From Aquisphaera giovannonii (GTDB taxonomy: Bacteria; Planctomycetota; Planctomycetia; Isosphaerales; Isosphaeraceae): 64,000 nucleotides of DNA. This document shows, in pieces, positions 1 through 64,000 of the stretch (its first letter is position 1; every line of letters begins with the position of its first letter). Below the pieces are notes generated by a model. It was not told where the DNA came from, did not search any database, and saw only the letters and a list, made by a program, of their open reading frames with translations. The stretch is taken from the NCBI RefSeq assembly GCF_008087625.1, contig NZ_CP042997.1, forward strand, positions 7,254,001 to 7,318,000. Direction: 5' to 3'. A program made the position numbers and the translations under genes.

Positions 1-177
1 TTCGTCAAGTCCAAGGGGGGGAACCCGGACGCACAGCTTCCTCAGGAGCTGGTCAACAAGGCCCGTGCGAAGGCCAAGAGCAACGTCCCGGAGAAGTACA
101 CCGCGCTCAAGACCACTCCCCTGACCGCGGAAGTCGGCACGTCCGCCAAGACGCTCGACTTCGACCTCACCGACTGA
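1..177 (+). CDS. C-terminal end of a partial protein, possibly a transthyretin-like/carboxypeptidase-regulatory-like lipoprotein
   Basis: Only the last 58 codons are inside the window; the frame is open from base 1 and stops at TGA 175-177. The end of the chain has a VPEKY stretch, then KTTPLTAEV and a final FDLTD. This resembles, from memory, the last strands of the small planctomycete lipoproteins with a transthyretin-like or carboxypeptidase-regulatory-like fold, which often end with a 'P-x-KY ... L-x-V ... F-x-L' pattern. That assignment is an inference from a short tail and could be wrong. The gene converges on the TPR gene on the opposite strand, with a strong hairpin between them. Confidence 0.5.
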   Translation, partial: FVKSKGGNPDAQLPQELVNKARAKAKSNVPEKYTALKTTPLTAEVGTSAKTLDFDLTD

Positions 178-233
178 CGCCCGGTTCCCGCGTCTCCACG
201 GCGCGGCACAGGGTTCGCGACGCGGAACGAAAC

Positions 234-264
234 GAGCCGAGCCGGGCGTGCCCCGGCTCGGCTC
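234..264. terminator. Perfect 13-bp hairpin between convergent genes, probable bidirectional terminator
   Basis: The arms GAGCCGAGCCGGG (234-246) and CCCGGCTCGGCTC (252-264) are perfectly complementary around a 5-base loop. On the plus strand the stem is followed by a short GTTT; on the minus strand by GTTTCGTT. There is no long U-tract, so classical intrinsic termination is not certain. It lies exactly between two genes that end facing each other. Confidence 0.6.
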
Positions 265-283
265 TCGGCGTTTCGGCCCGCGA

Positions 284-1690
284 TCAGCGAGGAGCCGAGG
301 GCCCGGGAGCGGCCCGCAACCGGTAGAAGTTGGCCAGTCCGTCCTTCCCCTCCCTGGCGTAGTGATCGGCCAGGAGGAGGTTCGCCTGGGTATGTCCGGG
401 ATGTTCCCGAAGGATCTTCTCGCCCCACCGGACGCCCTCATCGGGATGGCCGTGTTCGAACATCCAGCGTGCGGCCGCCACCTGGGCTTCGACGTCTCCG
501 GGGGAGTTGAGGAGTTGCATCTGGAGCTTCTTCAGGACCTCGCCCTCGGCGCGAAGCCGGTCGGTCGCCTCCCGCTCGGCCTTCGCCTCCTCCTTCATCC
601 CCAGCCGGGTGAACGCGAGGCTCCGAAGGTAGTGGACATCCGGCTCGCTGCCATCCACCTTCAACGCCCGATCCAGGTCGCTCATCGCCGCCTCGACCCG
701 CCCCAGTCGCAGCTCGTACTTGGCGAGCTCGAGCAGGGGCCGCACGTCCCTCGGGCCCGCCTCGATGGCCTGGCGGAACCGGCCGACCGCCTGCTCCTCG
801 TCGCCCCGCTCCATGGCGACCTGCGCCAGCCCGAGCAGCGCGTCGTGGGAGCCGGGCGAACGGGCCAGGAGGGACTCGTATTCTTTCGCGGCGTCGTCGA
901 GCCGGTGGAGTTGCAGGTACAGGCCGCCGAGCTCTCGCCTCGCCTCGATGTTGCCGGGATCGCGCTTCAAGGCCTGGGTGTAGTCCTCGATGAGGACGTC
1001 GTTCTCCGTATCGGTCTTGCGATCGACGATCGCCTTCCAGAGGTAAGTCCTGGCGTCGTCCGGGGCGTCACGGATCCAACGTTCGATGACCTCGCGTGCC
1101 TCGCGGAGCCGGAAGGTTTCCAGCAGCGTCCTGGCCAGGGCCTCCTCGACCGCAGGGTCCGGAGCCGTGGACTGCTCGAGCGCCCGACGCAGGAGCGGCT
1201 CGGCCTCTCGGTGCTTGCCCGCCCCCGAGAGGGCGAGGCCGCGTTGCCTGTCGATCTCTCGCCCGGGGTATCCCAGCGCCCGGGCCCTCTCGAGCGCCGC
1301 GAATCCCTGATCCATGGTGCCCGTGGCGAACATGCCCTTGGCCACCAGGAACATCGCCTCCCCGGACGCGGGCCGAGCCTGCACCCATCGCTGGAGATGC
1401 GGGAGGGCCTGCTCGTAATCCTGCTCGGCCATGTATCGGCGAGCCGCCTCGGCCTCCGCGCGGACGCCCAGCTCCTCGCGGGCCTTCCGGACTCCCAGCC
1501 AGACCCCCCCCGCCGCCGCGAGGGCGGCCGCGGATATCACCAGCCGACGCCGGCCACCGACGGAGCCGCGGGTCGGCCCCCCCTGAGGTGCCGACGAGAT
1601 GCGTCGCCCCTGCCCCGCCTGCGCGTCGGGAGTGTCCGATGCCGGGATCGTCGGAGGGGAGCTCGATTCCACGTTGAATCCCCGGGGCAT
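284..1690 (-). CDS. Membrane-anchored tetratricopeptide-repeat protein
   Basis: A 468-residue protein with a disordered Ser/Pro/Gly-rich N-terminus, one hydrophobic segment near residues 50-66 (VISAAALAAAGGVWLGV) preceded by arginines, and then an almost continuous array of TPR-type helical pairs. Typical TPR signatures are visible, such as YEQALPHLQRWV, AAKEYESLLARSP, QAVGRFRQAIEAGP and AMSDLDRALKVDG. The TPR part would face the periplasm and serve as a protein-binding scaffold; no enzyme domain is seen. The frame stays open further upstream, but that would run into the divergent cytochrome gene, so the Met at 1690 was chosen; its ribosome-binding site is poor and the start is uncertain. It is divergent from the heptaheme cytochrome gene, which also has a TPR-like region, so the two may be regulated together. 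Confidence 0.8.
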   Translation of the reverse strand: MPRGFNVESSSPPTIPASDTPDAQAGQGRRISSAPQGGPTRGSVGGRRRLVISAAALAAAGGVWLGVRKAREELGVRAEAEAARRYMAEQDYEQALPHLQRWVQARPASGEAMFLVAKGMFATGTMDQGFAALERARALGYPGREIDRQRGLALSGAGKHREAEPLLRRALEQSTAPDPAVEEALARTLLETFRLREAREVIERWIRDAPDDARTYLWKAIVDRKTDTENDVLIEDYTQALKRDPGNIEARRELGGLYLQLHRLDDAAKEYESLLARSPGSHDALLGLAQVAMERGDEEQAVGRFRQAIEAGPRDVRPLLELAKYELRLGRVEAAMSDLDRALKVDGSEPDVHYLRSLAFTRLGMKEEAKAEREATDRLRAEGEVLKKLQMQLLNSPGDVEAQVAAARWMFEHGHPDEGVRWGEKILREHPGHTQANLLLADHYAREGKDGLANFYRLRAAPGPSAPR

Positions 1691-1811
1691 ACCTTCGCAT
1701 CCAGGACCTGAGACGCGACGCCCGGCGGGTCCCGGCGTCCTCGCTCCATCCCATGGATTATAGGAATGAATCGTCGCAAGAGACACCCGTCCCGGCCCGT
1801 GAGGCGATGCC

Positions 1812-3476
1812 ATGGCTGACACACCGCTGGAACGAACCTCCACGGCACCCGCGTCCTGTGCGGGGGAGGTTGGAGGCCGGCACGCCTTCTCTCTCAGGCG
1901 AAGGTCCGTCGGCATCGGCGTGGGTCTTGCCGCCCTCGTCCTCACCGCCTTGCTGGTCGGCGGGGTCTGGCGTGCGGTCAACCGGCAGGCCGCCGCGGAC
2001 GCGCTGGAAAGGGCCGATCAGGCCTACCGGCGAGCCGATCTGCTCCAGGCCCTACGCTGGGTGAATGAGTCGCTCGAGATCCGTCCCGGAGACCGGGCCG
2101 CTCGCGCGTTGAGGGAGCGTATTTTCGAAACGAGGGCCCGGATCGTGGCCGAGGAACAGCCTCGCCATCGGCCGGCGGAGCCGGCGACTCCGGAGGTCAC
2201 GATCGTTCGCGGCCTGCTGGGAGCCGGGAGGGCAGGCGAGGCCCGCGATCGACTCAACCAACTCCTGTCACGCGGGCCGGACCGGGAAGCGAGCTGGCTG
2301 ATGAGCCGGGCCCTCCTCCAACTCGACGACGCCGCGGGGGCCATGGCCGCACTGAAGGACTCCGGAAGTTACGGCCACGACGACCCGACCGCGCCTGAGC
2401 CGGCCCGCCATGTCGGCTCGAGCCGTTGCGTCGAATGCCACAAGGGCATCGCGGAGAGCCAGCGCGCCAGCCGGCATGCGCACACGCTTCCGACGGAAGA
2501 GGCCCTGGCCGGCGTGGCCTTCCCGACGGGCCCCATCCCCGACCCCGGCAATGCGGGCGTCACGCACCGCATGCAACGCCGCGGAGAGGTGCTGGAGATG
2601 GTGACCACCATGCACGAGCAGGCCCTTCGCGCGACCGTTCGTTACGTGCTGGGGTCCGGCAACCGCGGGCAGAGCTTCATCGCCCGGAGCGAGCACGGGC
2701 AGGATCTCCTCCTGCGCATGACGTATTACGACCACGGCTCGGTCGCCGACCTGACGCCCATGATCCCGCTCCATCTCCAGCTCGCCCACGACCACCTCGG
2801 CGTGGCGCTGACTCCCGAACGCTTGAAAGGATGCCTGGACTGCCACGCCACCAATGTCAGCCTGACGGCCGAGCCGGCCGTCCTGGTCGCGGAGCCGGGC
2901 ATCGGCTGCGAGAAGTGCCATGGCCCCGGCGGCAATCACGTGAAGGCCGTTGCCGCCAAGTTCCCGGAGCCGGCGATCGGGCAGCTCCGCGGTGCCCCGG
3001 CTCCCCGCGTCGTCGCCGTCTGCGCCCGCTGCCACCAGCCGCCCGGCAACGAGGTCCTGGATGACTCGGATCCGACGCTCGTCCGGCAGCAAGCCCTGAC
3101 GATGCCTCGGAGCCGGTGCTACACCGAGAGCGGCGAGGGCGTGAGCTGCGTGACCTGCCACAGCCCGCATCGTGACGTGGAGACGATGGCCAGCCATTAC
3201 GAGCGGAAATGCCTGGCGTGCCACACGGCAGGCCGCATCGGCGCGGAAGCCGGGATCGTCGCCGGAGTGCCGGCGAGCCGGCCGAAAACGTCTTCGGTTT
3301 GCCCCGTGAACAGCAGCGCGAATTGCGTCGGCTGTCACATGCCCAAGGTCGAGAACCCGGCGGAGCATGCCTGGTTTACCGATCATCACATACGGATCCA
3401 TCGCGACTCGCCGTCGTCGCAGGCCCAGGCCCCGAGGCACGAGCCCGATCCGCCGGTGGAGTCGCCCGGCCGCTGA
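1812..3476 (+). CDS. Membrane-anchored heptaheme c-type cytochrome with N-terminal TPR-like region (cytochrome c554-like)
   Basis: A 554-residue protein. A single hydrophobic anchor lies at about residues 32-54 and a TPR-like helical region at about 60-185. The C-terminal two thirds hold seven CXXCH haem-attachment motifs, at about residues 206, 341, 366, 404, 446, 467 and 505. The spacing and phrases such as EKCHGPGGNH, GVSCVTCHSPH and CVGCHMPK match the cytochrome c554/multihaem family that transfers electrons in the periplasm. The likely role is periplasmic electron transfer from a membrane-tethered position. No oxidoreductase or quinol dehydrogenase partner is adjacent, so the donor and acceptor are unknown. 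The fusion of TPR and multihaem domains recurs in planctomycetes. Start ATG 1812 leaves about 120 bases to the divergent TPR gene. Confidence 0.88.
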   Translation: MADTPLERTSTAPASCAGEVGGRHAFSLRRRSVGIGVGLAALVLTALLVGGVWRAVNRQAAADALERADQAYRRADLLQALRWVNESLEIRPGDRAARALRERIFETRARIVAEEQPRHRPAEPATPEVTIVRGLLGAGRAGEARDRLNQLLSRGPDREASWLMSRALLQLDDAAGAMAALKDSGSYGHDDPTAPEPARHVGSSRCVECHKGIAESQRASRHAHTLPTEEALAGVAFPTGPIPDPGNAGVTHRMQRRGEVLEMVTTMHEQALRATVRYVLGSGNRGQSFIARSEHGQDLLLRMTYYDHGSVADLTPMIPLHLQLAHDHLGVALTPERLKGCLDCHATNVSLTAEPAVLVAEPGIGCEKCHGPGGNHVKAVAAKFPEPAIGQLRGAPAPRVVAVCARCHQPPGNEVLDDSDPTLVRQQALTMPRSRCYTESGEGVSCVTCHSPHRDVETMASHYERKCLACHTAGRIGAEAGIVAGVPASRPKTSSVCPVNSSANCVGCHMPKVENPAEHAWFTDHHIRIHRDSPSSQAQAPRHEPDPPVESPGR

Positions 3477-3780
3477 CGTGGACCTCGCGCGCTTGGGCCC
3501 GTGTGTGTCACATCCATGACCGCCGAGAACCCGTTCGGGGCCGGCGAGACGCCCGCTACCCCCCGGGTCGTCGGAGGCTACTTACAGCCAGGGCTCTTGC
3601 TGGAGGCCCGGGCTGACGCCTGCCCGGGCAAGGGTCGCTCGCGCGGCTTGCCAGCATGTTGAGTTGCTTCGATGCACGCGATACAACAGGGTGCGGCCCA
3701 GAGCCCTCGTCGGCATTCCGTTGTTCCAGGGCCGACTGGAACGGCCAGCACGAGAGGCGAGGCCCTTGACTGGGACACCC
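3477..3780. other. Intergenic stretch, only a hairpin seen
   Basis: About 300 bases with no convincing coding sequence on either strand. The only structure noted is the perfect 8-bp stem at 3606-3629. No promoter for the next gene could be recognised with confidence. Confidence 0.6.
3606..3629 (+). terminator. 8-bp perfect hairpin downstream of the heptaheme cytochrome gene
   Basis: GCCCGGGC (3606-3613), an 8-base loop, then GCCCGGGC (3622-3629); the arm is self-complementary. It lies about 130 bases after the cytochrome stop codon and is not followed by a T-run. It could be a transcription terminator or an mRNA 3'-end stabiliser. Confidence 0.35.
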
Positions 3781-5061
3781 ATGAGCGAGTCACACGATCA
3801 GGATCGGGAGTTGTCGGGAGAGGCAGGGACGGATCGCGACCAGAAGGCCGGTGCATCGGCACGCACGCCTTTCCGGGGACCGCTACGGCTCCTGGGAATG
3901 GTCCTGGGCTGGCTGCTCATTTCCATACCCCTGACCCGCCTGGCTTACGATTCGATCGAGCCGACCTATGAGACCTCCAGCCTGGTCCTGGTAGAGGCCA
4001 CCGAGACCGATCCTTTCGCATCCGAGGAGCGACCCCGCGAGCCGGATGGTCGGGCGCCGGTCTACCTCAAGACCCAGCTCGTGTCCGTGACCAGCGACCC
4101 GGTCCTGGAAGGCGCCTTCGTCGTCGACCCCCGGATCGCGAAGTTCTCGATGTTCAAGAACTGCAAGGACCCCGTCGCCGAGCTGCGCAAGCGGCTGGAG
4201 GTCCGGATCCTCCCGGACACCAACTTCATCCGGATCTCCCTGGAGTCCACCAACCCCCAGGAGGCGGCCGACACCGTCAACGCGGTGGCCCTGGCCTACA
4301 AGCTGGCGACCCAGCCGGACGACGCGCAATTGGTCCCGCCGCAGATCACCGGCCTGCGCAAGGACACGGCCGAGGCCGAGGTCGCTGCCCTCGAGGTTTA
4401 CCGGAAGGAGGAGATCGACAAGAAGATCGACAAGAAGAAGGAAGAGCTGCTCAAGCTGGCACAGGACGAGGGCGTGCGGCTCCGCTCGTCGGTGCCAGGA
4501 GAGGAAGGTGATGGGAAAGCCGCCTTTCCGTGGGCACTCGATCTGAATCCCTCCAGGTTGTACGAGATGACCAGCGATCAATTGATGCGGACCGAGTTCG
4601 ATCTGCTCGACCTGGATACGAGGCTGGAGGCGGCGATGGCGGATCAACCTCCGTCCCGCCCCGGTGGCGACGGCGCGACGCCGTCTGGAGCCCGGGGGCA
4701 AGGGCCACGATCCGACGATCGAATCAGCGAGCTCAAGCGGCAGGTCCGCGTCGCCACGCTGAAGAGAGAGAAGCTGAGGACCATGCTCGCTCAATTCGAC
4801 ATTCGGCCGGCCGGCTCGACGCGTGCATCCTTCCTTCTGGAGGAATTGAACAGCTTACGGGCCATGTTCGATCAGATCGAGCGTAAGATCCTGAAGAAGA
4901 AATTCAATGCTGACAAGGGTATCGTGCTGATCCCGCGTGTCGACCGTGCCAAGGTCCCGACGGTCCCCCTCCGCGACCCCCGCGTGCCGTTCGCGGCGCT
5001 CGTGCCGGCGGCCGTCCTGATTGTGCTGCTTGGCGTCTCGCGGCTTTCGCGGCGAGCCTGA
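3781..5061 (+). CDS. Wzz-like polysaccharide chain-length/export co-polymerase
   Basis: A 426-residue protein with the usual plan of Wzz/GumC-type co-polymerases. It has a short cytoplasmic N-terminus, a first membrane helix at about residues 36-56, a periplasmic domain and a last membrane helix near the C-terminus (FAALVPAAVLIVLLGV). The sentence ISLESTNPQEAADTVNAVA at about residue 160 is characteristic of the Wzz domain. A lysine/glutamate-rich coiled coil follows at about residues 205-230. There is no C-terminal tyrosine kinase domain. These proteins control the length or export of surface or exopolysaccharide chains in the inner membrane. The glycosyltransferases at 13709-17372 could be functional partners, though on the other strand. 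ATG 3781 was chosen because translation further upstream lacks a plausible start. Confidence 0.72.
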   Translation: MSESHDQDRELSGEAGTDRDQKAGASARTPFRGPLRLLGMVLGWLLISIPLTRLAYDSIEPTYETSSLVLVEATETDPFASEERPREPDGRAPVYLKTQLVSVTSDPVLEGAFVVDPRIAKFSMFKNCKDPVAELRKRLEVRILPDTNFIRISLESTNPQEAADTVNAVALAYKLATQPDDAQLVPPQITGLRKDTAEAEVAALEVYRKEEIDKKIDKKKEELLKLAQDEGVRLRSSVPGEEGDGKAAFPWALDLNPSRLYEMTSDQLMRTEFDLLDLDTRLEAAMADQPPSRPGGDGATPSGARGQGPRSDDRISELKRQVRVATLKREKLRTMLAQFDIRPAGSTRASFLLEELNSLRAMFDQIERKILKKKFNADKGIVLIPRVDRAKVPTVPLRDPRVPFAALVPAAVLIVLLGVSRLSRRA

Positions 5062-5231
5062 TACCGCGGGCCGCCGACACGAACCGCGGATGGGGCGACT
5101 GACTGATTGCGTCTGGGTCGGTCCGGACTTATCCAGTCGGGCCGGCGTCGCCGACTGGCGCGACGTTTGCCCATGAGGCCGAGGAACTCGAGGTAATCTC
5201 ATCGCCGCCCCAAACCGTTGGAGACCTCAGC

Positions 5232-6440
5232 ATGGCACGGCCGACATCCGAGCGTCCCGAGGACACGGGCCCGAATCGCCGCAACTTCCTCCATGCCGGC
5301 ACGGCTGCCGTGGTGCTGGGCGGGGCGGGCATGTTGCAAGGGCACGCCCGGGCGGGGACCAGGTCCGACGGCGATGAGGCCGGCGGCGAGTGGCGGAACA
5401 GGCAGGCCGGCATGGCGTATCGCCCGCTCGGGCGGACGGGCCTGATGATCTCCGAGGTCGTCAGCGGCGGCGACCCGATCACGCTGGAGAATTACAGGCA
5501 CCTCGAGCTCGCCCTGGAAATGGGCCTGAACTATCTGGACATGGCCCCAGCCTACAACAAGGGCGAAACGGAACGCGCCTACGGCAAGCTGCTCGCCGCA
5601 TCGGCGGGTCGGCGGGGCAGGGTCTTCCTGACCACGAAGGTGAGCGACTTCAACTCCGTCCGGACCCGGATGTACCGCCAGCTCCTCGAGAAGCTCCCCG
5701 AGTCGAAGCAGGCCGCGATCCGCGAGAAGGCCCGCGTCATCAAGGAGTCGCGCCATCTCGAGGAGCCCGGCTACTTCCTGACGTACTTCCCCGGCCAGAA
5801 AGATGCCTTCGAGTCGGCGTACCTCCGCGCGGCCATGCAGGCCGAATACGGCGCCCAGGTGGAAGGCAGCCGCGAGCTGCGGGATACGATCGTCGAATCG
5901 ATCGAAGGCAGCCTGGAGCGTGTCGGCACCGACCACTTCGACATCCTGATGTGCCCGCACGGCGCGGATCTGGCGGAGGACCTCGCATCGCCCGAGATCC
6001 ACGCGACTTTCGAGGACCTGAAGAGGCAGGGCAAGGTCCGGTTCCTCGGCGTGACGTCTCACAACGACCCGGCCGGGGTGCTCCGCGCGGCGGCCGACGC
6101 CGGGCATTATGACGTCGCCATGGTCGCCTACAACGTCATCAACGGCGGCTACGTGGACGAGTCGATCCGCCACGCGGCAACAAAGGGTCTGGGCGTGATC
6201 GCCATGAAGGCGGCGCACGCAGTCGCCACGCATCACAAGCCACTCCAGCCCGTGCCGGAGTGGCGCGTGCAGAAGGTCGAGCGGATCGTCCCGGGCGACC
6301 TGAAGGCGCCCCAGAAAGCCTACCTCTGGGCGCTCCAGAATCCGCGCATCTCGGCCGTGATCTCCAACCTGTGGGACGAGACCTTCGTGAAGGACAACCT
6401 GAAGCTGGCCGGCAAGAAGGTCACTCTGCAGCCGGCGTAG
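5232..6440 (+). CDS. Twin-arginine-exported aldo/keto reductase
   Basis: A 402-residue protein. The N-terminus has a twin-arginine signal (NRRNFLHAG at about residues 16-24, then a hydrophobic stretch to about 37), so the enzyme is probably exported folded with its NADP cofactor. The catalytic part, from about residue 55, is an aldo/keto reductase barrel: RPLGRTGLMISEVVSGG at the start, YLDMAPAYNKGETE with the conserved Asp and Tyr, and an active-site His-containing strand FDILMCPHG. The substrate is unknown; in planctomycetes such exported reductases are usually attributed to sugar or aldehyde metabolism. It is one of three aldo/keto reductases in the window. A hairpin follows the stop codon directly. 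Confidence 0.85.
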   Translation: MARPTSERPEDTGPNRRNFLHAGTAAVVLGGAGMLQGHARAGTRSDGDEAGGEWRNRQAGMAYRPLGRTGLMISEVVSGGDPITLENYRHLELALEMGLNYLDMAPAYNKGETERAYGKLLAASAGRRGRVFLTTKVSDFNSVRTRMYRQLLEKLPESKQAAIREKARVIKESRHLEEPGYFLTYFPGQKDAFESAYLRAAMQAEYGAQVEGSRELRDTIVESIEGSLERVGTDHFDILMCPHGADLAEDLASPEIHATFEDLKRQGKVRFLGVTSHNDPAGVLRAAADAGHYDVAMVAYNVINGGYVDESIRHAATKGLGVIAMKAAHAVATHHKPLQPVPEWRVQKVERIVPGDLKAPQKAYLWALQNPRISAVISNLWDETFVKDNLKLAGKKVTLQPA

Positions 6441-6468
6441 AGCCGTCGTCCGTCGGGACGTACGGCTC
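6440..6468 (+). terminator. Hairpin at the stop codon of the aldo/keto reductase gene
   Basis: GAGCCGT (6440-6446) pairs with ACGGCTC (6462-6468), and an inner GTCC/GGAC stem strengthens it. Two T residues follow. The position at the end of one of two convergent genes supports a terminator role. Confidence 0.5.
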
Positions 6469-6639
6469 TTCGCGCCGCGTGCCGCCCACCGAGCTCGTTT
6501 CGGACACGGAGCGAACGGCCTTCCAAGGGGCGTCCGCCGGACCGCCTCCCGCGGGGACGAACTCCCGAGGGCTCACCCCGGCCAGGGTGACCTGCGAATT
6601 GTCGGTTCGTCCGTCGTTCTTCGCTTGCGTGCTCGGAAC

Positions 6640-8124
6640 TTACTGGCATGCCTCGCCATTGGGCCAGTCGGGAAGCCTCACCAGCTGCATCAGGAGGTGG
6701 TGCGGCAGGACGGGGATTCCCTCGCGTGCGTCCCAGATGGCCCCGAGCCATCCGGAGAGATATCTGCCGACGGGCTCTCGACCCATGGACTCAAGTTTAT
6801 CCAGGATCGGCGGGAAGACCTCCGACGCGTCGCGAAGGACGCGACCATCGCTCGCCCCATCCGGCGGAAATTCGTGGGTGAACACGATGGAGGATCGAGG
6901 CAGGCGGTCGAAGACCTGCGCCACGTCGGTGGCGGAACTGAACAGGTCCACATCCATCCAGATGCAGGAGACGTGCGTCTCGTTGAAGTGGGGCAGACTG
7001 TCGGAGAAGAAGCCCTTGTGGAGCCGGACCGGGCGAGGATCTCCAAATTCGTTGATGTTTGAGGTGACCTCCTCGAGCGTGCCGCAGAATTCGCCGGCCG
7101 AGTAGAAGTCGTGCTCCTCAGGCGGCAACCCCGCGAACGAGTCGAAGATGTCCATGGGGAGATCGAGATAGCGGCAGCAGTAGCTGAGGCAACAGGAACT
7201 GAACCCCTTGAAGCAGCCGAATTCGAGGAAGTGGCCATCCAGTCCGTTGCTCCTGAGGACGAAGAGATGGTTGGCGATGGCCAGCATCTCCTCCGGCGTC
7301 GTTGCGGCGGCCACGACATCCTTGGCATCGACCGCGACGCCTTCATTATCCCGGGGAAATCGCCTGCTGATGCATTGAAACCGATGATACATCGATTTCA
7401 GGAAGAGGATGTACCTGTTCAGCGGGGCGGTCCGCGCGCCGGAAGACCAGATCGTGCCGAGGTCCTCGACCCCCTGCGATATAAGCTCGTCGCCCCAGCC
7501 CGATTGCGAATCGTAAGTTGCCGGCCGGAATTTCCGCAGCAGGGCGGTGACGTCGAACGGCAATCCGGACAGGACCGGCCGGTCGGTCCCCGGCCGGAAG
7601 GAGAACGAGGCATCCCTGGCGTCTAGGTCGAGCTTGGCTGTCTCCCAGGACGTCCGCGTTCGCGTCCCGTCCTGCGCCTCGACCTCCAACGTGATCGCAT
7701 TCACCCCCGGCCGCAGGTGTTTCCCGAGCCTGAGGCGGAAGCCCGCCCGGTCGCTGCCCGGCATGTCGGGGAAGGCGGCGAGGATGTCGGGGCGTTCCAG
7801 GCCCGCCGCCTCGGCACCAATCTCGACGTCGTCCCGGAAGATCCGCACCACCCGAAGGCCGCTCGGATGGACCGCCCAGCCGGAGACCACGCGCTGATTG
7901 ACCTCGTCGAGGTGATACCGGATCGGCGACCCGCCGCCCCGCCGGGCATCAACGCCCGGTTCCCCGTCGTCCCACGCCGCGGCATTCTCGGTCTCCTCCC
8001 GGTCGGTCGCTTGGGCTAAGCCGGGCACTTCGAGTTCGCATGCAGTTCCGGGACCTCCCTCGCGGACGAACTCGGGGGCCTCGGACGCGATCTCCATTCC
8101 TCCCTGCAACGTACTCCTGCTCAT
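6640..8124 (-). CDS. TylF/MycF-type O-methyltransferase with an extra N-terminal beta-rich domain
   Basis: A 494-residue protein. The C-terminal half, from about residue 265, is a TylF/macrocin-type SAM-dependent methyltransferase. The glycine-rich SAM motif is in HFLEFGCFKGFSS, followed by DIFDSFAGLP, GFFSDSLP and the metal-binding WMDVDLFSSATDV. The N-terminal part (about residues 70-165, RVVSGWAVHPSG to NAITLEVEAQDGT) looks like an Ig-like or carbohydrate-interaction beta-domain; I do not recognise the family. The start ATG at 8124 has AAAGGAG seven bases upstream. It is the last gene on the minus strand of the glycan region and may methylate a sugar or lipid-linked glycan. The cysteine-rich SSCCLSYCCRY after the SAM motif is unusual. 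Confidence 0.8.
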   Translation of the reverse strand: MSRSTLQGGMEIASEAPEFVREGGPGTACELEVPGLAQATDREETENAAAWDDGEPGVDARRGGGSPIRYHLDEVNQRVVSGWAVHPSGLRVVRIFRDDVEIGAEAAGLERPDILAAFPDMPGSDRAGFRLRLGKHLRPGVNAITLEVEAQDGTRTRTSWETAKLDLDARDASFSFRPGTDRPVLSGLPFDVTALLRKFRPATYDSQSGWGDELISQGVEDLGTIWSSGARTAPLNRYILFLKSMYHRFQCISRRFPRDNEGVAVDAKDVVAAATTPEEMLAIANHLFVLRSNGLDGHFLEFGCFKGFSSCCLSYCCRYLDLPMDIFDSFAGLPPEEHDFYSAGEFCGTLEEVTSNINEFGDPRPVRLHKGFFSDSLPHFNETHVSCIWMDVDLFSSATDVAQVFDRLPRSSIVFTHEFPPDGASDGRVLRDASEVFPPILDKLESMGREPVGRYLSGWLGAIWDAREGIPVLPHHLLMQLVRLPDWPNGEACQ

Positions 8125-8901
8125 GCCCCAACTCCTTTGCGTCTTCCTGACCTCGAAGGCCGAGCCGGTGAGGCCCGACATCCGTCCACGACCTCCCTCT
8201 CTGTCCCGGATTTCGCGAATCGTCGCAAGACGAATTCGTCGATCATACGAGCGTGACTCGAATTGCGTGCCCGCTAAGGCGGCCCGAAAACCACGCAATT
8301 GATAGCTTGCGACGAAAGCCAGACTTACAGGCTGAGAACGACCATGGTATCCATGCACTCGCGGTGGCAGTGGCGACGACGGGGACGTCGACATCGGCAA
8401 AGAACCCGGGCCTCGGCGGCGGCTCAATAACGCACGAAGGAATGGGATCGGACGCTCATCTGGGCGCGAGCGATTCTTGGGCTGCGAATCTCCGCCGGGG
8501 GCCGGTGATGCACTCGCTGAGCGTGAGCAGCGAGCTGGCAGCCCCATCGAGGGCTGGATCCTCCTACTCACGACTTGTTGCCTTCGAGAGGGCGCTCGCA
8601 TCTGAGCAACCTGTCCCCTCGAGCATCCAATCCAGGGTCGGCTTCCACTTCACGGGGAATGCCCGCAAGACTCCGCGTTGCTGCGGGTCTAGCCGGGATG
8701 CGTGAGGCTCGGGGAGTTCGAATGAGCCAAGGAGGCGATGCAGGGAGTCATCCGCCTGGCGCGGATGAGCCTGCAGGAGTGGTTCCTTCAATCAGCACCC
8801 CCCTGGCTCGCGAGGGCGAGGCTGCGACCGCTCCGCGATGGAGGAGCGGCGTGCCCGCGACGGCCCACTCCAGACCAGGTTGCGGCAACCGCAGTCTCCG
8901 A
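8125..8901. other. Long intergenic stretch without a recognisable gene
   Basis: About 780 bases between two minus-strand genes. Open frames exist on both strands (for example 8253-8705 plus, 8564-8791 minus), but they lack ribosome-binding sites and recognisable domains. The stretch near 8220-8300 is less GC-rich and could hold the promoter of the methyltransferase gene. No repeat or insertion-sequence ends were found. Confidence 0.5.
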
Positions 8902-10260
8902 TCAAACCAACGTCCATCCGGGGCGGTACTCGCGCCTGAGGAACGGCGCCGCCTCGGGCGCGTCGGGGCAGGTCAGGTTGGCGGCGTTCCATGTGATCTT
9001 GCGGCCGACGCGGTAGGCGACATTGCCGAGGTGATTCGCCTCGGTCAACCGGCCGGCGTACTCGAAGTTGCAGGTCGTTGGCTCGCCCGTCTTGCAGGCC
9101 CGGATCCACTCGGCGTGGTGCCCGATCGACTTCGGGATCGAGGATGCCGGTCGCTCGACGTCGCGGAATCGACTTTCGGGGAGGAGGATGTGCTTCCCGT
9201 AGTCCGCGAGGATTATCCCTTTATCGCCGACGAAAAGGGCTCCGCTGTCCCATTTCGGGATCTCGCCGCGACGCCATACCTCGGGCTTCTCCTCGCCCTG
9301 ATACCAAGTCACCCGGACGGCGGGCCGCTCGCCGCGAGGGCCGTATTCGTAGGCTGCACGCATCGAGGCCGGTGCGATCTCGGGATGAGGGGGCGGGCCG
9401 GATGCCTCGATGGTCCTCGGGGCGTCGAGATCGAGGGCCCAGAACGCCAGATCGATCCAGTGGCTGCCGAGGTCGCTCATGGTGCCGTTGCCGAAATCCC
9501 ACCATCGGTACCACTTTGGACCCGGGAAGTAGACTTCGTGGAAGGGCCTGGCGGGCGCCGGGCCGAGCCAGAGGTCCCAGTCCAACCCCATCGGGATGGG
9601 CGAGGTGCCGGGCGGACGATCGCGGACCGAGACGATATCCCCGTTCGCGCGGGCCGCGGCCTCCGACTGCCATCCCCAGGCGCGTCCGACCCAGACATGA
9701 GCCTCTCGGACGGGGCCGATCAGCCCCGATCGCACCAGTTCCACGACGCGGCGATAGTTGTCTCCCGCGTGAATCTGAATGCCCATCTGCGTGGCCACTT
9801 TCGCCCGCGCGGTGGCCTCGCGGATGACGCGGGCCTCGTAGACGTCGTGGGTCAGCGGCTTCTCGCAGTATACATGCTTCTTGAGCTGCAAGGCGGGCAG
9901 CGTGGCGAAGGCGTGCGTGTGCTCCGTGGTGCTCACCACGACGGCGTCGAAGTCGTTCGACCGATCGAAGAGTCGCCGGAAGTCCTTATCTCGCCGGGCG
10001 TGAGGGAACAGCGAGCCCGCCCGATCGAGGTTGGGCCCGTGAACGTCGCACACGGCGACGATCTCCTCCGACGCGACGCTCTCGAGATTCGCCGCCCCGC
10101 GCCCGCCGACGCCGATCGCCGCGATATGCAGCCGGTCGTTGAGGTTTCTCCCGCGGACCACCGCGGGCGCGGCGAAGATGCCGGCCGCGGCGCCGGCAGC
10201 CCCTCGCGCGAACTGGCGACGCGTGATCCGGGTTGCGAACATTTCGGAGGCCTGGGCCAT
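8902..10260 (-). CDS. Twin-arginine-exported Gfo/Idh/MocA family oxidoreductase
   Basis: A 452-residue protein with a twin-arginine signal ([15 protein letters not shown] at about residues 13-27, ending APAVV). A Rossmann NAD(P) domain follows ([14 protein letters not shown]), then the family hallmark YCEKPLTHD and the C-terminal beta-sheet domain seen in the exported planctomycete branch ([30 protein letters not shown]). These enzymes oxidise or reduce sugars, inositols and related compounds using tightly bound NAD(P), here probably in the periplasm. The start at 10260 has GGGGAG eight bases upstream; a second Met (FATRITRR) lies six codons in. Its place within the glycan region suggests a sugar substrate, but the substrate is not shown by the sequence. 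Confidence 0.88.
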
Positions 10261-10528
10261 CGGGGCGTCTCCCCACGGACAAGGTGAGTGATGGCGATCG
10301 ACGCGACCGCGTCGAGCCCGCCGCCACCATGATCGGCGGCCCACGCCGACGACGCAAGACGCCGCAAGAGTGCCGGTCCCTCGTCTCCCTGCTCCCCCGG
10401 CGAGTTCCTCCGTGCGCACCGGCCACGGCCGGCGTTCGACGGCGTGGGTCGCCGTAGACATTTGGGGGGGAGCCGCGACCCGTGAGTTCAGCAATCGAGC
10501 CGGCTTCGGCCCCGCGATGATCCAGCCA

Positions 10529-11599
10529 TCACGCCGCGGCCTCGCCCGCGGAGTGCTTCGACGACCGAGGGGAAGAATCCAGCAAGGCCCTCCAGCTCGG
10601 CGGGAAGTTGCGGGTGACCTCGACGCCCTCGAAAGGTTTGCTACGCTGCACCCCCGCCTCGCGCGCCCATTCGGCCATCCGGGCGAGGCCCTCCGGCAGC
10701 GGCGTCTGCGGACGATCGCCGAAGATGCGGCGGGCCTTCGTGTGATCGCTGTAGGCCTGCGAGACCTCATTCCGCGCACGGAGATGCTCGATTGGGTGGT
10801 CCGGCCGCCCCATCGCCACCGCGACGTCGTGGGCCAGCTCATTGACCGAGCAATCCGCGTCGGCACCGATGTTGAAGACCTCGTTCCGGGCGCCGGGCAC
10901 CCAGGGGCACTCCGCCAGGACCGGGGCGATGTCACCCACGTAGCTGAAGGCTCGCCGCTGGGTGCCGTCGCCGAAGATGCTCATCGGCCGACCTTGCATG
11001 ATCTGGTTCATGAAGATGCCGATGACGTTGCGATAGGGGTCCCCGAGGTTCTGGAATTCGCCGTAAACGTTGTGCGGCCGGAAGATCACGTAGGGCAGGC
11101 CAAACATGTGGCGAGCGGCGGCCAGGTCCAGCTCGATCGCCAGTTTGGCCACGCCATAGGGATCCTCGGGGCATGGGCGCTGGTCCTCCCGCATGGGAGG
11201 CTCGACTGCCCCGTAGGTCGCGATCGAGCTGGTGAAGACGAAACACTCGATCTCGTGCCGCACGCTCTCGTTGATGAGGTTGATGCTCCCCAGGACATTG
11301 TTCGTGTAGTTGAATCGCCGGATGAAGTGCGAGAGGCCCTCCGCCGCGTAGGCGGCGAGGTGGAAGACGTAACGGAATCGGTATCGGTCGAAGAGTCTGG
11401 CGAGCTCCCCGTGATCGGTGATGCTGGCCTCCACGAAGTCGATGTCGGCCGGCAAGTTCCGCCGGAATCCGCCGGAGAGGTCGTCCAGGGCGACGACCTC
11501 GACCCGGCCCTGAGCCTGCAACGCACGGACCACGTGCGAACCGATGAACCCCGCCGCCCCCGTCACGAGGGCCCGCGGGAGTGAGCTGGAACCAGGCAT
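10529..11599 (-). CDS. NAD-dependent sugar-nucleotide epimerase/dehydratase (GalE-like)
   Basis: A 356-residue extended short-chain dehydrogenase. It has the NAD-binding glycine motif ([11 protein letters not shown], residues 11-21) and the catalytic Ser and Tyr-x3-Lys (TSSIATYG and DPYGVAK). Typical nucleotide-sugar-binding stretches are also present ([39 protein letters not shown]). The best match by memory is the UDP-glucose 4-epimerase/dTDP-glucose dehydratase-like group, making an activated sugar for the neighbouring glycosyltransferases. The start at 11599 is backed by AGGAGG six bases upstream. The gene stands alone between intergenic gaps of about 270 and 320 bases. The exact sugar product cannot be told. 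Confidence 0.85.
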
Positions 11600-11916
11600 C
11601 TTGAACCTCCTGTCCTTCAGGCTTGAGGGCGATTGGCGGCTTGGAACGGCCGAGGACGGCACGACATGTTGCGGGGGTGACCAGGGGTTGGTCGGTGCGG
11701 GAAGCGGTCCTGTCCCGGGCCGGTAGGTGCCGCCACTCGAGCAACTCCACCCTGGCGAGCCGGAGGAGCCCACGGCGGCGAGTGCTTCCCGGCCGCTGTC
11801 ACGACGCGCGGTCCAGGCCGGGTGAGTCGTGCCTTCGCCCCGTTGTGCCGATGAGGAGCTCACCGCCGCCCGGGCCCCTCCCTCGTCTCGAGGACAAGGC
11901 CCGAAGGGCCTGCGTC
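11600..11916. other. Intergenic stretch, nothing recognised
   Basis: About 320 bases between two minus-strand genes of the glycan region. No coding sequence with a credible start, no clear hairpin and no recognisable promoter was found. Confidence 0.5.
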
Positions 11917-13023
11917 TCAGCCCCTTGCCATGTTCAGGATCTTCTTCAGGCCGCGGTACGTTTTCCCCGGCAGGCTGCGACGAAGCCTTTCGAACCGGGC
12001 GGCGAGCTGGTTGCGCTGCGCTGTGAGCTCGCGGATGTGCCCCATGAGCTCATCATCGTGACGAAGCAATTGGTCGTGGGCATCCACCAGCTCGACACGC
12101 AGCTCCCTCTCTCGCAGAGTCATTGCGTCGAGTTGCTTGACGATCTCGGCGTGTCGGTCGCGCACTTCTGACAGCGCCTGGCGCATCTCCGCCGCGGTCC
12201 GTTCGGCCTTCCGCTCGCAAGCGGCCAGGGCCTCCCGGGCCTCCTGCTCTCGCCCGGCCAGGTCGCGGAGATGCGGCTTGATCCAGTCCTTTCCCTCCTC
12301 GGGGAGGGGGTGGGCCTCGACCAGATACTGGTAGGTCCTCGATTCCGGGTCGGACGCCAGCGACTCGAACAGCTCCGGGGGGACGTTGTCCTTATTGAAC
12401 GTGACTTCGGAACGGTCGATCATCAGCTCCTGGCGCTCGAGATGAGTGATCGCGAAATCGCTCTCCTCGAACAGTCGGGTCAGAGACCTGAGTGTGAAGA
12501 ACCGCAGGTGCGTGCTCTCGAGGAGGCCGAGTTCCTTGTACGGGAATTGACCCTCGAGCAGGGCCAGCCGGACGCTCCCATGCGCCACATTCGGCAGCGA
12601 CACGACCGCATAACCGCCGGGTCGAAGGAAGCGCTTCAAAGAACGGAGCACCGCCCAAGGGTCCTTGAGATGCGCCAGGACGTCGGCGGCCACGATCACG
12701 TCGAAGCGATCGTCGCCGAGCGCCTCCGACAGGTCGAGGCGATCAAGATCCCCGACGATCAACCGCTCGCAATGCGGCCTGGCACGATTCGCCATCACCG
12801 GGTCGAGCTCAATCGCCACGACCCGGCAGCCGCGATCGCGAAGGACCTGCGTCATGTGGCCGGACGCGCAACCGAGCTCCAGGACCCGCTTGTCGCGGCC
12901 CACAAGCCGTACCGTTTTGGCGTGCGCGCTCTGCGAATCGACGTCGACGGCGAAGTCGTAGCGCGTTTCGTCGTCGGCTTCCCGATCGACCTTGCTCTCG
13001 CTCAACGCGACGGTTTCCGGCAT
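11917..13023 (-). CDS. Class I SAM methyltransferase with C-terminal coiled coil
   Basis: A 368-residue protein. The SAM-binding motif RVLELGCASGHMTQVL lies at about residues 45-60, the acidic end of strand two is VVAIELDPVMA, and later motifs (FDVIVAADVLAHLKDP, LRPGGYAVVSLPN) are those of Ubi/Methyltransf_11-type enzymes. From about residue 250 onward the chain is a long charged coiled coil, ending in a basic tail (RRSLPGKTYRGLKKIL). The architecture resembles methyltransferases of O-antigen and other surface-glycan clusters, where the coiled coil acts as a molecular ruler or docking arm. ATG 13023 follows AAGGAGGTGG. It sits immediately downstream of another methyltransferase gene with about a 56-base gap, suggesting cotranscription. 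Confidence 0.85.
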   Translation of the reverse strand: MPETVALSESKVDREADDETRYDFAVDVDSQSAHAKTVRLVGRDKRVLELGCASGHMTQVLRDRGCRVVAIELDPVMANRARPHCERLIVGDLDRLDLSEALGDDRFDVIVAADVLAHLKDPWAVLRSLKRFLRPGGYAVVSLPNVAHGSVRLALLEGQFPYKELGLLESTHLRFFTLRSLTRLFEESDFAITHLERQELMIDRSEVTFNKDNVPPELFESLASDPESRTYQYLVEAHPLPEEGKDWIKPHLRDLAGREQEAREALAACERKAERTAAEMRQALSEVRDRHAEIVKQLDAMTLRERELRVELVDAHDQLLRHDDELMGHIRELTAQRNQLAARFERLRRSLPGKTYRGLKKILNMARG

Positions 13024-13079
13024 GGCTCCCCCACCTCCTTGTGGATGACAGGACTTCGATCGGCCTCCACAGGGCCCCT

Positions 13080-13733
13080 TTATTTCGTGGCCGTGATCCA
13101 GATGTGTTCGATCGTGTCCGTGCAACGGCATATCTCCAGCTCCAGGCGGCTCCACTCGCGGAACTCGGCCCCGACCTCCTCGGGCTCCCAGCTCCGCATG
13201 CTGAACGTGTCGGCGTCGTCCGGCTGGACGAATCCCGGGAAGTCCAGCCGGGCGACCTGGCCCCTGAATACCCCTCCCGGGAGCAAGACCCTGTGGATCT
13301 CCCGGAAGTAGCCCCGGACGATCGGGTTCGGGATATGCTGAAAGACGACGTAGCTGACGGCCAGGTCGAAGTAGCCGTCGGCGAACATCGACAGGTCCAA
13401 TCCATTGCCGGTAAGCAACTGAAGGTTCGGATGCCTCCCCAGTCGCCCGGCCGCCAGCGAGATCATCTCGGACGACACGTCGATGGAGCACAGGCTCCAG
13501 ACGCGACGGAGGAAATAACGGGTCATCCGGCCCGCGCCGCAGCCGATCTCCAGCACCCGCGCGTTCCCCAACCACCGGCGGTCGAGCCGGCGCAGGGCGA
13601 ACTCGACGTCCGGTTCGCCGGACCGCGTGAACTCCTCGTCATCCTTGACATCGCTCGCGATGTACCAGCGGGCATTCTCCGTCGCCCTCCGGTTCCAGTC
13701 CGCCTTCATCATCGTGCCGATTTCGGTTTCCAT
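13080..13733 (-). CDS. Class I SAM-dependent methyltransferase
   Basis: A 217-residue methyltransferase of normal size for the Methyltransf_11/25 group. The SAM motif VLEIGCGAGRMTRYF is at about residues 60-74, followed by CSIDVSSEMI and later by YFDLAVSYVVFQHIP and IHRVLLPGGVF. The small-molecule substrate is unknown; in this cluster a glycan or glycolipid methyl acceptor is the simplest idea. The start at 13733 overlaps the end of the upstream glycosyltransferase gene by 25 bases, so the two are very likely translationally coupled. A second Met at codon 8 is an alternative start. Confidence 0.85.
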   Translation of the reverse strand: METEIGTMMKADWNRRATENARWYIASDVKDDEEFTRSGEPDVEFALRRLDRRWLGNARVLEIGCGAGRMTRYFLRRVWSLCSIDVSSEMISLAAGRLGRHPNLQLLTGNGLDLSMFADGYFDLAVSYVVFQHIPNPIVRGYFREIHRVLLPGGVFRGQVARLDFPGFVQPDDADTFSMRSWEPEEVGAEFREWSRLELEICRCTDTIEHIWITATK

Positions 13734-15094
13734 CGCCGCCCCCCGTGACGTGTGCGAAGAACGTTCAACCAACCCGGTTGTGCAACCGGCCCCGGAACCC
13801 CGCCGGTTATGCCCGGCTCGGTACGCACGCAGATCGTCCCGCGGGACGATCGAGACAGGACATCCTCGTACACGGATCGGACGAGGTCGGCATGCTGGGC
13901 CGTCGTCAGAGTCCGCGATGCCCGGGCTCCTCCGCGAAGGCGCCGGAGCAGGCCCGGCTCCGTCGCGATCCTGCGGAGGAGAGAAGCCAGCTCTTCCGGC
14001 TGATCGGGATTGAAGGTGAACCCGTTCTCCCCGTCTTGGATGGCCTCCGGAAGGGCCCCGAGTCGCGAGGCCAATACGGGGACGCTCCGCACCAGGGCCT
14101 CTCGCGTGGTGATGGAGAAAGACTCCGCGACGAGGGACGGGACGATCGCGCAATCGGCGTCCCGGAGCAAGAGGGGTAGGATTCGCGGGTCGTAAGGCCC
14201 GTAGAGCCGGAATTCCAGCCCGGCGATGCGTTCGGCACGCTTGCGCAGGAGACGAGTATATTCGGGGTCCGGTGTCGCACCGATGGCCCAGAGCCGCACC
14301 GCGCCGAGCGCGGCCCGGCTCAGCGCCTCCAGGATCATGTGCACCCCCTTGTGGGCCACGACCGTCCCCAGGAACACCAGCTGGAGGACCGGCCCCCCCT
14401 GCCTCGGCTGTGACGCAAGCTCGGGCGCCTCGTCGGGCGGTATGGACACGCCATTCGGGATGACCTGGAGTCGCTCGCTCGGGACCCCGTACGCCTCGAA
14501 ATAGGAGGCGATGAAGCGGGACGGGCATATGATCCGCCCGGCCTGGCCCAGCACGCTCCGATAGTCGTCGCACCGCTTTTCCCAGCGAGCCAGGCCCGAC
14601 GGGGCCGTGCTCGCGAAGCAGGTCCTATGGCATTCCTTCCCGCGGCGCGGGCCGTCGCAAAGCTCGCCCGTGGGCCGCCGAAGGTGCGCGTGCGCGCAGA
14701 CGAGGAAGAAGTCGTGGAGCGAGAGGACGACCTCCGCACCCCGGCACCGCGCGATCTCCGCGAATCGGGGCGACAGGTCGCCCAGATGATTGATGTGGAC
14801 GACCTCGGGCTCAGACCAGGCCAGGACGCCTTCGAAGAGCGACTCGAGCTTGCGTCGGACCTCCGGCGCGTCTTGATCCCCGCCCCCACCCCCCACGAAT
14901 CGATGGACGGTCGGCCCGCCGGCGATCCGCTCGACCTCGACCCCCGGCGAATTGGGCTCCATCGCGGGGCGGCGCGTGACGACGTGGACACAGTCCCCGC
15001 GACTGGTCAGCTCGGACGCCAGGGACTGCGTGTACCGCTCGACGCCGGCGATGGCGTCGGGCGGGAAGCGGTGAGCCGTGAGCAGGATCCTCAT
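13709..15094 (-). CDS. GT4-family glycosyltransferase
   Basis: A 461-residue protein with the two-Rossmann GT-B plan. The N-terminal part starts RILLTAHRFPPDAIAGVERYT, typical of the donor-independent half of GT4 enzymes. The C-terminal donor-binding half has QLVFLGTVVAHKGVHMILEA, then ADCAIVPSLVAESFSITTREAL containing the E-x7-E signature, and GALPEAIQDGENGF. It probably transfers a nucleotide-activated sugar to a growing glycan at the inner face of the membrane. A cysteine-rich insertion (CDGPRRGKECHRTC) near residue 165 is common in O-antigen GT4 enzymes of this type. The end of the gene overlaps the methyltransferase start. Confidence 0.87.
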   Translation of the reverse strand: MRILLTAHRFPPDAIAGVERYTQSLASELTSRGDCVHVVTRRPAMEPNSPGVEVERIAGGPTVHRFVGGGGGDQDAPEVRRKLESLFEGVLAWSEPEVVHINHLGDLSPRFAEIARCRGAEVVLSLHDFFLVCAHAHLRRPTGELCDGPRRGKECHRTCFASTAPSGLARWEKRCDDYRSVLGQAGRIICPSRFIASYFEAYGVPSERLQVIPNGVSIPPDEAPELASQPRQGGPVLQLVFLGTVVAHKGVHMILEALSRAALGAVRLWAIGATPDPEYTRLLRKRAERIAGLEFRLYGPYDPRILPLLLRDADCAIVPSLVAESFSITTREALVRSVPVLASRLGALPEAIQDGENGFTFNPDQPEELASLLRRIATEPGLLRRLRGGARASRTLTTAQHADLVRSVYEDVLSRSSRGTICVRTEPGITGGVPGPVAQPGWLNVLRTRHGGRRWKPKSAR

Positions 15095-15242
15095 CGCGGA
15101 CTGTCTCCCCGGGAACTTCGTCGGCCCGCCGGACCAGGACCAGCACCATGGCCGGATGGCTGCCCGTGCGATTCGTCGTCGAGACGACAGGTGGCAGACT
15201 GATCGCCTCCCGGCCATCCTCGGCCGGGCTGCTCGAGGCGTC

Positions 15243-17372
15243 CTATCCCAGCCTCGCGAACGCGCCGCCGGCGCGCGTCTGATTCACACGCGAGAGCATC
15301 TGAGCTAACCCGGCGGGCATCCTGCCCTTGTTCACCCCGATCCACTGCCCGAGCATTTGCCCGGCCCTCCGGAGCACGGAGTCGACCCGGCACTTCTCGA
15401 GCTCATCGGCGCCCAGATGACACTCCGATTCCAGGTATCTCCAATCGTCGCGGACGAGCGCGAGGATCGACGCGTACACCTCGGAATCGGGGAGTTCGCG
15501 GCCGACGACGCCGCGGTTGGCCATGCCGTCATCGACATTGAGCTGAAGGAACTCGAGCGGGGAGAAGTTGTGCGAATGAAGGACGACGGAGGCCGGCTCA
15601 TGCTGGATCTTGTACCCGGCCTCAAGGACCTCCTTGGACCAGACGATGTCCTCGCCGATCGTCTCGACCTTGCGGAAAGGGACCTGCCTCAGGACGTCGG
15701 CGCGGATCGCGGCCGACACAGTGTGGAAGTTGATGAACGCCCTGAACTCGTGATGGGGCATCCGCTCGTACGCGTCCCGATCGTGGATCATCTGGACGCG
15801 TCGGTGCGGAGACGCGCTCAGGTCGTTCATGCCGTCCTTGCGCGTCAGGAGGTCCGCGTCGGGGCCGGGCAGGACGCGGCTGCACACGGCGGCGACCCGG
15901 CTGTCCGCATCGAGCGGCGCGACCAGGTTGGCCAGCCAGAGATCGTCCGCGGGCGTCGAGTTCTTGTTCAGGTAGACGAGGACCTGACCCCGCGCATACG
16001 CGGCGCCCAGGTTTCGAGTCAGGCCGTGATTGAAGGCCATCGGGTGGATCGAGACGACCGTCGCCGACGCGTCACGCAAGACTTCGACCGTGTCGTCCGA
16101 GGAGCCGGAATCGACCGCCACGATCTCCAGGGCATCCCGGGTCTTCTGGGTGAGTATCCGCGGCAGGATCTTGCGCAGCTGTCCCGCGGCATCCTTGACC
16201 GGCATGATCACCGAGATGACCCGCTCGCTGGGCGGTCCCGTACGCCAGCGGACCTTGCCCTCGAACAGGAGGCGCGGCTCGTCCGTCAGGGCCCGAAAGT
16301 CGGCGTCCAATCCATTGGCCTTCCTATCGAGATCAACCGCTTCGTTGAGCCGTGCCGACCGCTGGAAAGTCGCCTTTCCGTTCCGGTGCCCGGCCGATTG
16401 GTGCGAACCCCGGAAGGTCTGCTGCTCGGCTTCCATGGCCCGGACGGTCAGGGCGGTGTTCTCCCTCAGCAGGGCGAACACCTGCTTGGCCCGCTTGTTG
16501 AGGATGCGGTCCGAGTGCGACATCTGCGACCCGCTGTCGATCAACGCCAGTTCCGGGGTGACGGACAATCGAATTGGATACAGATGCTCGTGGTCGACCC
16601 CGATCAAGCCGTCGTCCGCGTAATATTGCAGGTCATCGGGTCGGACCCGATGGGCCCAGCGATCGCGGTAGATCCGGGTGTTCTCGTCGACCCGCTTGAA
16701 TCGATCCTCGGACACGGACTCCAGGTGATAGAGCAGGCTCCGGTGGCAGAAATGGACCTCATGCCCGAGCTCCCTCAATCTCAAGCAGAGATCGACGTCT
16801 TCATAACCATGCCAGAAGACGGTGTCGAATCCCCCGATCTGCTCGAACGGGCCTCGCTTGATCAGCATGCAGGCGGCGGTGACCATCTGGAACTCGCGGG
16901 ACTTGTTGACCGCGGGATGGTCCGCAGGGAAGCCGGCGTAGATGTGCCTCGGAAAGCGATCCTGCGCGATCACGAGACCCGCGTGCTGTATCGTGCCGTC
17001 CAGGTAGAGGAGCTTGCTGCCGATGGCGGCGGCACGCGGATGGCTCTCGGCGTACTCGACCAGTTCGTCCAGCCAGTCGATCTGCGGGATCGTGTCGTTA
17101 TTCAGGAAGACCAGGTGCTTCCCCCGGGCCGCCGCGGCCCCGAGGTTGCAGATCGTGGAAAACCCGGAGTTCACCGACTGCGTCAGCACTCGGATGCTGT
17201 CGCCATACCCCGACAGGGCATGCGGGGTGACGTCGGTCGACCCGTTGTCGACGACGATGATCTCGAAGCTGGCCCCCGCACGCGGCCGGGACAACAAGGT
17301 GTCGAGGCACTGGACCGTCAGGGATGCCTTGTTGTAGGCCGGGATGATGATCGAACAATCCATCATGGACAT
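15243..17372 (-). CDS. Two-domain GT2-family glycosyltransferase
   Basis: A 709-residue protein with two GT-A domains. Domain one (about residues 5-240) starts CSIIIPAYNKASLT and has DNGSTD, the donor/metal motif FLNNDT and GYEDVDLCLRL, as in rhamnosyltransferase-like GT2 enzymes. A linker of about 140 residues follows. Domain two (about 385-620) starts VISVIMPVKDAAGQL and has VDSGSSDDTVE, NLGAAYARGQVLVYLNKNST and TIGEDIVWSKEVLEAGY, the RfbF/RfbG-like branch. In domain two the expected D-x-D of the metal motif reads KNST, so that domain may lack metal-dependent donor binding or use another residue. Tandem GT2 enzymes of this sort build surface polysaccharides. Alternative Met starts lie at codons 3 and 4. 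Confidence 0.87.
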   Translation of the reverse strand: MSMMDCSIIIPAYNKASLTVQCLDTLLSRPRAGASFEIIVVDNGSTDVTPHALSGYGDSIRVLTQSVNSGFSTICNLGAAAARGKHLVFLNNDTIPQIDWLDELVEYAESHPRAAAIGSKLLYLDGTIQHAGLVIAQDRFPRHIYAGFPADHPAVNKSREFQMVTAACMLIKRGPFEQIGGFDTVFWHGYEDVDLCLRLRELGHEVHFCHRSLLYHLESVSEDRFKRVDENTRIYRDRWAHRVRPDDLQYYADDGLIGVDHEHLYPIRLSVTPELALIDSGSQMSHSDRILNKRAKQVFALLRENTALTVRAMEAEQQTFRGSHQSAGHRNGKATFQRSARLNEAVDLDRKANGLDADFRALTDEPRLLFEGKVRWRTGPPSERVISVIMPVKDAAGQLRKILPRILTQKTRDALEIVAVDSGSSDDTVEVLRDASATVVSIHPMAFNHGLTRNLGAAYARGQVLVYLNKNSTPADDLWLANLVAPLDADSRVAAVCSRVLPGPDADLLTRKDGMNDLSASPHRRVQMIHDRDAYERMPHHEFRAFINFHTVSAAIRADVLRQVPFRKVETIGEDIVWSKEVLEAGYKIQHEPASVVLHSHNFSPLEFLQLNVDDGMANRGVVGRELPDSEVYASILALVRDDWRYLESECHLGADELEKCRVDSVLRRAGQMLGQWIGVNKGRMPAGLAQMLSRVNQTRAGGAFARLG

Positions 17373-18189
17373 GGCTTATGTCAATCCTTGAGCCGGGATG
17401 CCATCGTCGGCCGGTCGATCGAAGGGTCGTGTCCCGTCCGCGGGACGCCCATGGCGGAGGCCATGTATCGGGCAACCTAGCATATGCTTGTGTTACAGAC
17501 AAGCCGGATATTCCTGTCCGAAAAAGCTAGGCATGAACTCGCACACGACGGGCTCGCGCCTCGGTCGCTTGCCGGATCAACGCCCCCGTTTCCAAGGCGG
17601 GTCGCGCGGGAACCGGGGCGTCAGGACGGCCATGCGCGCTCTTCTGATGGCTCTTCGCCGATGAACTTGGTTGCCCTCGCGGCGGGATCGTGCTGCGCAG
17701 AAGATGCGGGATCGCGCAAGCTCGCTCCCTCACACGGCGCCGGGGCCTCGAGGATGGCCATCGAGGCACGGGGCCTTGCGATAAGCGGTGGGCAAGTCGA
17801 CGGGATCGATGGAGGAGGCTTGCGGGTTCCTGATGGATGCGGGATGCGGCGAACGGCGAGCCGTCGCTGCGTCTACGCCCGCCCCCACAGGGTAGCTCGC
17901 GGAGCCCGATCAAGCCTGAGGCCGACGTACGGAGGTGGAAGGATCACTTCCAGGTCGAGGCCGATTTCCTACGCGAACAAGTTCACGGGGGCGGTAGGTG
18001 CTGCGTCCGGCTCGAGCGACGGTCGCATTGCGAGAGTGTCCCTCGCAGGGCGCACATCGTCCCTTCGCGTCTGGGAAGCCCCCTTCGGCCCTTCCGCTCC
18101 GTGCGGCCTGAATGCCAGAATGGCGAGCGGCGAGGGACAGGCGCGGGGATGGCACGGAGGTCGGTTCCAGCGAGGAACGAGGGAACGAC
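17373..18189. other. Long intergenic stretch between divergent genes
   Basis: About 800 bases between the minus-strand glycan region and the plus-strand DUF2127 gene. No coding sequence is convincing. The 17470-17530 part is the least GC-rich and holds a small dyad; promoters for both sides probably lie here but were not resolved. Confidence 0.5.
17486..17504. promoter_or_regulatory. 6-bp dyad (GCTTGT-N7-ACAAGC) upstream of the glycan region
   Basis: A perfect 6+6 inverted repeat with a 7-base spacer, about 115 bases upstream of the first minus-strand glycosyltransferase gene, inside a local AT-rich patch. CCTAGC just before it and GCTAGG at about 17527 form a second, wider dyad. It could be a repressor site, but this is speculative. 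Confidence 0.25.
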
Positions 18190-18732
18190 GTGTCGGAGAA
18201 GGAACATCCCACATCCGGCCGCATCCCGGTCGGCTTCATCGTGATCGGCATCTACAAGGTGGCGACCGCGGTGCTCGCCCTGTCGCTGGCGATCGGGCTG
18301 ATGCGCCTGTATCAGGGAGATGCCCGGGCGAGCCTGGAACGGCTCGTCCGCGGCGTCGGGCTGGACCCGGAGGATTCTATCGTCCACCCCCTTCTCCTGA
18401 GGCTGGCGGAACTAGAACGTCGGCAACTCTACGGCGTGCTGGCGGGCATGGCCGGATACGCGGCGCTTCGCGTCGTCGAGGGTGTGGCGATTCTCAGGGG
18501 CAGGCGGTGGGGAGAGTTCCTCATCGTCGTCTCGTCGGTGTCCCTGCTGCCCCTTGAGGTCTGGGAGATCGCCCGCCACGGCGGGCCCATCCGCGTGGGG
18601 GCGCTGGCCCTCAACCTGGCGATCGTCGCCTACCTGGTCGGACGCCTCGGGCGCGAGGGGGGCGTGTTCAGGTCCACGCGCTCGACGACCCGCGGGCAGT
18701 CGGGCAGCGAGCCGAGGAACGTCCGGCCGTAG
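18190..18732 (+). CDS. DUF2127-family integral membrane protein
   Basis: A 180-residue hydrophobic protein with about four membrane segments: GFIVIGIYKVATAVLALSLAIGL, VLAGMAGYAALRVVEGVAIL, FLIVVSSVSLLPLEVWEI and VGALALNLAIVAYLVGRL. The opening 'IGIYK' motif, the short loop with a conserved DPEDSIVHPLL-type stretch and the GRRWGEFLI motif match the DUF2127 family, whose function is unknown. The chosen start is GTG at 18190, with GAGG upstream; an in-frame ATG lies at 18112. The last 34 codons overlap the end of the helicase gene on the other strand, so the C-terminal tail is probably unconserved. Confidence 0.68.
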   Translation: MSEKEHPTSGRIPVGFIVIGIYKVATAVLALSLAIGLMRLYQGDARASLERLVRGVGLDPEDSIVHPLLLRLAELERRQLYGVLAGMAGYAALRVVEGVAILRGRRWGEFLIVVSSVSLLPLEVWEIARHGGPIRVGALALNLAIVAYLVGRLGREGGVFRSTRSTTRGQSGSEPRNVRP

Positions 18733-20642
18733 GGCTTCGTCATGATCCGCGGGTCGAGGATCACGACGATGCCGCGGTCGGTCCTCGTCCGGATCAGCCG
18801 GCCGAAACCCTGCTTCAGCTTGATGGCCGCCTCCGGGATCTGGTACTCGACGAACGGGTTGCCCCCGCGGCGGCGGATGTCGTCGAGACGAGCCTCCAGC
18901 AAGGGGTGGCTCGGGACGCTGAACGGGAGCCGCACGATGATGACGTTGGAGAGCGCCTCGCCCGGGACGTCCACCCCCTGCCAGAAGCTATCGGCGCCGA
19001 AGATCACGCTGTTGATGTCCGCCTTGAAGGCCTCGACCATCTTCGTCCGGGGCATGCCGTCGCTCTGGGCGAACAGGGCGATGTTCCGCTCGGCGAGCCA
19101 GGGGGTGAGCGCCCTCGCCGCGGCTTCGAGCATCTTGTACGAGGTGAACAGGACAAACGCCTTGCCGTGCGTCCGCTCCAGGTAATGCGCGATGGCCCGG
19201 ATCGCGGCCCGCTCGAACTCGGCCGGCTGTGCCGAGGGATCCGGGAGATTCGTCGGCAGGTGGATCGCCGCCTGGTTCGGGTAGTCGAACGGGGAGCCGA
19301 GGGCGAGGGACTCCGCCTTCGTGATGCCGAGTCGCGTCTTCAGGAAGTCGAACCTCGGCGGCGTGCCGACGCAGAGCGTGGCCGAGGTCAGGATGCAGGT
19401 CGGCACCTGGCTGAAGAGCATCTTCCGCAAACTCGGGCCGACGTCCAGCGGGGCGCACGCCAGGCGGATTCGGCGTCTCTGGTGGGGCTCCGACTCGACC
19501 CAGTAGACGTGCTCCTCGCCCATCTGGTTGACCCAAGACGAGACCTGATCGGCCATGCTGTGGCAGCGGTCGGACGCGGCGGAGAGCTCGATCCGATGGT
19601 CGGCCTTCTCCACCTTCGCGGCGCCCTCGAAGATGGCCCGGCCGAGCTCGCGGAGGATCTCGGAGAGGCCCTCGGGGAGGTCGAGCTTGCTCCGGACCCG
19701 CCCGTTGAAGCTGTCCCCGTGGCGATCGAACCAGAATCCGACCTCCTCGAAGAATTCGTCCGCCGCCCGCCGCGCGGCGATGACGAGGTCCATGGCCTCC
19801 TGGAGCTCGTGATAGGCGAGGAGCCCCTTGCGCGTCCGCTCGTTGTAGAGGCGAGTCAGGGCGATGTCGATGCCGATGTTCGAGAGCTGGAGGCCCAGGT
19901 GCTCGCCGGCGACGGCCTCCAAGGTGTGGGCCTCGTCGAAGATCGCGACGTCGTACTTGGGCAGGAGCGAGAATCCGCTGTTCTCCGACCGGATGGCGAG
20001 GTCGGTCATGAACAGGGCGTGGTTCACGATCAGGATGTTGGCGGACCAGACGCGCCGCCTGGCGGCGAAGTAGAAGCACTCCTTGTTGCGCGGGCACTCG
20101 CGGCCCAGGCAGTTGCCGCTCTCGCTCTGGACGGCGTCCCAGACCGCCGGCAGCGGGCGGAACGACAGGTCGGAACGCGTGCCGTCCGGCGTCCGGCCGG
20201 CCCATAGTCGGACGTCGCCGAGCTGGTCGATCTCCTCCTGCTTGGAGAAGGCGGACATCATCCGGGAGGTCGCCACGTCGAGCCGGCGGAGGCTGACGTA
20301 GTTCGCGCGGCCCTTGACCAGGACGGCCGAGAATTCGTGCGGCATCACCGCGCGGAGGAACGGGATGTCCTTGCGGATGAGCTGCTCCTGGAGCGCGATG
20401 GTGTGCGTGGAGACGACGACCGTCTTCTCCTGCTCCACCGCCGCCATGATCGCCGGGACGAGGTAGGCGAAGCTCTTGCCGACGCCGGTGCCGGCCTCGA
20501 CGACCAGGTGGCCGGGCCCCTCGATCGCGTCGGCCACGGCCCGGGACATCTCGAGCTGCTGCTCGCGCGTCTCGTACGACGGCAGGCGCCGGGCGACGGC
20601 GCCGCCGGGGCCGAGGATGGTGGCGGGGTCGATTCGATTCAT
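18630..20642 (-). CDS. DinG/XPD-like superfamily 2 DNA helicase
   Basis: A 670-residue helicase. Motif I is VEAGTGVGKSFAYL (residues about 48-61), the DEAH box is IFDEAHTLEAV, and the C-terminal motifs include SDGMPRTKMVEAF, FGADSFWQGVDVPGE and QGFGRLIRTRTDRG. These define the DinG/YoaA/XPD group, ATP-dependent 5'-3' helicases that act in repair and on R-loops or G-quadruplexes. The family normally carries a 4Fe-4S cluster held by four cysteines. Three are visible, C178, C183 and C189 (CLGRECPRNKEC), but the expected first one, in the motif KGRANYVSLRR, is Ser117. It is the last gene of a minus-strand run with ispF, cysS, ruvC and thiSG. Its 3' end overlaps the convergent DUF2127 gene by about 100 bases. 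Confidence 0.88.
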   Translation of the reverse strand: MNRIDPATILGPGGAVARRLPSYETREQQLEMSRAVADAIEGPGHLVVEAGTGVGKSFAYLVPAIMAAVEQEKTVVVSTHTIALQEQLIRKDIPFLRAVMPHEFSAVLVKGRANYVSLRRLDVATSRMMSAFSKQEEIDQLGDVRLWAGRTPDGTRSDLSFRPLPAVWDAVQSESGNCLGRECPRNKECFYFAARRRVWSANILIVNHALFMTDLAIRSENSGFSLLPKYDVAIFDEAHTLEAVAGEHLGLQLSNIGIDIALTRLYNERTRKGLLAYHELQEAMDLVIAARRAADEFFEEVGFWFDRHGDSFNGRVRSKLDLPEGLSEILRELGRAIFEGAAKVEKADHRIELSAASDRCHSMADQVSSWVNQMGEEHVYWVESEPHQRRRIRLACAPLDVGPSLRKMLFSQVPTCILTSATLCVGTPPRFDFLKTRLGITKAESLALGSPFDYPNQAAIHLPTNLPDPSAQPAEFERAAIRAIAHYLERTHGKAFVLFTSYKMLEAAARALTPWLAERNIALFAQSDGMPRTKMVEAFKADINSVIFGADSFWQGVDVPGEALSNVIIVRLPFSVPSHPLLEARLDDIRRRGGNPFVEYQIPEAAIKLKQGFGRLIRTRTDRGIVVILDPRIMTKPYGRTFLGSLPDCPRVVERVDLNTPPSRPRRPTR

Positions 20643-20705
20643 GCCGCCGCCATCCGGGAGGGGATGAGTAAGGGAGAACGACCGGCCGATCCTCCGAGAT
20701 CGGCC

Positions 20706-21746
20706 TCAGTTCCGGCCGACGAGCCCCTGGGTCGGGCTCGAGGCCGTCGCGTAGAGCTTCCGGGCGATGCGCCCCGCGCCCGAGGCGAGCCGGCCCGCCT
20801 CGACGGCGAGCCTCATCGCGTGGGCCATCCGGAGGGGGTCCTTGGCGCCGGCGATCCCCGTGTTCAGGAGGACGCCGTCGCAGCCGAGCTCCATGGCGAC
20901 GGCCACGTCGCTGGCCGTCCCCACGCCGGCGTCGACGATGACCGGGTAGGAGGGGTCCCCCCCCTTCAGGTCCTCGAGGATGATCCGGATGTTGTTCGGA
21001 TTGAGGACCCCCTGGCCGCTGCCGATCGGGCTGCCGGCGGGCATGACCGATGCGGCGCCGGCCTCCTTCAGCCGCCTCGCCATGATCGGGTCGTCGCTCG
21101 TGTAGCAGAGGACCTGGAATCCCTCCTTGACGAGGACGCGTGTCGATTCCAGCGTGGCGACCGGGTCGGGCAGGAGCGTGCGGGTGTCGGCCAGGACCTC
21201 GAGCTTGACCCAGTCGGCGCCGGGGTTGCCGAGCCCCTCCAGCAGCTCGCGGCCGAGCCGGGCGGTGCGCAGGGCCTCCTCCGCCGAGAAGCAGCCGGCG
21301 GTGTTGGGGAGGATCGTGTACCGCTTCGGGTCGAGGAAGTCGAGCAGGTTCCGCCCCTCGCGGTCGAAGAGGCGCTCGCGGCGGACGGCCACGGTCACCA
21401 CCTCGCAGCCGCTGGCGTCCAGGCACTCCCTCATCAGCTCGAGCGTCGCGTACTTGCCGGTCCCGACGAAGAGGCGGCTGCGGACGGTGTGGCCGCCGAT
21501 CGTCAGCGTAGGCGCCTCGTGCTCCGCGGCCGGGGCGCCGCCGCCGACGAGCGTGACGATCTCCAGGACGTCGCCCGGCGCCACGGCGGTCTCGGCGTGG
21601 CGGCGGCGGGTGACGAGGTCGCGGTTGATCTCGACGGCCACGTGCTCCGGCCGGAGCTTCAGGTGGGCCAGCAGCCCCGCAACGGTGAGTGGCCCGGGGA
21701 CCTCGCGACGCTGCCCGTTGAGTGTGATCTCCAAGGTCGTCACCAC
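20706..21746 (-). CDS. thiSG: Fused sulfur carrier ThiS and thiazole synthase ThiG
   Basis: A 346-residue protein combining two thiamine-biosynthesis steps. The first 70 residues are ThiS, with a ubiquitin-like fold ([11 protein letters not shown] at the start, EIVTLVGGG at the end). From about residue 80 it is ThiG, the TIM-barrel thiazole phosphate synthase; the lysine forming the imine with deoxyxylulose phosphate is in DWVKLEVL, and phosphate-binding loops appear in [12 protein letters not shown] and [11 protein letters not shown]. There is no ATG at the expected place. GTG at 21746 (or TTG at 21734) is proposed, with GGAAG upstream. The ThiS diglycine, normally the free C-terminus that receives sulfur, is here internal. 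ThiF and other thiamine genes are not in the window. Confidence 0.87.
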
Positions 21747-21884
21747 CGCGCAAGGCTTCCAGGGAATCGAGGATCGGGGGCCCGGGTGGGGCGTAATTCG
21801 CCCGTCCGCCCGCCCACGGTCCCATCGTATCGCCGGCCCGGAGAGGGGGTCAAGCAACCGGCCTGGGCGCCGCCACGCCGAGGC

Positions 21885-22481
21885 TCATACCCCGTCGAGC
21901 CGGCTCAGGTTGGGGCTCACGTGGACGTGGCAGAGCGCCACGGCGCAGGCGTCGGCCACGTCGTGGGGCTCGGGGACGGAGTCTAGCCGGAACTCCACCT
22001 TGATCGCCTGCTGCATCTGCGGCTTGGGGGCTCGTCCGCTCCCGGTGAGGGTCTTCTTGATCCTCGCGGCCGCGTAGCCGAAGACGGGGATGCCGCGGAG
22101 CGCGGCCGCCAGCAGGATGACGCCCCGGGCCTGCGACATCAGGATCGCCGTGCGGGGGAACTTCACGTGGCTGTGGACGCGCTCGATGGCCACCGCGGAG
22201 GGCCGGAACTCGTCGAGGATCTCGAGCAGGTTCTGGTGCAGGTGGGTCAGGCGCTGGCCCATGGCCTTGCCCTCGGAGGAGGGGCGGATCACCCCGGCCT
22301 CGACGATCCGGGGCCCCCGCGGGGAGGGCTCCACGACGGCATACCCGGTCGCGTTGAGGCCCGGGTCGATCCCCACGACGCGGCCCGGCACGACGGCCGG
22401 CCGACCATCCTCCCCGGCCTCCGACTGCATCCGGAGGAGGTCCGGCTCCGACTCGCACGATCGTAGAGGCATGCGTCCCAT
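21885..22481 (-). CDS. ruvC: Holliday junction endonuclease RuvC
   Basis: A 198-residue protein with the RuvC fold. The four acidic residues of the active site are visible: Asp in VVGIDPGLNATG (residue 39), Glu in VAIERVHSH, and the two Asp in EPHDVADACAVALCH. Also typical is GRAPKPQMQQAIK. RuvC cuts four-way DNA junctions symmetrically after RuvAB branch migration. The N-terminus is about 30 residues longer than usual; Met at residue 18 may be the real start. It lies 33 bases downstream of cysS. RuvA and RuvB are not adjacent. Confidence 0.9.
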   Translation of the reverse strand: MGRMPLRSCESEPDLLRMQSEAGEDGRPAVVPGRVVGIDPGLNATGYAVVEPSPRGPRIVEAGVIRPSSEGKAMGQRLTHLHQNLLEILDEFRPSAVAIERVHSHVKFPRTAILMSQARGVILLAAALRGIPVFGYAAARIKKTLTGSGRAPKPQMQQAIKVEFRLDSVPEPHDVADACAVALCHVHVSPNLSRLDGV

Positions 22482-22514
22482 CGCTCCTTCCGTCCCTGGG
22501 AGGAAGCCACGTGT

Positions 22515-23981
22515 CTACTGGCGTTTGGATTCCACTCGCCACTTCGTCCCGTCGGGACGATCCTCGAGCGCCACCCCGATGGCGGCGAGGCGGTTGCGCA
22601 CCTCGTCCGCCAGGGCGTAGTTCTTCTCCTTGCGGAGCCGGGCGCGGAGGTCGATCAGTAGTTCCATCAGCGGGGCCGTCAGCGTGTCTCCGGAGCCGGC
22701 CGGCCCGGGCGGCGGGGATTCGAAGATCCCGAGCAGCCGGCTGAGCTCCCGGAGGGTCCGCATCCCGGCGAGATAGGCCGGGGAGCCGCCACCGGCCAGC
22801 GAGGCCGCCTCCCGGTTCACGGCCCGCAGGACCTCGAACAGCTCGCCGATCGCGCCCCCGGTGTTAAAGTCGTCGTCCATCGCCTCCAGGAAGCCGGCGC
22901 GATGCTCCGCGACCTCCGCCGGCAGGGCCGGATCCGTCGCCGTGTCGTCGCGGCGAGTCGGGGCTTCGAGCGAGTAGAAGGACTGGTCCGTCAGCTCCTC
23001 GAACCTCTCGAAGGCCCGGTAGAAGGCCTGCAGGCCGCGGTCGAGCTCATCCAGCCGGCCCGGGCCGAAGTCGATGGGCCGGCGGTAGTGGCTGGAGAGG
23101 AGGAGCACCCGCAGGGTGTCCGGCGCGTAGGCCGCCAGCAGGTCGCTCATGAGGACCACGGTGGCCGGGTCCGACTTGGAGATCTTCTTGCCGTCCTTCG
23201 TCAGCAGCCCGTTGTGCAGCCAGTACGTCGCGAACGGCACGCCCGTGAAGCACTCCGACTGGACGAGCTCGTTCTCGTGGTGCGGGAAGACGAGGTCCAG
23301 GCCCCCGCCGTGGATGTCCAGGTGCGGGCCGAGGTACTTCATGCTCATCGCCGAGCACTCGATGTGCCACCCCGGCCGGCCGGGGCCCCATGGGCTCTCC
23401 CAGGAGGGTTCGCCCGGCTTGGACGACTTCCAGAGCGCGAAGTCGCCGGCACTCCGCTTCAGGGAGGAGGGCTCGATCCGGGCGCCCGCCATCAGCTCCT
23501 CGGGGTCGCGATGGCTGAGCTTGCCGTACTCCTGCGCCTTCGTCACGTCGAAGTAGACGTCGCCGCCGGAGGCGTAGGCGAAGCCGCGGTCGATGAGGCC
23601 GCGGGTGATGTCGATGATCTCGGCGATGTTCTCCGTGGCACGCGGCATCTCGTCGATGCCCACCACCCGGAGGGCCTTCAGGCATTGCAGGTAATCGTCG
23701 GTGACCTGCTCGGCGAGCTCCTTGACCGAGGTCCCGTCCTTATTGGCCTGGACGATCAGCTTGTCGTCGACGTCGGTGATATTGACGACCCAGGTCACCT
23801 GGTAGCCGAGATAAACGAGGTAGCGCTTGATGGCGTCGAAGATGACCGGGCCGACCATGTGGCCGATGTGGCTCTTCGAATAGACCGTGGGGCCGCAGAC
23901 GTACATCCCCACCTTGCCGGGCGTGACGGTGCGGAATGGTTCCTTGGTCTGGCTGAGCGTGTTATAGACTCGGAGGGGCAT
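22515..23981 (-). CDS. cysS: Cysteinyl-tRNA synthetase
   Basis: A 488-residue class I aminoacyl-tRNA synthetase, normal for the family. The first zinc ligand and the HIGH-like motif appear in MYVCGPTVYSKSHIGH (Cys29, HIGH at about 38-41). Other family stretches are VTWVVNITDVDDKL, FALWKSSKPGEPSW, GRPGWHIECSAMS with the second zinc cysteine, and GGLDLVFPHHENE. The KMSKS loop reads KKISKSDP. The C-terminal anticodon-binding part ends in LRKEKNYALADEVRNRL. It attaches cysteine to tRNA-Cys in the cytoplasm. It lies between ispF (48 bases upstream) and ruvC in one minus-strand run; the ispF-cysS neighbourhood is widespread in bacteria. Confidence 0.95.
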   Translation of the reverse strand: MPLRVYNTLSQTKEPFRTVTPGKVGMYVCGPTVYSKSHIGHMVGPVIFDAIKRYLVYLGYQVTWVVNITDVDDKLIVQANKDGTSVKELAEQVTDDYLQCLKALRVVGIDEMPRATENIAEIIDITRGLIDRGFAYASGGDVYFDVTKAQEYGKLSHRDPEELMAGARIEPSSLKRSAGDFALWKSSKPGEPSWESPWGPGRPGWHIECSAMSMKYLGPHLDIHGGGLDLVFPHHENELVQSECFTGVPFATYWLHNGLLTKDGKKISKSDPATVVLMSDLLAAYAPDTLRVLLLSSHYRRPIDFGPGRLDELDRGLQAFYRAFERFEELTDQSFYSLEAPTRRDDTATDPALPAEVAEHRAGFLEAMDDDFNTGGAIGELFEVLRAVNREAASLAGGGSPAYLAGMRTLRELSRLLGIFESPPPGPAGSGDTLTAPLMELLIDLRARLRKEKNYALADEVRNRLAAIGVALEDRPDGTKWRVESKRQ

Positions 23982-24029
23982 GGGTCATCGTCACTCGGTT
24001 CGGGGGATGGTCGGGGCGGGACGGGCCGA

Positions 24030-24509
24030 TCACGCGGCGACGGGCTCGATCAGGGCGATGGCGTGACAACAGATCGCCTCGCCGCGGCCCACAGGGCCGA
24101 CGTGCTCGCCGGTCTTCGCCTTGATGTTCACCGCGTCTTCCGGCAGGCCCAGGAGCCCGGCGAGTTTGGCCCGGATCGCCGCCTTGTGCGGCCCGAGCCT
24201 GGGCTCCTGGGCGTGGACGATCACGTCGCAGTTGACGGGACGCCAGCCCCCGCGGCGGAGCCGGTCCACGACCTCCCGAAGAAGGACCGTGCTATCCAGG
24301 CCCCGCCATCTGGGGTCGGTGTCGGGGTAGTGCTCGCCGATGTCGCCGAGCCCGGCGGCCCCGAGGAGCGCATCGGCCACGGCATGGCAGACGACGTCGG
24401 CGTCGGAATGCCCGATGAGCCCGCGCGGATGGTCGATTCGCAGCCCGCCGAGGATCAGCGGCCTGCCGTCTTCGAGCCGGTGCGTATCGTGTCCCAGACC
24501 TACTCGCAT
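24030..24509 (-). CDS. ispF: 2-C-methyl-D-erythritol 2,4-cyclodiphosphate synthase
   Basis: A 159-residue protein of normal IspF length. The divalent-metal ligands are visible: Asp8 and His10 in GLGHDTHRL and His42 in ADVVCHAVADALLGA. Further signatures are GLIGHSDAD, GDIGEHYPDTDP and NIKAKTGEHVGPVGRGE. The enzyme makes the cyclic diphosphate of the MEP (non-mevalonate) isoprenoid pathway as a homotrimer. It is the first gene of the minus-strand run leading to cysS. IspD, often adjacent or fused, is not here. Confidence 0.95.
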   Translation of the reverse strand: MRVGLGHDTHRLEDGRPLILGGLRIDHPRGLIGHSDADVVCHAVADALLGAAGLGDIGEHYPDTDPRWRGLDSTVLLREVVDRLRRGGWRPVNCDVIVHAQEPRLGPHKAAIRAKLAGLLGLPEDAVNIKAKTGEHVGPVGRGEAICCHAIALIEPVAA

Positions 24510-24823
24510 CGCCGCCGGGAATCCTCTCTATTACGGCCTCACAACGCCATCGGCGAATCGGCCCGGCGGTCCGGTCGCCCTCGCCGGTTGCCCTCTTGAC
24601 GCCTGCCCGACGGCCCCGATGGTAGCGTGTCTGCCCGTTTCTGGCCATCCCCGGGCAATCTCGCCCGTCGCCGTTCCCTTTTTTCCGGGCCGTTGCGAAT
24701 TTTGGGAAGAAATCTTTCAAGTCATGGTCGGACGTACATAGGCTGGGGATACGGGGCTCATCGTGACTTTCTAGCGTAAATACTGTTCCCAAATCGAGTT
24801 CAAGAAAAACTCAAGTTCGGCAG

Positions 24824-24853
24824 TTCGCTATTGGCATCTGGCGTGCTTATACT
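24824..24853 (+). promoter_or_regulatory. Possible sigma70-type promoter of csrA
   Basis: TTCGCT (24824-24829) as a weak -35 box, an 18-base spacer, then TATACT (24848-24853), five of six matches to the -10 consensus. Transcription would start near 24860 and leave a leader of about 115 bases before csrA. Confidence 0.4.
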
Positions 24854-24883
24854 TCCGTCGTAAGGCGGCTCGAATACGCGGGC

Positions 24884-24914
24884 CCCGGGCGACGGACGAA
24901 GGAAACAGCCCGGG
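24884..24914 (+). promoter_or_regulatory. Hairpin with GGA motifs in the csrA leader, possible CsrA-binding site
   Basis: CCCGGGC (24884-24890) pairs with GCCCGGG (24908-24914). The 17-base loop carries two GGA triplets (CGGAC and AAGGAAA). CsrA is known to bind GGA in hairpin loops, and the ribosome-binding site of csrA, AAGGAGG, holds a further GGA. Autoregulation by the gene's own product is inferred. Confidence 0.35.
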
Positions 24915-24975
24915 ACGTGAAGGAACGCCGCGGTGAATGACTCTACCGACAGCCCACCCTGCAAGGAGGTTTCCG

Positions 24976-25176
24976 ATGCTGGTCCTGAGCCGAAAGCTGA
25001 ATGAGAAGATCGTGATCGACGGCGGCATCGTGGTTACGGTCGTCAAGATCGAGGGCGGGCAGGTCCGCCTGGGCATCGAGGCCCCGGCCCATGTGAAGGT
25101 CTTCCGCGAAGAGATCCTGGATCGTGCGGATTCCCGGAAGGTCCAGGGAGGCACCCTCGTCGGTGTCGGTGGTTGA
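24976..25176 (+). CDS. csrA: Carbon storage regulator CsrA, RNA-binding translational regulator
   Basis: A 66-residue protein that covers the whole CsrA fold. It begins MLVLSRKLNEKIVID, with the conserved Arg near the N-terminus, then GGQVRLGIEAPAHVKVFREE, including the second RNA-contact region (VKVFREEI). CsrA dimers bind GGA-containing sites on mRNAs, usually at ribosome-binding sites, to repress or stabilise them. The start at 24976 is fixed by AAGGAGG six bases upstream; upstream in-frame codons are not conserved. The gene stands alone, without fliW or flagellin genes nearby. The short tail GGTLVGVGG is unusual. Confidence 0.95.
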   Translation: MLVLSRKLNEKIVIDGGIVVTVVKIEGGQVRLGIEAPAHVKVFREEILDRADSRKVQGGTLVGVGG

Positions 25177-25404
25177 TGCGGCCGCGGCTGGGGGCATGGG
25201 CCCTCCCGAGTCGGGCGACAGTGAACCAGGATGTCCCGGTCCTGGCCAGGGGAGTTTTCTCGGATCGCGGATGAGCCGTCACGGCCCGCGATCGGCGCGG
25301 TCACCGACCCGCTCGACATGGGGATGATCGGTGATTAGCCTGTCCTGAGATCACTCCGATTGCCCCCTCGGACGGGGCACCCGCCCGACCCCTGGAGATC
25401 GCTC

Positions 25405-26643
25405 ATGCACGGCCGTGAAGAGATGGGCTGCGAGGCACCCGCGGACCTGGACCGCCGTGGCTTCCTGGGGGCGGGGGCCGGCTTGGCCGCGGCCGGGATG
25501 CTCAACGGTCCTCGCGCGACGGATGCTCAGGAGCCCTCGAAGGGCGTCAAGTCCGAGCTGATTCCGACCCGAGTGCTCGGCAAGACGGGGGTGCCGGTGA
25601 GCATCCTCAGCCTCGGGACATGGAACAGCGTGGGCCTGGATCGCATCCTCCGGACCTGCTGGGCCGGCGGGCTACGCTACGTCGATACGGCCGCAAGCTA
25701 CAACTCCGAGCCGGCAATCGCCCGCTGGCTGAAGTCCGACGCCTCCATTCGCAAGGACCTCTTCCTCGTCACCAAGAGTGCGCCGAACACCCCGTCGAGG
25801 CTCATGGCGGCGCTCGAGAAGAACCTCGCGGCGCTGCAAACCGATTACGTGGACCTGATCTTCATCCATGCCGTGGGAGACCACGGCGGCGAGGCCTCCA
25901 TCGAGTGGCCTCGGAGCAAGGAGTTCAAGGAAGCGGCGGAGGCGATCCGCAGGTCCGGCAAGGCGAAGTTCGTGGGCTTCTCCACGCATCACAAGGAGCA
26001 GGCCCAGATCCTCATGAACGCCGCCGAGGGCGGCTTCGTGGACGCGATCATGGTCCGGAACAATCCCTGGACGGCCGCCGAGGCACCGATGAATCGGGCC
26101 CTCGACGCCTGCCACAAGGCGGGGATCGGCCTGATCTCCATGAAGCAGATCGCCGGGCAGCAGGACCAGGATCAGATCGCCAGGAACCTGCCGGAGCTGA
26201 AGCAGAAGGGCCTGTCGCCCTACCAGGCCCTGCTCCACGCCATCTGGACGGATGAGCGGTTCTCCGCGGCCTGCGTCTCGATGCGAAACACGGATCAGGT
26301 GCGCGAGAACCTGGAGGCAGCACGGACTTACAGGCCCATGGCCCGGGCCGACATACTCCGCCTGCGCGATGCCTGCATCGCCGCCGGCCCGACGTTCTGC
26401 GCCGGATGCGACGGGAGTTGCAGTCGCGCGGCGGGGACCGAGGCCGAGCTGGGCCAGCTCACGCGGGCGCTGACCTACCACGAGCACCACGGCTATCGCG
26501 AAGAGGCCCGCAGACTCTATCGATCCCTCGACGAGAAAGCCCGCGACTGGCGAGGGGCCGACCTCGAGGCCGCTCGCGAGGCTTGCCCGAACCGGCTCGA
26601 TTTCGCCCGCCTGCTGCCGAGGGCCGACGAGCTCCTCTCCTGA
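25405..26643 (+). CDS. Exported aldo/keto reductase with C-terminal cysteine cluster
   Basis: A 412-residue protein. The N-terminus has a twin-arginine-like signal (DRRGFLGAGAGLAAAG at about residues 16-31). The aldo/keto reductase barrel starts at about 50 (TRVLGKTGVPVSILSLGTW), with YVDTAASYN bearing the conserved Asp and Tyr, and YVDLIFIHAVG bearing the His. The C-terminal domain has Cys at TFCAGCDGSCSRA and in EACPNR. Related planctomycete proteins usually carry a C-x2-C-x2-C...C-P ferredoxin-like cluster; here the spacing is C-x2-C-x3-C and then one more Cys about 60 residues on. Whether it still holds 4Fe-4S is unclear. ATG 25405 has GGAGA upstream. Substrate unknown. Confidence 0.82.
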   Translation: MHGREEMGCEAPADLDRRGFLGAGAGLAAAGMLNGPRATDAQEPSKGVKSELIPTRVLGKTGVPVSILSLGTWNSVGLDRILRTCWAGGLRYVDTAASYNSEPAIARWLKSDASIRKDLFLVTKSAPNTPSRLMAALEKNLAALQTDYVDLIFIHAVGDHGGEASIEWPRSKEFKEAAEAIRRSGKAKFVGFSTHHKEQAQILMNAAEGGFVDAIMVRNNPWTAAEAPMNRALDACHKAGIGLISMKQIAGQQDQDQIARNLPELKQKGLSPYQALLHAIWTDERFSAACVSMRNTDQVRENLEAARTYRPMARADILRLRDACIAAGPTFCAGCDGSCSRAAGTEAELGQLTRALTYHEHHGYREEARRLYRSLDEKARDWRGADLEAAREACPNRLDFARLLPRADELLS

Positions 26644-27207
26644 TCGGGACGGCCTCCTCCTTCGAAATCCAACGCGATGGCCGGTGTTCTCCGCGTCGGC
26701 GCCATTCTGAGCGGCCCGCGGGGAGCACCTGGCCCACCTTTGCGATCGATTCGACCCCGCGAGTGGGCCCAAGTGACGTCCGATCACCGCATGGATCGCG
26801 TGCCCGGCCTCGGGCCCCCGGTCGTCCGTCACGCCAAGGGTCAAACCGCGGAGATTGATCGGCCTCTGCCCCTACTCGGGCTCGCACGACCTATCCCCTC
26901 ACCGTCGCGACCGTGACGGTGGGCTGCGCCGATCCGGGAGGTGAACGACCTGGGGCGGACCTCCGAGTCGATCGCCCAGGTCGGCCGCGACGCCTCGACA
27001 GACTTCATCATTGCACCGTCATCGCGCACCGGTCTCCTTGCCGGGATGAGCCACGCCTTGCCAGACCGGGAGCAACGCTCCAGGCGCTGCCTTGACCTAT
27101 CGCGGCTCGCCATGAACCATGGAACTTGAGCCCGGCGGCCGGCACACCTCCGCCCTGCCCCGGTCCGTCTGCACCACGCCTTTCTCGTGCGATCGAAGGA
27201 GCCAACC
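26644..27207. other. Intergenic stretch, nothing recognised
   Basis: About 560 bases between two plus-strand aldo/keto reductase genes. Open frames on both strands show no domain and no ribosome-binding site. No hairpin followed by T-runs was seen. Confidence 0.5.
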
Positions 27208-28161
27208 ATGACGAAGCGGCCACTCGGGCGGTCCGGGATCTCCGTGGCCCCGCTGGCCCTGGGCGGAAACGTGTTCGGCTGGACCATCGACGAAAAGACC
27301 TCCTTCGGCGTCCTGGATTCTTTCGTGCACTCCGGGTACGACCTCGTCGACACGGCGAACATGTACTCGGCCTGGGTCCCGGGCAATCGCGGGGGCGAGT
27401 CGGAGACCATCATCGGCAACTGGCTCAGCAACACGGGCAAGCGCGAGAACATCGTGCTGGCGACCAAGGTGGGCATGACGATGGGGGACGGCTCCAAGGG
27501 ACTCAAGCGGGATTACATCCTGCGGTCCCTGGAAGACTCCCTGAAGCGGCTCAGGACCGAATACGTGGACCTCTACCAGTCCCACAGGGATGACGCCGAC
27601 ACGCCGCTGGAGGAGACGCTGTCCGCCTACGACACCCTGATCAAGCAGGGGAAGGTCCGCGCCATCGGCGCGTCAAATTACGGCGCCGACCGCCTCAGGG
27701 AGGCCCTGGACACGAGCGCCACGCACGGGTTTGCCGCTTACGTGTCGCTCCAGCCGGAATACAACCTCTACGACCGCAGGGCATTCGAGGAAGAGCTGGA
27801 GCCCCTCTGCCTGGAGCGAGGGCTCGGGGTGATTGGGTACTATTCCCTGGCCAGCGGATTCCTCACGGGCAAGTACCGCTCGGCGGCGGACCTGGGAAAG
27901 AGCGCGCGGGGCGCGAGCATCGGCGCGAAGTACCTGAACGATCGCGGCTTCCGCATCCTGTCCGCGCTGGACGAGGTCGCGAACGCGCACGAGACGGCGT
28001 CTTCGGTCATCGCCCTCGCGTGGCTGATGCAGCGGAAGAGCGTTACCGCGCCGATCGCGAGCGCGACGAGCGTGGAGCAACTCGCGGAACTCGTGAAGGC
28101 CGCCGATGTGGAACTGACCGCGGACGAGGTGTCCCGCCTCGATCAGGCCAGCGCCGTCTGA
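27208..28161 (+). CDS. Cytoplasmic aldo/keto reductase
   Basis: A 317-residue aldo/keto reductase of standard length and without a signal peptide. Family signatures are RPLGRSGISVAPLALGGNVFG at the N-terminus, DLVDTANMYS with the catalytic Asp and Tyr, the Lys in VLATKVG, and EYVDLYQSHRDD with the catalytic His. The cofactor-binding region near the end (TAPIASATSVEQLAELV) is of the NADPH type. It probably reduces aldehydes or sugars in the cytoplasm; the substrate is not evident. The start at 27208 has AAGGAG seven bases upstream. It shares little with the exported reductases at 5232 and 25405, so it is not a recent duplicate of them. Confidence 0.9.
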   Translation: MTKRPLGRSGISVAPLALGGNVFGWTIDEKTSFGVLDSFVHSGYDLVDTANMYSAWVPGNRGGESETIIGNWLSNTGKRENIVLATKVGMTMGDGSKGLKRDYILRSLEDSLKRLRTEYVDLYQSHRDDADTPLEETLSAYDTLIKQGKVRAIGASNYGADRLREALDTSATHGFAAYVSLQPEYNLYDRRAFEEELEPLCLERGLGVIGYYSLASGFLTGKYRSAADLGKSARGASIGAKYLNDRGFRILSALDEVANAHETASSVIALAWLMQRKSVTAPIASATSVEQLAELVKAADVELTADEVSRLDQASAV

Positions 28162-28235
28162 TCGACCGCGGGCCCGATCGTGTTCCTGCGGCGGCCTCGC
28201 GGGGAGTGGGGGGATGGGGCATCGCCGCCCTCCGA

Positions 28236-29558
28236 TCAGGCCGCTCCCGGCCGGGTGTCGGCCTTCGGGGACTTCCCCGCTCGTCCGTGCGGTAGCGGCC
28301 TGACCCGAACCCGGTCGACGCGGTTGTTCTCCACGTCCCGGACCTCGAAGCGCAGGTCGGCGAAGTCGAAGGTTTCGCCGATCCGGGGGATGTGGCCGAG
28401 CTTGTCCACGACGAGCCCGCCCAGCGTCTGGAAGTCGGAAGGCGGGAGATCGACGAGGTCGAAAAGCTCGCGAAATTCATCGAGCGGGAACCGGCCCTCG
28501 AGCAGCCAGGAGCCGTCGGGACGCTGGATGCGGCGCGGCTCCTCGTCCTCCGTGCCGTTCTCCGGGAGGTCGCCCAGGATCGCCTCGATGATGTCGTGGA
28601 GCGTGACGATGCCGACGACCGCCCCGAACTCATCGAGCACGACGCCCGTATGGGCGGCGGATTTCCGGAGCGCCTCCAGGACATTGGGCCCACGAGTCCG
28701 CTCGTAGACGAAGGCCGGCAGGGCGAGGGCCCCCTTGAGGCGGAACGATGGGCCGTCGGGCCCTTGCGAGAGCAGGTCCTTCGCGTGGACGACGCCGAGC
28801 AGGTTATCGAGGCTGCCGTCGCAAACGAGGAACCGGGAATAAGCGGAGCCCGTCACCTTACCGCGGATGGCCTCCGGAGGGTCGGCCACGTCGATCCAGA
28901 CGACCTCGTCGCGAGGCGTCATGAGGGCCCTGGCCCGCCGCTCCAGGAACCGGAAGACGCGGTGGAAGAGCTCGGCATCGGTCTCCTCGATGGTGCCGGC
29001 CCTGGCTCCCTCCCAGATCAGGCGTCGGATCTCCTCGGGGGTCACTTCGGACACTTCGGAGGCCGCGATGCCGAATCGACGGACCACGCGATCGACGGCC
29101 GCGTCGATCAGCCGCGCGGGGGGGCCGAGGATGGACCGGACCAGGATCATGGGCCTTGCCAGGAGCCGCGCGATGCGCTCGGGGCGATGGCGAGCGAGCC
29201 GCCGGGGGATCGCATCCGCGACGATCAGGAGCGAGAAGCCAAGGCCCGTCGCCAGCGCGGCGATCCGGAGCGTCGTCGGGCCGACGCCCGCGAGATCGGA
29301 AGATTCGGCCGCGAGCCAGCCCGACGCGACGAAAGCCGCCGCGACCGCCAGATAGGTACCCAGGCGCACCGCAAGCAGCGTCGGCCCCGCCTCCACGCGG
29401 ATCGACAGCGCGGCCAGGGCACCGCGATCACCCCGGCTGGCTTGACCCCGCAGCCTCCATTCGCGGGACGCGAGCAGGGCGGACTTGAACAGCGAGAACA
29501 AGCCCGCCGTGAGGACGAGCGCTGCGATCACGACCAGGCGGCTCAGGTTCGATGCCAT
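28236..29558 (-). CDS. CNNM/CorC-type membrane protein with CBS pair (hemolysin family)
   Basis: A 440-residue protein with the order expected for the family. An N-terminal CNNM (DUF21) membrane domain spans about residues 5-185 with three or four hydrophobic helices. A pair of CBS domains lies at about residues 205-335 (MTPRDEVVWIDV ... HTGVVLDEFGAVVGIVTLHDIIEAILGDL), and a CorC_HlyC-type C-terminal domain (WLLEGRFPLDEF ... TLGGLVVDKLGHIPRIGE) follows. Members are implicated in magnesium or cobalt efflux and divalent-cation homeostasis; the old name hemolysin is misleading. The N-terminal domain looks somewhat degenerate (SLFKSALLASREWRL in place of the common AE-A pattern). It converges on the aldo/keto reductase gene. 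Confidence 0.87.
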   Translation of the reverse strand: MASNLSRLVVIAALVLTAGLFSLFKSALLASREWRLRGQASRGDRGALAALSIRVEAGPTLLAVRLGTYLAVAAAFVASGWLAAESSDLAGVGPTTLRIAALATGLGFSLLIVADAIPRRLARHRPERIARLLARPMILVRSILGPPARLIDAAVDRVVRRFGIAASEVSEVTPEEIRRLIWEGARAGTIEETDAELFHRVFRFLERRARALMTPRDEVVWIDVADPPEAIRGKVTGSAYSRFLVCDGSLDNLLGVVHAKDLLSQGPDGPSFRLKGALALPAFVYERTRGPNVLEALRKSAAHTGVVLDEFGAVVGIVTLHDIIEAILGDLPENGTEDEEPRRIQRPDGSWLLEGRFPLDEFRELFDLVDLPPSDFQTLGGLVVDKLGHIPRIGETFDFADLRFEVRDVENNRVDRVRVRPLPHGRAGKSPKADTRPGAA

Positions 29559-29717
29559 CAGGATCGCCGGCGGATGATCCGGGCGGCTCCGCTACCCCTT
29601 GCATCGCGGGAGACTCCCTCGGGGGCGCAGGGCTACCGGGGGCACTGCTTCCATCTTAGCACCGCGACGGCATCGTCGCCCTCCGAGTTCGCCCCGCGCC
29701 GGGACGGTGCCGCAAGC

Positions 29718-29957
29718 TCAGTGCCTGGCATGCTTCATCGCGCCGAGCGGGAAGAGCTCCGCACGCCTGGGAAACTGGCGGCGGAGTGCATTGCTCGCCG
29801 ACCAGGTCCGGCCGGCGAGGGCCAGGTGATACCCGTTGCCGATGGAGTCCCTCGCGGCCATCAGGATGGAAGCCACGGATGAGGATGCTAGGTCCCCTTC
29901 ATCCAGGAGCCCGTCGATGATCGCATCTAGTTGCTCCAGCACCTTGTCGGAATCCAT
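29718..29957 (-). CDS. Small hypothetical protein
   Basis: A 79-residue protein without a recognised domain. It is predicted mostly helical: an acidic N-terminal half (DSDKVLEQLDAIIDGLLDEGD) and a basic C-terminal half ending in HARH. The start ATG at 29957 has only a distant GGAG. It is supported by a codon-biased frame between two real genes, but no more; it could be a chance frame. Confidence 0.4.
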   Translation of the reverse strand: MDSDKVLEQLDAIIDGLLDEGDLASSSVASILMAARDSIGNGYHLALAGRTWSASNALRRQFPRRAELFPLGAMKHARH

Positions 29958-30017
29958 GGTTTCAACCGCTCCGGTCGTGACGAGGACCCGTCGCCGGATC
30001 GGCCGGGGACGCGTCAA

Positions 30018-30347
30018 TGCGAGCTTGTGCGTTCATGAGCCCGATCATGATCGGGATGCGACCTTGGGTCAAGCGACGCGGCGGCGAATCGACCGGCGGG
30101 GCCGTAACCTGTGGCGTTCACACAACACACGGCAACTCCGCCTCCGTTGCCCACGTGCCACCAGGAGGCCCGAGTCGGCGGGGAGGAAGGCCGTAGGAAC
30201 GTCGCGCCGCGCGCGTTACGTTGGCGGACGGCCTGCGTCGTTCCCACAGTCGGACGGCGTCCTGAGCCGCCCCGGTCGGCGTCGACCGTCCGTGCATCGA
30301 CTCGGCGCCGTCCATCGCCGCAAGACTTTCCCATGAGGAGGCCGGCC
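30018..30347. other. Intergenic stretch, nothing recognised
   Basis: About 330 bases between the small minus-strand gene and the zinc-ribbon gene. No coding sequence, strong hairpin or clear promoter was identified. Confidence 0.5.
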
Positions 30348-30872
30348 ATGCCCGTGGTCGCGTGCCCATCGTGCGGTGAGCGGGGGAAGATCCCCCCGAC
30401 CCTGGTCGGGGCTCGCATCAAGTGCAGGAAGTGTGGGACCAGCTTCAACGTCCTGCCGGCGGCGGCCAGGGCGGCCGCCGGGGCCGCCGTCGCGGGGGCG
30501 GGCGCCGGGACGCCGGCCGCCGCCGTCGCCGAGTCGACTCATGAGGGCATCTCCGTGGACGGACTGGATGCCTCCGCCTGGACGTTCCAGGCCGAACCGG
30601 GCGGCGATGCGAGGCCGGCCGAGGCCCATCTCCCCTCGGATGCCGACCACCACCACGCCTTCGAAGCCCACGGCGTGCCGCATGCGAAGGAGTACAAATT
30701 CCTCTGCTCGCGCGACAAGGTCTTCGAGGGCAAGTTCGACCTGGCTCGCCTCGAAGAGCTGCTGAACACGTACGCCCGCCAGGGCTGGTCGGTGAAGGGC
30801 ATGTCGTCGCCCCACCTCAAGGACTTCGGCGGCAATTCCAAGGAGGAGATCGTGGTCCTTCTGGAACGCTAA
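30348..30872 (+). CDS. Zinc-ribbon protein with C-terminal DUF4177 domain
   Basis: A 174-residue protein. The N-terminus is a four-cysteine zinc ribbon of the MJ0042 type (VACPSCGERGKIP and IKCRKCGTSFNV). An Ala/Gly-rich linker of about 35 residues follows. The last 60 residues (EYKFLCSRDKVF ... LEELLNTYARQGW ... EEIVVLLER) match DUF4177, a small alpha/beta domain of unknown function. The start at 30348 is fixed by AGGAGG seven bases upstream. Zinc-ribbon N-termini with variable C-terminal domains are abundant in planctomycetes. A role in nucleic-acid or protein binding is a guess. The gene precedes the YifB-like gene on the same strand. Confidence 0.8.
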   Translation: MPVVACPSCGERGKIPPTLVGARIKCRKCGTSFNVLPAAARAAAGAAVAGAGAGTPAAAVAESTHEGISVDGLDASAWTFQAEPGGDARPAEAHLPSDADHHHAFEAHGVPHAKEYKFLCSRDKVFEGKFDLARLEELLNTYARQGWSVKGMSSPHLKDFGGNSKEEIVVLLER

Positions 30873-31048
30873 ATGGCAGGAATTCCCAGTGCTGGCCTGG
30901 GCATCGCGGCGATTGTGGATTCGTGGGCCTCGATGGCCGCGGCCGGCCCGACGAGGCCGGTGGCCGCTAGGCCGTCTCGGGAATGCGTGCTAGACTTGCA
31001 TCGTTGTACGCAGACAATCCCCGCGCCGCCGGATGCCGACGCGACACG

Positions 31049-32599
31049 ATGCTCGCCAAGCTGTTCTCCTACACCCTGATCGGGATCGACGCCACGCCCG
31101 TCGAGGTCGAGGTCGATGCCTCGTTCTCGTCCATGCCCAAGACCGTCCTCGTGGGGCTCGCCGAGGCGGCCGTCAAGGAGAGCACGCACCGCGTGGAGCG
31201 GGCGATCGTCAACTCCGGCTACCGTCGGCCGACGGACCGCGTCGTCATCAACCTCGCGCCGGCCGACCTCAAGAAGGAGGCCAGCGGGTTCGACCTGCCG
31301 ATCGCGCTGGGCCTCCTCGTGGCCAGCGGCCAGGTCGGGATCGACCGGCCGGGAAACTACGCGATCGTCGGCGAGCTCGCCCTCACCGGCGAGACCCGGC
31401 CGATCAAGGGGGTGCTCGCGATGGCCCTCCAGGCCGCCGCCGAGGGCCGCGACGGGCTCCTCGTGCCCACCGCCAATGCGCCCGAGGCGGCCGTGGTGGA
31501 GGGCCTCAACGTCTACCCCGTCGGCAGCCTGGCCGAGGCCGTGGGCTTCCTCTCCGGCCAGCTCGACGCCGACCCCGAGAGCGTGGACCTCGATGAGGTC
31601 TTCGCGCAGAATTCGCACACCGAGGAGGACTTCGTCGACGTCAAGGGGCAGGACTACGCCAAGCGGGCCCTGCTCATCGCCGCATCGGGGGGGCACAACG
31701 TCTTGATGATCGGCCCTCCCGGCACGGGGAAGACCCTGCTCGCCAAGCGGCTGCCGACGATCCTGCCCCCGCTCACGCCCGCCGAGAGCCTGGAGACGAC
31801 GCGGATCTACAGCGTCATGGGCCTGCTGCGGCCCGGCCAGGCGCTCATGGCCGTGCGTCCCTTCCGCCCCCCCCACCACTCCGTCAGCGACGCCGGCCTC
31901 GTCGGCGGCGGCAGCCCGCCTCAGCCCGGGGAAATCTCGCTGGCGCATAAAGGGGTGTTGTTCCTGGACGAGATGCCGGAGTTCAACAGGAAGACGCTCG
32001 AGGTGCTGAGGCAGCCGCTGGAGGAGGGCCGGGTGACGATCAGCCGGGCGCTGCGGAGCAGCACCTTCCCGGCGGACTTCATCCTGGTCGCGGCGATGAA
32101 CCCCTGCCCCTGCGGATACCGATCCGACCCGAGGCGGGCCTGCTCGTGCACGCCGCCGCAGGTGGAGAAGTACCTGAGCAAGATCTCCGGTCCCCTGCTC
32201 GACCGCATCGACCTGCACGTCGAGGTCCCGGCCGTCCCGTTCACGCAGCTCTCGGAGATGCCGCCTGGGCCGCCGTCGTCCGAGCTGCGGGCCCAGGTCC
32301 TGGCCGCGCGCGGACGCCAGTCGCGGCGGTTCGGCTCGTCGCAGCCCAACCACCACGGGACGACGGTGAATGGCCGCATGACCCCGCGACAGGTCCGCAC
32401 CTTCTGCCGGCTCAAGCCGGACGCGCAGAACATCCTCAAGGCGGCCATGGAGGAGCTGGGCCTCTCCGCCCGCGCCCACGACAAGGTGCTTCGGGTCGCC
32501 CGCACGATCGCCGACCTGGAGGGCGTCGACGAGATCCTCCCCCAGCACATCGCCGAGGCCGTCGGCTATCGATCGCTGGACCGCAGCGTCTGGATGTGA
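31049..32599 (+). CDS. YifB/ComM-type Mg-chelatase-like AAA+ ATPase
   Basis: A 516-residue protein with the standard family plan. An N-terminal ChlI/Lon-protease-like domain (about residues 1-170) starts LAKLFSYTLIGIDATPVEVE and contains VERAIVNSGYRRP. An AAA+ core has Walker A LMIGPPGTGKTLLAKRL and Walker B GVLFLDEMPEF, and the Mg_chelatase C-terminal domain ends ADLEGVDEILPQHIAEAVGYRS. The cysteines in MNPCPCGYRSDPRRACSC match the family's cysteine-rich insertion. ComM is a hexameric helicase that drives branch migration during natural transformation, so a DNA recombination role is likely. It is of normal length and shows nothing damaged. Confidence 0.92.
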   Translation: MLAKLFSYTLIGIDATPVEVEVDASFSSMPKTVLVGLAEAAVKESTHRVERAIVNSGYRRPTDRVVINLAPADLKKEASGFDLPIALGLLVASGQVGIDRPGNYAIVGELALTGETRPIKGVLAMALQAAAEGRDGLLVPTANAPEAAVVEGLNVYPVGSLAEAVGFLSGQLDADPESVDLDEVFAQNSHTEEDFVDVKGQDYAKRALLIAASGGHNVLMIGPPGTGKTLLAKRLPTILPPLTPAESLETTRIYSVMGLLRPGQALMAVRPFRPPHHSVSDAGLVGGGSPPQPGEISLAHKGVLFLDEMPEFNRKTLEVLRQPLEEGRVTISRALRSSTFPADFILVAAMNPCPCGYRSDPRRACSCTPPQVEKYLSKISGPLLDRIDLHVEVPAVPFTQLSEMPPGPPSSELRAQVLAARGRQSRRFGSSQPNHHGTTVNGRMTPRQVRTFCRLKPDAQNILKAAMEELGLSARAHDKVLRVARTIADLEGVDEILPQHIAEAVGYRSLDRSVWM

Positions 32600-32716
32600 C
32601 CGTGTGCCGGCCAATCGGCCCTTCCGTGGCACGCGTCCGCGGCCCCTGCACATCGGAATAGAGAAGTTCAGCGGCCCCTCGTCCTCCCGGAATGGAGTCA
32701 CCCGGAGATCGTCAGC

Positions 32717-35665
32717 ATGAATACTTCGACGAACTATTCGGCTCGGGCGGGGCTCCGCACGGCCCTCGGCCTGAGCCTGGCGGCACTCCTTTCTACCCCG
32801 GCCGCGGCGGAGGACGTCATCATCCGCACGCCGGTCCGCGACCTGAAGATCACCCAGGGCAGCTTGCCCGCCGGGGACGCGAGGCGACCCTCGATGCCGT
32901 CCACCATCCCCTGGGGCCAGGAGGTCAAGGCGGAGGAGATGCCCTACGTGGTCCTTGAAGGTGCGGGGGAAGGCTTCGTCGACGTCGGCTGGCCAGGCGG
33001 GGAGCCGGACCTGGGGCGGACGACGTGGCCCCTGGCACCCGTGGGCCACGTCTACCCGGACGACGTCCTCTGCATCCGCGTGCCGGCGGCGGACGGGGAG
33101 ATCAGGGGACGGTTGACTGTGCCCGCCGAGAAGGGGATGGCCTCCGTCTCGTTCGCGATCCCGATCCGGCCGACGACGGCCGAGGACCGGCACGCGTTCG
33201 GGGTGGCCAAGCTCTCTCATTATCAACTGCTCCTCCACCAGGGGGGCCCTGGCGTGCCCTGGTTTCGGCGGCAGATCCGCGACGCATCGACCTTGTTGGC
33301 CGAGCCGGAGCGGATCAATGTCGCGGAACCTCGCCGGGCCGGGAGGACATCCGGCTCCGGGGCGACCACGTTGGAGGACACGTTCAGCCTCTTCGGGGGC
33401 GGCCGTGCCATCGGCGAGAACCTCCAGCTCGACCGTCCCCTGCCCTTGGGGGGGCCAGATTCGGGTCCCATGATGAGGTCCGAGCAGCCCGCGGCGAACG
33501 CCGTGCCGCCGAAGGCCCAGGTGAAGCTGGACTCGCTCGCGGGGATCAACGTGGGGGAGATGGACTGGAGGGCGAAGCTCGCCGGCCGCAAGCCGACGCT
33601 CGATCCGCTATCCCGGGCGATCCCGGCGGACCAGCACGCCCTCTTCCTCGGCAGCCCCGCGGCGGCGAAAGGCCTCATCGGACTGCTCCAGCAGAAGGCC
33701 ATGCCCATCCTGGGGACCGCGGGGCTCGCCGACGAGATCCTTCCCGTGCAGCGGCGGGTCGAGCGGCAATTGGGGGTGACGCTGGATGAGATCGCCGCGT
33801 TCCAGGCCCGGGTCGACGGGGATCGCTCGATCCGAGGATTGGCCCTCACGGGCTCCGACCCCTATCTGGCGACCGGGACCGATGTCGCCGTGCTGTTCGA
33901 CGCCGCCGACCCGTCGGCCTTGAAGGAGTTCCTCCGCGATCGATTGCACGCGGCCTGCCGCGTAGCCGGGGCGGACGTCCGCGTCGTGGAGCAGGACGGC
34001 CCGGGGTGCCGCATCCTGATCGCCCGGTCGGCGGATCGGTCGCTCTCGGCCTACCTGGCGGCCTGGGATGGGACCGTCCTGCTGACGAACTCGCCGTGGC
34101 AGGTCCAGCAGGTCGGGAAAGCGGTCGCCGGCCAGGTCCCGCGGCTCGCGGACGCCCCCGAGTATGCCTTCTTCCGCGACCGATACCCGCGAGGTCGGGA
34201 GGAAGAGGCCGGCCTCGTCGTCCTCACGGACGCGACCATCCGCCGCTGGTGCGGGCCGAGGTGGCGGATCGGGTCGTCCCGGCGCGTCCGCGCCGCGGGG
34301 TGGCTGGCCGCCATCCAGGCGGATCATCTCGCGGAAGTCGTCGCCGGCGCAGTCCGATCCCGGCCCCTCGATGTGACGGCCGCCATGGCCCCCGGAATCG
34401 ACCTCGGTCGCGTGAGGTTGTCGGGGACCGGAGTGTCTTCCGAGACATACGGTACCCTGTCCAATCCCGCCCCCATCGCCGAGCTCCCGCTGGAGGAAGT
34501 CACCGCGGAGGAGGCGGCCGCGTACGGACTCTGGCGCGACGGCTACCAGCGGAACTGGCGTCGCTATTTCGATCCCATCGCCATCCGCCTCGCGATCCGG
34601 CCGCAGGGCTCGGTCGAGGCGGATCTGACGGTCACCCCCCTGATTGCCTCGAGCGAATACAAGCCGATGATCGACCTGACGGGCGCGTCTCGGATCGGTC
34701 AGGGAGACGGCGACCCGCACCCGGAGGCCATCCTCCACGCAATCGCCGCGATCGACGTGAAGGCCGTGGTCGCGCAGACCGCCGGCAATGAGATCACCCG
34801 AATGACGAACATGCCCGCGCAGGTCGCGCTCGGCTGGATCGGCAACGCGGCCTCGGTGTATCTCGATTCGGATCCGATCTGGAAGGAGGCCGCCGCGCAG
34901 CCGGATCCGACGAGCTTCCTGTCCGGCAACCTGGAACGGCTGCCGATAGGGCTGCACGTGGCGTCGACCGACGGCACGAGGCTGGCCCTCTTCCTGGCCG
35001 GAGTGCGCGCCTTCGTGGATCAGTCGGCCCCCGGGCTGGTCGCCTACGAGACCCGGAAGCACGGCGTCCACGACTATGTCCGGGTGAGCCAGGTCCAGGG
35101 AGAAGGACCGGCGGGTCGCCTCGCGATCTACTACGCCGCGACGCCCAGGGCGCTCGTGATCTCGCCGAGCGAGAAGGTCGTCCGACGGTTCTTCGATCGG
35201 ATCGACGCCGCGAAGGCCGGTGCCGAGTCGAAGTTACCGCCCGGCCCGCCGCGGCCGGAGTGGCTCGGCGACAGCGTTGCCCTGAGGGTCACCCCGGAGA
35301 TGCTCCAGGTCGTTGCGTCGGCCGCCCCACCCGGCTTCCATGAAACCCTCCGGCGCCAGTCCTGGGCGAACCTGCCGATCCTCAACGAATATCACCGACT
35401 GTTCCCGGGCCGGGATCCGGCCGAGGTGCATGAATCCCTCTGGGGAACCCGGCCGAGCTGCCCGGGCGGCGGGCGATATGTCTGGAACGACGCCTGGAAG
35501 ACCATGGAGTCCACCTCGTTCGGCTGCCCGGGTGCCCCGCGGCCCGGACCGGGCCAGGGCCTGCTCGGGCCCCTGGAGGGATTCGAGGACATCCGCTTCG
35601 GCCTCACGTTCGAGGACCAGGGCCTCCGTGCCCGGGTGGCCGTGAACCCGAAAAAAGCACCGTAA
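32717..35665 (+). CDS. Large secreted protein of unknown function
   Basis: A 982-residue protein with a Sec signal peptide (ALGLSLAALLSTPAAA, cleavage near residue 31). After it comes an N-terminal beta-rich region (to about 160), a low-complexity linker (GGGRAIGENLQLDRPLPLGGP) and a large central to C-terminal region with repeated alpha/beta-looking segments. These include SIRGLALTGSDPYLATGTDVAVLFDAADP, here in two pieces as GLALTGSDPYL and DVAVLFDAADP. No catalytic signature or known domain is recognised. Planctomycetes have long, poorly described exported proteins of this type. GGAG lies upstream of ATG 32717. The HlyD-type adaptor gene follows on the same strand after about 140 bases, which hints at a shared transport or envelope role but does not prove it. 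Confidence 0.8.
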   Translation: MNTSTNYSARAGLRTALGLSLAALLSTPAAAEDVIIRTPVRDLKITQGSLPAGDARRPSMPSTIPWGQEVKAEEMPYVVLEGAGEGFVDVGWPGGEPDLGRTTWPLAPVGHVYPDDVLCIRVPAADGEIRGRLTVPAEKGMASVSFAIPIRPTTAEDRHAFGVAKLSHYQLLLHQGGPGVPWFRRQIRDASTLLAEPERINVAEPRRAGRTSGSGATTLEDTFSLFGGGRAIGENLQLDRPLPLGGPDSGPMMRSEQPAANAVPPKAQVKLDSLAGINVGEMDWRAKLAGRKPTLDPLSRAIPADQHALFLGSPAAAKGLIGLLQQKAMPILGTAGLADEILPVQRRVERQLGVTLDEIAAFQARVDGDRSIRGLALTGSDPYLATGTDVAVLFDAADPSALKEFLRDRLHAACRVAGADVRVVEQDGPGCRILIARSADRSLSAYLAAWDGTVLLTNSPWQVQQVGKAVAGQVPRLADAPEYAFFRDRYPRGREEEAGLVVLTDATIRRWCGPRWRIGSSRRVRAAGWLAAIQADHLAEVVAGAVRSRPLDVTAAMAPGIDLGRVRLSGTGVSSETYGTLSNPAPIAELPLEEVTAEEAAAYGLWRDGYQRNWRRYFDPIAIRLAIRPQGSVEADLTVTPLIASSEYKPMIDLTGASRIGQGDGDPHPEAILHAIAAIDVKAVVAQTAGNEITRMTNMPAQVALGWIGNAASVYLDSDPIWKEAAAQPDPTSFLSGNLERLPIGLHVASTDGTRLALFLAGVRAFVDQSAPGLVAYETRKHGVHDYVRVSQVQGEGPAGRLAIYYAATPRALVISPSEKVVRRFFDRIDAAKAGAESKLPPGPPRPEWLGDSVALRVTPEMLQVVASAAPPGFHETLRRQSWANLPILNEYHRLFPGRDPAEVHESLWGTRPSCPGGGRYVWNDAWKTMESTSFGCPGAPRPGPGQGLLGPLEGFEDIRFGLTFEDQGLRARVAVNPKKAP

Positions 35666-35804
35666 TCACCAAATCCGTCCGGCCATCTTGCCGCCAAGGC
35701 CCGTTCTTTCTACAGTTGTCAGAGAAATCCGACGGCGGGACGGGGGTCCTGGATGGCCGCCGTCGGTGGGGCGAGGGGGCATGCCTGGCGGAGACGGAAT
35801 TCGA

Positions 35805-37223
35805 ATGCGTATCAACCACCTCCTGCGAATCGGCATTCCGTCCCTCCTGGCGATCGGTGCAGCCGCCTGTTGTGCGGTGGCCGTCGGGTCTTATGGCACG
35901 CGAGAGGGCGAGCGGGACGTCGGCCCGTGGGCGGTCGTGGAGCGGACCGACCTGCACCTGAGGGTCATGGCGGGGGGCGACCTCCAGCCGATGAAGGAGA
36001 GGACGGTCGTCTGCGAGGTGGAGGACATCACCGAGAAGGAGGGACTCACGGTGGTGAGCCTGGTGGAGAACGGACAGCCCGTGAAGAAGGGTGACGTGCT
36101 CTGCCGGCTCGACTCGTCGCAACTCGACGACCTCGCCCTGAACGAGGAGATCCTGCTCGGCCAGGTCAGGTCCGAGTGCACGCAGGCGAGGCTCAGCAAG
36201 GAGACGGCGGAAATTGCCCTGCGCGAGTATGTCGAGGGGCTGGTCGCGCAGCATTGCAAGGACTACGAGGGCAAGATCGCGCTCGGGAAGTCCGACGTGC
36301 AGAAGTACCGTGAGCACCTCGAGTGGACTGAGCGGATGTCGGCCAAGGGATATGCGTCGCGCGCCCAGCTCGCGAGCGAGCGTCAGACCCTGGCGAAGGC
36401 CGAGCACGACCTCGACAAGACGACGCGAGAGTACCGGCTGTTCCTCCGCTTCCAGGTGGAGAAGGAGACGGTGACGCTCCGGGGCAACATCGGCATCGCG
36501 GAGAGCAACCTGCGCGGGGCCGAGGCGCGGCTCAAGCTCCAGGAGGATCGCCTGGCCCACATCCGCAAGCAGATCGAGCGGTGCGTCATCCGGGCGCCGC
36601 AGGATGGGATCGCGATCCACGCGCGACGCGGCTTCTTCCGGCGCAATCCGCTCCAGGAGGGCTCGACGGTCTATGAGGGCCAGGAGCTCTTCAAGCTGCC
36701 GGACCTGACGCGGATGGAGGCCGAAGTCTCGCTGAACGAGTCTATGGGCCCCCAGGTGAAGGTCGGGATGCCGGCCGAGGTGCGGGTCGCGTCGCTCGGC
36801 GAGCGGATCCTGCCGGGCAAGGTCGTCTCGGTCACGCCGCTCTCGGACGTCAACTGGAAGGAAGACGACGAGCGGATCCGACATTTCATCGTCCGGGTAC
36901 GTCTGGACGACACGCCCCCGAAGATGCTGCCGCTGATGTCCGCCACCGTGGAGATCGACACGGGCACGGTCGAGGACTGCCTGACCATCCCCGTCGCCGC
37001 GATGGGCATGCGGGGGCGGGAGCAGTTCTGCTACGTGCTCGGGCCCTCCGCGCCGGAGCGGCGGGTGATCACGACCCGACGATCCACCGCGGAGCTCATC
37101 GAGGTCACCGGTGGCCTGGCCGAGGGGGAGCACGTCCTGCTGACGCCGCCCGTGGAGCCGCAGGTCGGGCGCCTGGGGGCCTCCCCGGGCGGGTCCGACG
37201 GGGCGGAGGGCGGGCGTACCTGA
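35805..37223 (+). CDS. HlyD-type periplasmic adaptor of an efflux/export system
   Basis: A 472-residue protein with a membrane anchor at about residues 7-26 (IGIPSLLAIGAAACCAVAV). The periplasmic part has the membrane-fusion-protein plan: a biotinyl-lipoyl half-motif (GQPVKKGDVLCRLDSSQLDDL), a long coiled coil (about 110-255) and the second half-motif (RCVIRAPQDGIAIH). Beta-barrel and C-terminal domains follow (MEAEVSLNES, GMPAEVRV, TGGLAEGEHVLL). Such proteins bridge an inner-membrane ABC or RND pump and an outer-membrane channel. No pump or channel gene is next to it, so it is an orphan here. An alternative upstream ATG at 35781 would add eight residues. Confidence 0.85.
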   Translation: MRINHLLRIGIPSLLAIGAAACCAVAVGSYGTREGERDVGPWAVVERTDLHLRVMAGGDLQPMKERTVVCEVEDITEKEGLTVVSLVENGQPVKKGDVLCRLDSSQLDDLALNEEILLGQVRSECTQARLSKETAEIALREYVEGLVAQHCKDYEGKIALGKSDVQKYREHLEWTERMSAKGYASRAQLASERQTLAKAEHDLDKTTREYRLFLRFQVEKETVTLRGNIGIAESNLRGAEARLKLQEDRLAHIRKQIERCVIRAPQDGIAIHARRGFFRRNPLQEGSTVYEGQELFKLPDLTRMEAEVSLNESMGPQVKVGMPAEVRVASLGERILPGKVVSVTPLSDVNWKEDDERIRHFIVRVRLDDTPPKMLPLMSATVEIDTGTVEDCLTIPVAAMGMRGREQFCYVLGPSAPERRVITTRRSTAELIEVTGGLAEGEHVLLTPPVEPQVGRLGASPGGSDGAEGGRT

Positions 37224-37359
37224 GCGTGAGATTCGAGGCGGCCATCCGCCCCCGGGCGGCCCCTCCTGGCTTTCGGGCGCCAACCCGCGTAACCTCAACG
37301 AGTCGCGCCCGGCTTCGGGCGGAGTCCGTCCGACGTCGAGCGAACACGGGGGCACTCGG

Positions 37360-38607
37360 ATGACCGGGAACAGTTTGCGACTCGGGATCGGCGCCGTCGC
37401 CGTCCTGGTGGCGGGGGTGCAAGGGGCGTTCGCGACCAGGGACGGAGGCGAGGAGCCCGCACCGGTCTCCTGGAAGAAGACCACGATCGAGGCGAAGTTC
37501 CGATCCGAGGGCGTGGCGATCGGGGACGTCAACAAGGACGGCAAGAACGACGTCCTGGTGGGGGATCTCTGGTACGAGGCGCCGACCTGGACGCGTCACG
37601 AGATCCGCGAGCACGGCGATTACGGCGATGGCCTGCGCGGCTACAGCAGGTGCATGGCCTGCTGGGCGGGCGACGTCAACGGCGACGGCTGGCTGGACGA
37701 GATCGTCGTCGGCTTCCCCGGCGAACCCGCGTACTGGTACGAAAACCCGCGGGGGCAGCCCGGTCGGTGGCCGGAACACGAGATCTGGCACAGCGCCTGC
37801 AACGAGACGCCGCTCTACACGGACCTCTTCGGCGACGGGCGACGCGTCCTGGTCATGGGATGGCAGCCGAAGGGCAAGGACGACGAGGGGCGGATGGCCT
37901 GGTTCTCCCCGGGTACCGACCCGGCCACGCCGTGGGAGATGCACGCCGTCAGCGAGCCGAGTGCACCCGGCAAGCCGGTCCCCGGCACGTTCCGCTTCTC
38001 TCACGGCCTGGGCGCCGGCGACCTGAACGGCGACGGCCGCAGCGACATCCTCTGCACGGAAGGCTGGTGGGAACAGCCGCCCTCGGCGAGGTCCGCGTCC
38101 GCCCCCTGGGCCTTCCATCCCGCGAAATTCGGCGATTCCGTGGCCAACATCCTGGCCTACGACGCGAACCGGGACGGCAAGTCCGACGCCATCGCCAGCT
38201 GCGCGCATCAATACGGGATCTGGTGGTTCGAGCAGGGCGAGCCCGCCGGCGGGTCTCCGGCTTTCGTCAAGCACGACCTGTTCCCCGATCTGGTGTCGGA
38301 GACGCACGCGCTGATCGCCGCCGACATCAACGGGGACGGCCTGGATGACCTGATCACGGGCAAGCGCTTCTGGTCGCACGGCAAGAATGAGCCCGGCTCG
38401 GACAGGCCCGCCAAGCTGTACTGGTTCGAGGCCGCGCGCCGGCCGGACGGCCAGGTTTCCTTCACGCCCCGACAGATCGACGACCAGAGCGGGATCGGCA
38501 CGCAGTTCGTCGTCGAGGACTTCAACGGCGACGGTGCCCCGGACATCGTGGTGTCGAACAAGAAGGGGACGTATCTTTTCGAGCAGGTCAGGCCGAGGAC
38601 GCGTTGA
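37360..38607 (+). CDS. Secreted FG-GAP/VCBS repeat protein
   Basis: A 415-residue exported protein. The signal peptide covers about residues 1-26 (LGIGAVAVLVAGVQGAFA). The mature chain is a beta-propeller of FG-GAP/VCBS repeats with calcium-binding D-x-N-x-DG loops: GDVNKDGKNDVLVGD, GDVNGDGWLDEIVVG, GDLNGDGRSDILC, YDANRDGKSDAIA, ADINGDGLDDLITG and EDFNGDGAPDIVV. Such propellers bind proteins or sugars outside the cell; no enzyme site is seen. The family is common in planctomycetes, often near exported dehydrogenases. It is followed by the thermonuclease gene 42 bases downstream. Confidence 0.85.
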   Translation: MTGNSLRLGIGAVAVLVAGVQGAFATRDGGEEPAPVSWKKTTIEAKFRSEGVAIGDVNKDGKNDVLVGDLWYEAPTWTRHEIREHGDYGDGLRGYSRCMACWAGDVNGDGWLDEIVVGFPGEPAYWYENPRGQPGRWPEHEIWHSACNETPLYTDLFGDGRRVLVMGWQPKGKDDEGRMAWFSPGTDPATPWEMHAVSEPSAPGKPVPGTFRFSHGLGAGDLNGDGRSDILCTEGWWEQPPSARSASAPWAFHPAKFGDSVANILAYDANRDGKSDAIASCAHQYGIWWFEQGEPAGGSPAFVKHDLFPDLVSETHALIAADINGDGLDDLITGKRFWSHGKNEPGSDRPAKLYWFEAARRPDGQVSFTPRQIDDQSGIGTQFVVEDFNGDGAPDIVVSNKKGTYLFEQVRPRTR

Positions 38608-38649
38608 CGCGAACGATGATCACCCCGGCACGCGAGCCTTGAGGCGGCC

Positions 38650-39270
38650 ATGATTCGCCGGCTGGTTCGCAAGTCGCTCGTCTGCCTGGTCTTCCTGGCC
38701 CTGATCCTGGCCACCGTACGCTCGTGCCCATCCACGCGGCCGCGGGGGAGGGGCTGGCGCGGCCGGCCGGAGGTCTCGCGGCCGGCCCGTACGAGGGTGG
38801 CGATCGATCCGAGTCGGACGTGGGTCGAGGACGGCGACACCATCCGCATCGACTGGCCCGACGGATCGAGGGAGGTGGTCCGGCTGCTCGGGATCGACGC
38901 CCCCGAGATCAGCCACAAGAGCCGGCCGGGAGTCGGTGATCAGCCCTATGGGAGGGAGTCGCTGGGCTTCGCCAGGCATCACCTGCTCCGGGCGCACCGT
39001 CTCGAGATGGTCCGTGCCGGCCGCCGCGACCGTTACGACCGCACGCTTGCGTATGTCTACGCCGACGGCGTGAACTACTCGGCCCTGGCCGTCGAGAATC
39101 ACATGGCGGAGCCCACGATCGACCGGTATGGGGATAACGGATTCCCCGACGAGGCGGCCGAAGTCCGCCGGGCGGCGGAACGGGCCGGCCCTCCGCCGTT
39201 CGAGTCGCCGGCGATCTTCCGCGAGAGGAACTTCGGGGCCGTCGGCCGAGGATTGTCGCGAGGTGGCTGA
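38650..39270 (+). CDS. Membrane-tethered staphylococcal-nuclease-like protein (thermonuclease family)
   Basis: A 206-residue protein with an N-terminal hydrophobic segment (SLVCLVFLALILATV, about residues 9-23) and an arginine-rich linker. The OB-fold nuclease domain starts near residue 48: VEDGDTIRIDWP, then VVRLLGIDAPEISH with the catalytic Arg and Glu, and YDRTLAYVYADGVNY with the second Arg, which the family has as GR or DR. It would cleave RNA or DNA outside the cytoplasm in a calcium-dependent way. The C-terminus after about 170 is atypical. GAGG precedes the start at a good distance. Nutritional use of extracellular nucleic acid is a plausible role. Confidence 0.8.
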   Translation: MIRRLVRKSLVCLVFLALILATVRSCPSTRPRGRGWRGRPEVSRPARTRVAIDPSRTWVEDGDTIRIDWPDGSREVVRLLGIDAPEISHKSRPGVGDQPYGRESLGFARHHLLRAHRLEMVRAGRRDRYDRTLAYVYADGVNYSALAVENHMAEPTIDRYGDNGFPDEAAEVRRAAERAGPPPFESPAIFRERNFGAVGRGLSRGG

Positions 39271-39299
39271 TCCGGTTTCCCGGGGGGCGCGTCCCGCGG

Positions 39300-39746
39300 C
39301 TACCGCCACAACCAGTCCGCCTCGTGCTCCGGGAGGTCGCGCGGGGTGGCCGGGACGAGATCGGGACCGTTCACGAGCAGCTTGAAGCTTTGGAAGGTCA
39401 GCGACTGGATGAAGCGGATCCGGCATACCATCGGGCCGAGGAAGGGCCGATTGGCGGACAGGAGGACGCCGAACAGGGCGTCCGCGTCGGGGACCTGAGG
39501 GATCTCCACGGCGACCGGCCCGTCCGGCCGCGGCCGTCGTAAGCGACGGATGGTCAACCGGCAACCCTGCATCGACACGTCTTCGAATCGGGCGAGGGCG
39601 GACAAGGGTTTGCCCCCCTCGGTCCAGGCCAGGATGACCGTCTTGAGCCGGGCCCGATATCGGCACGAGGAGCGACGGTCGCTCCGCGACGCGGTGCCCG
39701 ATCGTCGCGATCGGCCCCGGGCCGACCACCCCGTCTGTCGCCCCAT
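39300..39746 (-). CDS. PilZ-domain protein (second of a tandem pair)
   Basis: A 148-residue protein. A short basic N-terminus precedes the PilZ-like domain: RYRARLKTVILAW, then SALARFEDVSMQGCRLTIRR, the family's D-x-S-x2-G strand. The c-di-GMP-binding R-x3-R motif is approximated by RYRAR. The C-terminus has FLGPMVCRIRFIQSLTFQ. PilZ domains bind c-di-GMP and control motility, pili or surface polysaccharide. The start ATG at 39746 follows the stop codon of the upstream gene by one base (TAAAATG), so translation is probably coupled. It is also convergent with the thermonuclease gene. Confidence 0.65.
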   Translation of the reverse strand: MGRQTGWSARGRSRRSGTASRSDRRSSCRYRARLKTVILAWTEGGKPLSALARFEDVSMQGCRLTIRRLRRPRPDGPVAVEIPQVPDADALFGVLLSANRPFLGPMVCRIRFIQSLTFQSFKLLVNGPDLVPATPRDLPEHEADWLWR

Positions 39747-39747
39747 T

Positions 39748-40620
39748 TTACGCCCCCGTGACCGAGCCGTTCGGGCCCAGGAGTTCGCCGCCCATCGACT
39801 GAGACCGCCCCGTCGCGGCCTCTCCGCCGACCGGCGAGGACTGCCGCGCGGGCTGGACGACGGCGATCCGGAAGAGGTCATACGGACAGCCTTCGGCGAA
39901 GGCCAATCGCAGGACGAAGCGTCCTGGATGCGGTTGCGAGAATGACTTGAGGATGACCTTGCTCCAGGCTGCAGCCGATCCGGCCGTCGCCACCCAAAGG
40001 CCCCGGTTGCCGGGGGGCATCTGGACGCAGAGCAGGGACATCCCCGACTGGCTGATGTCGAGGACCTCGGCCGTCCACACCACGAAGAGGCCGCCCGGTG
40101 TCGCGCCGGGAAGGGGTTCCCCCTCTCCCCAGCAGAGCTGGATGCGGGCCCGGCCCACGTCGTAGCGATGCGTCAGTCGACGCTCGCCGGATCGAGGGGC
40201 GGCGGGCGTCCCGGCGGCCGGATGCGGAGCATATAAGTACGGATCGGTGGTGGGTGGGCTCGACGATCCAGCCGACCTCGCCGGAGCGGCGGTCGGAATT
40301 GGGGATGACTCCGGTCCATCCTCGTCGCCGACCGGCGTCGAGGGAACGGCGGGGTATTCCGTCCGGGATGGGGGCGGGCCCGCCTCGCCCTCGCTTCGCC
40401 GGACGGAGCTTGGGGTCTCCAGGAACGTCCGGCGAGCGGTCGTGCGAGTCTGGAAGATGCCCCGCAGCCCCGGGGCCAGCGGCCGTGCGCCGCCTTCGTC
40501 AACGCCGGGTTCCGCGTTCGGATGGGTCACCCTGGTAAACTCCGCGACGGTAGATCCGCCAGACGGTCCGGGCTGGCGGCCGAACCGGAGGCTTCCACGA
40601 AACCGTAGGTCGCGGAGCAT
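39748..40620 (-). CDS. PilZ-domain protein with long disordered N-terminus
   Basis: A 290-residue protein. Residues 1 to about 145 are rich in Pro, Ser, Ala and Gly and look disordered. The PilZ domain covers about 147-265: RRLTHRYDVGRARIQLCW, with an R-x3-R-like c-di-GMP motif, then VLDISQSGMSLLC, the D-x-S-x2-G strand, and WSKVILKSF and FVLRLAF strands. It probably senses c-di-GMP in the cytoplasm. It forms a coupled pair with the smaller PilZ gene at 39300-39746. The exact start is uncertain; a start nearer the folded domain is possible. Confidence 0.65.
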   Translation of the reverse strand: MLRDLRFRGSLRFGRQPGPSGGSTVAEFTRVTHPNAEPGVDEGGARPLAPGLRGIFQTRTTARRTFLETPSSVRRSEGEAGPPPSRTEYPAVPSTPVGDEDGPESSPIPTAAPARSAGSSSPPTTDPYLYAPHPAAGTPAAPRSGERRLTHRYDVGRARIQLCWGEGEPLPGATPGGLFVVWTAEVLDISQSGMSLLCVQMPPGNRGLWVATAGSAAAWSKVILKSFSQPHPGRFVLRLAFAEGCPYDLFRIAVVQPARQSSPVGGEAATGRSQSMGGELLGPNGSVTGA

Positions 40621-40668
40621 GGCCTGTCAAAGCGACCGTGGCATCCCTTCGCCGGGCCTACCGCCCGA

Positions 40669-41949
40669 TCAAACCCTCGTTAGGACGAGGGAAGCGTTCT
40701 GTCCGCCGAAGCCGAAGCTGTTGGAGATGGCCGTGCGGAGCGGAACCTCCCGGGCGGTGTTGGGGACGTAGTCGAGGTCGCAATCCGGGTCGGGCGTGGC
40801 GAGGTTGATGGTGGGCGGCACGACGCCCCGTTCCAGCGAGAGGGCCGTGGCCGCCGCCTCGACGGCGCCAGACGCCCCGATCAGGTGGCCGATCATCGAC
40901 TTCTGGGAACTCATGGGGATCGAGCCGGCGCGGTGCCCGAACACCCGCTTCACGGCGACGGTTTCCATCAGGTCGTTCAGCCGGGTGCTCGTCCCGTGGG
41001 CATTGATGTAATCCACATCGTCGGCGTCCGCCCGCGCCTCGCGCAGGGCCGCGGTCATGGACAGGGCCGCCCCCTTCCCCTCCGGCTCCGGGCGGGTGAT
41101 GCCGAAGGCGTCGAAGGATGAGCCATAGCCGGTTATCTCCGCGTAGATCCGGGCCCCTCGCTTCCTGGCCCTCCGGTAATTCTCGAGGACGAGGACCGCC
41201 GCCCCCTCGCCGAGGACGAAGCCGTCCCGGTCGGCGTCGAACGGCCGGGAGACCTCCGTGGGCGGGCGCAGGGAGGAGCTGACGGCCTTCATCGCCGAGT
41301 AGGCGACCAGGAGCTGCGGATCCAGGCGACTGTCACATCCGCCGGCCAGCATGACGTCGGCGTCGCCCCGGCCTATGAGCCGGAAGGCGTCCCCGACGGC
41401 CTGCGTCCCCGCCGCGCATGCGGTGACGATCGTGTTGTTGGGCCCCATGGCGTGATGCAAGATGGAGATGTGAGAAGCCGCCATGTTTGGCAGGTGCTGG
41501 AGTAGCCACAGGGGGAAGATCGACTCCGAGCGAGCCTGGGCGAACCGGGCCATATCGAAGGTCCCGTCGCTGCCCATGCCCTGGACGATCGACGGGACGA
41601 GCTCCTGCACGTCCACCGGGGTGATCCCCGTCCCCATGCAGACCCCGATGCGGGAAGGGTCGAGCTGGCCCGTGTCGATCCCGCTGTCCTCGACCGCCAT
41701 CGCCGCGGCCCCGACGGCGAAGCGCACCGCCCGCCCCATGAGCTTCGCGTTCTTGCGATGCTCCTTGAGATACGGGGTAACGTCGAAGTCCTTCACCTCG
41801 CCCGCGATCCGGATCGGCAGCCCGGTGGTATCGAAGCTTTCGATGAACTTGACGCCCGACCGGCCTTCCAGGATCGCCTCGCAGAACTCCCGGCGGCCAA
41901 TGCCGTTAGGTGCGACGACTCCAATCCCCGTCACGACGACGCGGTGCAT
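40669..41949 (-). CDS. fabF: Beta-ketoacyl-ACP synthase II (FabF-type)
   Basis: A 426-residue condensing enzyme. It starts MHRVVVTGIGVVAPNG, and the active-site cysteine is in IVTACAAGTQA (about residue 178). The two histidines are in YINAHGTST and KSMIGHLIGASGAVE, and the C-terminal loop is NSFGFGGQNASLVL. The Cys-His-His triad is the KAS I/II type that elongates acyl-ACP in fatty acid synthesis. An ACP gene is not adjacent, so involvement in a specialised lipid or polyketide route cannot be excluded. ATG 41949 follows GAGAGGAAC; in-frame codons further upstream are not conserved-looking. Confidence 0.9.
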   Translation of the reverse strand: MHRVVVTGIGVVAPNGIGRREFCEAILEGRSGVKFIESFDTTGLPIRIAGEVKDFDVTPYLKEHRKNAKLMGRAVRFAVGAAAMAVEDSGIDTGQLDPSRIGVCMGTGITPVDVQELVPSIVQGMGSDGTFDMARFAQARSESIFPLWLLQHLPNMAASHISILHHAMGPNNTIVTACAAGTQAVGDAFRLIGRGDADVMLAGGCDSRLDPQLLVAYSAMKAVSSSLRPPTEVSRPFDADRDGFVLGEGAAVLVLENYRRARKRGARIYAEITGYGSSFDAFGITRPEPEGKGAALSMTAALREARADADDVDYINAHGTSTRLNDLMETVAVKRVFGHRAGSIPMSSQKSMIGHLIGASGAVEAAATALSLERGVVPPTINLATPDPDCDLDYVPNTAREVPLRTAISNSFGFGGQNASLVLTRV

Positions 41950-42371
41950 GTTCCTCTCCCACCCTCGTACGTTGCGATCAGCATGGATGCCGCGTGGGAT
42001 TACCGATCCGTGATCCTTTGTTTTCCCTCTATCGGGCGTTACACTTGTACCCGCGAACCGTGTCCCGCGAGCCGCCGTCAAGCCTTACCTTGACAGCATA
42101 ACTTACCACGCGCGAGGGCCTCGTGCAAACCTTCCGCGTAACATGGGAAGAATACCTGGTCTGGGTAGGTATTCAGTTCGGCGTCGGACGGCTCCTGTGA
42201 ATTTGCTGGCTTTCGATTCGCAAGGGCGTAATGGCCGGACTCGACGGAACCTGGAAGCTCCAGGGCGCATCCGAGTCGGCGGGCGTTGCTGTGCCGGATG
42301 AATCCGCGACGTTCTTCGGCATGGGACCGGGGAATCGGGGACGTATCGAGATCGAGGGAAGGGCTTCGACG
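41950..42371. other. Divergent intergenic region between fabF and an aminotransferase gene
   Basis: About 420 bases, locally less GC-rich from 42000 to 42230, as expected of a region with promoters in both directions. TTGACA at 42090-42095 resembles a plus-strand -35 box, but no good -10 box follows. The perfect dyad at 42150-42174 is listed separately. Confidence 0.5.
42150..42174. promoter_or_regulatory. 8-bp perfect inverted repeat, possible operator
   Basis: GAATACCT (42150-42157) and AGGTATTC (42167-42174) are exact reverse complements around a 9-base spacer. The 25-base dyad lies in the fabF/aminotransferase promoter region, about 200 bases before the aminotransferase start. Its size suits a dimeric transcription factor; which one is unknown. 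Confidence 0.4.
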
Positions 42372-43565
42372 ATGCCACTGCAGCTAGCGGAACGATCGAA
42401 CCTGATTGAGCCATCGGCGACCCTGGCGATGGGCGCGGAAGCCAAACGGCTCAAGGCTCAAGGTCTGGAGATCCTCGATTTCGCGCTTGGCGAGCCCGAT
42501 TTCGATACGCCGCAGAACATCCAGGATGCGGCCTTCCGCGCGATCAAGGAGGGCAAGACTCACTACACCCCCCCCGCCGGCATCCCGGAGCTTCGCCAGG
42601 CCGTGGCCCGTCATTACACGGGCCGGGAGAGCCTGCCCACCGACGCCTCTCAAGTCGTCATCTCCAACGGGGCCAAGCACTCGATCCACAACGCCTTGAT
42701 GGCCGTCTGCGGGCACGGCGACGAGGTCATCATCCCGGCCCCTTACTGGGTCAGCTACTCGGACCTCGTCAAGCTGACCGGGGCGAGTCCGATCGTCGTG
42801 CCGACGACGGAGGAATCCGGCTTCAAGCTCACGCCGGACCAGTTCCTGCAAGCCGTGACGCCCCGGACTCGGCTGCTGATGCTCAATAGCCCATCCAACC
42901 CGACCGGAGTCGTCTACTCGAGGGGCGAGCTGGAGGCGCTGGCCGATGCCGTCCTGGAGACTGAAGTCGGGGTCCTGTCCGATGAAATCTACGAGCAATT
43001 GACTTACGGCGACGCGGAGTCGACGTGCTTCGCCGCTCTGCGGCCCGGACTTTCGGACCGGACGATCACGATCTCAGGGGTCAGCAAGACCTACGCAATG
43101 ACGGGATGGCGTATCGGATGGAGCGTCGCGCCGGCCGGCGTGGCGAAGTTCATGGCCGACCTTCAGAGCCAGGAGACGAGCAATCCCTGCTCGGTCAGCC
43201 AGTGGGCGGCCTTGGAGGCGATCGTCGGTCCGCAGGACTCGGTCGGCGTGATGAAAGCCCAGTTCGCGAAGCGTCGCGAATACGTCATGGAGCGGATCTC
43301 CAGGCTCCCCGACGTGACGTGCGCCCCCCCGGGAGGGGCCTTCTATGCCTTCATGAACGTCTCTCGGCATTTCAATCGGAGCCTGCGCGGGATCACCGTC
43401 TCGGATTCGACGTCATTCTGCATGGCGGCCCTCAACACCGCGAGGGTCGCGCTCGTCATGGGGTCGGCGTTCGGCGCGGAGGGCTATGCGAGGATGTCGT
43501 TCGCGACGAGCATGGAGACGATTGAGCGGGGATTCGACGCGCTCGAGGAGTTCCTTGCGAGCTGA
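42372..43565 (+). CDS. Class I/II pyridoxal-phosphate aminotransferase (aspartate aminotransferase type)
   Basis: A 397-residue fold-type I PLP enzyme of the AspAT I-gamma kind. Motifs are DFALGEPDFDTP near the N-terminus, THYTPPAGIPELRQAVA, VISNGAKHSIHNA, the cofactor-contacting PYWVSYSD, LNSPSNPTGVVYS, and the Schiff-base lysine in SGVSKTYAMTGWRIGW (about residue 238). The substrate-carboxylate-binding Arg is expected in YARMSFATS. It probably moves amino groups between aspartate and 2-oxoglutarate or related pairs. GAAGGG precedes the chosen ATG at 42372; the frame stays open further upstream without homology. Confidence 0.9.
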   Translation: MPLQLAERSNLIEPSATLAMGAEAKRLKAQGLEILDFALGEPDFDTPQNIQDAAFRAIKEGKTHYTPPAGIPELRQAVARHYTGRESLPTDASQVVISNGAKHSIHNALMAVCGHGDEVIIPAPYWVSYSDLVKLTGASPIVVPTTEESGFKLTPDQFLQAVTPRTRLLMLNSPSNPTGVVYSRGELEALADAVLETEVGVLSDEIYEQLTYGDAESTCFAALRPGLSDRTITISGVSKTYAMTGWRIGWSVAPAGVAKFMADLQSQETSNPCSVSQWAALEAIVGPQDSVGVMKAQFAKRREYVMERISRLPDVTCAPPGGAFYAFMNVSRHFNRSLRGITVSDSTSFCMAALNTARVALVMGSAFGAEGYARMSFATSMETIERGFDALEEFLAS

Positions 43566-43790
43566 CCAGCCGCGGATGCCGATGAAGACGAAGGCGACTG
43601 CCGCGTCGCCTCGTCGACAGATCGCGCTTGTGGCGCAGGGCGACTTCGGTTAGGGTGCCCATCCCTTCGTGAGATCATCTCGAGGATGGAGATCCAATCC
43701 GAACGGGTCCATGCCGCGAATCGCGGGAGTCGGGCCGCGGCACGTCCGCATCCCGACGCCACCGGTGGTATGATTCCCTGGGGGCAATTC

Positions 43791-44993
43791 ATGAGGCTGG
43801 CGGCGGGAAGATTACTCGCGATCACGGTCATCCTCGGTGCGGCCGGCTGTCGCACCGCGGAGGTGAACTCGATCGCGCACACCCGGCCGCCCGAGGTCCG
43901 GCCTCGCGCTTCGTTCGATCTGGACGAATTCGTCGCCGAGCACAACGAGAACGCCGCGCGGATCCAGACCATCAAGGCGAGCCCATCGTTCACGGCCTCC
44001 CAGGTCGACGGATCAAGCGGCGGTGCGAGCGGATACCTGGCGTTGGAAAGGCCTCGCAACTTCAACCTGATAATCAAGGCGCACTTCAGAGACCTGGCGA
44101 ATATCGGGTCGAACGACGAGAAGTTTTGGTATTGGTTCTCCAACGACAAAGACCCGTCGGTCTACTATTGCAATTACGAGGATCGATCCTCCACATCGCT
44201 GGCGATTACCTACCAGCCGGACTGGATCCTGGATGCCATGGGGCTGAATATGATCTCCCAGGCAGAGGCATCCCGGGTTCAGATGCGCCCCGGCCCCCAG
44301 GAAGGGACGACGCTCCTCACCTTTCCCCAGAAGCGGGACAGCGGCCTCCCGTACACGCGAGTCATGATCGTCGGGGATCGCACGCGGCGAATGCAGCAGT
44401 TGAAGGTGCTCGCCGAGGACGGCAAGACAGTCATCGCCCAGGCCACGATCCAGAAATACATGGCCGTACCCCTCGTGAAGTCGCGGGCGACGGCGAGCAC
44501 GGCGGGTGCAGAGTCCTCGGCAAATTGCATACTGCCGGAGAAGATGACCCTCGAGTGGAAGCGCGAGCGTATGGTCCTGGGCGTCCAGCTCGCCGCGAAG
44601 GACGTTGAGCTCAACAGGCTGACGCCCAAGGAGAGCGCCGGGATCTTCGTCGAGCCGGAGCCGCGCGGGGCGCAGCGCGTCAATCTCGCCCAGCTCGCGC
44701 CGGCGGATGGCGCCCAGAACACCACCGACGTTCGGGAGTCGATGCCGATCCCCGAGACCCGTAAGCGAGGAGCCCGCTCGACGCCGCCGTCGGAGCTACG
44801 CGGCGACCCGGCGACGTCCAGGGCCTCGACCACCAAACGAGTGGCGGCCGGGACGCCGAAGCCAGCCGCCAACGGCGTCGTCCTGATGCCGATCCTCGAC
44901 CTCGACGTGGTCGAGGCGCCGCGGCCCGGGCCCGCGGACAGCGTCCCGGACGGCACGGCGCTCATCGAGCCGCCATCGACCGCCCGGGAGTAA
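43791..44993 (+). CDS. Lipoprotein, possibly LolA/LppX-like
   Basis: A 400-residue protein. A lipoprotein signal peptide ends in VILGAAGC (lipobox cysteine near residue 20). The mature part from about 45 to 290 alternates beta-strand-like segments (ASGYLALERPRNFNLIIKAH, VYYCNYED, TRVMIVGDRTRRMQQLKVL). This fits the half-open barrel of LolA-like outer-membrane lipoprotein-sorting proteins, but no diagnostic motif is seen; treat the fold as a guess. The last 100 residues are Pro/Ala/Arg-rich and disordered. It would sit in the periplasm attached to a membrane. An alternative ATG lies seven codons upstream at 43770. Confidence 0.7.
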   Translation: MRLAAGRLLAITVILGAAGCRTAEVNSIAHTRPPEVRPRASFDLDEFVAEHNENAARIQTIKASPSFTASQVDGSSGGASGYLALERPRNFNLIIKAHFRDLANIGSNDEKFWYWFSNDKDPSVYYCNYEDRSSTSLAITYQPDWILDAMGLNMISQAEASRVQMRPGPQEGTTLLTFPQKRDSGLPYTRVMIVGDRTRRMQQLKVLAEDGKTVIAQATIQKYMAVPLVKSRATASTAGAESSANCILPEKMTLEWKRERMVLGVQLAAKDVELNRLTPKESAGIFVEPEPRGAQRVNLAQLAPADGAQNTTDVRESMPIPETRKRGARSTPPSELRGDPATSRASTTKRVAAGTPKPAANGVVLMPILDLDVVEAPRPGPADSVPDGTALIEPPSTARE

Positions 44994-45025
44994 TGCTCGC
45001 CGTCGAGCCGGCCGTCCGCGACCGC

Positions 45026-45703
45026 TCAGGTCGTGGCACGATGCTCGATGTGGGAGGCCTGCGGTGAGACGGGCGGGGCGGTGTGGTCCGCCTTGGCACG
45101 CGGCTCGCCCGGCGCCGCAGGAGCCGACTCCGGCCTATCGCGATGCTCCGCATTGATCCGCAGGCGCTTGCGGGCCTTGGACAGGATCGGGCCGACGGAC
45201 GCCTCGGGGACGCCGAGCCGCTTGCCGATTTCCCGGTAATTCATGTACTTGAGATGATACAGGCGGACGACCTCGGCTTCGCGGTCGGGCAGGTCCTGGA
45301 GCATGCGCTCGACCTCCTCCGCCGTCGCGATGGCCTCGACCTCCCCCGAGTCGCCGACGGTGGCGCGGTGGGCGTTGGCATGGCCCAGCTCTTCCTCCCG
45401 CCGTCGCTTCACCATGTCCTTGATGCAGATCCGCCGCACGATGACCGTGAGATAGGTGGGCAGGGAGCTGATCCCCTGATAGCGGCGGAGGATGTCATAA
45501 TCATCATCGACGATCTTGAGGAGGACCTCCGAGGCGATATCCTCCATGTCGGCCTGCGAGACGACTCGGCTGCGAGCATGTGCCACGTGCTGTATCACGT
45601 GGTAGATCAGCCCGAGGTAGCGGTCGACGAAGTCTTTCCATGCGCCGGGCTCCTTGCCCAGACATCGGTCGATCAGTTTGCGATCAATGTCGCTCAGGGG
45701 CAC
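45026..45703 (-). CDS. ECF-type RNA polymerase sigma factor
   Basis: A 225-residue sigma-70-family protein with only regions 2 and 4. Region 2 covers about residues 15-95 (WKDFVDRYLGLIYHVIQHV, ADMEDIASEVLLKIVDDDYDILRRYQG, here split as ADMEDIASEVLLKI and DILRRYQG). Region 4 covers about 130-185 (LPDREAEVVRLYHLKYMNY and EIGKRLGVPEASVGPILS, a helix-turn-helix). A 35-residue Pro/Ala-rich tail follows. No anti-sigma factor gene is adjacent. The start is GTG at 45703 with GGAGG upstream; a promoter-like sequence lies about 80 bases before it. It would direct RNA polymerase to a stress or envelope regulon. Confidence 0.9.
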   Translation of the reverse strand: MPLSDIDRKLIDRCLGKEPGAWKDFVDRYLGLIYHVIQHVAHARSRVVSQADMEDIASEVLLKIVDDDYDILRRYQGISSLPTYLTVIVRRICIKDMVKRRREEELGHANAHRATVGDSGEVEAIATAEEVERMLQDLPDREAEVVRLYHLKYMNYREIGKRLGVPEASVGPILSKARKRLRINAEHRDRPESAPAAPGEPRAKADHTAPPVSPQASHIEHRATT

Positions 45704-46092
45704 GGCGATGCCTCCTCTCCGGGAAGAGGGGTCGGAAGTGCGGGGTATGACTTCATTCGGGGAGATTCTGCGAAATCTGGTACAATTGTATCACAGCGAA
45801 CGCGTTGGGCAATTGGACCCACGCCGTCTTTTGCCCGTACGACTTGCATGTTCGTCATGTTCGGAACGAGGCCCGTCGGCTCGGCCGTTCCTTCCGGGCG
45901 TCGTCGGGCGAATCGCGCGATCCGGGCCGGGAGACTCGCGTTCTCCGCGGCGGGCAAACGAGATACAATCCCCTGCCGCGGCCTGGCGGACCCTCCGGGA
46001 CGTCGTCGTACGGCCTGGCCCTGCCGGAGTCATGAGCCGCATGGCCGCTGGAATCTAGGCTCGGGGCCGGGTTGCCCCGAGGGGAGAAGGCC
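45704..46092. other. Divergent intergenic region upstream of the sigma factor and the receiver gene
   Basis: About 390 bases. Near 45770-45815 the sequence is AT-rich and holds the palindrome TACAATTGTA (45781-45790) and a promoter-like pair of boxes for the sigma factor gene. The rest shows nothing recognisable. Confidence 0.5.
45785..45812 (-). promoter_or_regulatory. Probable promoter of the ECF sigma factor gene, overlapping a palindrome
   Basis: On the minus strand TTGCCC (45807-45812) is followed after 16 bases by TACAAT (45785-45790), five of six matches to the -10 consensus. The -10 box is half of the perfect palindrome TACAATTGTA (45781-45790), which could be an operator. Confidence 0.5.
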
Positions 46093-46575
46093 TTGAACGA
46101 GTCGAGCTCGGTCCCCAAGATCCTGATCGCCGACGACAATCCCCAGAACGTCGAGCTCCTGGAGGCTTACCTCAGCGACGTCGAGTGCGAGCTCCGCACG
46201 GCCTCCGACGGCGAGGAGACCCTGGAGGCCGTCCGGGAATTCCGCCCCGATCTCATCCTGCTCGACATCATGATGCCGCGGCTATCCGGGTTCGAGGTCT
46301 GCCGGAAGCTTCGGGCCAACCCCGACACGCGGGACGTGCTGATCCTCATGGTGACGGCGCTCAACGAGGCCTCGGACTTCGAACGCGGCGTGCAGGCGGG
46401 GACCGACGACTTCCTCACCAAGCCCGTGAACAAGGTCGAGCTGCTCTGCCGGATCCGGAGCCTGCTGCGGGTCCGCCACCTGAAGGACCAGCTCGAGCGG
46501 ACGCTCGCCTACCTCGCCGAGTTCGAGTCGGCGAGCCGCGCACCGCAGCCCGGCGGGGCGCCGAGCGGGCTGTGA
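46093..46575 (+). CDS. Stand-alone response-regulator receiver protein
   Basis: A 160-residue protein made of one receiver domain plus a short C-terminal helix. The acidic pair is at ILIADDNPQN (Asp14, Asp15), the phosphorylated Asp58 is in DLILLDIMMPRLSG, and the conserved Lys110 is in DDFLTKPVNK. There is no DNA-binding or enzyme output domain; the rest (VRHLKDQLERTLAYLAEF) is a likely helix. Such single-domain receivers pass a phosphate or bind a partner. No ATG precedes the domain: TTG at 46093, with AGGGGAG six bases upstream, fits best. TTG 46072 is possible. The stop overlaps the start of the following methyltransferase gene (GTGA). Confidence 0.85.
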   Translation: MNESSSVPKILIADDNPQNVELLEAYLSDVECELRTASDGEETLEAVREFRPDLILLDIMMPRLSGFEVCRKLRANPDTRDVLILMVTALNEASDFERGVQAGTDDFLTKPVNKVELLCRIRSLLRVRHLKDQLERTLAYLAEFESASRAPQPGGAPSGL

Positions 46576-47771
46576 CCGCGTCGCCGAAGGGCCGGATCTG
46601 CCTGCTGCCGCGCCGGGCGAGGCCCTTCTTCGCCGGTCATCCGTGGGTCTACCGGGCGTCGATCGCCCGCATCGAGGGCAAGCCCGACGCGGCGGACGAG
46701 GTCTCCGTCTTCAGCGCCGAGGGCGCGTTCATCGCCCGGGGATTGTTCAATCCATCGAGCAACATCGTCGTCCGGCTCTACCGCTGGGAGGATGAGCCCC
46801 TGGACGAGGCGTTCTGGCGTTCGAAGATTCGGGCCGCCGCGCACCTCCGCGGCGGCGTCCTCGCGCTCGGCGATCCCGGCGCGGCGTGCCGACTCGTCTT
46901 CAGCGAAGGCGACGGGCTCTCGGGCCTCACCGTCGATCGGTACGACCGCTGGCTCGTCGCCAACATCTCCAGCCTGGCGGTCCACAAACGCCGGGAAATG
47001 CTCCTGGAGATCCTCCGCGAGGTGACGGGCTGCGAGGGGATTCTCGCCCGACCGGATCGCGCCACCGCCGACAAGGAGGGGATGGCCCGCGGCGACGCGT
47101 CGATCCTCGGGAACATCCCCGACGGTCCCGTGGGCGTCCTGGAGAACGGGTTGAAGTACGAGGTGGACCTCGTCGGCGGCCAGAAGACGGGCTTCTATTG
47201 CGACCAGCGCGACAATCGCAAGGCGGTCGCCCGCTTCTGCGCGGGCGGGCGCGTCCTCGACCTGTTCTGCTACACCGGGGGCTTCTCCCTCAACGCGCTG
47301 CGGCACGGCGCGGCCTCCGGCACCGTCGGGATTGATAGCTCGGCCGCGGCGATCGCCCAGGCGAGGCGGAACGCCTCGCTCAACGGCCTGGATCGGGCCG
47401 AGTTCCGGGCCGCGGACGCTCACGAGGCGCTGGCCGACCTGGCCGAGAAGGGCGAGACGTTCGGCGTGGTGATCTGCGACCCGCCCAAGTACGCCGGGCA
47501 GGCGAAGGACCGCGAGGTCGCGATGAGAGGCTACCGGAGGCTCAACGCGGCGGCCCTCCGGGTCCTCCAGCCGGGCGGGATCCTCGCGACCTGCTCGTGC
47601 TCCGGGCTCGTCGATCGGGCCTCGTTCGCGGCGATGCTGGGGCAGGTCGCGGAGGAGACGCGGCGGCCGATCCAGATCCTCGAGCAACGCGGGCAGGCGG
47701 CGGACCATCCGGTCTCCGCCGCCTGCCCCGAGAGCGATTATCTCAAGTGCTTCCTCTGCCGGGTCGGCTGA
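46572..47771 (+). CDS. RlmI-like class I SAM-dependent rRNA methyltransferase
   Basis: A 399-residue protein with a PUA domain at the N-terminus (ICLLPRRARPFFAGHPWVYR) and an EEHEE-like middle part (LFNPSSNIVVRLYR). The C-terminal Rossmann methyltransferase has RVLDLFCYTGGFSLNALRHGA for SAM binding and GVVICDPPKYAGQ as the catalytic region, followed by LATCSCSGLV with the conserved cysteine. The family includes RlmI, which makes 5-methylcytosine in 23S rRNA. The start is GTG at 46572, overlapping the receiver gene's stop codon by four bases, so the two are translationally coupled. That partnership between a receiver and an rRNA methyltransferase is unexpected. Confidence 0.9.
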   Translation: MTASPKGRICLLPRRARPFFAGHPWVYRASIARIEGKPDAADEVSVFSAEGAFIARGLFNPSSNIVVRLYRWEDEPLDEAFWRSKIRAAAHLRGGVLALGDPGAACRLVFSEGDGLSGLTVDRYDRWLVANISSLAVHKRREMLLEILREVTGCEGILARPDRATADKEGMARGDASILGNIPDGPVGVLENGLKYEVDLVGGQKTGFYCDQRDNRKAVARFCAGGRVLDLFCYTGGFSLNALRHGAASGTVGIDSSAAAIAQARRNASLNGLDRAEFRAADAHEALADLAEKGETFGVVICDPPKYAGQAKDREVAMRGYRRLNAAALRVLQPGGILATCSCSGLVDRASFAAMLGQVAEETRRPIQILEQRGQAADHPVSAACPESDYLKCFLCRVG

Positions 47772-47801
47772 GCCCCCTGCCCCGGCTCCCGGGTGACGAC
47801 A

Positions 47802-49793
47802 TCACTTCGGCTTGTCCCCGTCGTGCTTCTTCAGCTCCTTGACCTCGTCGAGGAGCTTCGCGAGGCTCCTCTCGAGGGAATCGAGCCTCTTGCGGTCGTC
47901 GGCCTTCAGCTCGCCCGGCTTGGCGTCCGGAGCCGTCCTCTGATCGCGGATGACGATGTTGCGGGCCTCCATCCGCTGTCCGGGCCTGTCCCCGGTGATG
48001 CGGATCTCCGGAGCCCTGGTCACGACCACCCGGGCCGACACCCTGGCCAGCTCGGCCTGGGCCCTGGCGAGTTCCTTCTGCTTCTCCACGAGCTCCTTCT
48101 GGAGCTTCGAGACGCCCTTCCGCAGCTCGTCGACGCGTGCCTTGTTCTTCGCCGCCTCCTCGGGCGACCCGACCCGAGACAGGACCAACCTATCGCCGGT
48201 GATGATCTTCGCATCACCCGCGCCCGGCTTCTTGATGTCCAGCCTGGGCAGGCCGTTTAGCGCCTTCTGGAGGGCCTGGATGCGCGCCTCGGTCTCCGCG
48301 CCCTTCGGTGCTTCCGCGGCGATCGTCCCGATCTTCTGCTTGAGCTTCTGGATCGCGTCGGCGATGGACTCGGCCTGGATCTCGTCCACCTTGTCGCCGT
48401 TCTTGATCACGATGTGGATCGACTGGCTCACCGCGGCCGCGGACTTGTCGTCCTTCGGCCCGTCCTTGGCCTCGTCATCCCTGATTTCCACGCGAGCCAG
48501 GGCGGCGACATCCGCGCGCTCGGTGCCGGCGAGATTGAACGTGAGGACCCTGGGCTCATCCGCGACGGTCGGCTTGCCGGCGACGTTGAACGTGACCACG
48601 TTGGGGTCGTCCTCGTCCGTCGGCTTGCCGACGACGTCGATCGTGAGGGCCTCCGACCTGGCCTCGCCCTGGGTGGCGGAATCGGCGTCAGCGGTGACGG
48701 TGATGGCCGTCTCCGCCGTCTTCGCCTCATCCGGCTTCTGGGCCAGGCTCGGCCTCAGAGGGAGGAGGACCGCGGCGAGCGAGAGCGCGGCGAAGGTGCT
48801 CGCGGCGCCGAGGGTCCGGGGGGTTCTGCCCAGCATGATCATGGTCAGTCTCCTGCGGAGTTGTTGGGTCCGGCCGAATCCGCTCGCCAGGAGCGGCTCG
48901 GGGGCCCGGATCGGGATGAGGAAGTCGATCGTGTCCAGCAAGGTCTCGGCGTAGGTGCGGGCCTCGTCGGGGAAGGCCCAGATGACCCAGGCGTCGCAGC
49001 ACTGCTCCTCCGCCTCGCGGAGGGCGCGGCGTGCCCACCACGTGACCGGAAGCCACCAGTAGAGGGAGCAGACGGCCAGCTCAAACAGGCGGACCAGGTG
49101 ATCTCCGCGTCGCAGGTGCGCCAGCTCGTGGGCGAGCACCATGGACCTCTGGCGTCCGTCCAGCGTCTTCCACAGCCCGGCGGGGAGGATGAGCCTGGGC
49201 CGACGGCCGAGCGACCAGACCATCGGGGAGACGGCCGCGTCGAGGAAGTAAGCGGCGGGAGTCCGATGCACCCCCATCCGCTCCGCCAGGGCCGCGATCT
49301 CGTCCTGGACCTCGTCGGGAACCGGGTACGCTCCGCGGAGCACCCTCGCGAAGCGGAAGATGCGGATGCCCGACAGGCCAATCATGGCGAGGGCGCCGGC
49401 CAGCCAGAGCTTGCCGAGGAGGGCCGCCCAGGGGGCCGCGGGCGAGGGGCTCGGGCCGACCATCGCGGCGGCTGCGTCCGTGCCGGGCGGGGCGACGGTC
49501 GCGGGCCCCTCATCCTCGACGAAGAATTCCACGCCCTCGACGAGCGTCAGCTCCTCCGGCTCGGCCGGGATGGCCCGGGGAATCGGGGCTCCATCGCCCG
49601 CGGGGCCGCCATCCAGGCCGGGGACCGCCACCTCCCAGATCGGCGGCGTCACCAGCTTGAGCAGGACGACGAGGACGAGGCAATGCCGCCAGGCCGGCCG
49701 CCGTCCGAGAAACAAGGCCAGGAGGGCGACGCCCAGCGCCATGGCCGAGGCCGCCGCCGCGTTCGAGAGTCCAAGGCTTAAGAGACCGCTCAT
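47802..49793 (-). CDS. BlaR1/MecR1-like M56 metallopeptidase without penicillin-binding domain
   Basis: A 663-residue membrane protein. Helices lie at about residues 13-30, 34-50, 128-145, 235-252 and 337-355. The M56 zinc-protease motif VLAHELAHLRRGDH is at about 220-233 and the third ligand region EAEEQCCDAWV at about 260. The part after the last helix is not a penicillin-binding sensor. It starts with two near-repeats (VGKPTDEDDPNVVTFNVAG and AGKPTVADEPRVLTFNLAG), then coiled coils. In BlaR1 systems the protease is activated by a signal outside the cell and cuts the BlaI repressor. ATG 49793 follows AAAGGAG. The blaI gene lies 25 bases upstream in the same operon. No beta-lactamase is near. 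Confidence 0.88.
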   Translation of the reverse strand: MSGLLSLGLSNAAAASAMALGVALLALFLGRRPAWRHCLVLVVLLKLVTPPIWEVAVPGLDGGPAGDGAPIPRAIPAEPEELTLVEGVEFFVEDEGPATVAPPGTDAAAAMVGPSPSPAAPWAALLGKLWLAGALAMIGLSGIRIFRFARVLRGAYPVPDEVQDEIAALAERMGVHRTPAAYFLDAAVSPMVWSLGRRPRLILPAGLWKTLDGRQRSMVLAHELAHLRRGDHLVRLFELAVCSLYWWLPVTWWARRALREAEEQCCDAWVIWAFPDEARTYAETLLDTIDFLIPIRAPEPLLASGFGRTQQLRRRLTMIMLGRTPRTLGAASTFAALSLAAVLLPLRPSLAQKPDEAKTAETAITVTADADSATQGEARSEALTIDVVGKPTDEDDPNVVTFNVAGKPTVADEPRVLTFNLAGTERADVAALARVEIRDDEAKDGPKDDKSAAAVSQSIHIVIKNGDKVDEIQAESIADAIQKLKQKIGTIAAEAPKGAETEARIQALQKALNGLPRLDIKKPGAGDAKIITGDRLVLSRVGSPEEAAKNKARVDELRKGVSKLQKELVEKQKELARAQAELARVSARVVVTRAPEIRITGDRPGQRMEARNIVIRDQRTAPDAKPGELKADDRKRLDSLERSLAKLLDEVKELKKHDGDKPK

Positions 49794-49818
49794 ACCTCGC
49801 TCCTTTCGCGACAACGCC

Positions 49819-50229
49819 TCAGCCGCGCGGCGTGCCTCCGCCGCGCCTCCGCTCGTCCAGCCTGTCGATCATGGACCGCAACTCCTGCCGGTCCTTCGCC
49901 GAGAGGTCCCCCCCCTCGACGAGCTGGGTGAGCAAAGGGGCCAGCGAGCCGCCGCAGAGCGCGTCCGCAACGGCCCGCAGCCGCTTGCCGATCAGGTCCC
50001 GCCGGGCGATCGCCGCCTCGAAGACGTGCACCGCCCCGGACCGGTCCCTCTTCACGCACCCCTTCGCCTCCAGGCGGTCCAGGAGCTTCTGCACGGTCGC
50101 GTAGACCGACGTCCCCCCCTGCTCGTAGACGCGCTCCACGAGCTGTCGTATCGTCGCCGGCCCGCGGTCCCAGAGCGATTGCAGGACCGCGAGCTCCGCA
50201 TCCGTCACGTCCGACTGCACCCGGTTCAT
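49819..50229 (-). CDS. BlaI/MecI-family transcriptional repressor
   Basis: A 136-residue protein of normal BlaI length. The winged-helix DNA-binding domain spans about residues 8-80 (TDAELAVLQSLWDRGPATI, SVYATVQKLLDRLEAKG). The C-terminal dimerisation helices follow (CGGSLAPLLTQLVEGGDLS, LRSMIDRLDERR). It represses its own operon until the BlaR1-type protease cleaves it. The start at 50229 has a long G-rich ribosome-binding site. It is followed by the BlaR1-like gene, and two dyad operators overlap the promoter just upstream, as expected of an autoregulated repressor. Confidence 0.92.
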   Translation of the reverse strand: MNRVQSDVTDAELAVLQSLWDRGPATIRQLVERVYEQGGTSVYATVQKLLDRLEAKGCVKRDRSGAVHVFEAAIARRDLIGKRLRAVADALCGGSLAPLLTQLVEGGDLSAKDRQELRSMIDRLDERRRGGGTPRG

Positions 50230-50243
50230 CCCCCCCTCCCTAT

Positions 50244-50260
50244 TCAGACGCCTTGTCTGA
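50244..50260. promoter_or_regulatory. Proximal BlaI operator
   Basis: TCAGAC-N5-GTCTGA, a perfect 6+6 dyad of 17 bases centred at 50252. Together with the second dyad centred at 50278 it forms a 43-base inverted repeat with one mismatch. It lies between the -10 box and the blaI start, where bound repressor would block transcription. Confidence 0.75.
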
Positions 50261-50265
50261 GCGGG

Positions 50266-50294
50266 ATTCTAAGACAAGCCGTCTGAGGAGTCAA
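50266..50294 (-). promoter_or_regulatory. Near-consensus sigma70 promoter of the blaI-blaR1 operon
   Basis: On the minus strand TTGACT (50289-50294) is followed by a 17-base spacer and TAGAAT (50266-50271), each five of six to consensus. Transcription would start near 50259, about 30 bases before blaI. The second operator overlaps the spacer and the -10 box. Confidence 0.8.
50270..50286. promoter_or_regulatory. Distal BlaI operator overlapping the promoter
   Basis: TAAGAC-N5-GTCTGA, an 11-of-12 dyad centred at 50278, 26 bases (about 2.5 helical turns) from the first operator. It covers the spacer and -10 box of the promoter, so bound BlaI would exclude RNA polymerase. Confidence 0.7.
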
Positions 50295-50366
50295 CCGGAA
50301 ATTTCGGGGAGATCGGCCACGGTCCCCGGGCGGGTGTGGCGGGCGGCGAGGGGGTGTGGCGGGCGA

Positions 50367-53300
50367 TCAGTGGGCGTTGGAAAGGCTCGCGGGGTCCGCG
50401 GGGGCGATCGGCCGCAGCTCGATGTCGCGGAGGTCCATGACGGCGTTGCGCGGGGCGGACGCGGCGCGGGCCTCGACCCGGCACCGGCCCGGCGGGAGGG
50501 CGAGCTCGCCGATCCGGACGCGTTCGAACCGGTCCCAGGAGCCCGTGCCGGTCATCTGGTGGAGGACTTGCTGACGCCCGAGGTCGATCTCCAGGACGTC
50601 GCCGGCTGACGAATCCGCGCACGCGGCGTCGAGCCAGACGTCGTAGCGGCCCGGGCGGGCGACCTCGATGGTCCAGGCGGCGCGGTCGTTGGCCGCCATC
50701 CAGAAGCCGAGATTGCTGTGGGATTGTTCGAAAACCAGTCGGTCGCCGTAGATCTCCGCGTCCTCGGCGGCGAGGCGGATGGCCCCGTCCTTTGACGGGC
50801 GGACGGTCCTCGGGTGGTTGCCGGCGAAGTTCTTGGGGGGCGGGCTCGTGCCCTGGAGCAGGGCGAACAGGTCCGACAGGTCCTTCGGGCTGAGGTCCTT
50901 CTCCAGGCCCTCGGGCATGAGCGACTGCCCGGAGGCGATGACCTCGTCGATGTCCTTGCGCAGGAAGACGTCCTCCTTGCCCTCCTGGCGCCGGAGGGTC
51001 ACGGTCGTGGCCGATTCGCTGGCGATGAGCCCGGAGGCGATGCGACCGTCGGACGTGCCGACGGTGAAGCTCGCATAGCGGGACTCGAAGGCCCGGTTCG
51101 GGTCGAGGATGGCCGTGAGCAGCGCCTCGGGCGACTTCTCGTTCAGCGCGGCCAGGTTCGGGCCGACCTCATGGCCGACGTCGCCCAGCTTGTGGCAGGA
51201 CGCGCAGACGCGGCGGAAGACGACCATGCCGGCGACCGGGTCCCCCTTGGCCTCGCAGGCCGGCCGGTAGGCGTCGAGGACGCTCTGCCGCGACCTGGCG
51301 AGCTCCGCATAGATCGCCTGCGCCCGCCGCCGCGTCTCCGGGTCGCGGCTGGCCATCAGCGCGTTGCGATGCACGGCGGAGACCTCGCCGGCGGCGATGC
51401 GCTTCGCCTCCACGGCGTCGAGCAGGCACTTCGTCCAGGCCTTGCGGCTCAGGAGCAGGTCCACGACCGAATTCCGCACGGCCGGGGCGTAGGATCGCCA
51501 GCCCTCCAGGAGCTGTTCGGGACAGCCGGGCATGGAGGAGAGGCCGAGCGCCAGGGCGGCCGCCTGCGAGACCGCCACCGGGTATCGCGGGGAGAGCAAG
51601 GAGGCGAGGAGGTCCCTGTCCGAAGGGCGGGTCGCGGCGCTGAAGCGGAGCAGGCCGATCGCCAGGATGCGGTCGGACTCGGCGGTGCTGTCGGCCAGCA
51701 CGAGGACGCGGGCGGCGTCGATGATCCGCGCCAGCACGGACTGGCGTGCCGGCTCCGGGGGCTGCGACGAGCGGCTCGACGCCTCGACGAGCGTGCGGAT
51801 CGCGGCGAGCTGCCAGGAGGCGTACCCCGCCCCCGGCTTCACCGGCTTCGCCACGGCCCGGAAGACGTCGTCCATCTTCTCCTTGGAGAGGGTCGACCCC
51901 GCGATCGTCGCCAGGGCCTCCACGAGCTCGCGCGAGGGCGCCTCGCCCTGCTCGCCGAATAGCTCCACGAGCAATGTCCCCACGTGGGGCAGCGACGAGC
52001 TGAGGACCGCGGCGCGGATCCAGGGATCGCCGGAATCTCGCCGTGCGATCCTCGCCAACGCCCTGGCGGCCCGCTCGTCCTTCCAGTTCCCGAGGGCCAA
52101 CGCCACCTGGAGACGGACCGAGGCGTCGGGGTGGTCCGCCAGGTGCAGGGCCGCGTCGGCGACCCGCGGCGACCGCGGGATGAGGGACTCGGACGCCTTG
52201 ATCGCGTTCCGGAGCAGGCCCGGATGCCGGGCCGTCTCGAGGACCTCCCCGGCCGTCCCCTCGTCCAGCCCCCCGAGCAGCGCGAGGGCCCAGAGGGACT
52301 GGGCCTGGCCGAGCGGGCTGGTCGAGGACCTCGCCGTCGCCCGCAGCGGCCCCATGGCCGACGGGTCCTTGCGATGCAGGAGCAGGCGCTCGGCGGTGTC
52401 ACGCCGCCAGCCGCTCGGGCTCTCCAGCGCCTTCACGAGGCCATCGACGTCCAGCCGGTCCAGCCGCTCGATCCGCCGCGGCCGCCGGTCCACCGGGAAG
52501 ACCCGGTAGATGCGGCCCTCCTCCGCGCCGGCGCGGAGGTCGAGCGACTTCTGCGTCTCGCGGGGGATCCACTCGGGATGCTCGATGACGGCGCGATACA
52601 TGTCCGCGACCCAGAGCGCCCCGTCGGGCCCGGTCCTGAGCTGGGTCGGGCGGAACCAGTTGTCGGAGGAGGCGAGGAACTCCCGATGCTCCTCGCCCGG
52701 CGCCCGGGAGCCCCGGAACGTCGGGCCGTCCGGCGTGACGATCATCCGATGGACGACGTTATGCACGGGCTCGCTCGTGAACAGCTGCGTCCGTCCCGGG
52801 AGGACCGAATCGAAGAGGTCGTCCCGGTAGGGCGTTGGGGTGTTCGCCGACGTGACGTGGTTGGCCTGATCCGGGTCGTTGAAGCGGGCGAGCGTCCGGC
52901 TGATCGGGAAGAGGCGGGTGTCGGGCTCCAGGACGTGCCGCGGGTCGGGCGAGGCGTAGAACGGGTTGCGCCTGAGGTCCGCTTCCGAGAGGACGTAATG
53001 CCAGGCCCACGTCTGGTTGGAGCCTCCGAACCAGTCCCCCCAGTCGTCGCGGTGGCGGCCGTACTGGGTCTGGCCGCTCTCGGTCTCGAACTCGCCGGTG
53101 TCGGGACGGAATCGGAAGTCGCGGCCCTGGATGTTCACGACCTTGCCGGTCTTCAGCGACTTGACGTTCCCGCCGCTGTCCCCGTTGGCCCCGTAGACCC
53201 AGCCGTCCATCCCCATCTCGAAGCCGTTGATCCGGTGCTGGGGATTGCCCGGGTTGAAGCCCGTGAAGAGGACCTCGCGATGGTCGGCCCGGCTGTCCCC

Positions 53301-55157
53301 GTCGCGGTCCTCGGCGTAGAAGATGTCGGGGGCGGCGGCCACGAGGATGCCGTCTCGCCAGGGCATCAGCCCGCTCGGGATCGAGAGGCCCTCCAGGAAC
53401 GTCGTCGCCCTGTCGTAGCGGCCGTCGCCGTCGGCGTCCTCCAGCACGCGGACGACACCGCCCGGCTTCCCCTCGCCGTCGGCGCCCTGCGGGTAATCCC
53501 CCATCTCGACGACCCAGAGGCGGCCGTCCGCGCCCCAGTCCATCGCGATCGGGTCCTTCACCAGGGGCTCGCTCGCGACGAGCTCGACCGCGAAGCCGGG
53601 CGCGACGGTCAGGGAGTTCAGCGCCGCCTTGGGCGACCGGGGGCGGGGCGGCAGGTCCTTCAGGAGGTCATTGAAGGAGCGGCGATCGACGTGATCCGGG
53701 AGCCCGGACGTGTCCTCGTTCTGCCACCAGAGCTCGCGCGAATGGACGAAGAATCCGTTGTTCGTCCCCGCGCGCTCGATCATGGGCAGCGCGTGCGGCT
53801 CGCCGGCCTTGCCCGACATGACCCGCCGCGTCCAGCCGCCGGTCGACGGATCGTACAGGAAGATCCCGTATTCGCGGTCGTTGGAGAAGACGCGGTCGGC
53901 GTGGCCGTCCTCGTCGAGGTCGATGTAGCGGAGGCCGGGCTGCCTCGCCTGGGGGTCGGCCGGGGCCGCCTGGTCGACGGGCGGGAACGCGGGCGTCGGC
54001 TTCCCCGGCTTCCAGGTCCCGGACGACGGATCCCAGATGCGTGTCTCGGCCCCGGCGACGTCCATGTAGCCGTCCCCATTCAGGTCGGCGATGCGGACCT
54101 GATTGTCCGAGCCGTCCGGCGCCCGCAGCGGCCGGCCGCCGAGCATGTAACGGTCGATCCGCTCCTGGGCGTCGCGGAACGAGAGGAACTTCACCTTCCT
54201 GCCGTGCTTACGGGTCGCGTGGTCGATCAGCTCCACGACCTGATCGTTGCGGATCCAGCCGTAGGGATGGAAGACCAGGCAGTAGACCCCCTGCTTCAGC
54301 ACGGTCAGGTCGATCGCGGCCTTCATGTCCTCCACGGTCTCGGGCCTCGCCGCCTCGCGGAGGTTCTTCCCCTGCCAATCATCGGGCACGGTGCACGGGA
54401 ACTCCCAGCACAGGTTGCCGATCACGTAGGGATAGGGGTAGTCCTCGATCGTGTTGACGAACGATGGGGAGGGCAGGTACTTGCGGAATCGCTCGGCGCC
54501 TCGGCCATCGAGCACCAGGTCGCGGGGGAGCGTCGCGTCGTTCGGGGTGAAGAGGTTGATGACGGAGGAGTCGATCGTGAGGAAATGCCCCCTCGGGCTC
54601 GTCTTGTTGAACAGCTCCCCATAGAACCGGGGGCTCGGGGAGTTCATCGAGTCGCAGCAGGGCATCCGGAAGGCGACGGGGCGATTCCCGGGCACGGCAT
54701 TCAGCAGGTCCACGCAGTCGTGATAATTGCGCCTCGCGGCGGCGAGGTCCCCCTTCTGGAGCAGCGGGCACGGATGCCCCGTCGTGTGGACCTCGAGGGA
54801 CACGCCCTCCTCGAGCCATCGCCGGAGGCGGGGGTCGCCGGGAGGCACCTGGCAGGTCATGATGCTCATCGGCGAGCGGCCCTCGGCCTGCTTCAGGCGG
54901 TCGAGGACGGGCCGGAGGAAGGCCTCGTAGGCCCCGGGCTCCCTCATGTCGTCGATGCCCAGGATGATCACCGCCTCCACGCCGGGCTCGCCGACCCATT
55001 GAGGCGTCGTGAGCCGGGGGAAGTGGCGCCCGGGGGCGTAGGGATCGACGTGGCGTAGGTAGTCGAGGCGGTCGATCTCCGCCGGGGCCGAGAGGACGGC
55101 ATCGTGCCGGATGAGGCCGAGCCCGAGGAGGACAGGCACGAGCGCGAGGAGCCGCAT
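50367..55157 (-). CDS. Secreted fusion: polysaccharide deacetylase, FG-GAP, PVC-type dehydrogenase propeller, HEAT repeats, cytochrome c and carbohydrate-binding module
   Basis: A 1596-residue exported protein. The signal peptide covers about residues 1-24. Residues 55-330 are a NodB-like polysaccharide deacetylase, with the metal triad in GIDDM (Asp69/70) and EVHTTGH (His124, His128) and an Arg in FRMPCC. About 350-480 is FG-GAP-like (NGDGYMDVAGAE, DLDEDGHADRV). About 510-950 is the PVC membrane-bound dehydrogenase propeller (GFAVELVASEPLVKDPIAM, DNWFRPTQLRTGPDGALWV). HEAT repeats follow to about 1300. A haem c site, VCASCHKLG, is at 1318-1322, and the last 120 residues look like a CBM (PGRYDVWLDAAC). 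The dehydrogenase-HEAT-cytochrome part is a known planctomycete theme; the deacetylase at the front is unusual. The role may be sensing or oxidising a deacetylated glycan. ATG 55157 was chosen by the signal peptide. Confidence 0.88.
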   Translation of the reverse strand: MRLLALVPVLLGLGLIRHDAVLSAPAEIDRLDYLRHVDPYAPGRHFPRLTTPQWVGEPGVEAVIILGIDDMREPGAYEAFLRPVLDRLKQAEGRSPMSIMTCQVPPGDPRLRRWLEEGVSLEVHTTGHPCPLLQKGDLAAARRNYHDCVDLLNAVPGNRPVAFRMPCCDSMNSPSPRFYGELFNKTSPRGHFLTIDSSVINLFTPNDATLPRDLVLDGRGAERFRKYLPSPSFVNTIEDYPYPYVIGNLCWEFPCTVPDDWQGKNLREAARPETVEDMKAAIDLTVLKQGVYCLVFHPYGWIRNDQVVELIDHATRKHGRKVKFLSFRDAQERIDRYMLGGRPLRAPDGSDNQVRIADLNGDGYMDVAGAETRIWDPSSGTWKPGKPTPAFPPVDQAAPADPQARQPGLRYIDLDEDGHADRVFSNDREYGIFLYDPSTGGWTRRVMSGKAGEPHALPMIERAGTNNGFFVHSRELWWQNEDTSGLPDHVDRRSFNDLLKDLPPRPRSPKAALNSLTVAPGFAVELVASEPLVKDPIAMDWGADGRLWVVEMGDYPQGADGEGKPGGVVRVLEDADGDGRYDRATTFLEGLSIPSGLMPWRDGILVAAAPDIFYAEDRDGDSRADHREVLFTGFNPGNPQHRINGFEMGMDGWVYGANGDSGGNVKSLKTGKVVNIQGRDFRFRPDTGEFETESGQTQYGRHRDDWGDWFGGSNQTWAWHYVLSEADLRRNPFYASPDPRHVLEPDTRLFPISRTLARFNDPDQANHVTSANTPTPYRDDLFDSVLPGRTQLFTSEPVHNVVHRMIVTPDGPTFRGSRAPGEEHREFLASSDNWFRPTQLRTGPDGALWVADMYRAVIEHPEWIPRETQKSLDLRAGAEEGRIYRVFPVDRRPRRIERLDRLDVDGLVKALESPSGWRRDTAERLLLHRKDPSAMGPLRATARSSTSPLGQAQSLWALALLGGLDEGTAGEVLETARHPGLLRNAIKASESLIPRSPRVADAALHLADHPDASVRLQVALALGNWKDERAARALARIARRDSGDPWIRAAVLSSSLPHVGTLLVELFGEQGEAPSRELVEALATIAGSTLSKEKMDDVFRAVAKPVKPGAGYASWQLAAIRTLVEASSRSSQPPEPARQSVLARIIDAARVLVLADSTAESDRILAIGLLRFSAATRPSDRDLLASLLSPRYPVAVSQAAALALGLSSMPGCPEQLLEGWRSYAPAVRNSVVDLLLSRKAWTKCLLDAVEAKRIAAGEVSAVHRNALMASRDPETRRRAQAIYAELARSRQSVLDAYRPACEAKGDPVAGMVVFRRVCASCHKLGDVGHEVGPNLAALNEKSPEALLTAILDPNRAFESRYASFTVGTSDGRIASGLIASESATTVTLRRQEGKEDVFLRKDIDEVIASGQSLMPEGLEKDLSPKDLSDLFALLQGTSPPPKNFAGNHPRTVRPSKDGAIRLAAEDAEIYGDRLVFEQSHSNLGFWMAANDRAAWTIEVARPGRYDVWLDAACADSSAGDVLEIDLGRQQVLHQMTGTGSWDRFERVRIGELALPPGRCRVEARAASAPRNAVMDLRDIELRPIAPADPASLSNAH

Positions 55158-55308
55158 TGTCCGGGACCTTCTTTGGAATTGCCGGCGTGTCGATCGCCAG
55201 CCTTCAGCGTGTCCGCTTTCCGCCTTGTTGACAAGGGGCCAGTGACGTACGATCTGCACCTGATGTCCAGGATTGCGGCGTAGGTCCCGTCTAACGATTT
55301 GCCGACCC

Positions 55309-55887
55309 ATGCAGGCTCCCCTGATCCTAGCCAGTGCCTCGCCGAGACGGAGGGAGCTGCTCCTGGAGGCGGGCTACCGGTTCGAGGTGGACCCGTCGGA
55401 CGTGGTCGAGCCCGACCCCGCCCCGGGCGACTCGCCCGTGGAGTACGCAATCCGGCTCGCCTGGCGGAAGGCGCACGCGGTGGCCGCACGTCGGGGGGCG
55501 GGGCTCATCCTCGCCGCCGACACGGTGTGTGCGGTCGGACCGGAGATCCTCAACAAGCCGATCGACCGGGCCGACGCGGAGCGGATGATCCGGCTCCAGG
55601 AGGGGCGCGACACGGAGGTCGTGACGGGGCTCTGCCTCTACCGGGCGGACCGCCAGGCCTGGGTCGGCGCCGCCGAGCGCAGCATCGTCCGCTTCCGGCC
55701 CCTGACCGACGTGGAGCGGGCGGCATACCTGGACTCGAACCGTTGGGAAGGCAAGTCGGGCGGCTACGGGGTGCAGGATCGAGACCCGTTCGTCTCCGTC
55801 AGCCGGGGGAGCTTCTCCAACGTGGTCGGCCTCCCCATGGAGCGGCTCGCCGGCCTGCTGGCCGAGTTCCCGCGTCTGGCCACCTGA
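55309..55887 (+). CDS. Maf-like nucleoside triphosphate pyrophosphatase
   Basis: A 192-residue protein of normal Maf length. The N-terminal signature LILASASPRRRELL is at residues 5-18, the catalytic Asp is in LILAADTVC, and EGKSGGYGVQDR replaces the more common AGAYGIQ-type loop. Maf proteins hydrolyse non-canonical or modified nucleotides (dTTP/UTP or 7-methyl-GTP) and were first noted as septum inhibitors. The ATG at 55309 is divergent from the giant fusion gene by 151 bases, and an M28-like gene follows on the same strand. Nothing in the sequence decides the nucleotide preference. Confidence 0.88.
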   Translation: MQAPLILASASPRRRELLLEAGYRFEVDPSDVVEPDPAPGDSPVEYAIRLAWRKAHAVAARRGAGLILAADTVCAVGPEILNKPIDRADAERMIRLQEGRDTEVVTGLCLYRADRQAWVGAAERSIVRFRPLTDVERAAYLDSNRWEGKSGGYGVQDRDPFVSVSRGSFSNVVGLPMERLAGLLAEFPRLAT

Positions 55888-55936
55888 ATCCCCGCGGCGG
55901 GCGACCGCCCCGCTCGCGCGTCAGAGAGGAGTCGCC

Positions 55937-56977
55937 ATGGAGACGGTCGAGCCGGTGGGTGGCTGGCGGATCAGGAAGTCCGGGCTGGTGGGAGGCTTGA
56001 TCCTGGCGGCCGGACTGCTCGCCGTCGGCGCCTTCTTCATCCCGGCCTCTTCATGGGTGGGACTTGGCGAGGCGAACGCAGCCATGGCCGCGACTCCGGC
56101 GCCCATCGATGGGAAGCGGGCCTTCGGCTATCTCGAGACCATCTGCGCGATCGGGCCGCGGATCGCGGGCTCGGAGGCCAACGCGAAGCAGCGCCAGATG
56201 GCGGCGGAGCACTTCAGGGCCGCCGGGGCGAAGGTCCGGGAGCAGGCCTTCGAGGGCGTCCACCCGCTGGACGGCGGCAAGGTCCAGATGGCGAACCTGA
56301 TCGCGTCGTGGCACCCCGAGCGGACGCGACGGGTGCTGATCGGCGTCCACTACGACACCCGGCCGCACGCCGACGAGGAGACCGCCCCGGCCCGGCAGAG
56401 GCTCCCCTTCCTGGGGGCCAACGACGGGGCGGCGGGCGTGGCCCTCCTGATGGAGATCGCCAACCATCTCACGGACCTGAAGACGAGTTGGGGCGTGGAC
56501 CTCGTCCTCTTCGACGGGGAGGAGCTCGTCTACGGCCGCCACCCGAACACGCAGGGGCAGTATTTCCTCGGCTCCAAGGAGTTCGCCCGCGCCTACGTCG
56601 AGGAGCAGGACCGGGGCAAGCCGGATTACCAGTACGAGGCCGGGATCGTCCTGGACATGATCGGGGGCAAGGATCTCCACCTGCCCCAGGAGCCCAACAG
56701 CCTGAACCTCGCCTACAACCTCGTCCGCGACGTGTGGTCCGTCGCCAGGCAGATCAACGCCAGGAGCTTCAAGGTCAAGGTCGGCCGGGAAGTCATGGAC
56801 GACCACCTGGCGCTCAACAACGCCGGCATCCCGTCCATCGACATCATCGACTTCGACTACCCCTTCTGGCACAAGGCCGACGACCTGCCGAAGAACTGCT
56901 CCGCCGACAGCCTCGCCGAGGTCGGCCGGGTGGTCACCGCCTGGCTGGCCCGGCCCCAACGCCGCGGCCGCCGCTGA
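55937..56977 (+). CDS. M28-family / glutaminyl-peptide-cyclotransferase-like metalloenzyme
   Basis: A 346-residue protein with an N-terminal membrane anchor or signal peptide (about residues 17-36, LVGGLILAAGLLAVGAFF). The catalytic domain starts near 58 and has the zinc-binding residues of M28 peptidases and glutaminyl cyclases: GVHYDTRP (His/Asp), LGANDGAAGVALL (Asp), LVLFDGEEL (Glu) and DDHLALNNAGIPSIDIIDF (His). It ends WHKADD with a further His. The order and the FDYPFWHK ending favour the glutaminyl-peptide cyclotransferase branch, which makes N-terminal pyroglutamate on exported proteins. An aminopeptidase function cannot be excluded. GAGAGGAG precedes the ATG at 55937. It lies about 50 bases after maf. 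Confidence 0.86.
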   Translation: METVEPVGGWRIRKSGLVGGLILAAGLLAVGAFFIPASSWVGLGEANAAMAATPAPIDGKRAFGYLETICAIGPRIAGSEANAKQRQMAAEHFRAAGAKVREQAFEGVHPLDGGKVQMANLIASWHPERTRRVLIGVHYDTRPHADEETAPARQRLPFLGANDGAAGVALLMEIANHLTDLKTSWGVDLVLFDGEELVYGRHPNTQGQYFLGSKEFARAYVEEQDRGKPDYQYEAGIVLDMIGGKDLHLPQEPNSLNLAYNLVRDVWSVARQINARSFKVKVGREVMDDHLALNNAGIPSIDIIDFDYPFWHKADDLPKNCSADSLAEVGRVVTAWLARPQRRGRR

Positions 56978-57010
56978 GCAGTGCCGCGGCGCGGAGGGGC
57001 CGCCCGCCGT

Positions 57011-57295
57011 TCAACCTTCCGACACCTTCATCCGGTACGCCTCCCGCTCGCGTCGCGTGGCGGCCAGGTCGAACTCGAGCATCGAGATCTCCATGCGGAA
57101 CCGCTCCAGGGCTTCCCGGGCCAACCGCATGGCCCGGCCTCGATACTGGGCGTTCTCGATCGCACTCTCGACCAGGGGCTCCAGCTCGGCCCGGATCTCG
57201 AAGGCCTGGGCTCGCAACCGGTCCCTCAGCTCCAGCAGCTCGCTCGGCGCCTGGTCCGCGGGCGCCCGCCGTTCCCGGCCCTCTGTCCTGCTCAT
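57011..57295 (-). CDS. Small coiled-coil protein of unknown function
   Basis: A 94-residue, strongly charged helical protein without a signal peptide. Almost all of it, from about residue 18 to 90, can form a coiled coil (LLELRDRLRAQAFEIRAEL, AMRLAREALERFRMEISML). The start at 57295 has GGAG eight bases upstream, supporting translation. No family is recognised. It is convergent with the M28-like gene. Confidence 0.65.
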   Translation of the reverse strand: MSRTEGRERRAPADQAPSELLELRDRLRAQAFEIRAELEPLVESAIENAQYRGRAMRLAREALERFRMEISMLEFDLAATRREREAYRMKVSEG

Positions 57296-57645
57296 GGGTG
57301 CAACTCCAAAAAGGTGCTGCTCCAATCTAGCATGAGAATCTCGGCAAAGACGTCGGGAGAGTGAAAATTATCTGTCTGGGTAAAATGTAGCGGCAGGGCA
57401 AAGCCGGCTGTCCGGCGCAGGCTCGACTTGCCGGGCTAACGAGTCGCGACGGCCGACTTGACCTTCACGACTCATGGGCACGCGGCTACCATCCGGCCGA
57501 ATGATTGTCCCAAGCCCGCGGCCGCGACGATGGAATGCGCAAGGAGCCGGGGGAACGTTATGCCTTTCGCGGCTAAGCGAGGGCCCGGAAGGGCGGTCGT
57601 CCGCCGCGGTGGCATTAGGCCCGAGTGCATGGAGGTCTCGAGCCG
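57296..57645. other. Divergent intergenic region, AT-rich in the middle
   Basis: About 350 bases between the coiled-coil gene and the large secreted-protein gene. The 57330-57400 part is clearly AT-richer; TAAAAT (57381-57386) and, on the other strand, GATAAT resemble -10 boxes, but neither has a convincing -35 box. No other element was seen. Confidence 0.45.
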
Positions 57646-60600
57646 ATGAAAGTGCGCGAGTGTCTTTGCATCCTGCTGACGGCGTTCGCCCTGGGATGGA
57701 GCGCCGCCCCGCGGGCACTCGCTGACGGCGACGACGCCGGGAAGGCCGAGGGAGTGGCCGCGGCCCCGCGGAAGCCGGCCTCCTTCCACGAGGATTTCGA
57801 GGGCCCGCAAATCTCGTGGGAACGCGAGCACACGGACACCACGATCAACCTCATCGCGCAGGATCGCTCCGACCGCGCCGCGCACGACGGGAATCGATCG
57901 GAGAGGTTCCAGTTCGAGGCGGAGCCGGGGGGCCAGTTCTTCGTCAGCTACTCGGTGCCCAAGGCTCCGATGAGCGATGCGCTCTCCGCCGCCGTCTACG
58001 TCAGGGCGAATCGCGTCGGCGTCCAGATCTACGCGCGCGTCGTCCTCCCGGCGGACATCGACCCCGACACGAAATCGCCCTCGTTCCTGCTGATCCCCGG
58101 CACGATCTACGACCGGGTCGATCGATGGCAGCGGCTGGAACTGATCGGCATGATGGCGTCCGTGGAGCGGCAGGCGCGGGTGCTTCGGGCCTCCTCGCGG
58201 CGTCCCGTGAGCGTGGAGAAGGCCTACATCGACCGGGTGGTGGTCAACCTGCTGGGCGGCTCGGGGGCCTCGGAGGTCTTCCTGGACGACCTCTCGATCG
58301 CGCCCGTCCCGGACGACGTCCTGGCCTCCTGGAAGGCGTCGGCAGTCCCCAGCCCGGGGCCGGCGGCCGCGGCGAGGCCTCGCCGGGCCGCCGGCCCGGA
58401 GGGCACGGGCCGGGCCGTCGTGCGCCTGGACAATAACCGCATGCGACGGATGGGCGAGGACGGGAAGTACCGCGACTGGTTCCCGACCGCCATCGATGCG
58501 CCGGGGGCGGACGTCGCGCAGTTGCGGCTGCACGGGCTGGACGTGCTGGTGGACGATCGGGGGACCGACGTCGAGAGGCTGAAGGCCGCGATCGAGCGCG
58601 GCTTCCTGCTGATGCCGAGGCTCGAATCGATCGAACCGGGCGCCGCGGCGGACGAGGTGGACAGGTATCCGTTCAAGGAGTCGGTGGCGGCCTGGCAGGT
58701 CGGCGGCAAGCTCGGGGCGAAGCGGGACGCGAAGGCCCGGGAGGAGGAGCTGGCCCGAATCCGGCAGCTCGTCTCCGCGATGAGGCAACTGCCGCCCGGC
58801 ACATCCGGGATCACGACCGGCGAGGTCGCCGGGGACCTGCCCTTCTACGCGAGGGCCCCCGGCAATCTCGACATGGTGGGGATCCGCCCGTACCTCTGGG
58901 CCTCGGCCCAGAGCCCGAAGGAGGGGATGGAGTTCCTGAATCAGCGGCGGCGCCTCGCGGCCCGGGCCAACCCCGGCGGCCTCTTCTGGGCCTGGCTGCC
59001 CGTCTCCGCCCCGCAGGCCGTCGTGGAGAACATCTGGGGGGAGGACCCGCCGCCGGCCTGGGGCCGCCCGCGGATCACCCCGGAGCAGCTCCGCCTCATG
59101 ACCTACATGGCGCTCTCGTGCGGCTATCGCGGCATCGGCTACCTCGGCGACGCCGACCTCTGCCGCGAGGCGGGCAAGGTGCTCCTGATCGAGCTGGCGT
59201 TCCTGAACATGGAGATCGACATCTGCGAGTCCACCCTGGCGGAGGGCTCGGATCCGATCAAGAACTACGGCGCCTTCGACCCCGATCCGCCGGACCTGCC
59301 TCCGCCCGGGATGCCGCTGGGGACCCGGGTCAAGCCGAAGAAGGAATTCGGCCCCAAGCCCGGCCTCCTGGCGTCCGCGATCAAGGACAACCGCCGGGGT
59401 ACCCTGCTCCTGCTGGCGGACTATGCCAGTAACGCCGAGTTCGAGCCTCCCCAGATGGCGGCTCGGAACCTGATCGTCCGCCCCATGCTCCGCGAGGGCG
59501 CCCAGGCCTACCAGATCTCCCCGGGGGGCGTGAAGCACCTCCCCAGGGAGCGTTCCTTCGGCGGGACGCAGCTGAGCATCGACGAGTTCGACACGACCGC
59601 CTTGATCCTGTGCACGACGGACCAGGGGCTCCGGGACCGCGTGGAGGCCGCCGTGGCGAAGGTCCGGCCGCTCGCCGTCTCCCTCGCGATCGAGCAGGCC
59701 GAATTCCTGCTGAATCAGACCACCGACATCGTCGGCCGCCTGAACGCGGACGGCCACCAGCTGATCACGCCCGACCTGATCCAGAAGCGCAAGGAACGGG
59801 GGATCACGACCCGGCCGACCGACGAGCGCGACCTCCTGGCGAAGTCCCGGGCGCTGATCCAGTCGGCGCGGGAAGCCCAGGAGCGGCTCGATTTCGCGCT
59901 GGCCTGGGACGAGGCCCGACGCGCCCTGCGGCCGCTCCGGACGCTCCGGAACGGCTACTGGACCCTGGCGCAGGCCGAGCTCGCGGACGCGATCAAGGGC
60001 AACCTCCCGCGGCCGAAGGACGCAGACACCGCCCCCATCCCGCTCCTGACCAAGCCGGTCTGCTGCGCCCCCGCCATCGGATTCGACACCCTGCCCGAGA
60101 TGTACATCTGGAAGGACTGGATCGCCGGGCAGCCGGGCTATCGGTTCGGCCCCAATCGCGTCCCCAGCGGCTCCTTCGACGACCCGAAGCGGATGGCGGA
60201 AGACGGCTGGGTCAACATGGACTACCAGCTCGAGGGGCTCGTCGCGAAGATGGCCACGGTGCCGCGCGAAGGGGGCAAGCCCGGGCGCGTCCTCCGCATG
60301 GCCGTGGATCCGCTCCAGAAGGAAGACCTGGACAAGAACGTCCCCTTCCTCGACTTCCCGATCGCGGCGGTCCGCTCGCCCGCGGTGGAGGTCGACGCCC
60401 GGAACCTGATCCGAATCTCGGTCCTCGTCAAGCGGCCGATCGCCAGCCTGCCCGGCATGGGAGGCATCATCGTCCGCGACTCGATCGGCGGCGAGCAGCT
60501 CCAGTTCCGAACTTCGGACCCCATCCCCTCGTGGTCGCGGGTCGTCATCTACCGGAAGGCGCCCGCCGAGGGCAAGCTCACGGTCACCCTGGGCCTGGCC

Positions 60601-60783
60601 GGCTACGGGGAGGCCTTCTTCGACGACCTGCGCGTCGAGCTCGTGGAGGAGACGTCCGGTCGCGAGGGCCCTGCCGACGACCTGGCCGGGGATCGCCCGG
60701 CCCGCCGCGCAGGTCCGCCGCGTGCCCCGGAAACCTCCCCCCCCTCATCCGCCGCGACCTCCCCGACCGGCCGTCGCGGTTGA
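57646..60783 (+). CDS. Large secreted protein with carbohydrate-binding-like and glycoside-hydrolase-like regions
   Basis: A 1045-residue exported protein; the signal peptide ends near residue 26 (GWSAAPRALA). Residues about 40-220 look like a galactose-binding/CBM-type beta-sandwich (FHEDFEGPQISWERE, EVFLDDLSIAPV). The middle (about 240-560) resembles the barrel of glycoside hydrolases of the GH42/beta-galactosidase kind, with phrases such as DMVGIRPYLWASAQSPKEG, GLFWAWLPVSAPQ and SCGYRGIGYLGDADL; catalytic glutamates could not be assigned. The C-terminal part is helical then beta-rich, with a second sandwich-like domain (QLQFRTSDPIPSWSR). A polysaccharide-degrading or -binding role is a guess. 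ATG 57646 has GGAGG upstream. Confidence 0.78.
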   Translation: MKVRECLCILLTAFALGWSAAPRALADGDDAGKAEGVAAAPRKPASFHEDFEGPQISWEREHTDTTINLIAQDRSDRAAHDGNRSERFQFEAEPGGQFFVSYSVPKAPMSDALSAAVYVRANRVGVQIYARVVLPADIDPDTKSPSFLLIPGTIYDRVDRWQRLELIGMMASVERQARVLRASSRRPVSVEKAYIDRVVVNLLGGSGASEVFLDDLSIAPVPDDVLASWKASAVPSPGPAAAARPRRAAGPEGTGRAVVRLDNNRMRRMGEDGKYRDWFPTAIDAPGADVAQLRLHGLDVLVDDRGTDVERLKAAIERGFLLMPRLESIEPGAAADEVDRYPFKESVAAWQVGGKLGAKRDAKAREEELARIRQLVSAMRQLPPGTSGITTGEVAGDLPFYARAPGNLDMVGIRPYLWASAQSPKEGMEFLNQRRRLAARANPGGLFWAWLPVSAPQAVVENIWGEDPPPAWGRPRITPEQLRLMTYMALSCGYRGIGYLGDADLCREAGKVLLIELAFLNMEIDICESTLAEGSDPIKNYGAFDPDPPDLPPPGMPLGTRVKPKKEFGPKPGLLASAIKDNRRGTLLLLADYASNAEFEPPQMAARNLIVRPMLREGAQAYQISPGGVKHLPRERSFGGTQLSIDEFDTTALILCTTDQGLRDRVEAAVAKVRPLAVSLAIEQAEFLLNQTTDIVGRLNADGHQLITPDLIQKRKERGITTRPTDERDLLAKSRALIQSAREAQERLDFALAWDEARRALRPLRTLRNGYWTLAQAELADAIKGNLPRPKDADTAPIPLLTKPVCCAPAIGFDTLPEMYIWKDWIAGQPGYRFGPNRVPSGSFDDPKRMAEDGWVNMDYQLEGLVAKMATVPREGGKPGRVLRMAVDPLQKEDLDKNVPFLDFPIAAVRSPAVEVDARNLIRISVLVKRPIASLPGMGGIIVRDSIGGEQLQFRTSDPIPSWSRVVIYRKAPAEGKLTVTLGLAGYGEAFFDDLRVELVEETSGREGPADDLAGDRPARRAGPPRAPETSPPSSAATSPTGRRG

Positions 60784-61306
60784 ATCCCACTGGCCGGGCG
60801 TGCACGCATCTATTCTTGTGCCCAGGGACCATTGGGATGCCTGCCTGAACCTGCTACACTTCCAGAGGAACCATGCGAGCGGGGGGGCCCCTCCTCCCGT
60901 CCCGCTCGCATGTTAAACTGTTCCCGTCGGGGAAACGTCCCGGTTGCGCGAAGCTCCCGGCGCCTGGGCCCTTGCGGCGCGCCGAGGGCGTCCCCGCGGG
61001 GCCGCGGGGGTGGGGCGAAATCGTCGACGGCCGGGGAACTCTCCGGGTCGACCCGGCATCCAAATACGTGACACGACCGGGCACGGGGCGAAGTCACGCG
61101 AGGGTGGAATCCCGGTAAGCTGGTCGGCCCGCGGCATCCTTCGCGACGGCCGGGCGGCCGCCCGGCATCGGCGGCCCCTCGGGCCCTAAGCTTCGCCCTC
61201 TCGATCGCATCGACCTTCTCATTCGACTGACCACACCAGAGATTCGCGGGCGGGGGCCGGTGACGGGCCCCGTCGGCGATGGCATTGCCTACAGGAGCCT
61301 TCCCGC
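60784..61306. other. Intergenic stretch with a strong hairpin
   Basis: About 520 bases between two plus-strand genes. Apart from the 12-bp hairpin at 60872-60912, the region shows no coding sequence and no clear promoter for the PilM-type gene. The GC-rich run at 60960-61020 may form further stems. Confidence 0.5.
60872..60912. terminator. 12-bp perfect hairpin
   Basis: CATGCGAGCGGG (60872-60883) and CCCGCTCGCATG (60901-60912) are exact reverse complements with a 17-base loop. It lies about 90 bases after the large secreted-protein gene. No T-run follows, so it may be a terminator of unusual form, an mRNA 3' end or a leader element. Confidence 0.45.
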
Positions 61307-63904
61307 ATGGCCAAGATCCAGGCCGTCTGGGCGATCGACATCGGCCAGGCCGCTCTCAAGGCGCTGAAGCTGGTGCCGGGCCCGAATCCCGACGAGGTGG
61401 TGGCCGAGGCCTTCGACTTCATCGAATATCCGAAGATCCTCAGCCAGCCGGACGCCGACCCGGAGGAGCTCGTCCGCGAGGCCCTGGCCACGTTCACCGA
61501 CCGGAACGACGTCAAGGGATCGAAGGTCGCGATCGCGGTGCCCGGCCAGGCGGGGCTCGTGAAGTTCATCAAGCTGCCGCCGGTCGAGAAGAAGCGGATC
61601 CCGGACATCGTCAAGTTCGAGGCCAAGCAGCAGATCCCCTTCGCGCTCGACGAGGTGGTCTGGTCCTACCAGCAGATCGGCGGCGACGAGGAGGAGAGCG
61701 ACGAGGAGTTCACCATGGCCGAGGTGGGCCTGTTCGCGATGAAGCGCGACCAGATCACCCGGGCCATCCTGCCGCTGACCGTGGCGGGCATCGAGGTGGA
61801 CATCGTCCAGATGAGCCCGATCGCCCTCTACAACTACATCTGCTTCGACCAGATCAAGGGGAGCGGCAGCAAGGACTCGGTCGTCGTGCTGGACATCGGC
61901 GCGGACAACACCGACCTGATCATCACCGACGGCACGCGGATCTGGCAGCGGAACGTGCCGATCGGGGGCAACCACTTCACGCGGGCCCTCACCAAGGAGC
62001 TCAAGCTCACCTTCGCCAAGGCCGAACACCTGAAGCGGAATGCAACCAAGGCGCCCGACCCCCGGGCCATCTTCACGGCCATGCGTGGCGTCTTCAATGA
62101 CTTCACGAGCGAGGTGAACCGGTCGATCGGGTTCTACTCGAGCATCAACCGGACGGCCAAGATCCGCAAGGTGATCGGCCTGGGTAACGGCTTCAAGCTG
62201 CCCGGCCTGCAGAAGTTCCTCCAGCAGAACCTCAGCAGCGAGGTGGAGAAGGTCGACGCCTTCACGCGGCTGGCCGGCGACGAGGTGAAGGCCGCGCCGC
62301 AGTTCCAGGAGAACCTCGCCTCGTTCGCCGTCGCGTATGGCCTGGGCGTGCAGGGCCTGGGGAAGGCGAACCTGAGCACCAACCTGCTGCCGCCCGAGAT
62401 CGAGCGGGTGCGCCTGATCCGGGCCAAGAAACCGTGGGCCCTGGCCGCGTCCTCGCTCGTGATGCTCGGGCTCGGCTCGCTGTTCATCCTGGGGCCGTAT
62501 CGGATCCTGGCCAGCGTCTCGACGCCCCAGTACAAGGCGGCCGTGGACAAGGCCAAGACCGTCACGAAGCGGGGCAACGACCTGAAGTCGGCCTACGAGA
62601 AGGCCAAGGGGGAGTGGAAGGCCAAGTTCGACGAGGGCAAGGCGCTGGTCATCGACCCCAACTCCCGAGGCCTCTGGCCGGCCTTCCTCAAGACGTTCAG
62701 CGAGTTCGTCTACGACCCCCTCAAGGACGTCTACAACCTCAACCCGGACAACCCGGCCGACCAGGAGACCCTGGACAAGCTCCGCGTGCACATCGACGTC
62801 ATCCGCCCCGTTTGGCGGGAGGACGTGGCCGCCGATTGGTTCAACGAGATCGATCCCAAGTTCAAGAGGCTGATGCACCCGTATGACGCGGCCAATCCGC
62901 CCTCGGGCAAGGGCTGGATCATCCAGGTCGTCGGCCACCACTACAACCCGTATCCCTCCGCCGATCAGCTCAAGATCGTGGACCTCAGGGATCCGCGGCG
63001 GGTGGAGTTCGGCCCCTATCAGTTCATCACCGAGAAGATCCTCCACAGCCTGAACTCGCTCGACTTCCGCCTCTTCGGCGTCACCCACGTGGCCCTCGCC
63101 TGGATGATGTCCGACCGGGAATGGACCAGCGAGAAGGGGAGCGCGACGAATAACCTGGCCAGCAACACCGTGCCCCTGCTCCCGCCGGCCACCGCCCCCG
63201 AGGGCACCGAGTCGGGCGGGGCGGGCGGCATGATGGGCGGCGGGCCCATGGGGAGTGCCTACGGCTCCAGGGGCGGCATGATGGCCGGCGGCCCCGGCGG
63301 GGGCGCCTACGGCAAGGGCGGCATGATGGGCGGCGGCCCCATGGGGGGCGCCTACGGCAAGGGCGGCATGATGGGCGGCGGGCCCATGGGGGGAGCCTAC
63401 GGCGGCATGATGGGCGCCGGCCGGGGGATGATGGGCGTCGGCTACGGCGGACAGGGAGGAGGCGCCGACCTGAAGAAGAGCCTCAAGACCCTCACCAGGA
63501 CCGATTTCCTGATCCAGTTCCTCTGGACGCCGGTGATCCCCGAGACCCTGCCCGACGATCCCGAGCAGCGCAAGGCGAAGCTCGAGGAGCAGGCCGCGAA
63601 GATCAAGGATCAGGTCAAGGACATGATGGAGAAGATGACGGCCGCGGAGAAGGAGAAGGACAGTGCGGCCGTGAAGATCCCCAGCATGGAGGAGATCGAG
63701 GCCGCCTCCAAGAAGAAGTCCTCCGAGGTGGACACGGCTATCAGCAACGCCGTGTCGAAGCTGGCCGCCCCGGGTGCGCCGGGTGCGCCGGGCACGCCGG
63801 GGGCCCCGGCCGCAGCGGCTCCGGGCGCACCGGCCGCGGGGACGTCGGGTGCCACGCCCGCGGGCACGCCGGCCACCCCGCCCGCCTCGCCGCCCAATCA
63901 GTGA
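61307..63904 (+). CDS. pilM: PilM-PilN fusion of the type IV pilus assembly platform with Met/Gly-rich repeats
   Basis: An 865-residue protein. Residues 1-350 are PilM, an actin-like cytoplasmic ATP-binding protein: AVWAIDIGQAALKALKL, VAIAVPGQAGLVKFIKLPP, VVVLDIGADNTDLII and GLGNGFKLPGLQKFLQ. At 358-362 comes TNLLPPE, the motif with which PilN begins, then a membrane helix (about 376-400) and a PilN-like coiled-coil start. So PilM and PilN are fused. The periplasmic part from about 410 is longer than PilN. It carries four 15-residue repeats (GGMMGGGPMGGAYGK type, about 640-715), a coiled coil and an Ala/Pro/Gly-rich tail. A type IV pilus, type II secretion or related machine is likely. No other pil gene is in the window. 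ATG 61307 is well supported by homology. Confidence 0.88.
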   Translation: MAKIQAVWAIDIGQAALKALKLVPGPNPDEVVAEAFDFIEYPKILSQPDADPEELVREALATFTDRNDVKGSKVAIAVPGQAGLVKFIKLPPVEKKRIPDIVKFEAKQQIPFALDEVVWSYQQIGGDEEESDEEFTMAEVGLFAMKRDQITRAILPLTVAGIEVDIVQMSPIALYNYICFDQIKGSGSKDSVVVLDIGADNTDLIITDGTRIWQRNVPIGGNHFTRALTKELKLTFAKAEHLKRNATKAPDPRAIFTAMRGVFNDFTSEVNRSIGFYSSINRTAKIRKVIGLGNGFKLPGLQKFLQQNLSSEVEKVDAFTRLAGDEVKAAPQFQENLASFAVAYGLGVQGLGKANLSTNLLPPEIERVRLIRAKKPWALAASSLVMLGLGSLFILGPYRILASVSTPQYKAAVDKAKTVTKRGNDLKSAYEKAKGEWKAKFDEGKALVIDPNSRGLWPAFLKTFSEFVYDPLKDVYNLNPDNPADQETLDKLRVHIDVIRPVWREDVAADWFNEIDPKFKRLMHPYDAANPPSGKGWIIQVVGHHYNPYPSADQLKIVDLRDPRRVEFGPYQFITEKILHSLNSLDFRLFGVTHVALAWMMSDREWTSEKGSATNNLASNTVPLLPPATAPEGTESGGAGGMMGGGPMGSAYGSRGGMMAGGPGGGAYGKGGMMGGGPMGGAYGKGGMMGGGPMGGAYGGMMGAGRGMMGVGYGGQGGGADLKKSLKTLTRTDFLIQFLWTPVIPETLPDDPEQRKAKLEEQAAKIKDQVKDMMEKMTAAEKEKDSAAVKIPSMEEIEAASKKKSSEVDTAISNAVSKLAAPGAPGAPGTPGAPAAAAPGAPAAGTSGATPAGTPATPPASPPNQ
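63224..63451 (+). repeat. In-frame 45-bp tandem repeats encoding Gly/Met-rich units in the PilM-PilN fusion
   Basis: About four copies of a 45-base unit (first copy 48, last shortened) that encode GGMMGGGPMGGAYGK-like units. All lengths are multiples of three, so the reading frame is kept. The repeats are similar at the DNA level, which suggests recent slippage or unequal exchange. They are part of the coding sequence, not a CRISPR. Confidence 0.85.
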
Positions 63905-63930
63905 CCTCCGCCATCGAGGCCCACGCGCCA

Positions 63931-63959
63931 GGCCCGGCACCCTCACCCAGGGTCGGGCC
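63931..63959 (+). terminator. Hairpin after the PilM-PilN gene
   Basis: GGCCCG-GC-ACCCT, a 5-base loop, and AGGGT-CGGGCC give an 11-bp stem with a two-base bulge, about 25 bases after the stop codon. No T-run follows. A terminator is likely, but read-through to genes beyond the window is possible. Confidence 0.45.
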
Positions 63960-64000
63960 CGGCGCCGGCCAGCCACGCTCCGACACCGTGCCCCCGGGAC

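Follow-up and report, generated by a model that had tools for sequence, protein, structure and literature searches.

Does a single gene of Aquisphaera giovannonii really join a polysaccharide deacetylase to a dehydrogenase-like propeller, a c-type haem and a carbohydrate-binding end, and what could such a protein do? The question is raised by a reading frame in the window, by which we mean the whole stretch of 64,000 nucleotides that was analysed. An earlier note on this DNA had proposed such a fusion, with FG-GAP and HEAT repeats as further parts, and had taken the protein to be exported.

One reading frame encodes the whole fusion

The gene, its putative ribosome-binding site and its signal peptide are located as follows:

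50367..55157, minus strand: whole fusion ORF, 1,596 amino acids (ORF reading, translation, orthologues)
55167..55172, minus strand: putative ribosome-binding site AGAAGG (read directly from the sequence)
55086..55157, minus strand: signal peptide, residues 1 to about 24 (hydrophobic N-terminus, judged by eye)

The single minus-strand frame of 1,596 codons is unbroken from the ATG at 55157 to the stop codon that ends at 50367, and the AGAAGG lies nine bases upstream of the ATG. Its domains follow each other in the order signal peptide, NodB/CE4-like deacetylase, FG-GAP remnant, DUF7133 propeller, HEAT repeats, c-haem domain and CBM6/35-like tail. The architecture given in the earlier note was thereby borne out by a domain search with profile HMMs (Pfam and NCBIfam), by family profiles and by structural models. 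Export of the protein appears probable from the hydrophobic N-terminus and the c-type haem. When the gene was divided into six slices, each had a third-position GC content of 0.92–0.97, as expected for one real gene; the last two slices had been cut out of frame, and for them the middle value was taken as the third position.

The host genome comprises 10.5 Mb in three contigs. Genes for Maf and an M28 peptidase lie upstream of the fusion gene and a BlaI/BlaR1-M56 pair lies downstream; these neighbours look unrelated to it. An all-against-all comparison of neighbouring ORFs of at least 150 amino acids from 80 loci and the window gave no family present in more than 11 loci, and no conserved operon partner that would point to the substrate of the fusion. 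Neighbour families common to the window and other loci (by position Maf and M28) reach 6 loci, which looks like local synteny.

The fusion is conserved in two phyla

A scan of the named genomes provided 265 related loci. The best 80 of the 265 by tblastn were kept, such that the sample leans to close relatives. Together with the window and 11 further loci they form, after removal of seven double-fetched loci, 92 rows, among which a few near-copies remain. Deacetylase and propeller are found in one ORF at 74 of the 92 loci, in Planctomycetota as well as in Verrucomicrobiota: 47 loci are fused with the tail, 14 are fused without it, and 13 carry the propeller within the ORF but are cut by a contig end or broken. 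A further 14 loci have no propeller in the ORF of the head and 4 were undecidable.

At a few loci (L066, L100, L058, L080) the protein is divided between adjacent ORFs. Among the 14 head ORFs that lack the propeller, the rest of the protein is the next gene in L066 and the next ORFs in L100, each on the same strand. Such splits would be in line with an assembly or sequencing artefact that joined two genes in the window. This explanation was rejected on the basis of the 74 one-ORF loci, many of which come from separate genome records, and of the nearest relative, the fusion of Aquisphaera insulae, which is 75% identical over the full length and 77% over the head; we regard it as refuted beyond any practical doubt. 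The earlier note had proposed a taxonomic survey and had named consistently split orthologues as the outcome that would speak against it. The orthologues are not consistently split, and the fusion is real, old and common to many Planctomycetes and Verrucomicrobia.

The 11 rows from Verrucomicrobiota form one clade (100/95), whose 7 complete members have no tail. In the tree, five or more label changes to be placed on well-supported branches are needed to explain the free-standing heads. This fits an origin by repeated fission, with the caveat that the tree has no root. Within the bacterial family of the host the head was found in 16 of 45 genomes. Eleven of these contain the whole fusion (8 with tail, 3 without). 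In 4 others, which belong to a single genus, the head stands free and is accompanied by FG-GAP, and in 1 it is joined to a HEAT remnant. For the phylum sample, 15 matches to the head were obtained in 14 of 148 genomes; 12 of them lie in open frames of 1,602–1,787 amino acids and the others in frames of 1,248, 1,113 and 649.

The genus with free-standing heads allows the fate of the remaining part to be followed, i.e. of propeller, HEAT repeats and haem domain, which we call the chassis. All 4 genomes keep a separate, tailed chassis gene far from the head, scoring 1,064–1,099 bits against the chassis of the window, and in a tree one of these (L238) is nested among the family propellers that are fused to NodB (98/96). 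G010, the fifth split genome, lacks a high-scoring chassis, the best match being 846 bits, and 3 of the 29 family genomes without NodB head (G017, G018, G043) keep a chassis of more than 1,050 bits. Across the family genomes the link between head and chassis is strong, yet it has exceptions. When the presence of head and of chassis in the 45 genomes was compared by a Fisher test, p was 4e-7 from a hand-made table (14/2 versus 3/26), in which chassis were counted above about 1,040 bits and the fused but divergent G003 (956 bits) entered as absent. We do not use this result as main evidence, since it is in part circular where the genes are fused, and since all four stand-alone cases come from one genus.

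The head resembles CE4 deacetylases

The deacetylase domain and its motifs lie at:

54153..54974, minus strand: NodB/CE4-like deacetylase domain, residues about 62–335 (Pfam, fold search, aligned heads)
54948..54953, minus strand: CE4 motif 1, D69-D70 (52/52 aligned rows)
54774..54788, minus strand: CE4 motif 2, H124-TTG-H128 (both His in 52/52 rows)
54267..54269, minus strand: CE4 motif 5, H297 (52/52 rows)

By analogy with CE4 enzymes we take D69-D70 to be the catalytic base and a metal ligand, H124 and H128 to be metal ligands and H297 to be the catalytic acid. All five residues as well as R164 are identical in the 52 aligned heads (window included), and D196 is kept in 47 of them. Polysacc_deac_1 (PF01522) stayed below its curated cut-off of 23.1 bits, a database threshold rather than a biochemical feature, both for the whole window protein (18.2 bits) and for the head alone (20.8 bits). 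The same profile matched 47 of the 52 aligned heads at E 0.01 or better, with a best value of 1.9e-9. As the head of the window lies under the cut-off, we call it CE4-like and make no claim to CAZy membership.

The putative polysaccharide deacetylase 3rxz was the structure nearest to the model of the head (pLDDT 91), at Z 20.8 and with an rmsd of 3.5 over 246 residues. Further neighbours were HP0310 (3qbu, Z 20.3), the allantoinase PuuE (3cl6, Z 19.3) and insect chitin deacetylases (Z 18.1–18.6), where entries within 1 Z of each other count as ties. A profile built from 16 family heads matched PdaC in the PDB at E 5.6e-6. The head thus has the fold and all catalytic and metal motifs of the CE4 deacetylases (PdaC, PgdA, chitin deacetylases, M. 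smegmatis 3rxz). It differs from them in its divergent motif contexts (IDDM, HPCP, FRMPCC), in the Pfam score of the window protein and in being joined to an oxidoreductase-like chassis.

The position of PuuE within about 1.5 Z of the top match raises the possibility that the head acts as an amidase on some small molecule other than a glycan. We consider this improbable, given that the full CE4 metal set D-H-H is invariant together with the catalytic Asp and His, that entries for polysaccharide, peptidoglycan and chitin deacetylases match similarly well, and that the protein ends in a CBM-like tail. The NodB-type deacetylase with a metal triad named in the earlier note agrees with the invariant ligands and with the CE4-type structural neighbours. 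We expect an active metal site and predict that the head, with its NodB fold, complete ligands and catalytic Asp and His, acts as a CE4-like deacetylase.

Only a remnant of FG-GAP follows the head:

53658..54122, minus strand: FG-GAP remnant/linker, residues 346–500 (Pfam, model)

The FG-GAP part of the earlier description held insofar as such sequence is present, but it amounts to a remnant: a single stretch at residues 348–368 under the cut-off. A full-length FG-GAP propeller in the window protein was accordingly rejected. The FG-GAP/linker region is longer in most fused orthologues of the family.

The propeller has a sugar-dehydrogenase-like fold

52491..53636, minus strand: DUF7133/TIGR02604 propeller, residues 508–889, with H641, D680 and R836 (profiles, model, alignments)

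Over these residues DUF7133 matched with E 3.9e-155 and 517 bits against a cut-off of 27, and TIGR02604 with 272.3 bits against 122.2. A search of the PDB with the sequence profile of the propeller gave nothing credible; fold search and hhalign were therefore used. The model (pLDDT 89, pTM 0.90) best matched the AA12 structure 6h7t (Z 25.1), the PQQ sugar dehydrogenase 3a9g (25.0), CcPDH (6jt5, 24.2) and sGDH (1qbi, 23.0), with PQQ sugar dehydrogenases overall at Z 22.1–25.1. Other propellers (hedgehog-interacting protein, lactonase-type and NHL domains) trailed at Z 20.6–21.5. This lead of the PQQ enzymes is real but modest, such that the fold alone is no proof of a dehydrogenase.

With hhalign the propeller profile was aligned over 287 columns with AA12-like proteins from this bacterial family (prob 94, E 1.3e-7), one of which matches CcPDH at E 4e-6. 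According to our own reading of the alignments, these AA12-like proteins appear to carry counterparts of the PQQ residues of CcPDH. In the hhalign comparison H641 falls on the catalytic His of the AA12-like profile (His144 of sGDH, His363 of CcPDH) and R836, followed by Pro, on the C-terminal PQQ-binding Arg. In a comparison with a second PQQ-type set (GSDH), H641 again meets the catalytic His, but this match is weak and spans 50 columns at prob 12.

Among the 54 rows of NodB-linked propellers, H641, D680, D705, T769, S770 and N800 are identical throughout; R836 is present in 53, the remaining row having one ambiguous letter. TrAA12 uses an Arg-Asp dyad (PMC6881810). R679 (48/54 rows) and D680 could be the counterpart of the Arg-Asx dyad at the quinone, although hhalign leaves a gap at this pair. 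The AA12 enzyme CcPDH contacts PQQ through Arg273, His539 and His560 (PMC6881789). None of these three has a counterpart at the aligned sites of the propeller (I537, T769 and E796/P797); T769 was set against the CcPDH contact by us, while hhalign places H767 there, a His in 16 of 54 rows. Because the PQQ carboxylate contacts are unmatched, we liken the propeller to AA12 and do not file it as AA12.

The catalytic-site columns are more variable in 37 propellers without NodB head. The His column holds a His in just 5 of the 37, and several of the rows printed have a His one residue before it. The NodB-linked propellers therefore look more dehydrogenase-like than the others, with PQQ as a possible cofactor. 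None of the 45 family genomes gave a match to pqqC, in a search that had no positive control, and exogenous PQQ is a possible source of the cofactor. Taken together, the two profiles above their cut-offs, the modelled fold and the aligned catalytic His favour the dehydrogenase-like propeller of the earlier note.

HEAT repeats, haem and tail

The C-terminal parts of the protein are:

51288..52460, minus strand: HEAT-repeat region, residues 900–1290 (Pfam HEAT_2 at 971–1052; extent from alignment)
50853..51245, minus strand: TIGR02603 c-type haem domain, residues 1305–1435 (NCBIfam)
51192..51206, minus strand: haem-binding CASCH, residues 1318–1322 (translation, alignment)
50916..50918, minus strand: Met1414, candidate axial haem ligand (alignment)
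50403..50810, minus strand: CBM6/CBM35-like tail, residues 1450–1585 (family profile versus PDB, aligned tails)

HEAT repeats and c-type haem were found as proposed, TIGR02603 reaching 116.2 bits against a cut-off of 68.15. All 11 fused family sequences keep the CxxCH motif (1318–1322) and Met1414. With DUF7133, TIGR02604 and TIGR02603 all above their curated cut-offs, the propeller-HEAT-haem part is indeed of a known kind.

The tail of the window alone gave no Pfam match of its own. CBM_6 matched 23 and CBM_35 19 of 44 aligned tails, and the tail family profile matched AaBgIC (E 5.2e-11, with two stretches of about 1e-3 each), an exo-beta-D-glucosaminidase (1.4e-5) and a beta-agarase (6.4e-5) in the PDB. 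The tails of these carbohydrate-active enzymes that were matched are presumably CBM6/CBM35, in agreement with a CBM-like end. A related domain ends two GH29 fucosidases of the same genome.

The missing PQQ contacts may also mean that propeller and haem are degenerate and serve as scaffold, for binding or for redox sensing. The deacetylase would then be the sole enzyme and remodel an envelope polysaccharide of the cell itself. This explanation would fit the occurrence of the fold in non-enzymatic propellers such as hedgehog-interacting protein, the fact that some structural neighbours of the head are CE4 enzymes acting on cell walls, and the strong divergence of the chassis between paralogues seen in the propeller tree. 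Six residues invariant in 54 of 54 rows are, however, more than a passive scaffold needs; moreover the haem motif is kept and the tail is like the CBMs of glycan-degrading enzymes. We thus consider degeneracy distinctly unlikely.

The chassis carries exchangeable heads

Of 24 genomes sampled from the class of the window, 23 contained DUF7133, with 13–33 matching stretches each among the matches listed. From these listed matches 40 proteins with long frames were fetched, picked for diversity and not exhaustive. At E 0.001 their heads were NodB in 3 cases, ceramidase-like in 15, ThuA in 16, GDSL in 1 and FG-GAP only in 1, while 4 had no recognised head. The tally treats 12 ThuA and 4 ceramidase members of one batch (counts only) as different proteins, and at least two ceramidase head matches lie just below the Pfam cut-off. 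Removal of acyl groups is common to the CE4, ceramidase and GDSL families, and ThuA is linked to keto-trehalose metabolism.

On well-supported branches of the propeller tree, which contains several long branches, NodB labels changed at least three times and ceramidase labels at least three times. Heads have therefore been swapped or lost more than once. The genome of the window itself contains a GDSL-headed paralogue (L154), and 7 of 12 paralogues with propeller that were read there have at most about 110 residues ahead of it, i.e. no head. At the locus L082 a free NodB gene lies about 4 kb from a ceramidase-headed chassis. The deacetylase-headed fusion is in this respect one member of a PVC toolkit in which one chassis is combined with exchangeable N-terminal hydrolase-type heads.

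Gene order was also noted outside the PVC bacteria. Ketogulonicigenium has a DUF7133-HEAT 'dehydrogenase' directly after a separate c-type cytochrome gene. In Catenovulum a chassis gene stands among genes for a TIM barrel, a 3-keto-disaccharide hydrolase, a GMC oxidoreductase and a gluconate-2-dehydrogenase-3. The window's own genome holds 30 PF06439 and 18 DUF7133 stretches; the members of one pair (5622286, 5625370) are separated by about 2 kb, and a PF06439 match lies within about 12 kb of two further DUF7133 matches. By a rough estimate this proximity of 3-keto-disaccharide hydrolase and chassis is not clearly above chance.

Discussion

The C-terminal two thirds of the fusion match the PVC-type haem-binding CxxCH proteins (TIGR02604/DUF7133-HEAT-TIGR02603) throughout, to which it adds the CE4-like head and the CBM-like tail. 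For freshwater Verrucomicrobia, PSCyt proteins that combine a c-haem domain with CBMs were reported, with a proposed role in carbohydrate metabolism (PMC5615132). They differ from the fusion by their PSCyt/PSD domain sets, and the term 'polysaccharide deacetylase' is absent from the main text of that paper. Fusions of CBMs to planctomycete-specific cytochromes thus having been reported earlier, the new part is the deacetylase head. In the literature searched we found no earlier account of a NodB-chassis fusion, of its conservation across two phyla or of the head swapping, which is no proof that none exists, and the literature surveyed offered no settled reaction for DUF7133 proteins.

A precedent for dehydrogenase, cytochrome and CBM in one secreted protein is CcPDH, which consists of AA8 cytochrome b, AA12 and CBM1 (PMC5960967). 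It has the propeller fold (Z 24.2), the catalytic His, a cytochrome and a CBM in common with the fusion. Unlike the fusion it is fungal, carries haem b and has no deacetylase, and several PQQ ligands are not shared.

The fusion may be an exported, glycan-tethered two-step PVC enzyme that deacetylates a glycan, oxidises the same glycan and lets the electrons leave through haem c, as the earlier note suggested for a polysaccharide. We prefer this reading to its rivals, tentatively and with doubt slightly the stronger. The CBM6/35-like tail would hold the protein on the carbohydrate while the CE4-like head would strip acetyl groups, exposing amino or hydroxyl groups. The propeller would oxidise the sugar thus exposed. 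Haem c, located at the distal end of the HEAT scaffold, would receive the electrons and hand them to an acceptor in the periplasm. The data themselves show the architecture, its conservation, the intact CE4 residues, the sugar-dehydrogenase-like fold, the haem site and the swapping of heads, whereas substrate, cofactor, order of the reactions and electron flow are what we infer. In favour of the two-step enzyme we counted the conservation of the fusion in two phyla, the invariant CE4 residues with the CE4-type neighbours of the head, the nearest structures of the propeller and its match to the AA12-like profile, the CcPDH precedent, the Ketogulonicigenium gene order, the tail shared with fucosidases and the co-retained chassis. 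Against it we counted the modest lead of the PQQ enzymes in the fold search, the missing PQQ contacts, pqqC in 0 of 45 genomes, the weak GSDH match, G010 and the 3 of 29 headless genomes, and also the lactose hydrolysis by Lac161_ORF7, the lack of an operon partner and the PuuE neighbour.

Lac161_ORF7 (AGW45552), obtained from a soil metagenome, is a TIGR02604-HEAT_2-cytochrome c protein for which beta-galactosidase activity was reported: after purification it released glucose from lactose with a Km of 1.8 mM (PMC5342196). A comparative genomics study of the Isosphaeraceae describes eighteen propeller proteins homologous to it (PMC5352709). This reported hydrolysis by a purified chassis homologue provides the main rival, in which the head first deacetylates the glycan and the propeller then cuts the sugar bond, either as a glycoside hydrolase or by way of an oxidised (keto) intermediate. 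The Catenovulum gene context and the common ThuA heads likewise hint at keto-sugar chemistry. The nearest structures of the propeller are, however, PQQ dehydrogenases, and Lac161_ORF7 shares propeller, HEAT_2 and c-haem with the fusion but is described with these three domains, without deacetylase head or CBM, which sets it apart from the fusion within the chassis family. BL21(DE3), the strain used for expression, carries an IPTG-inducible lacZ of its own. Contamination is therefore a concern and the Lac161_ORF7 assay deserves repetition. We judge the glycosidase unlikely, though to be taken seriously; both views could be partly right if cleavage passes through an oxidised sugar.

Returning to the two-step enzyme, a wider and rather doubtful extension of it would be a modular oxidative glycan toolkit of the PVC bacteria. 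The propeller-HEAT-haem c chassis, with swappable CE4-like, ceramidase-like, GDSL or ThuA heads and CBM or lectin modules, would couple acyl removal to oxidation of the freed sugar within one molecule, possibly by a cofactor arrangement unlike that of known PQQ enzymes. If this is true, it would provide a route to the breakdown of protected glycans beside hydrolases and lytic polysaccharide monooxygenases. The deacetylase fusion and the parallel heads narrow the chassis to sugar chemistry beside acyl removal and suggest a two-step reaction that can be tested. Should it prove true, this reaction would help to account for the attack of PVC bacteria on acetylated polysaccharides and for the abundance of their haem-linked propellers.

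Neighbouring genes and variants of the chassis

The fusion's third upstream neighbour is a 1,052-aa open reading frame (window 57625-60783) without a match in the Pfam search. Among the 80 loci plus the window that were compared, five, the window counted, have a member of this family beside the fusion.

The chassis, i.e. the propeller (DUF7133), HEAT and c-type haem part, also occurs with other domains (L-numbers are locus labels, with coordinates counted within each locus). At L230:161-4702 an isochorismatase-like and a ThuA domain lie N-terminal to the propeller. Ceramidase-headed proteins of 1,949 aa (L202:3801-9647) and 1,838 aa (L204:4108-9621) both carry the CBM-like tail as well as another weak HEAT match at the end. 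A 1,697-aa paralogue from the window's own genome is a single chain:

L154:2454-7547, GDSL acylhydrolase, DUF7133, HEAT, F5/8 type C, cupredoxin, cytochrome c

The chassis has a split counterpart on a Ketogulonicigenium vulgare plasmid, where a separate c-type cytochrome gene is directly followed by a DUF7133-HEAT 'dehydrogenase' (L240:3440-6190).

Two GH29 alpha-L-fucosidases of the window's own genome (L160:2235-4028 and L161:1939-3990) share a related tail with the fusion, and one of the two matches CBM_6. This gives a clue to the type of glycan that is bound.

A Catenovulum adriaticum plasmid contains a possible operon:

L241:1833-8979, TIM-barrel protein; DUF7133-HEAT-NPCBM-cytochrome c chassis; 3-keto-disaccharide hydrolase; GMC oxidoreductase; gluconate-2-dehydrogenase subunit 3

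This gene neighbourhood suggests keto-glycoside chemistry for the chassis.
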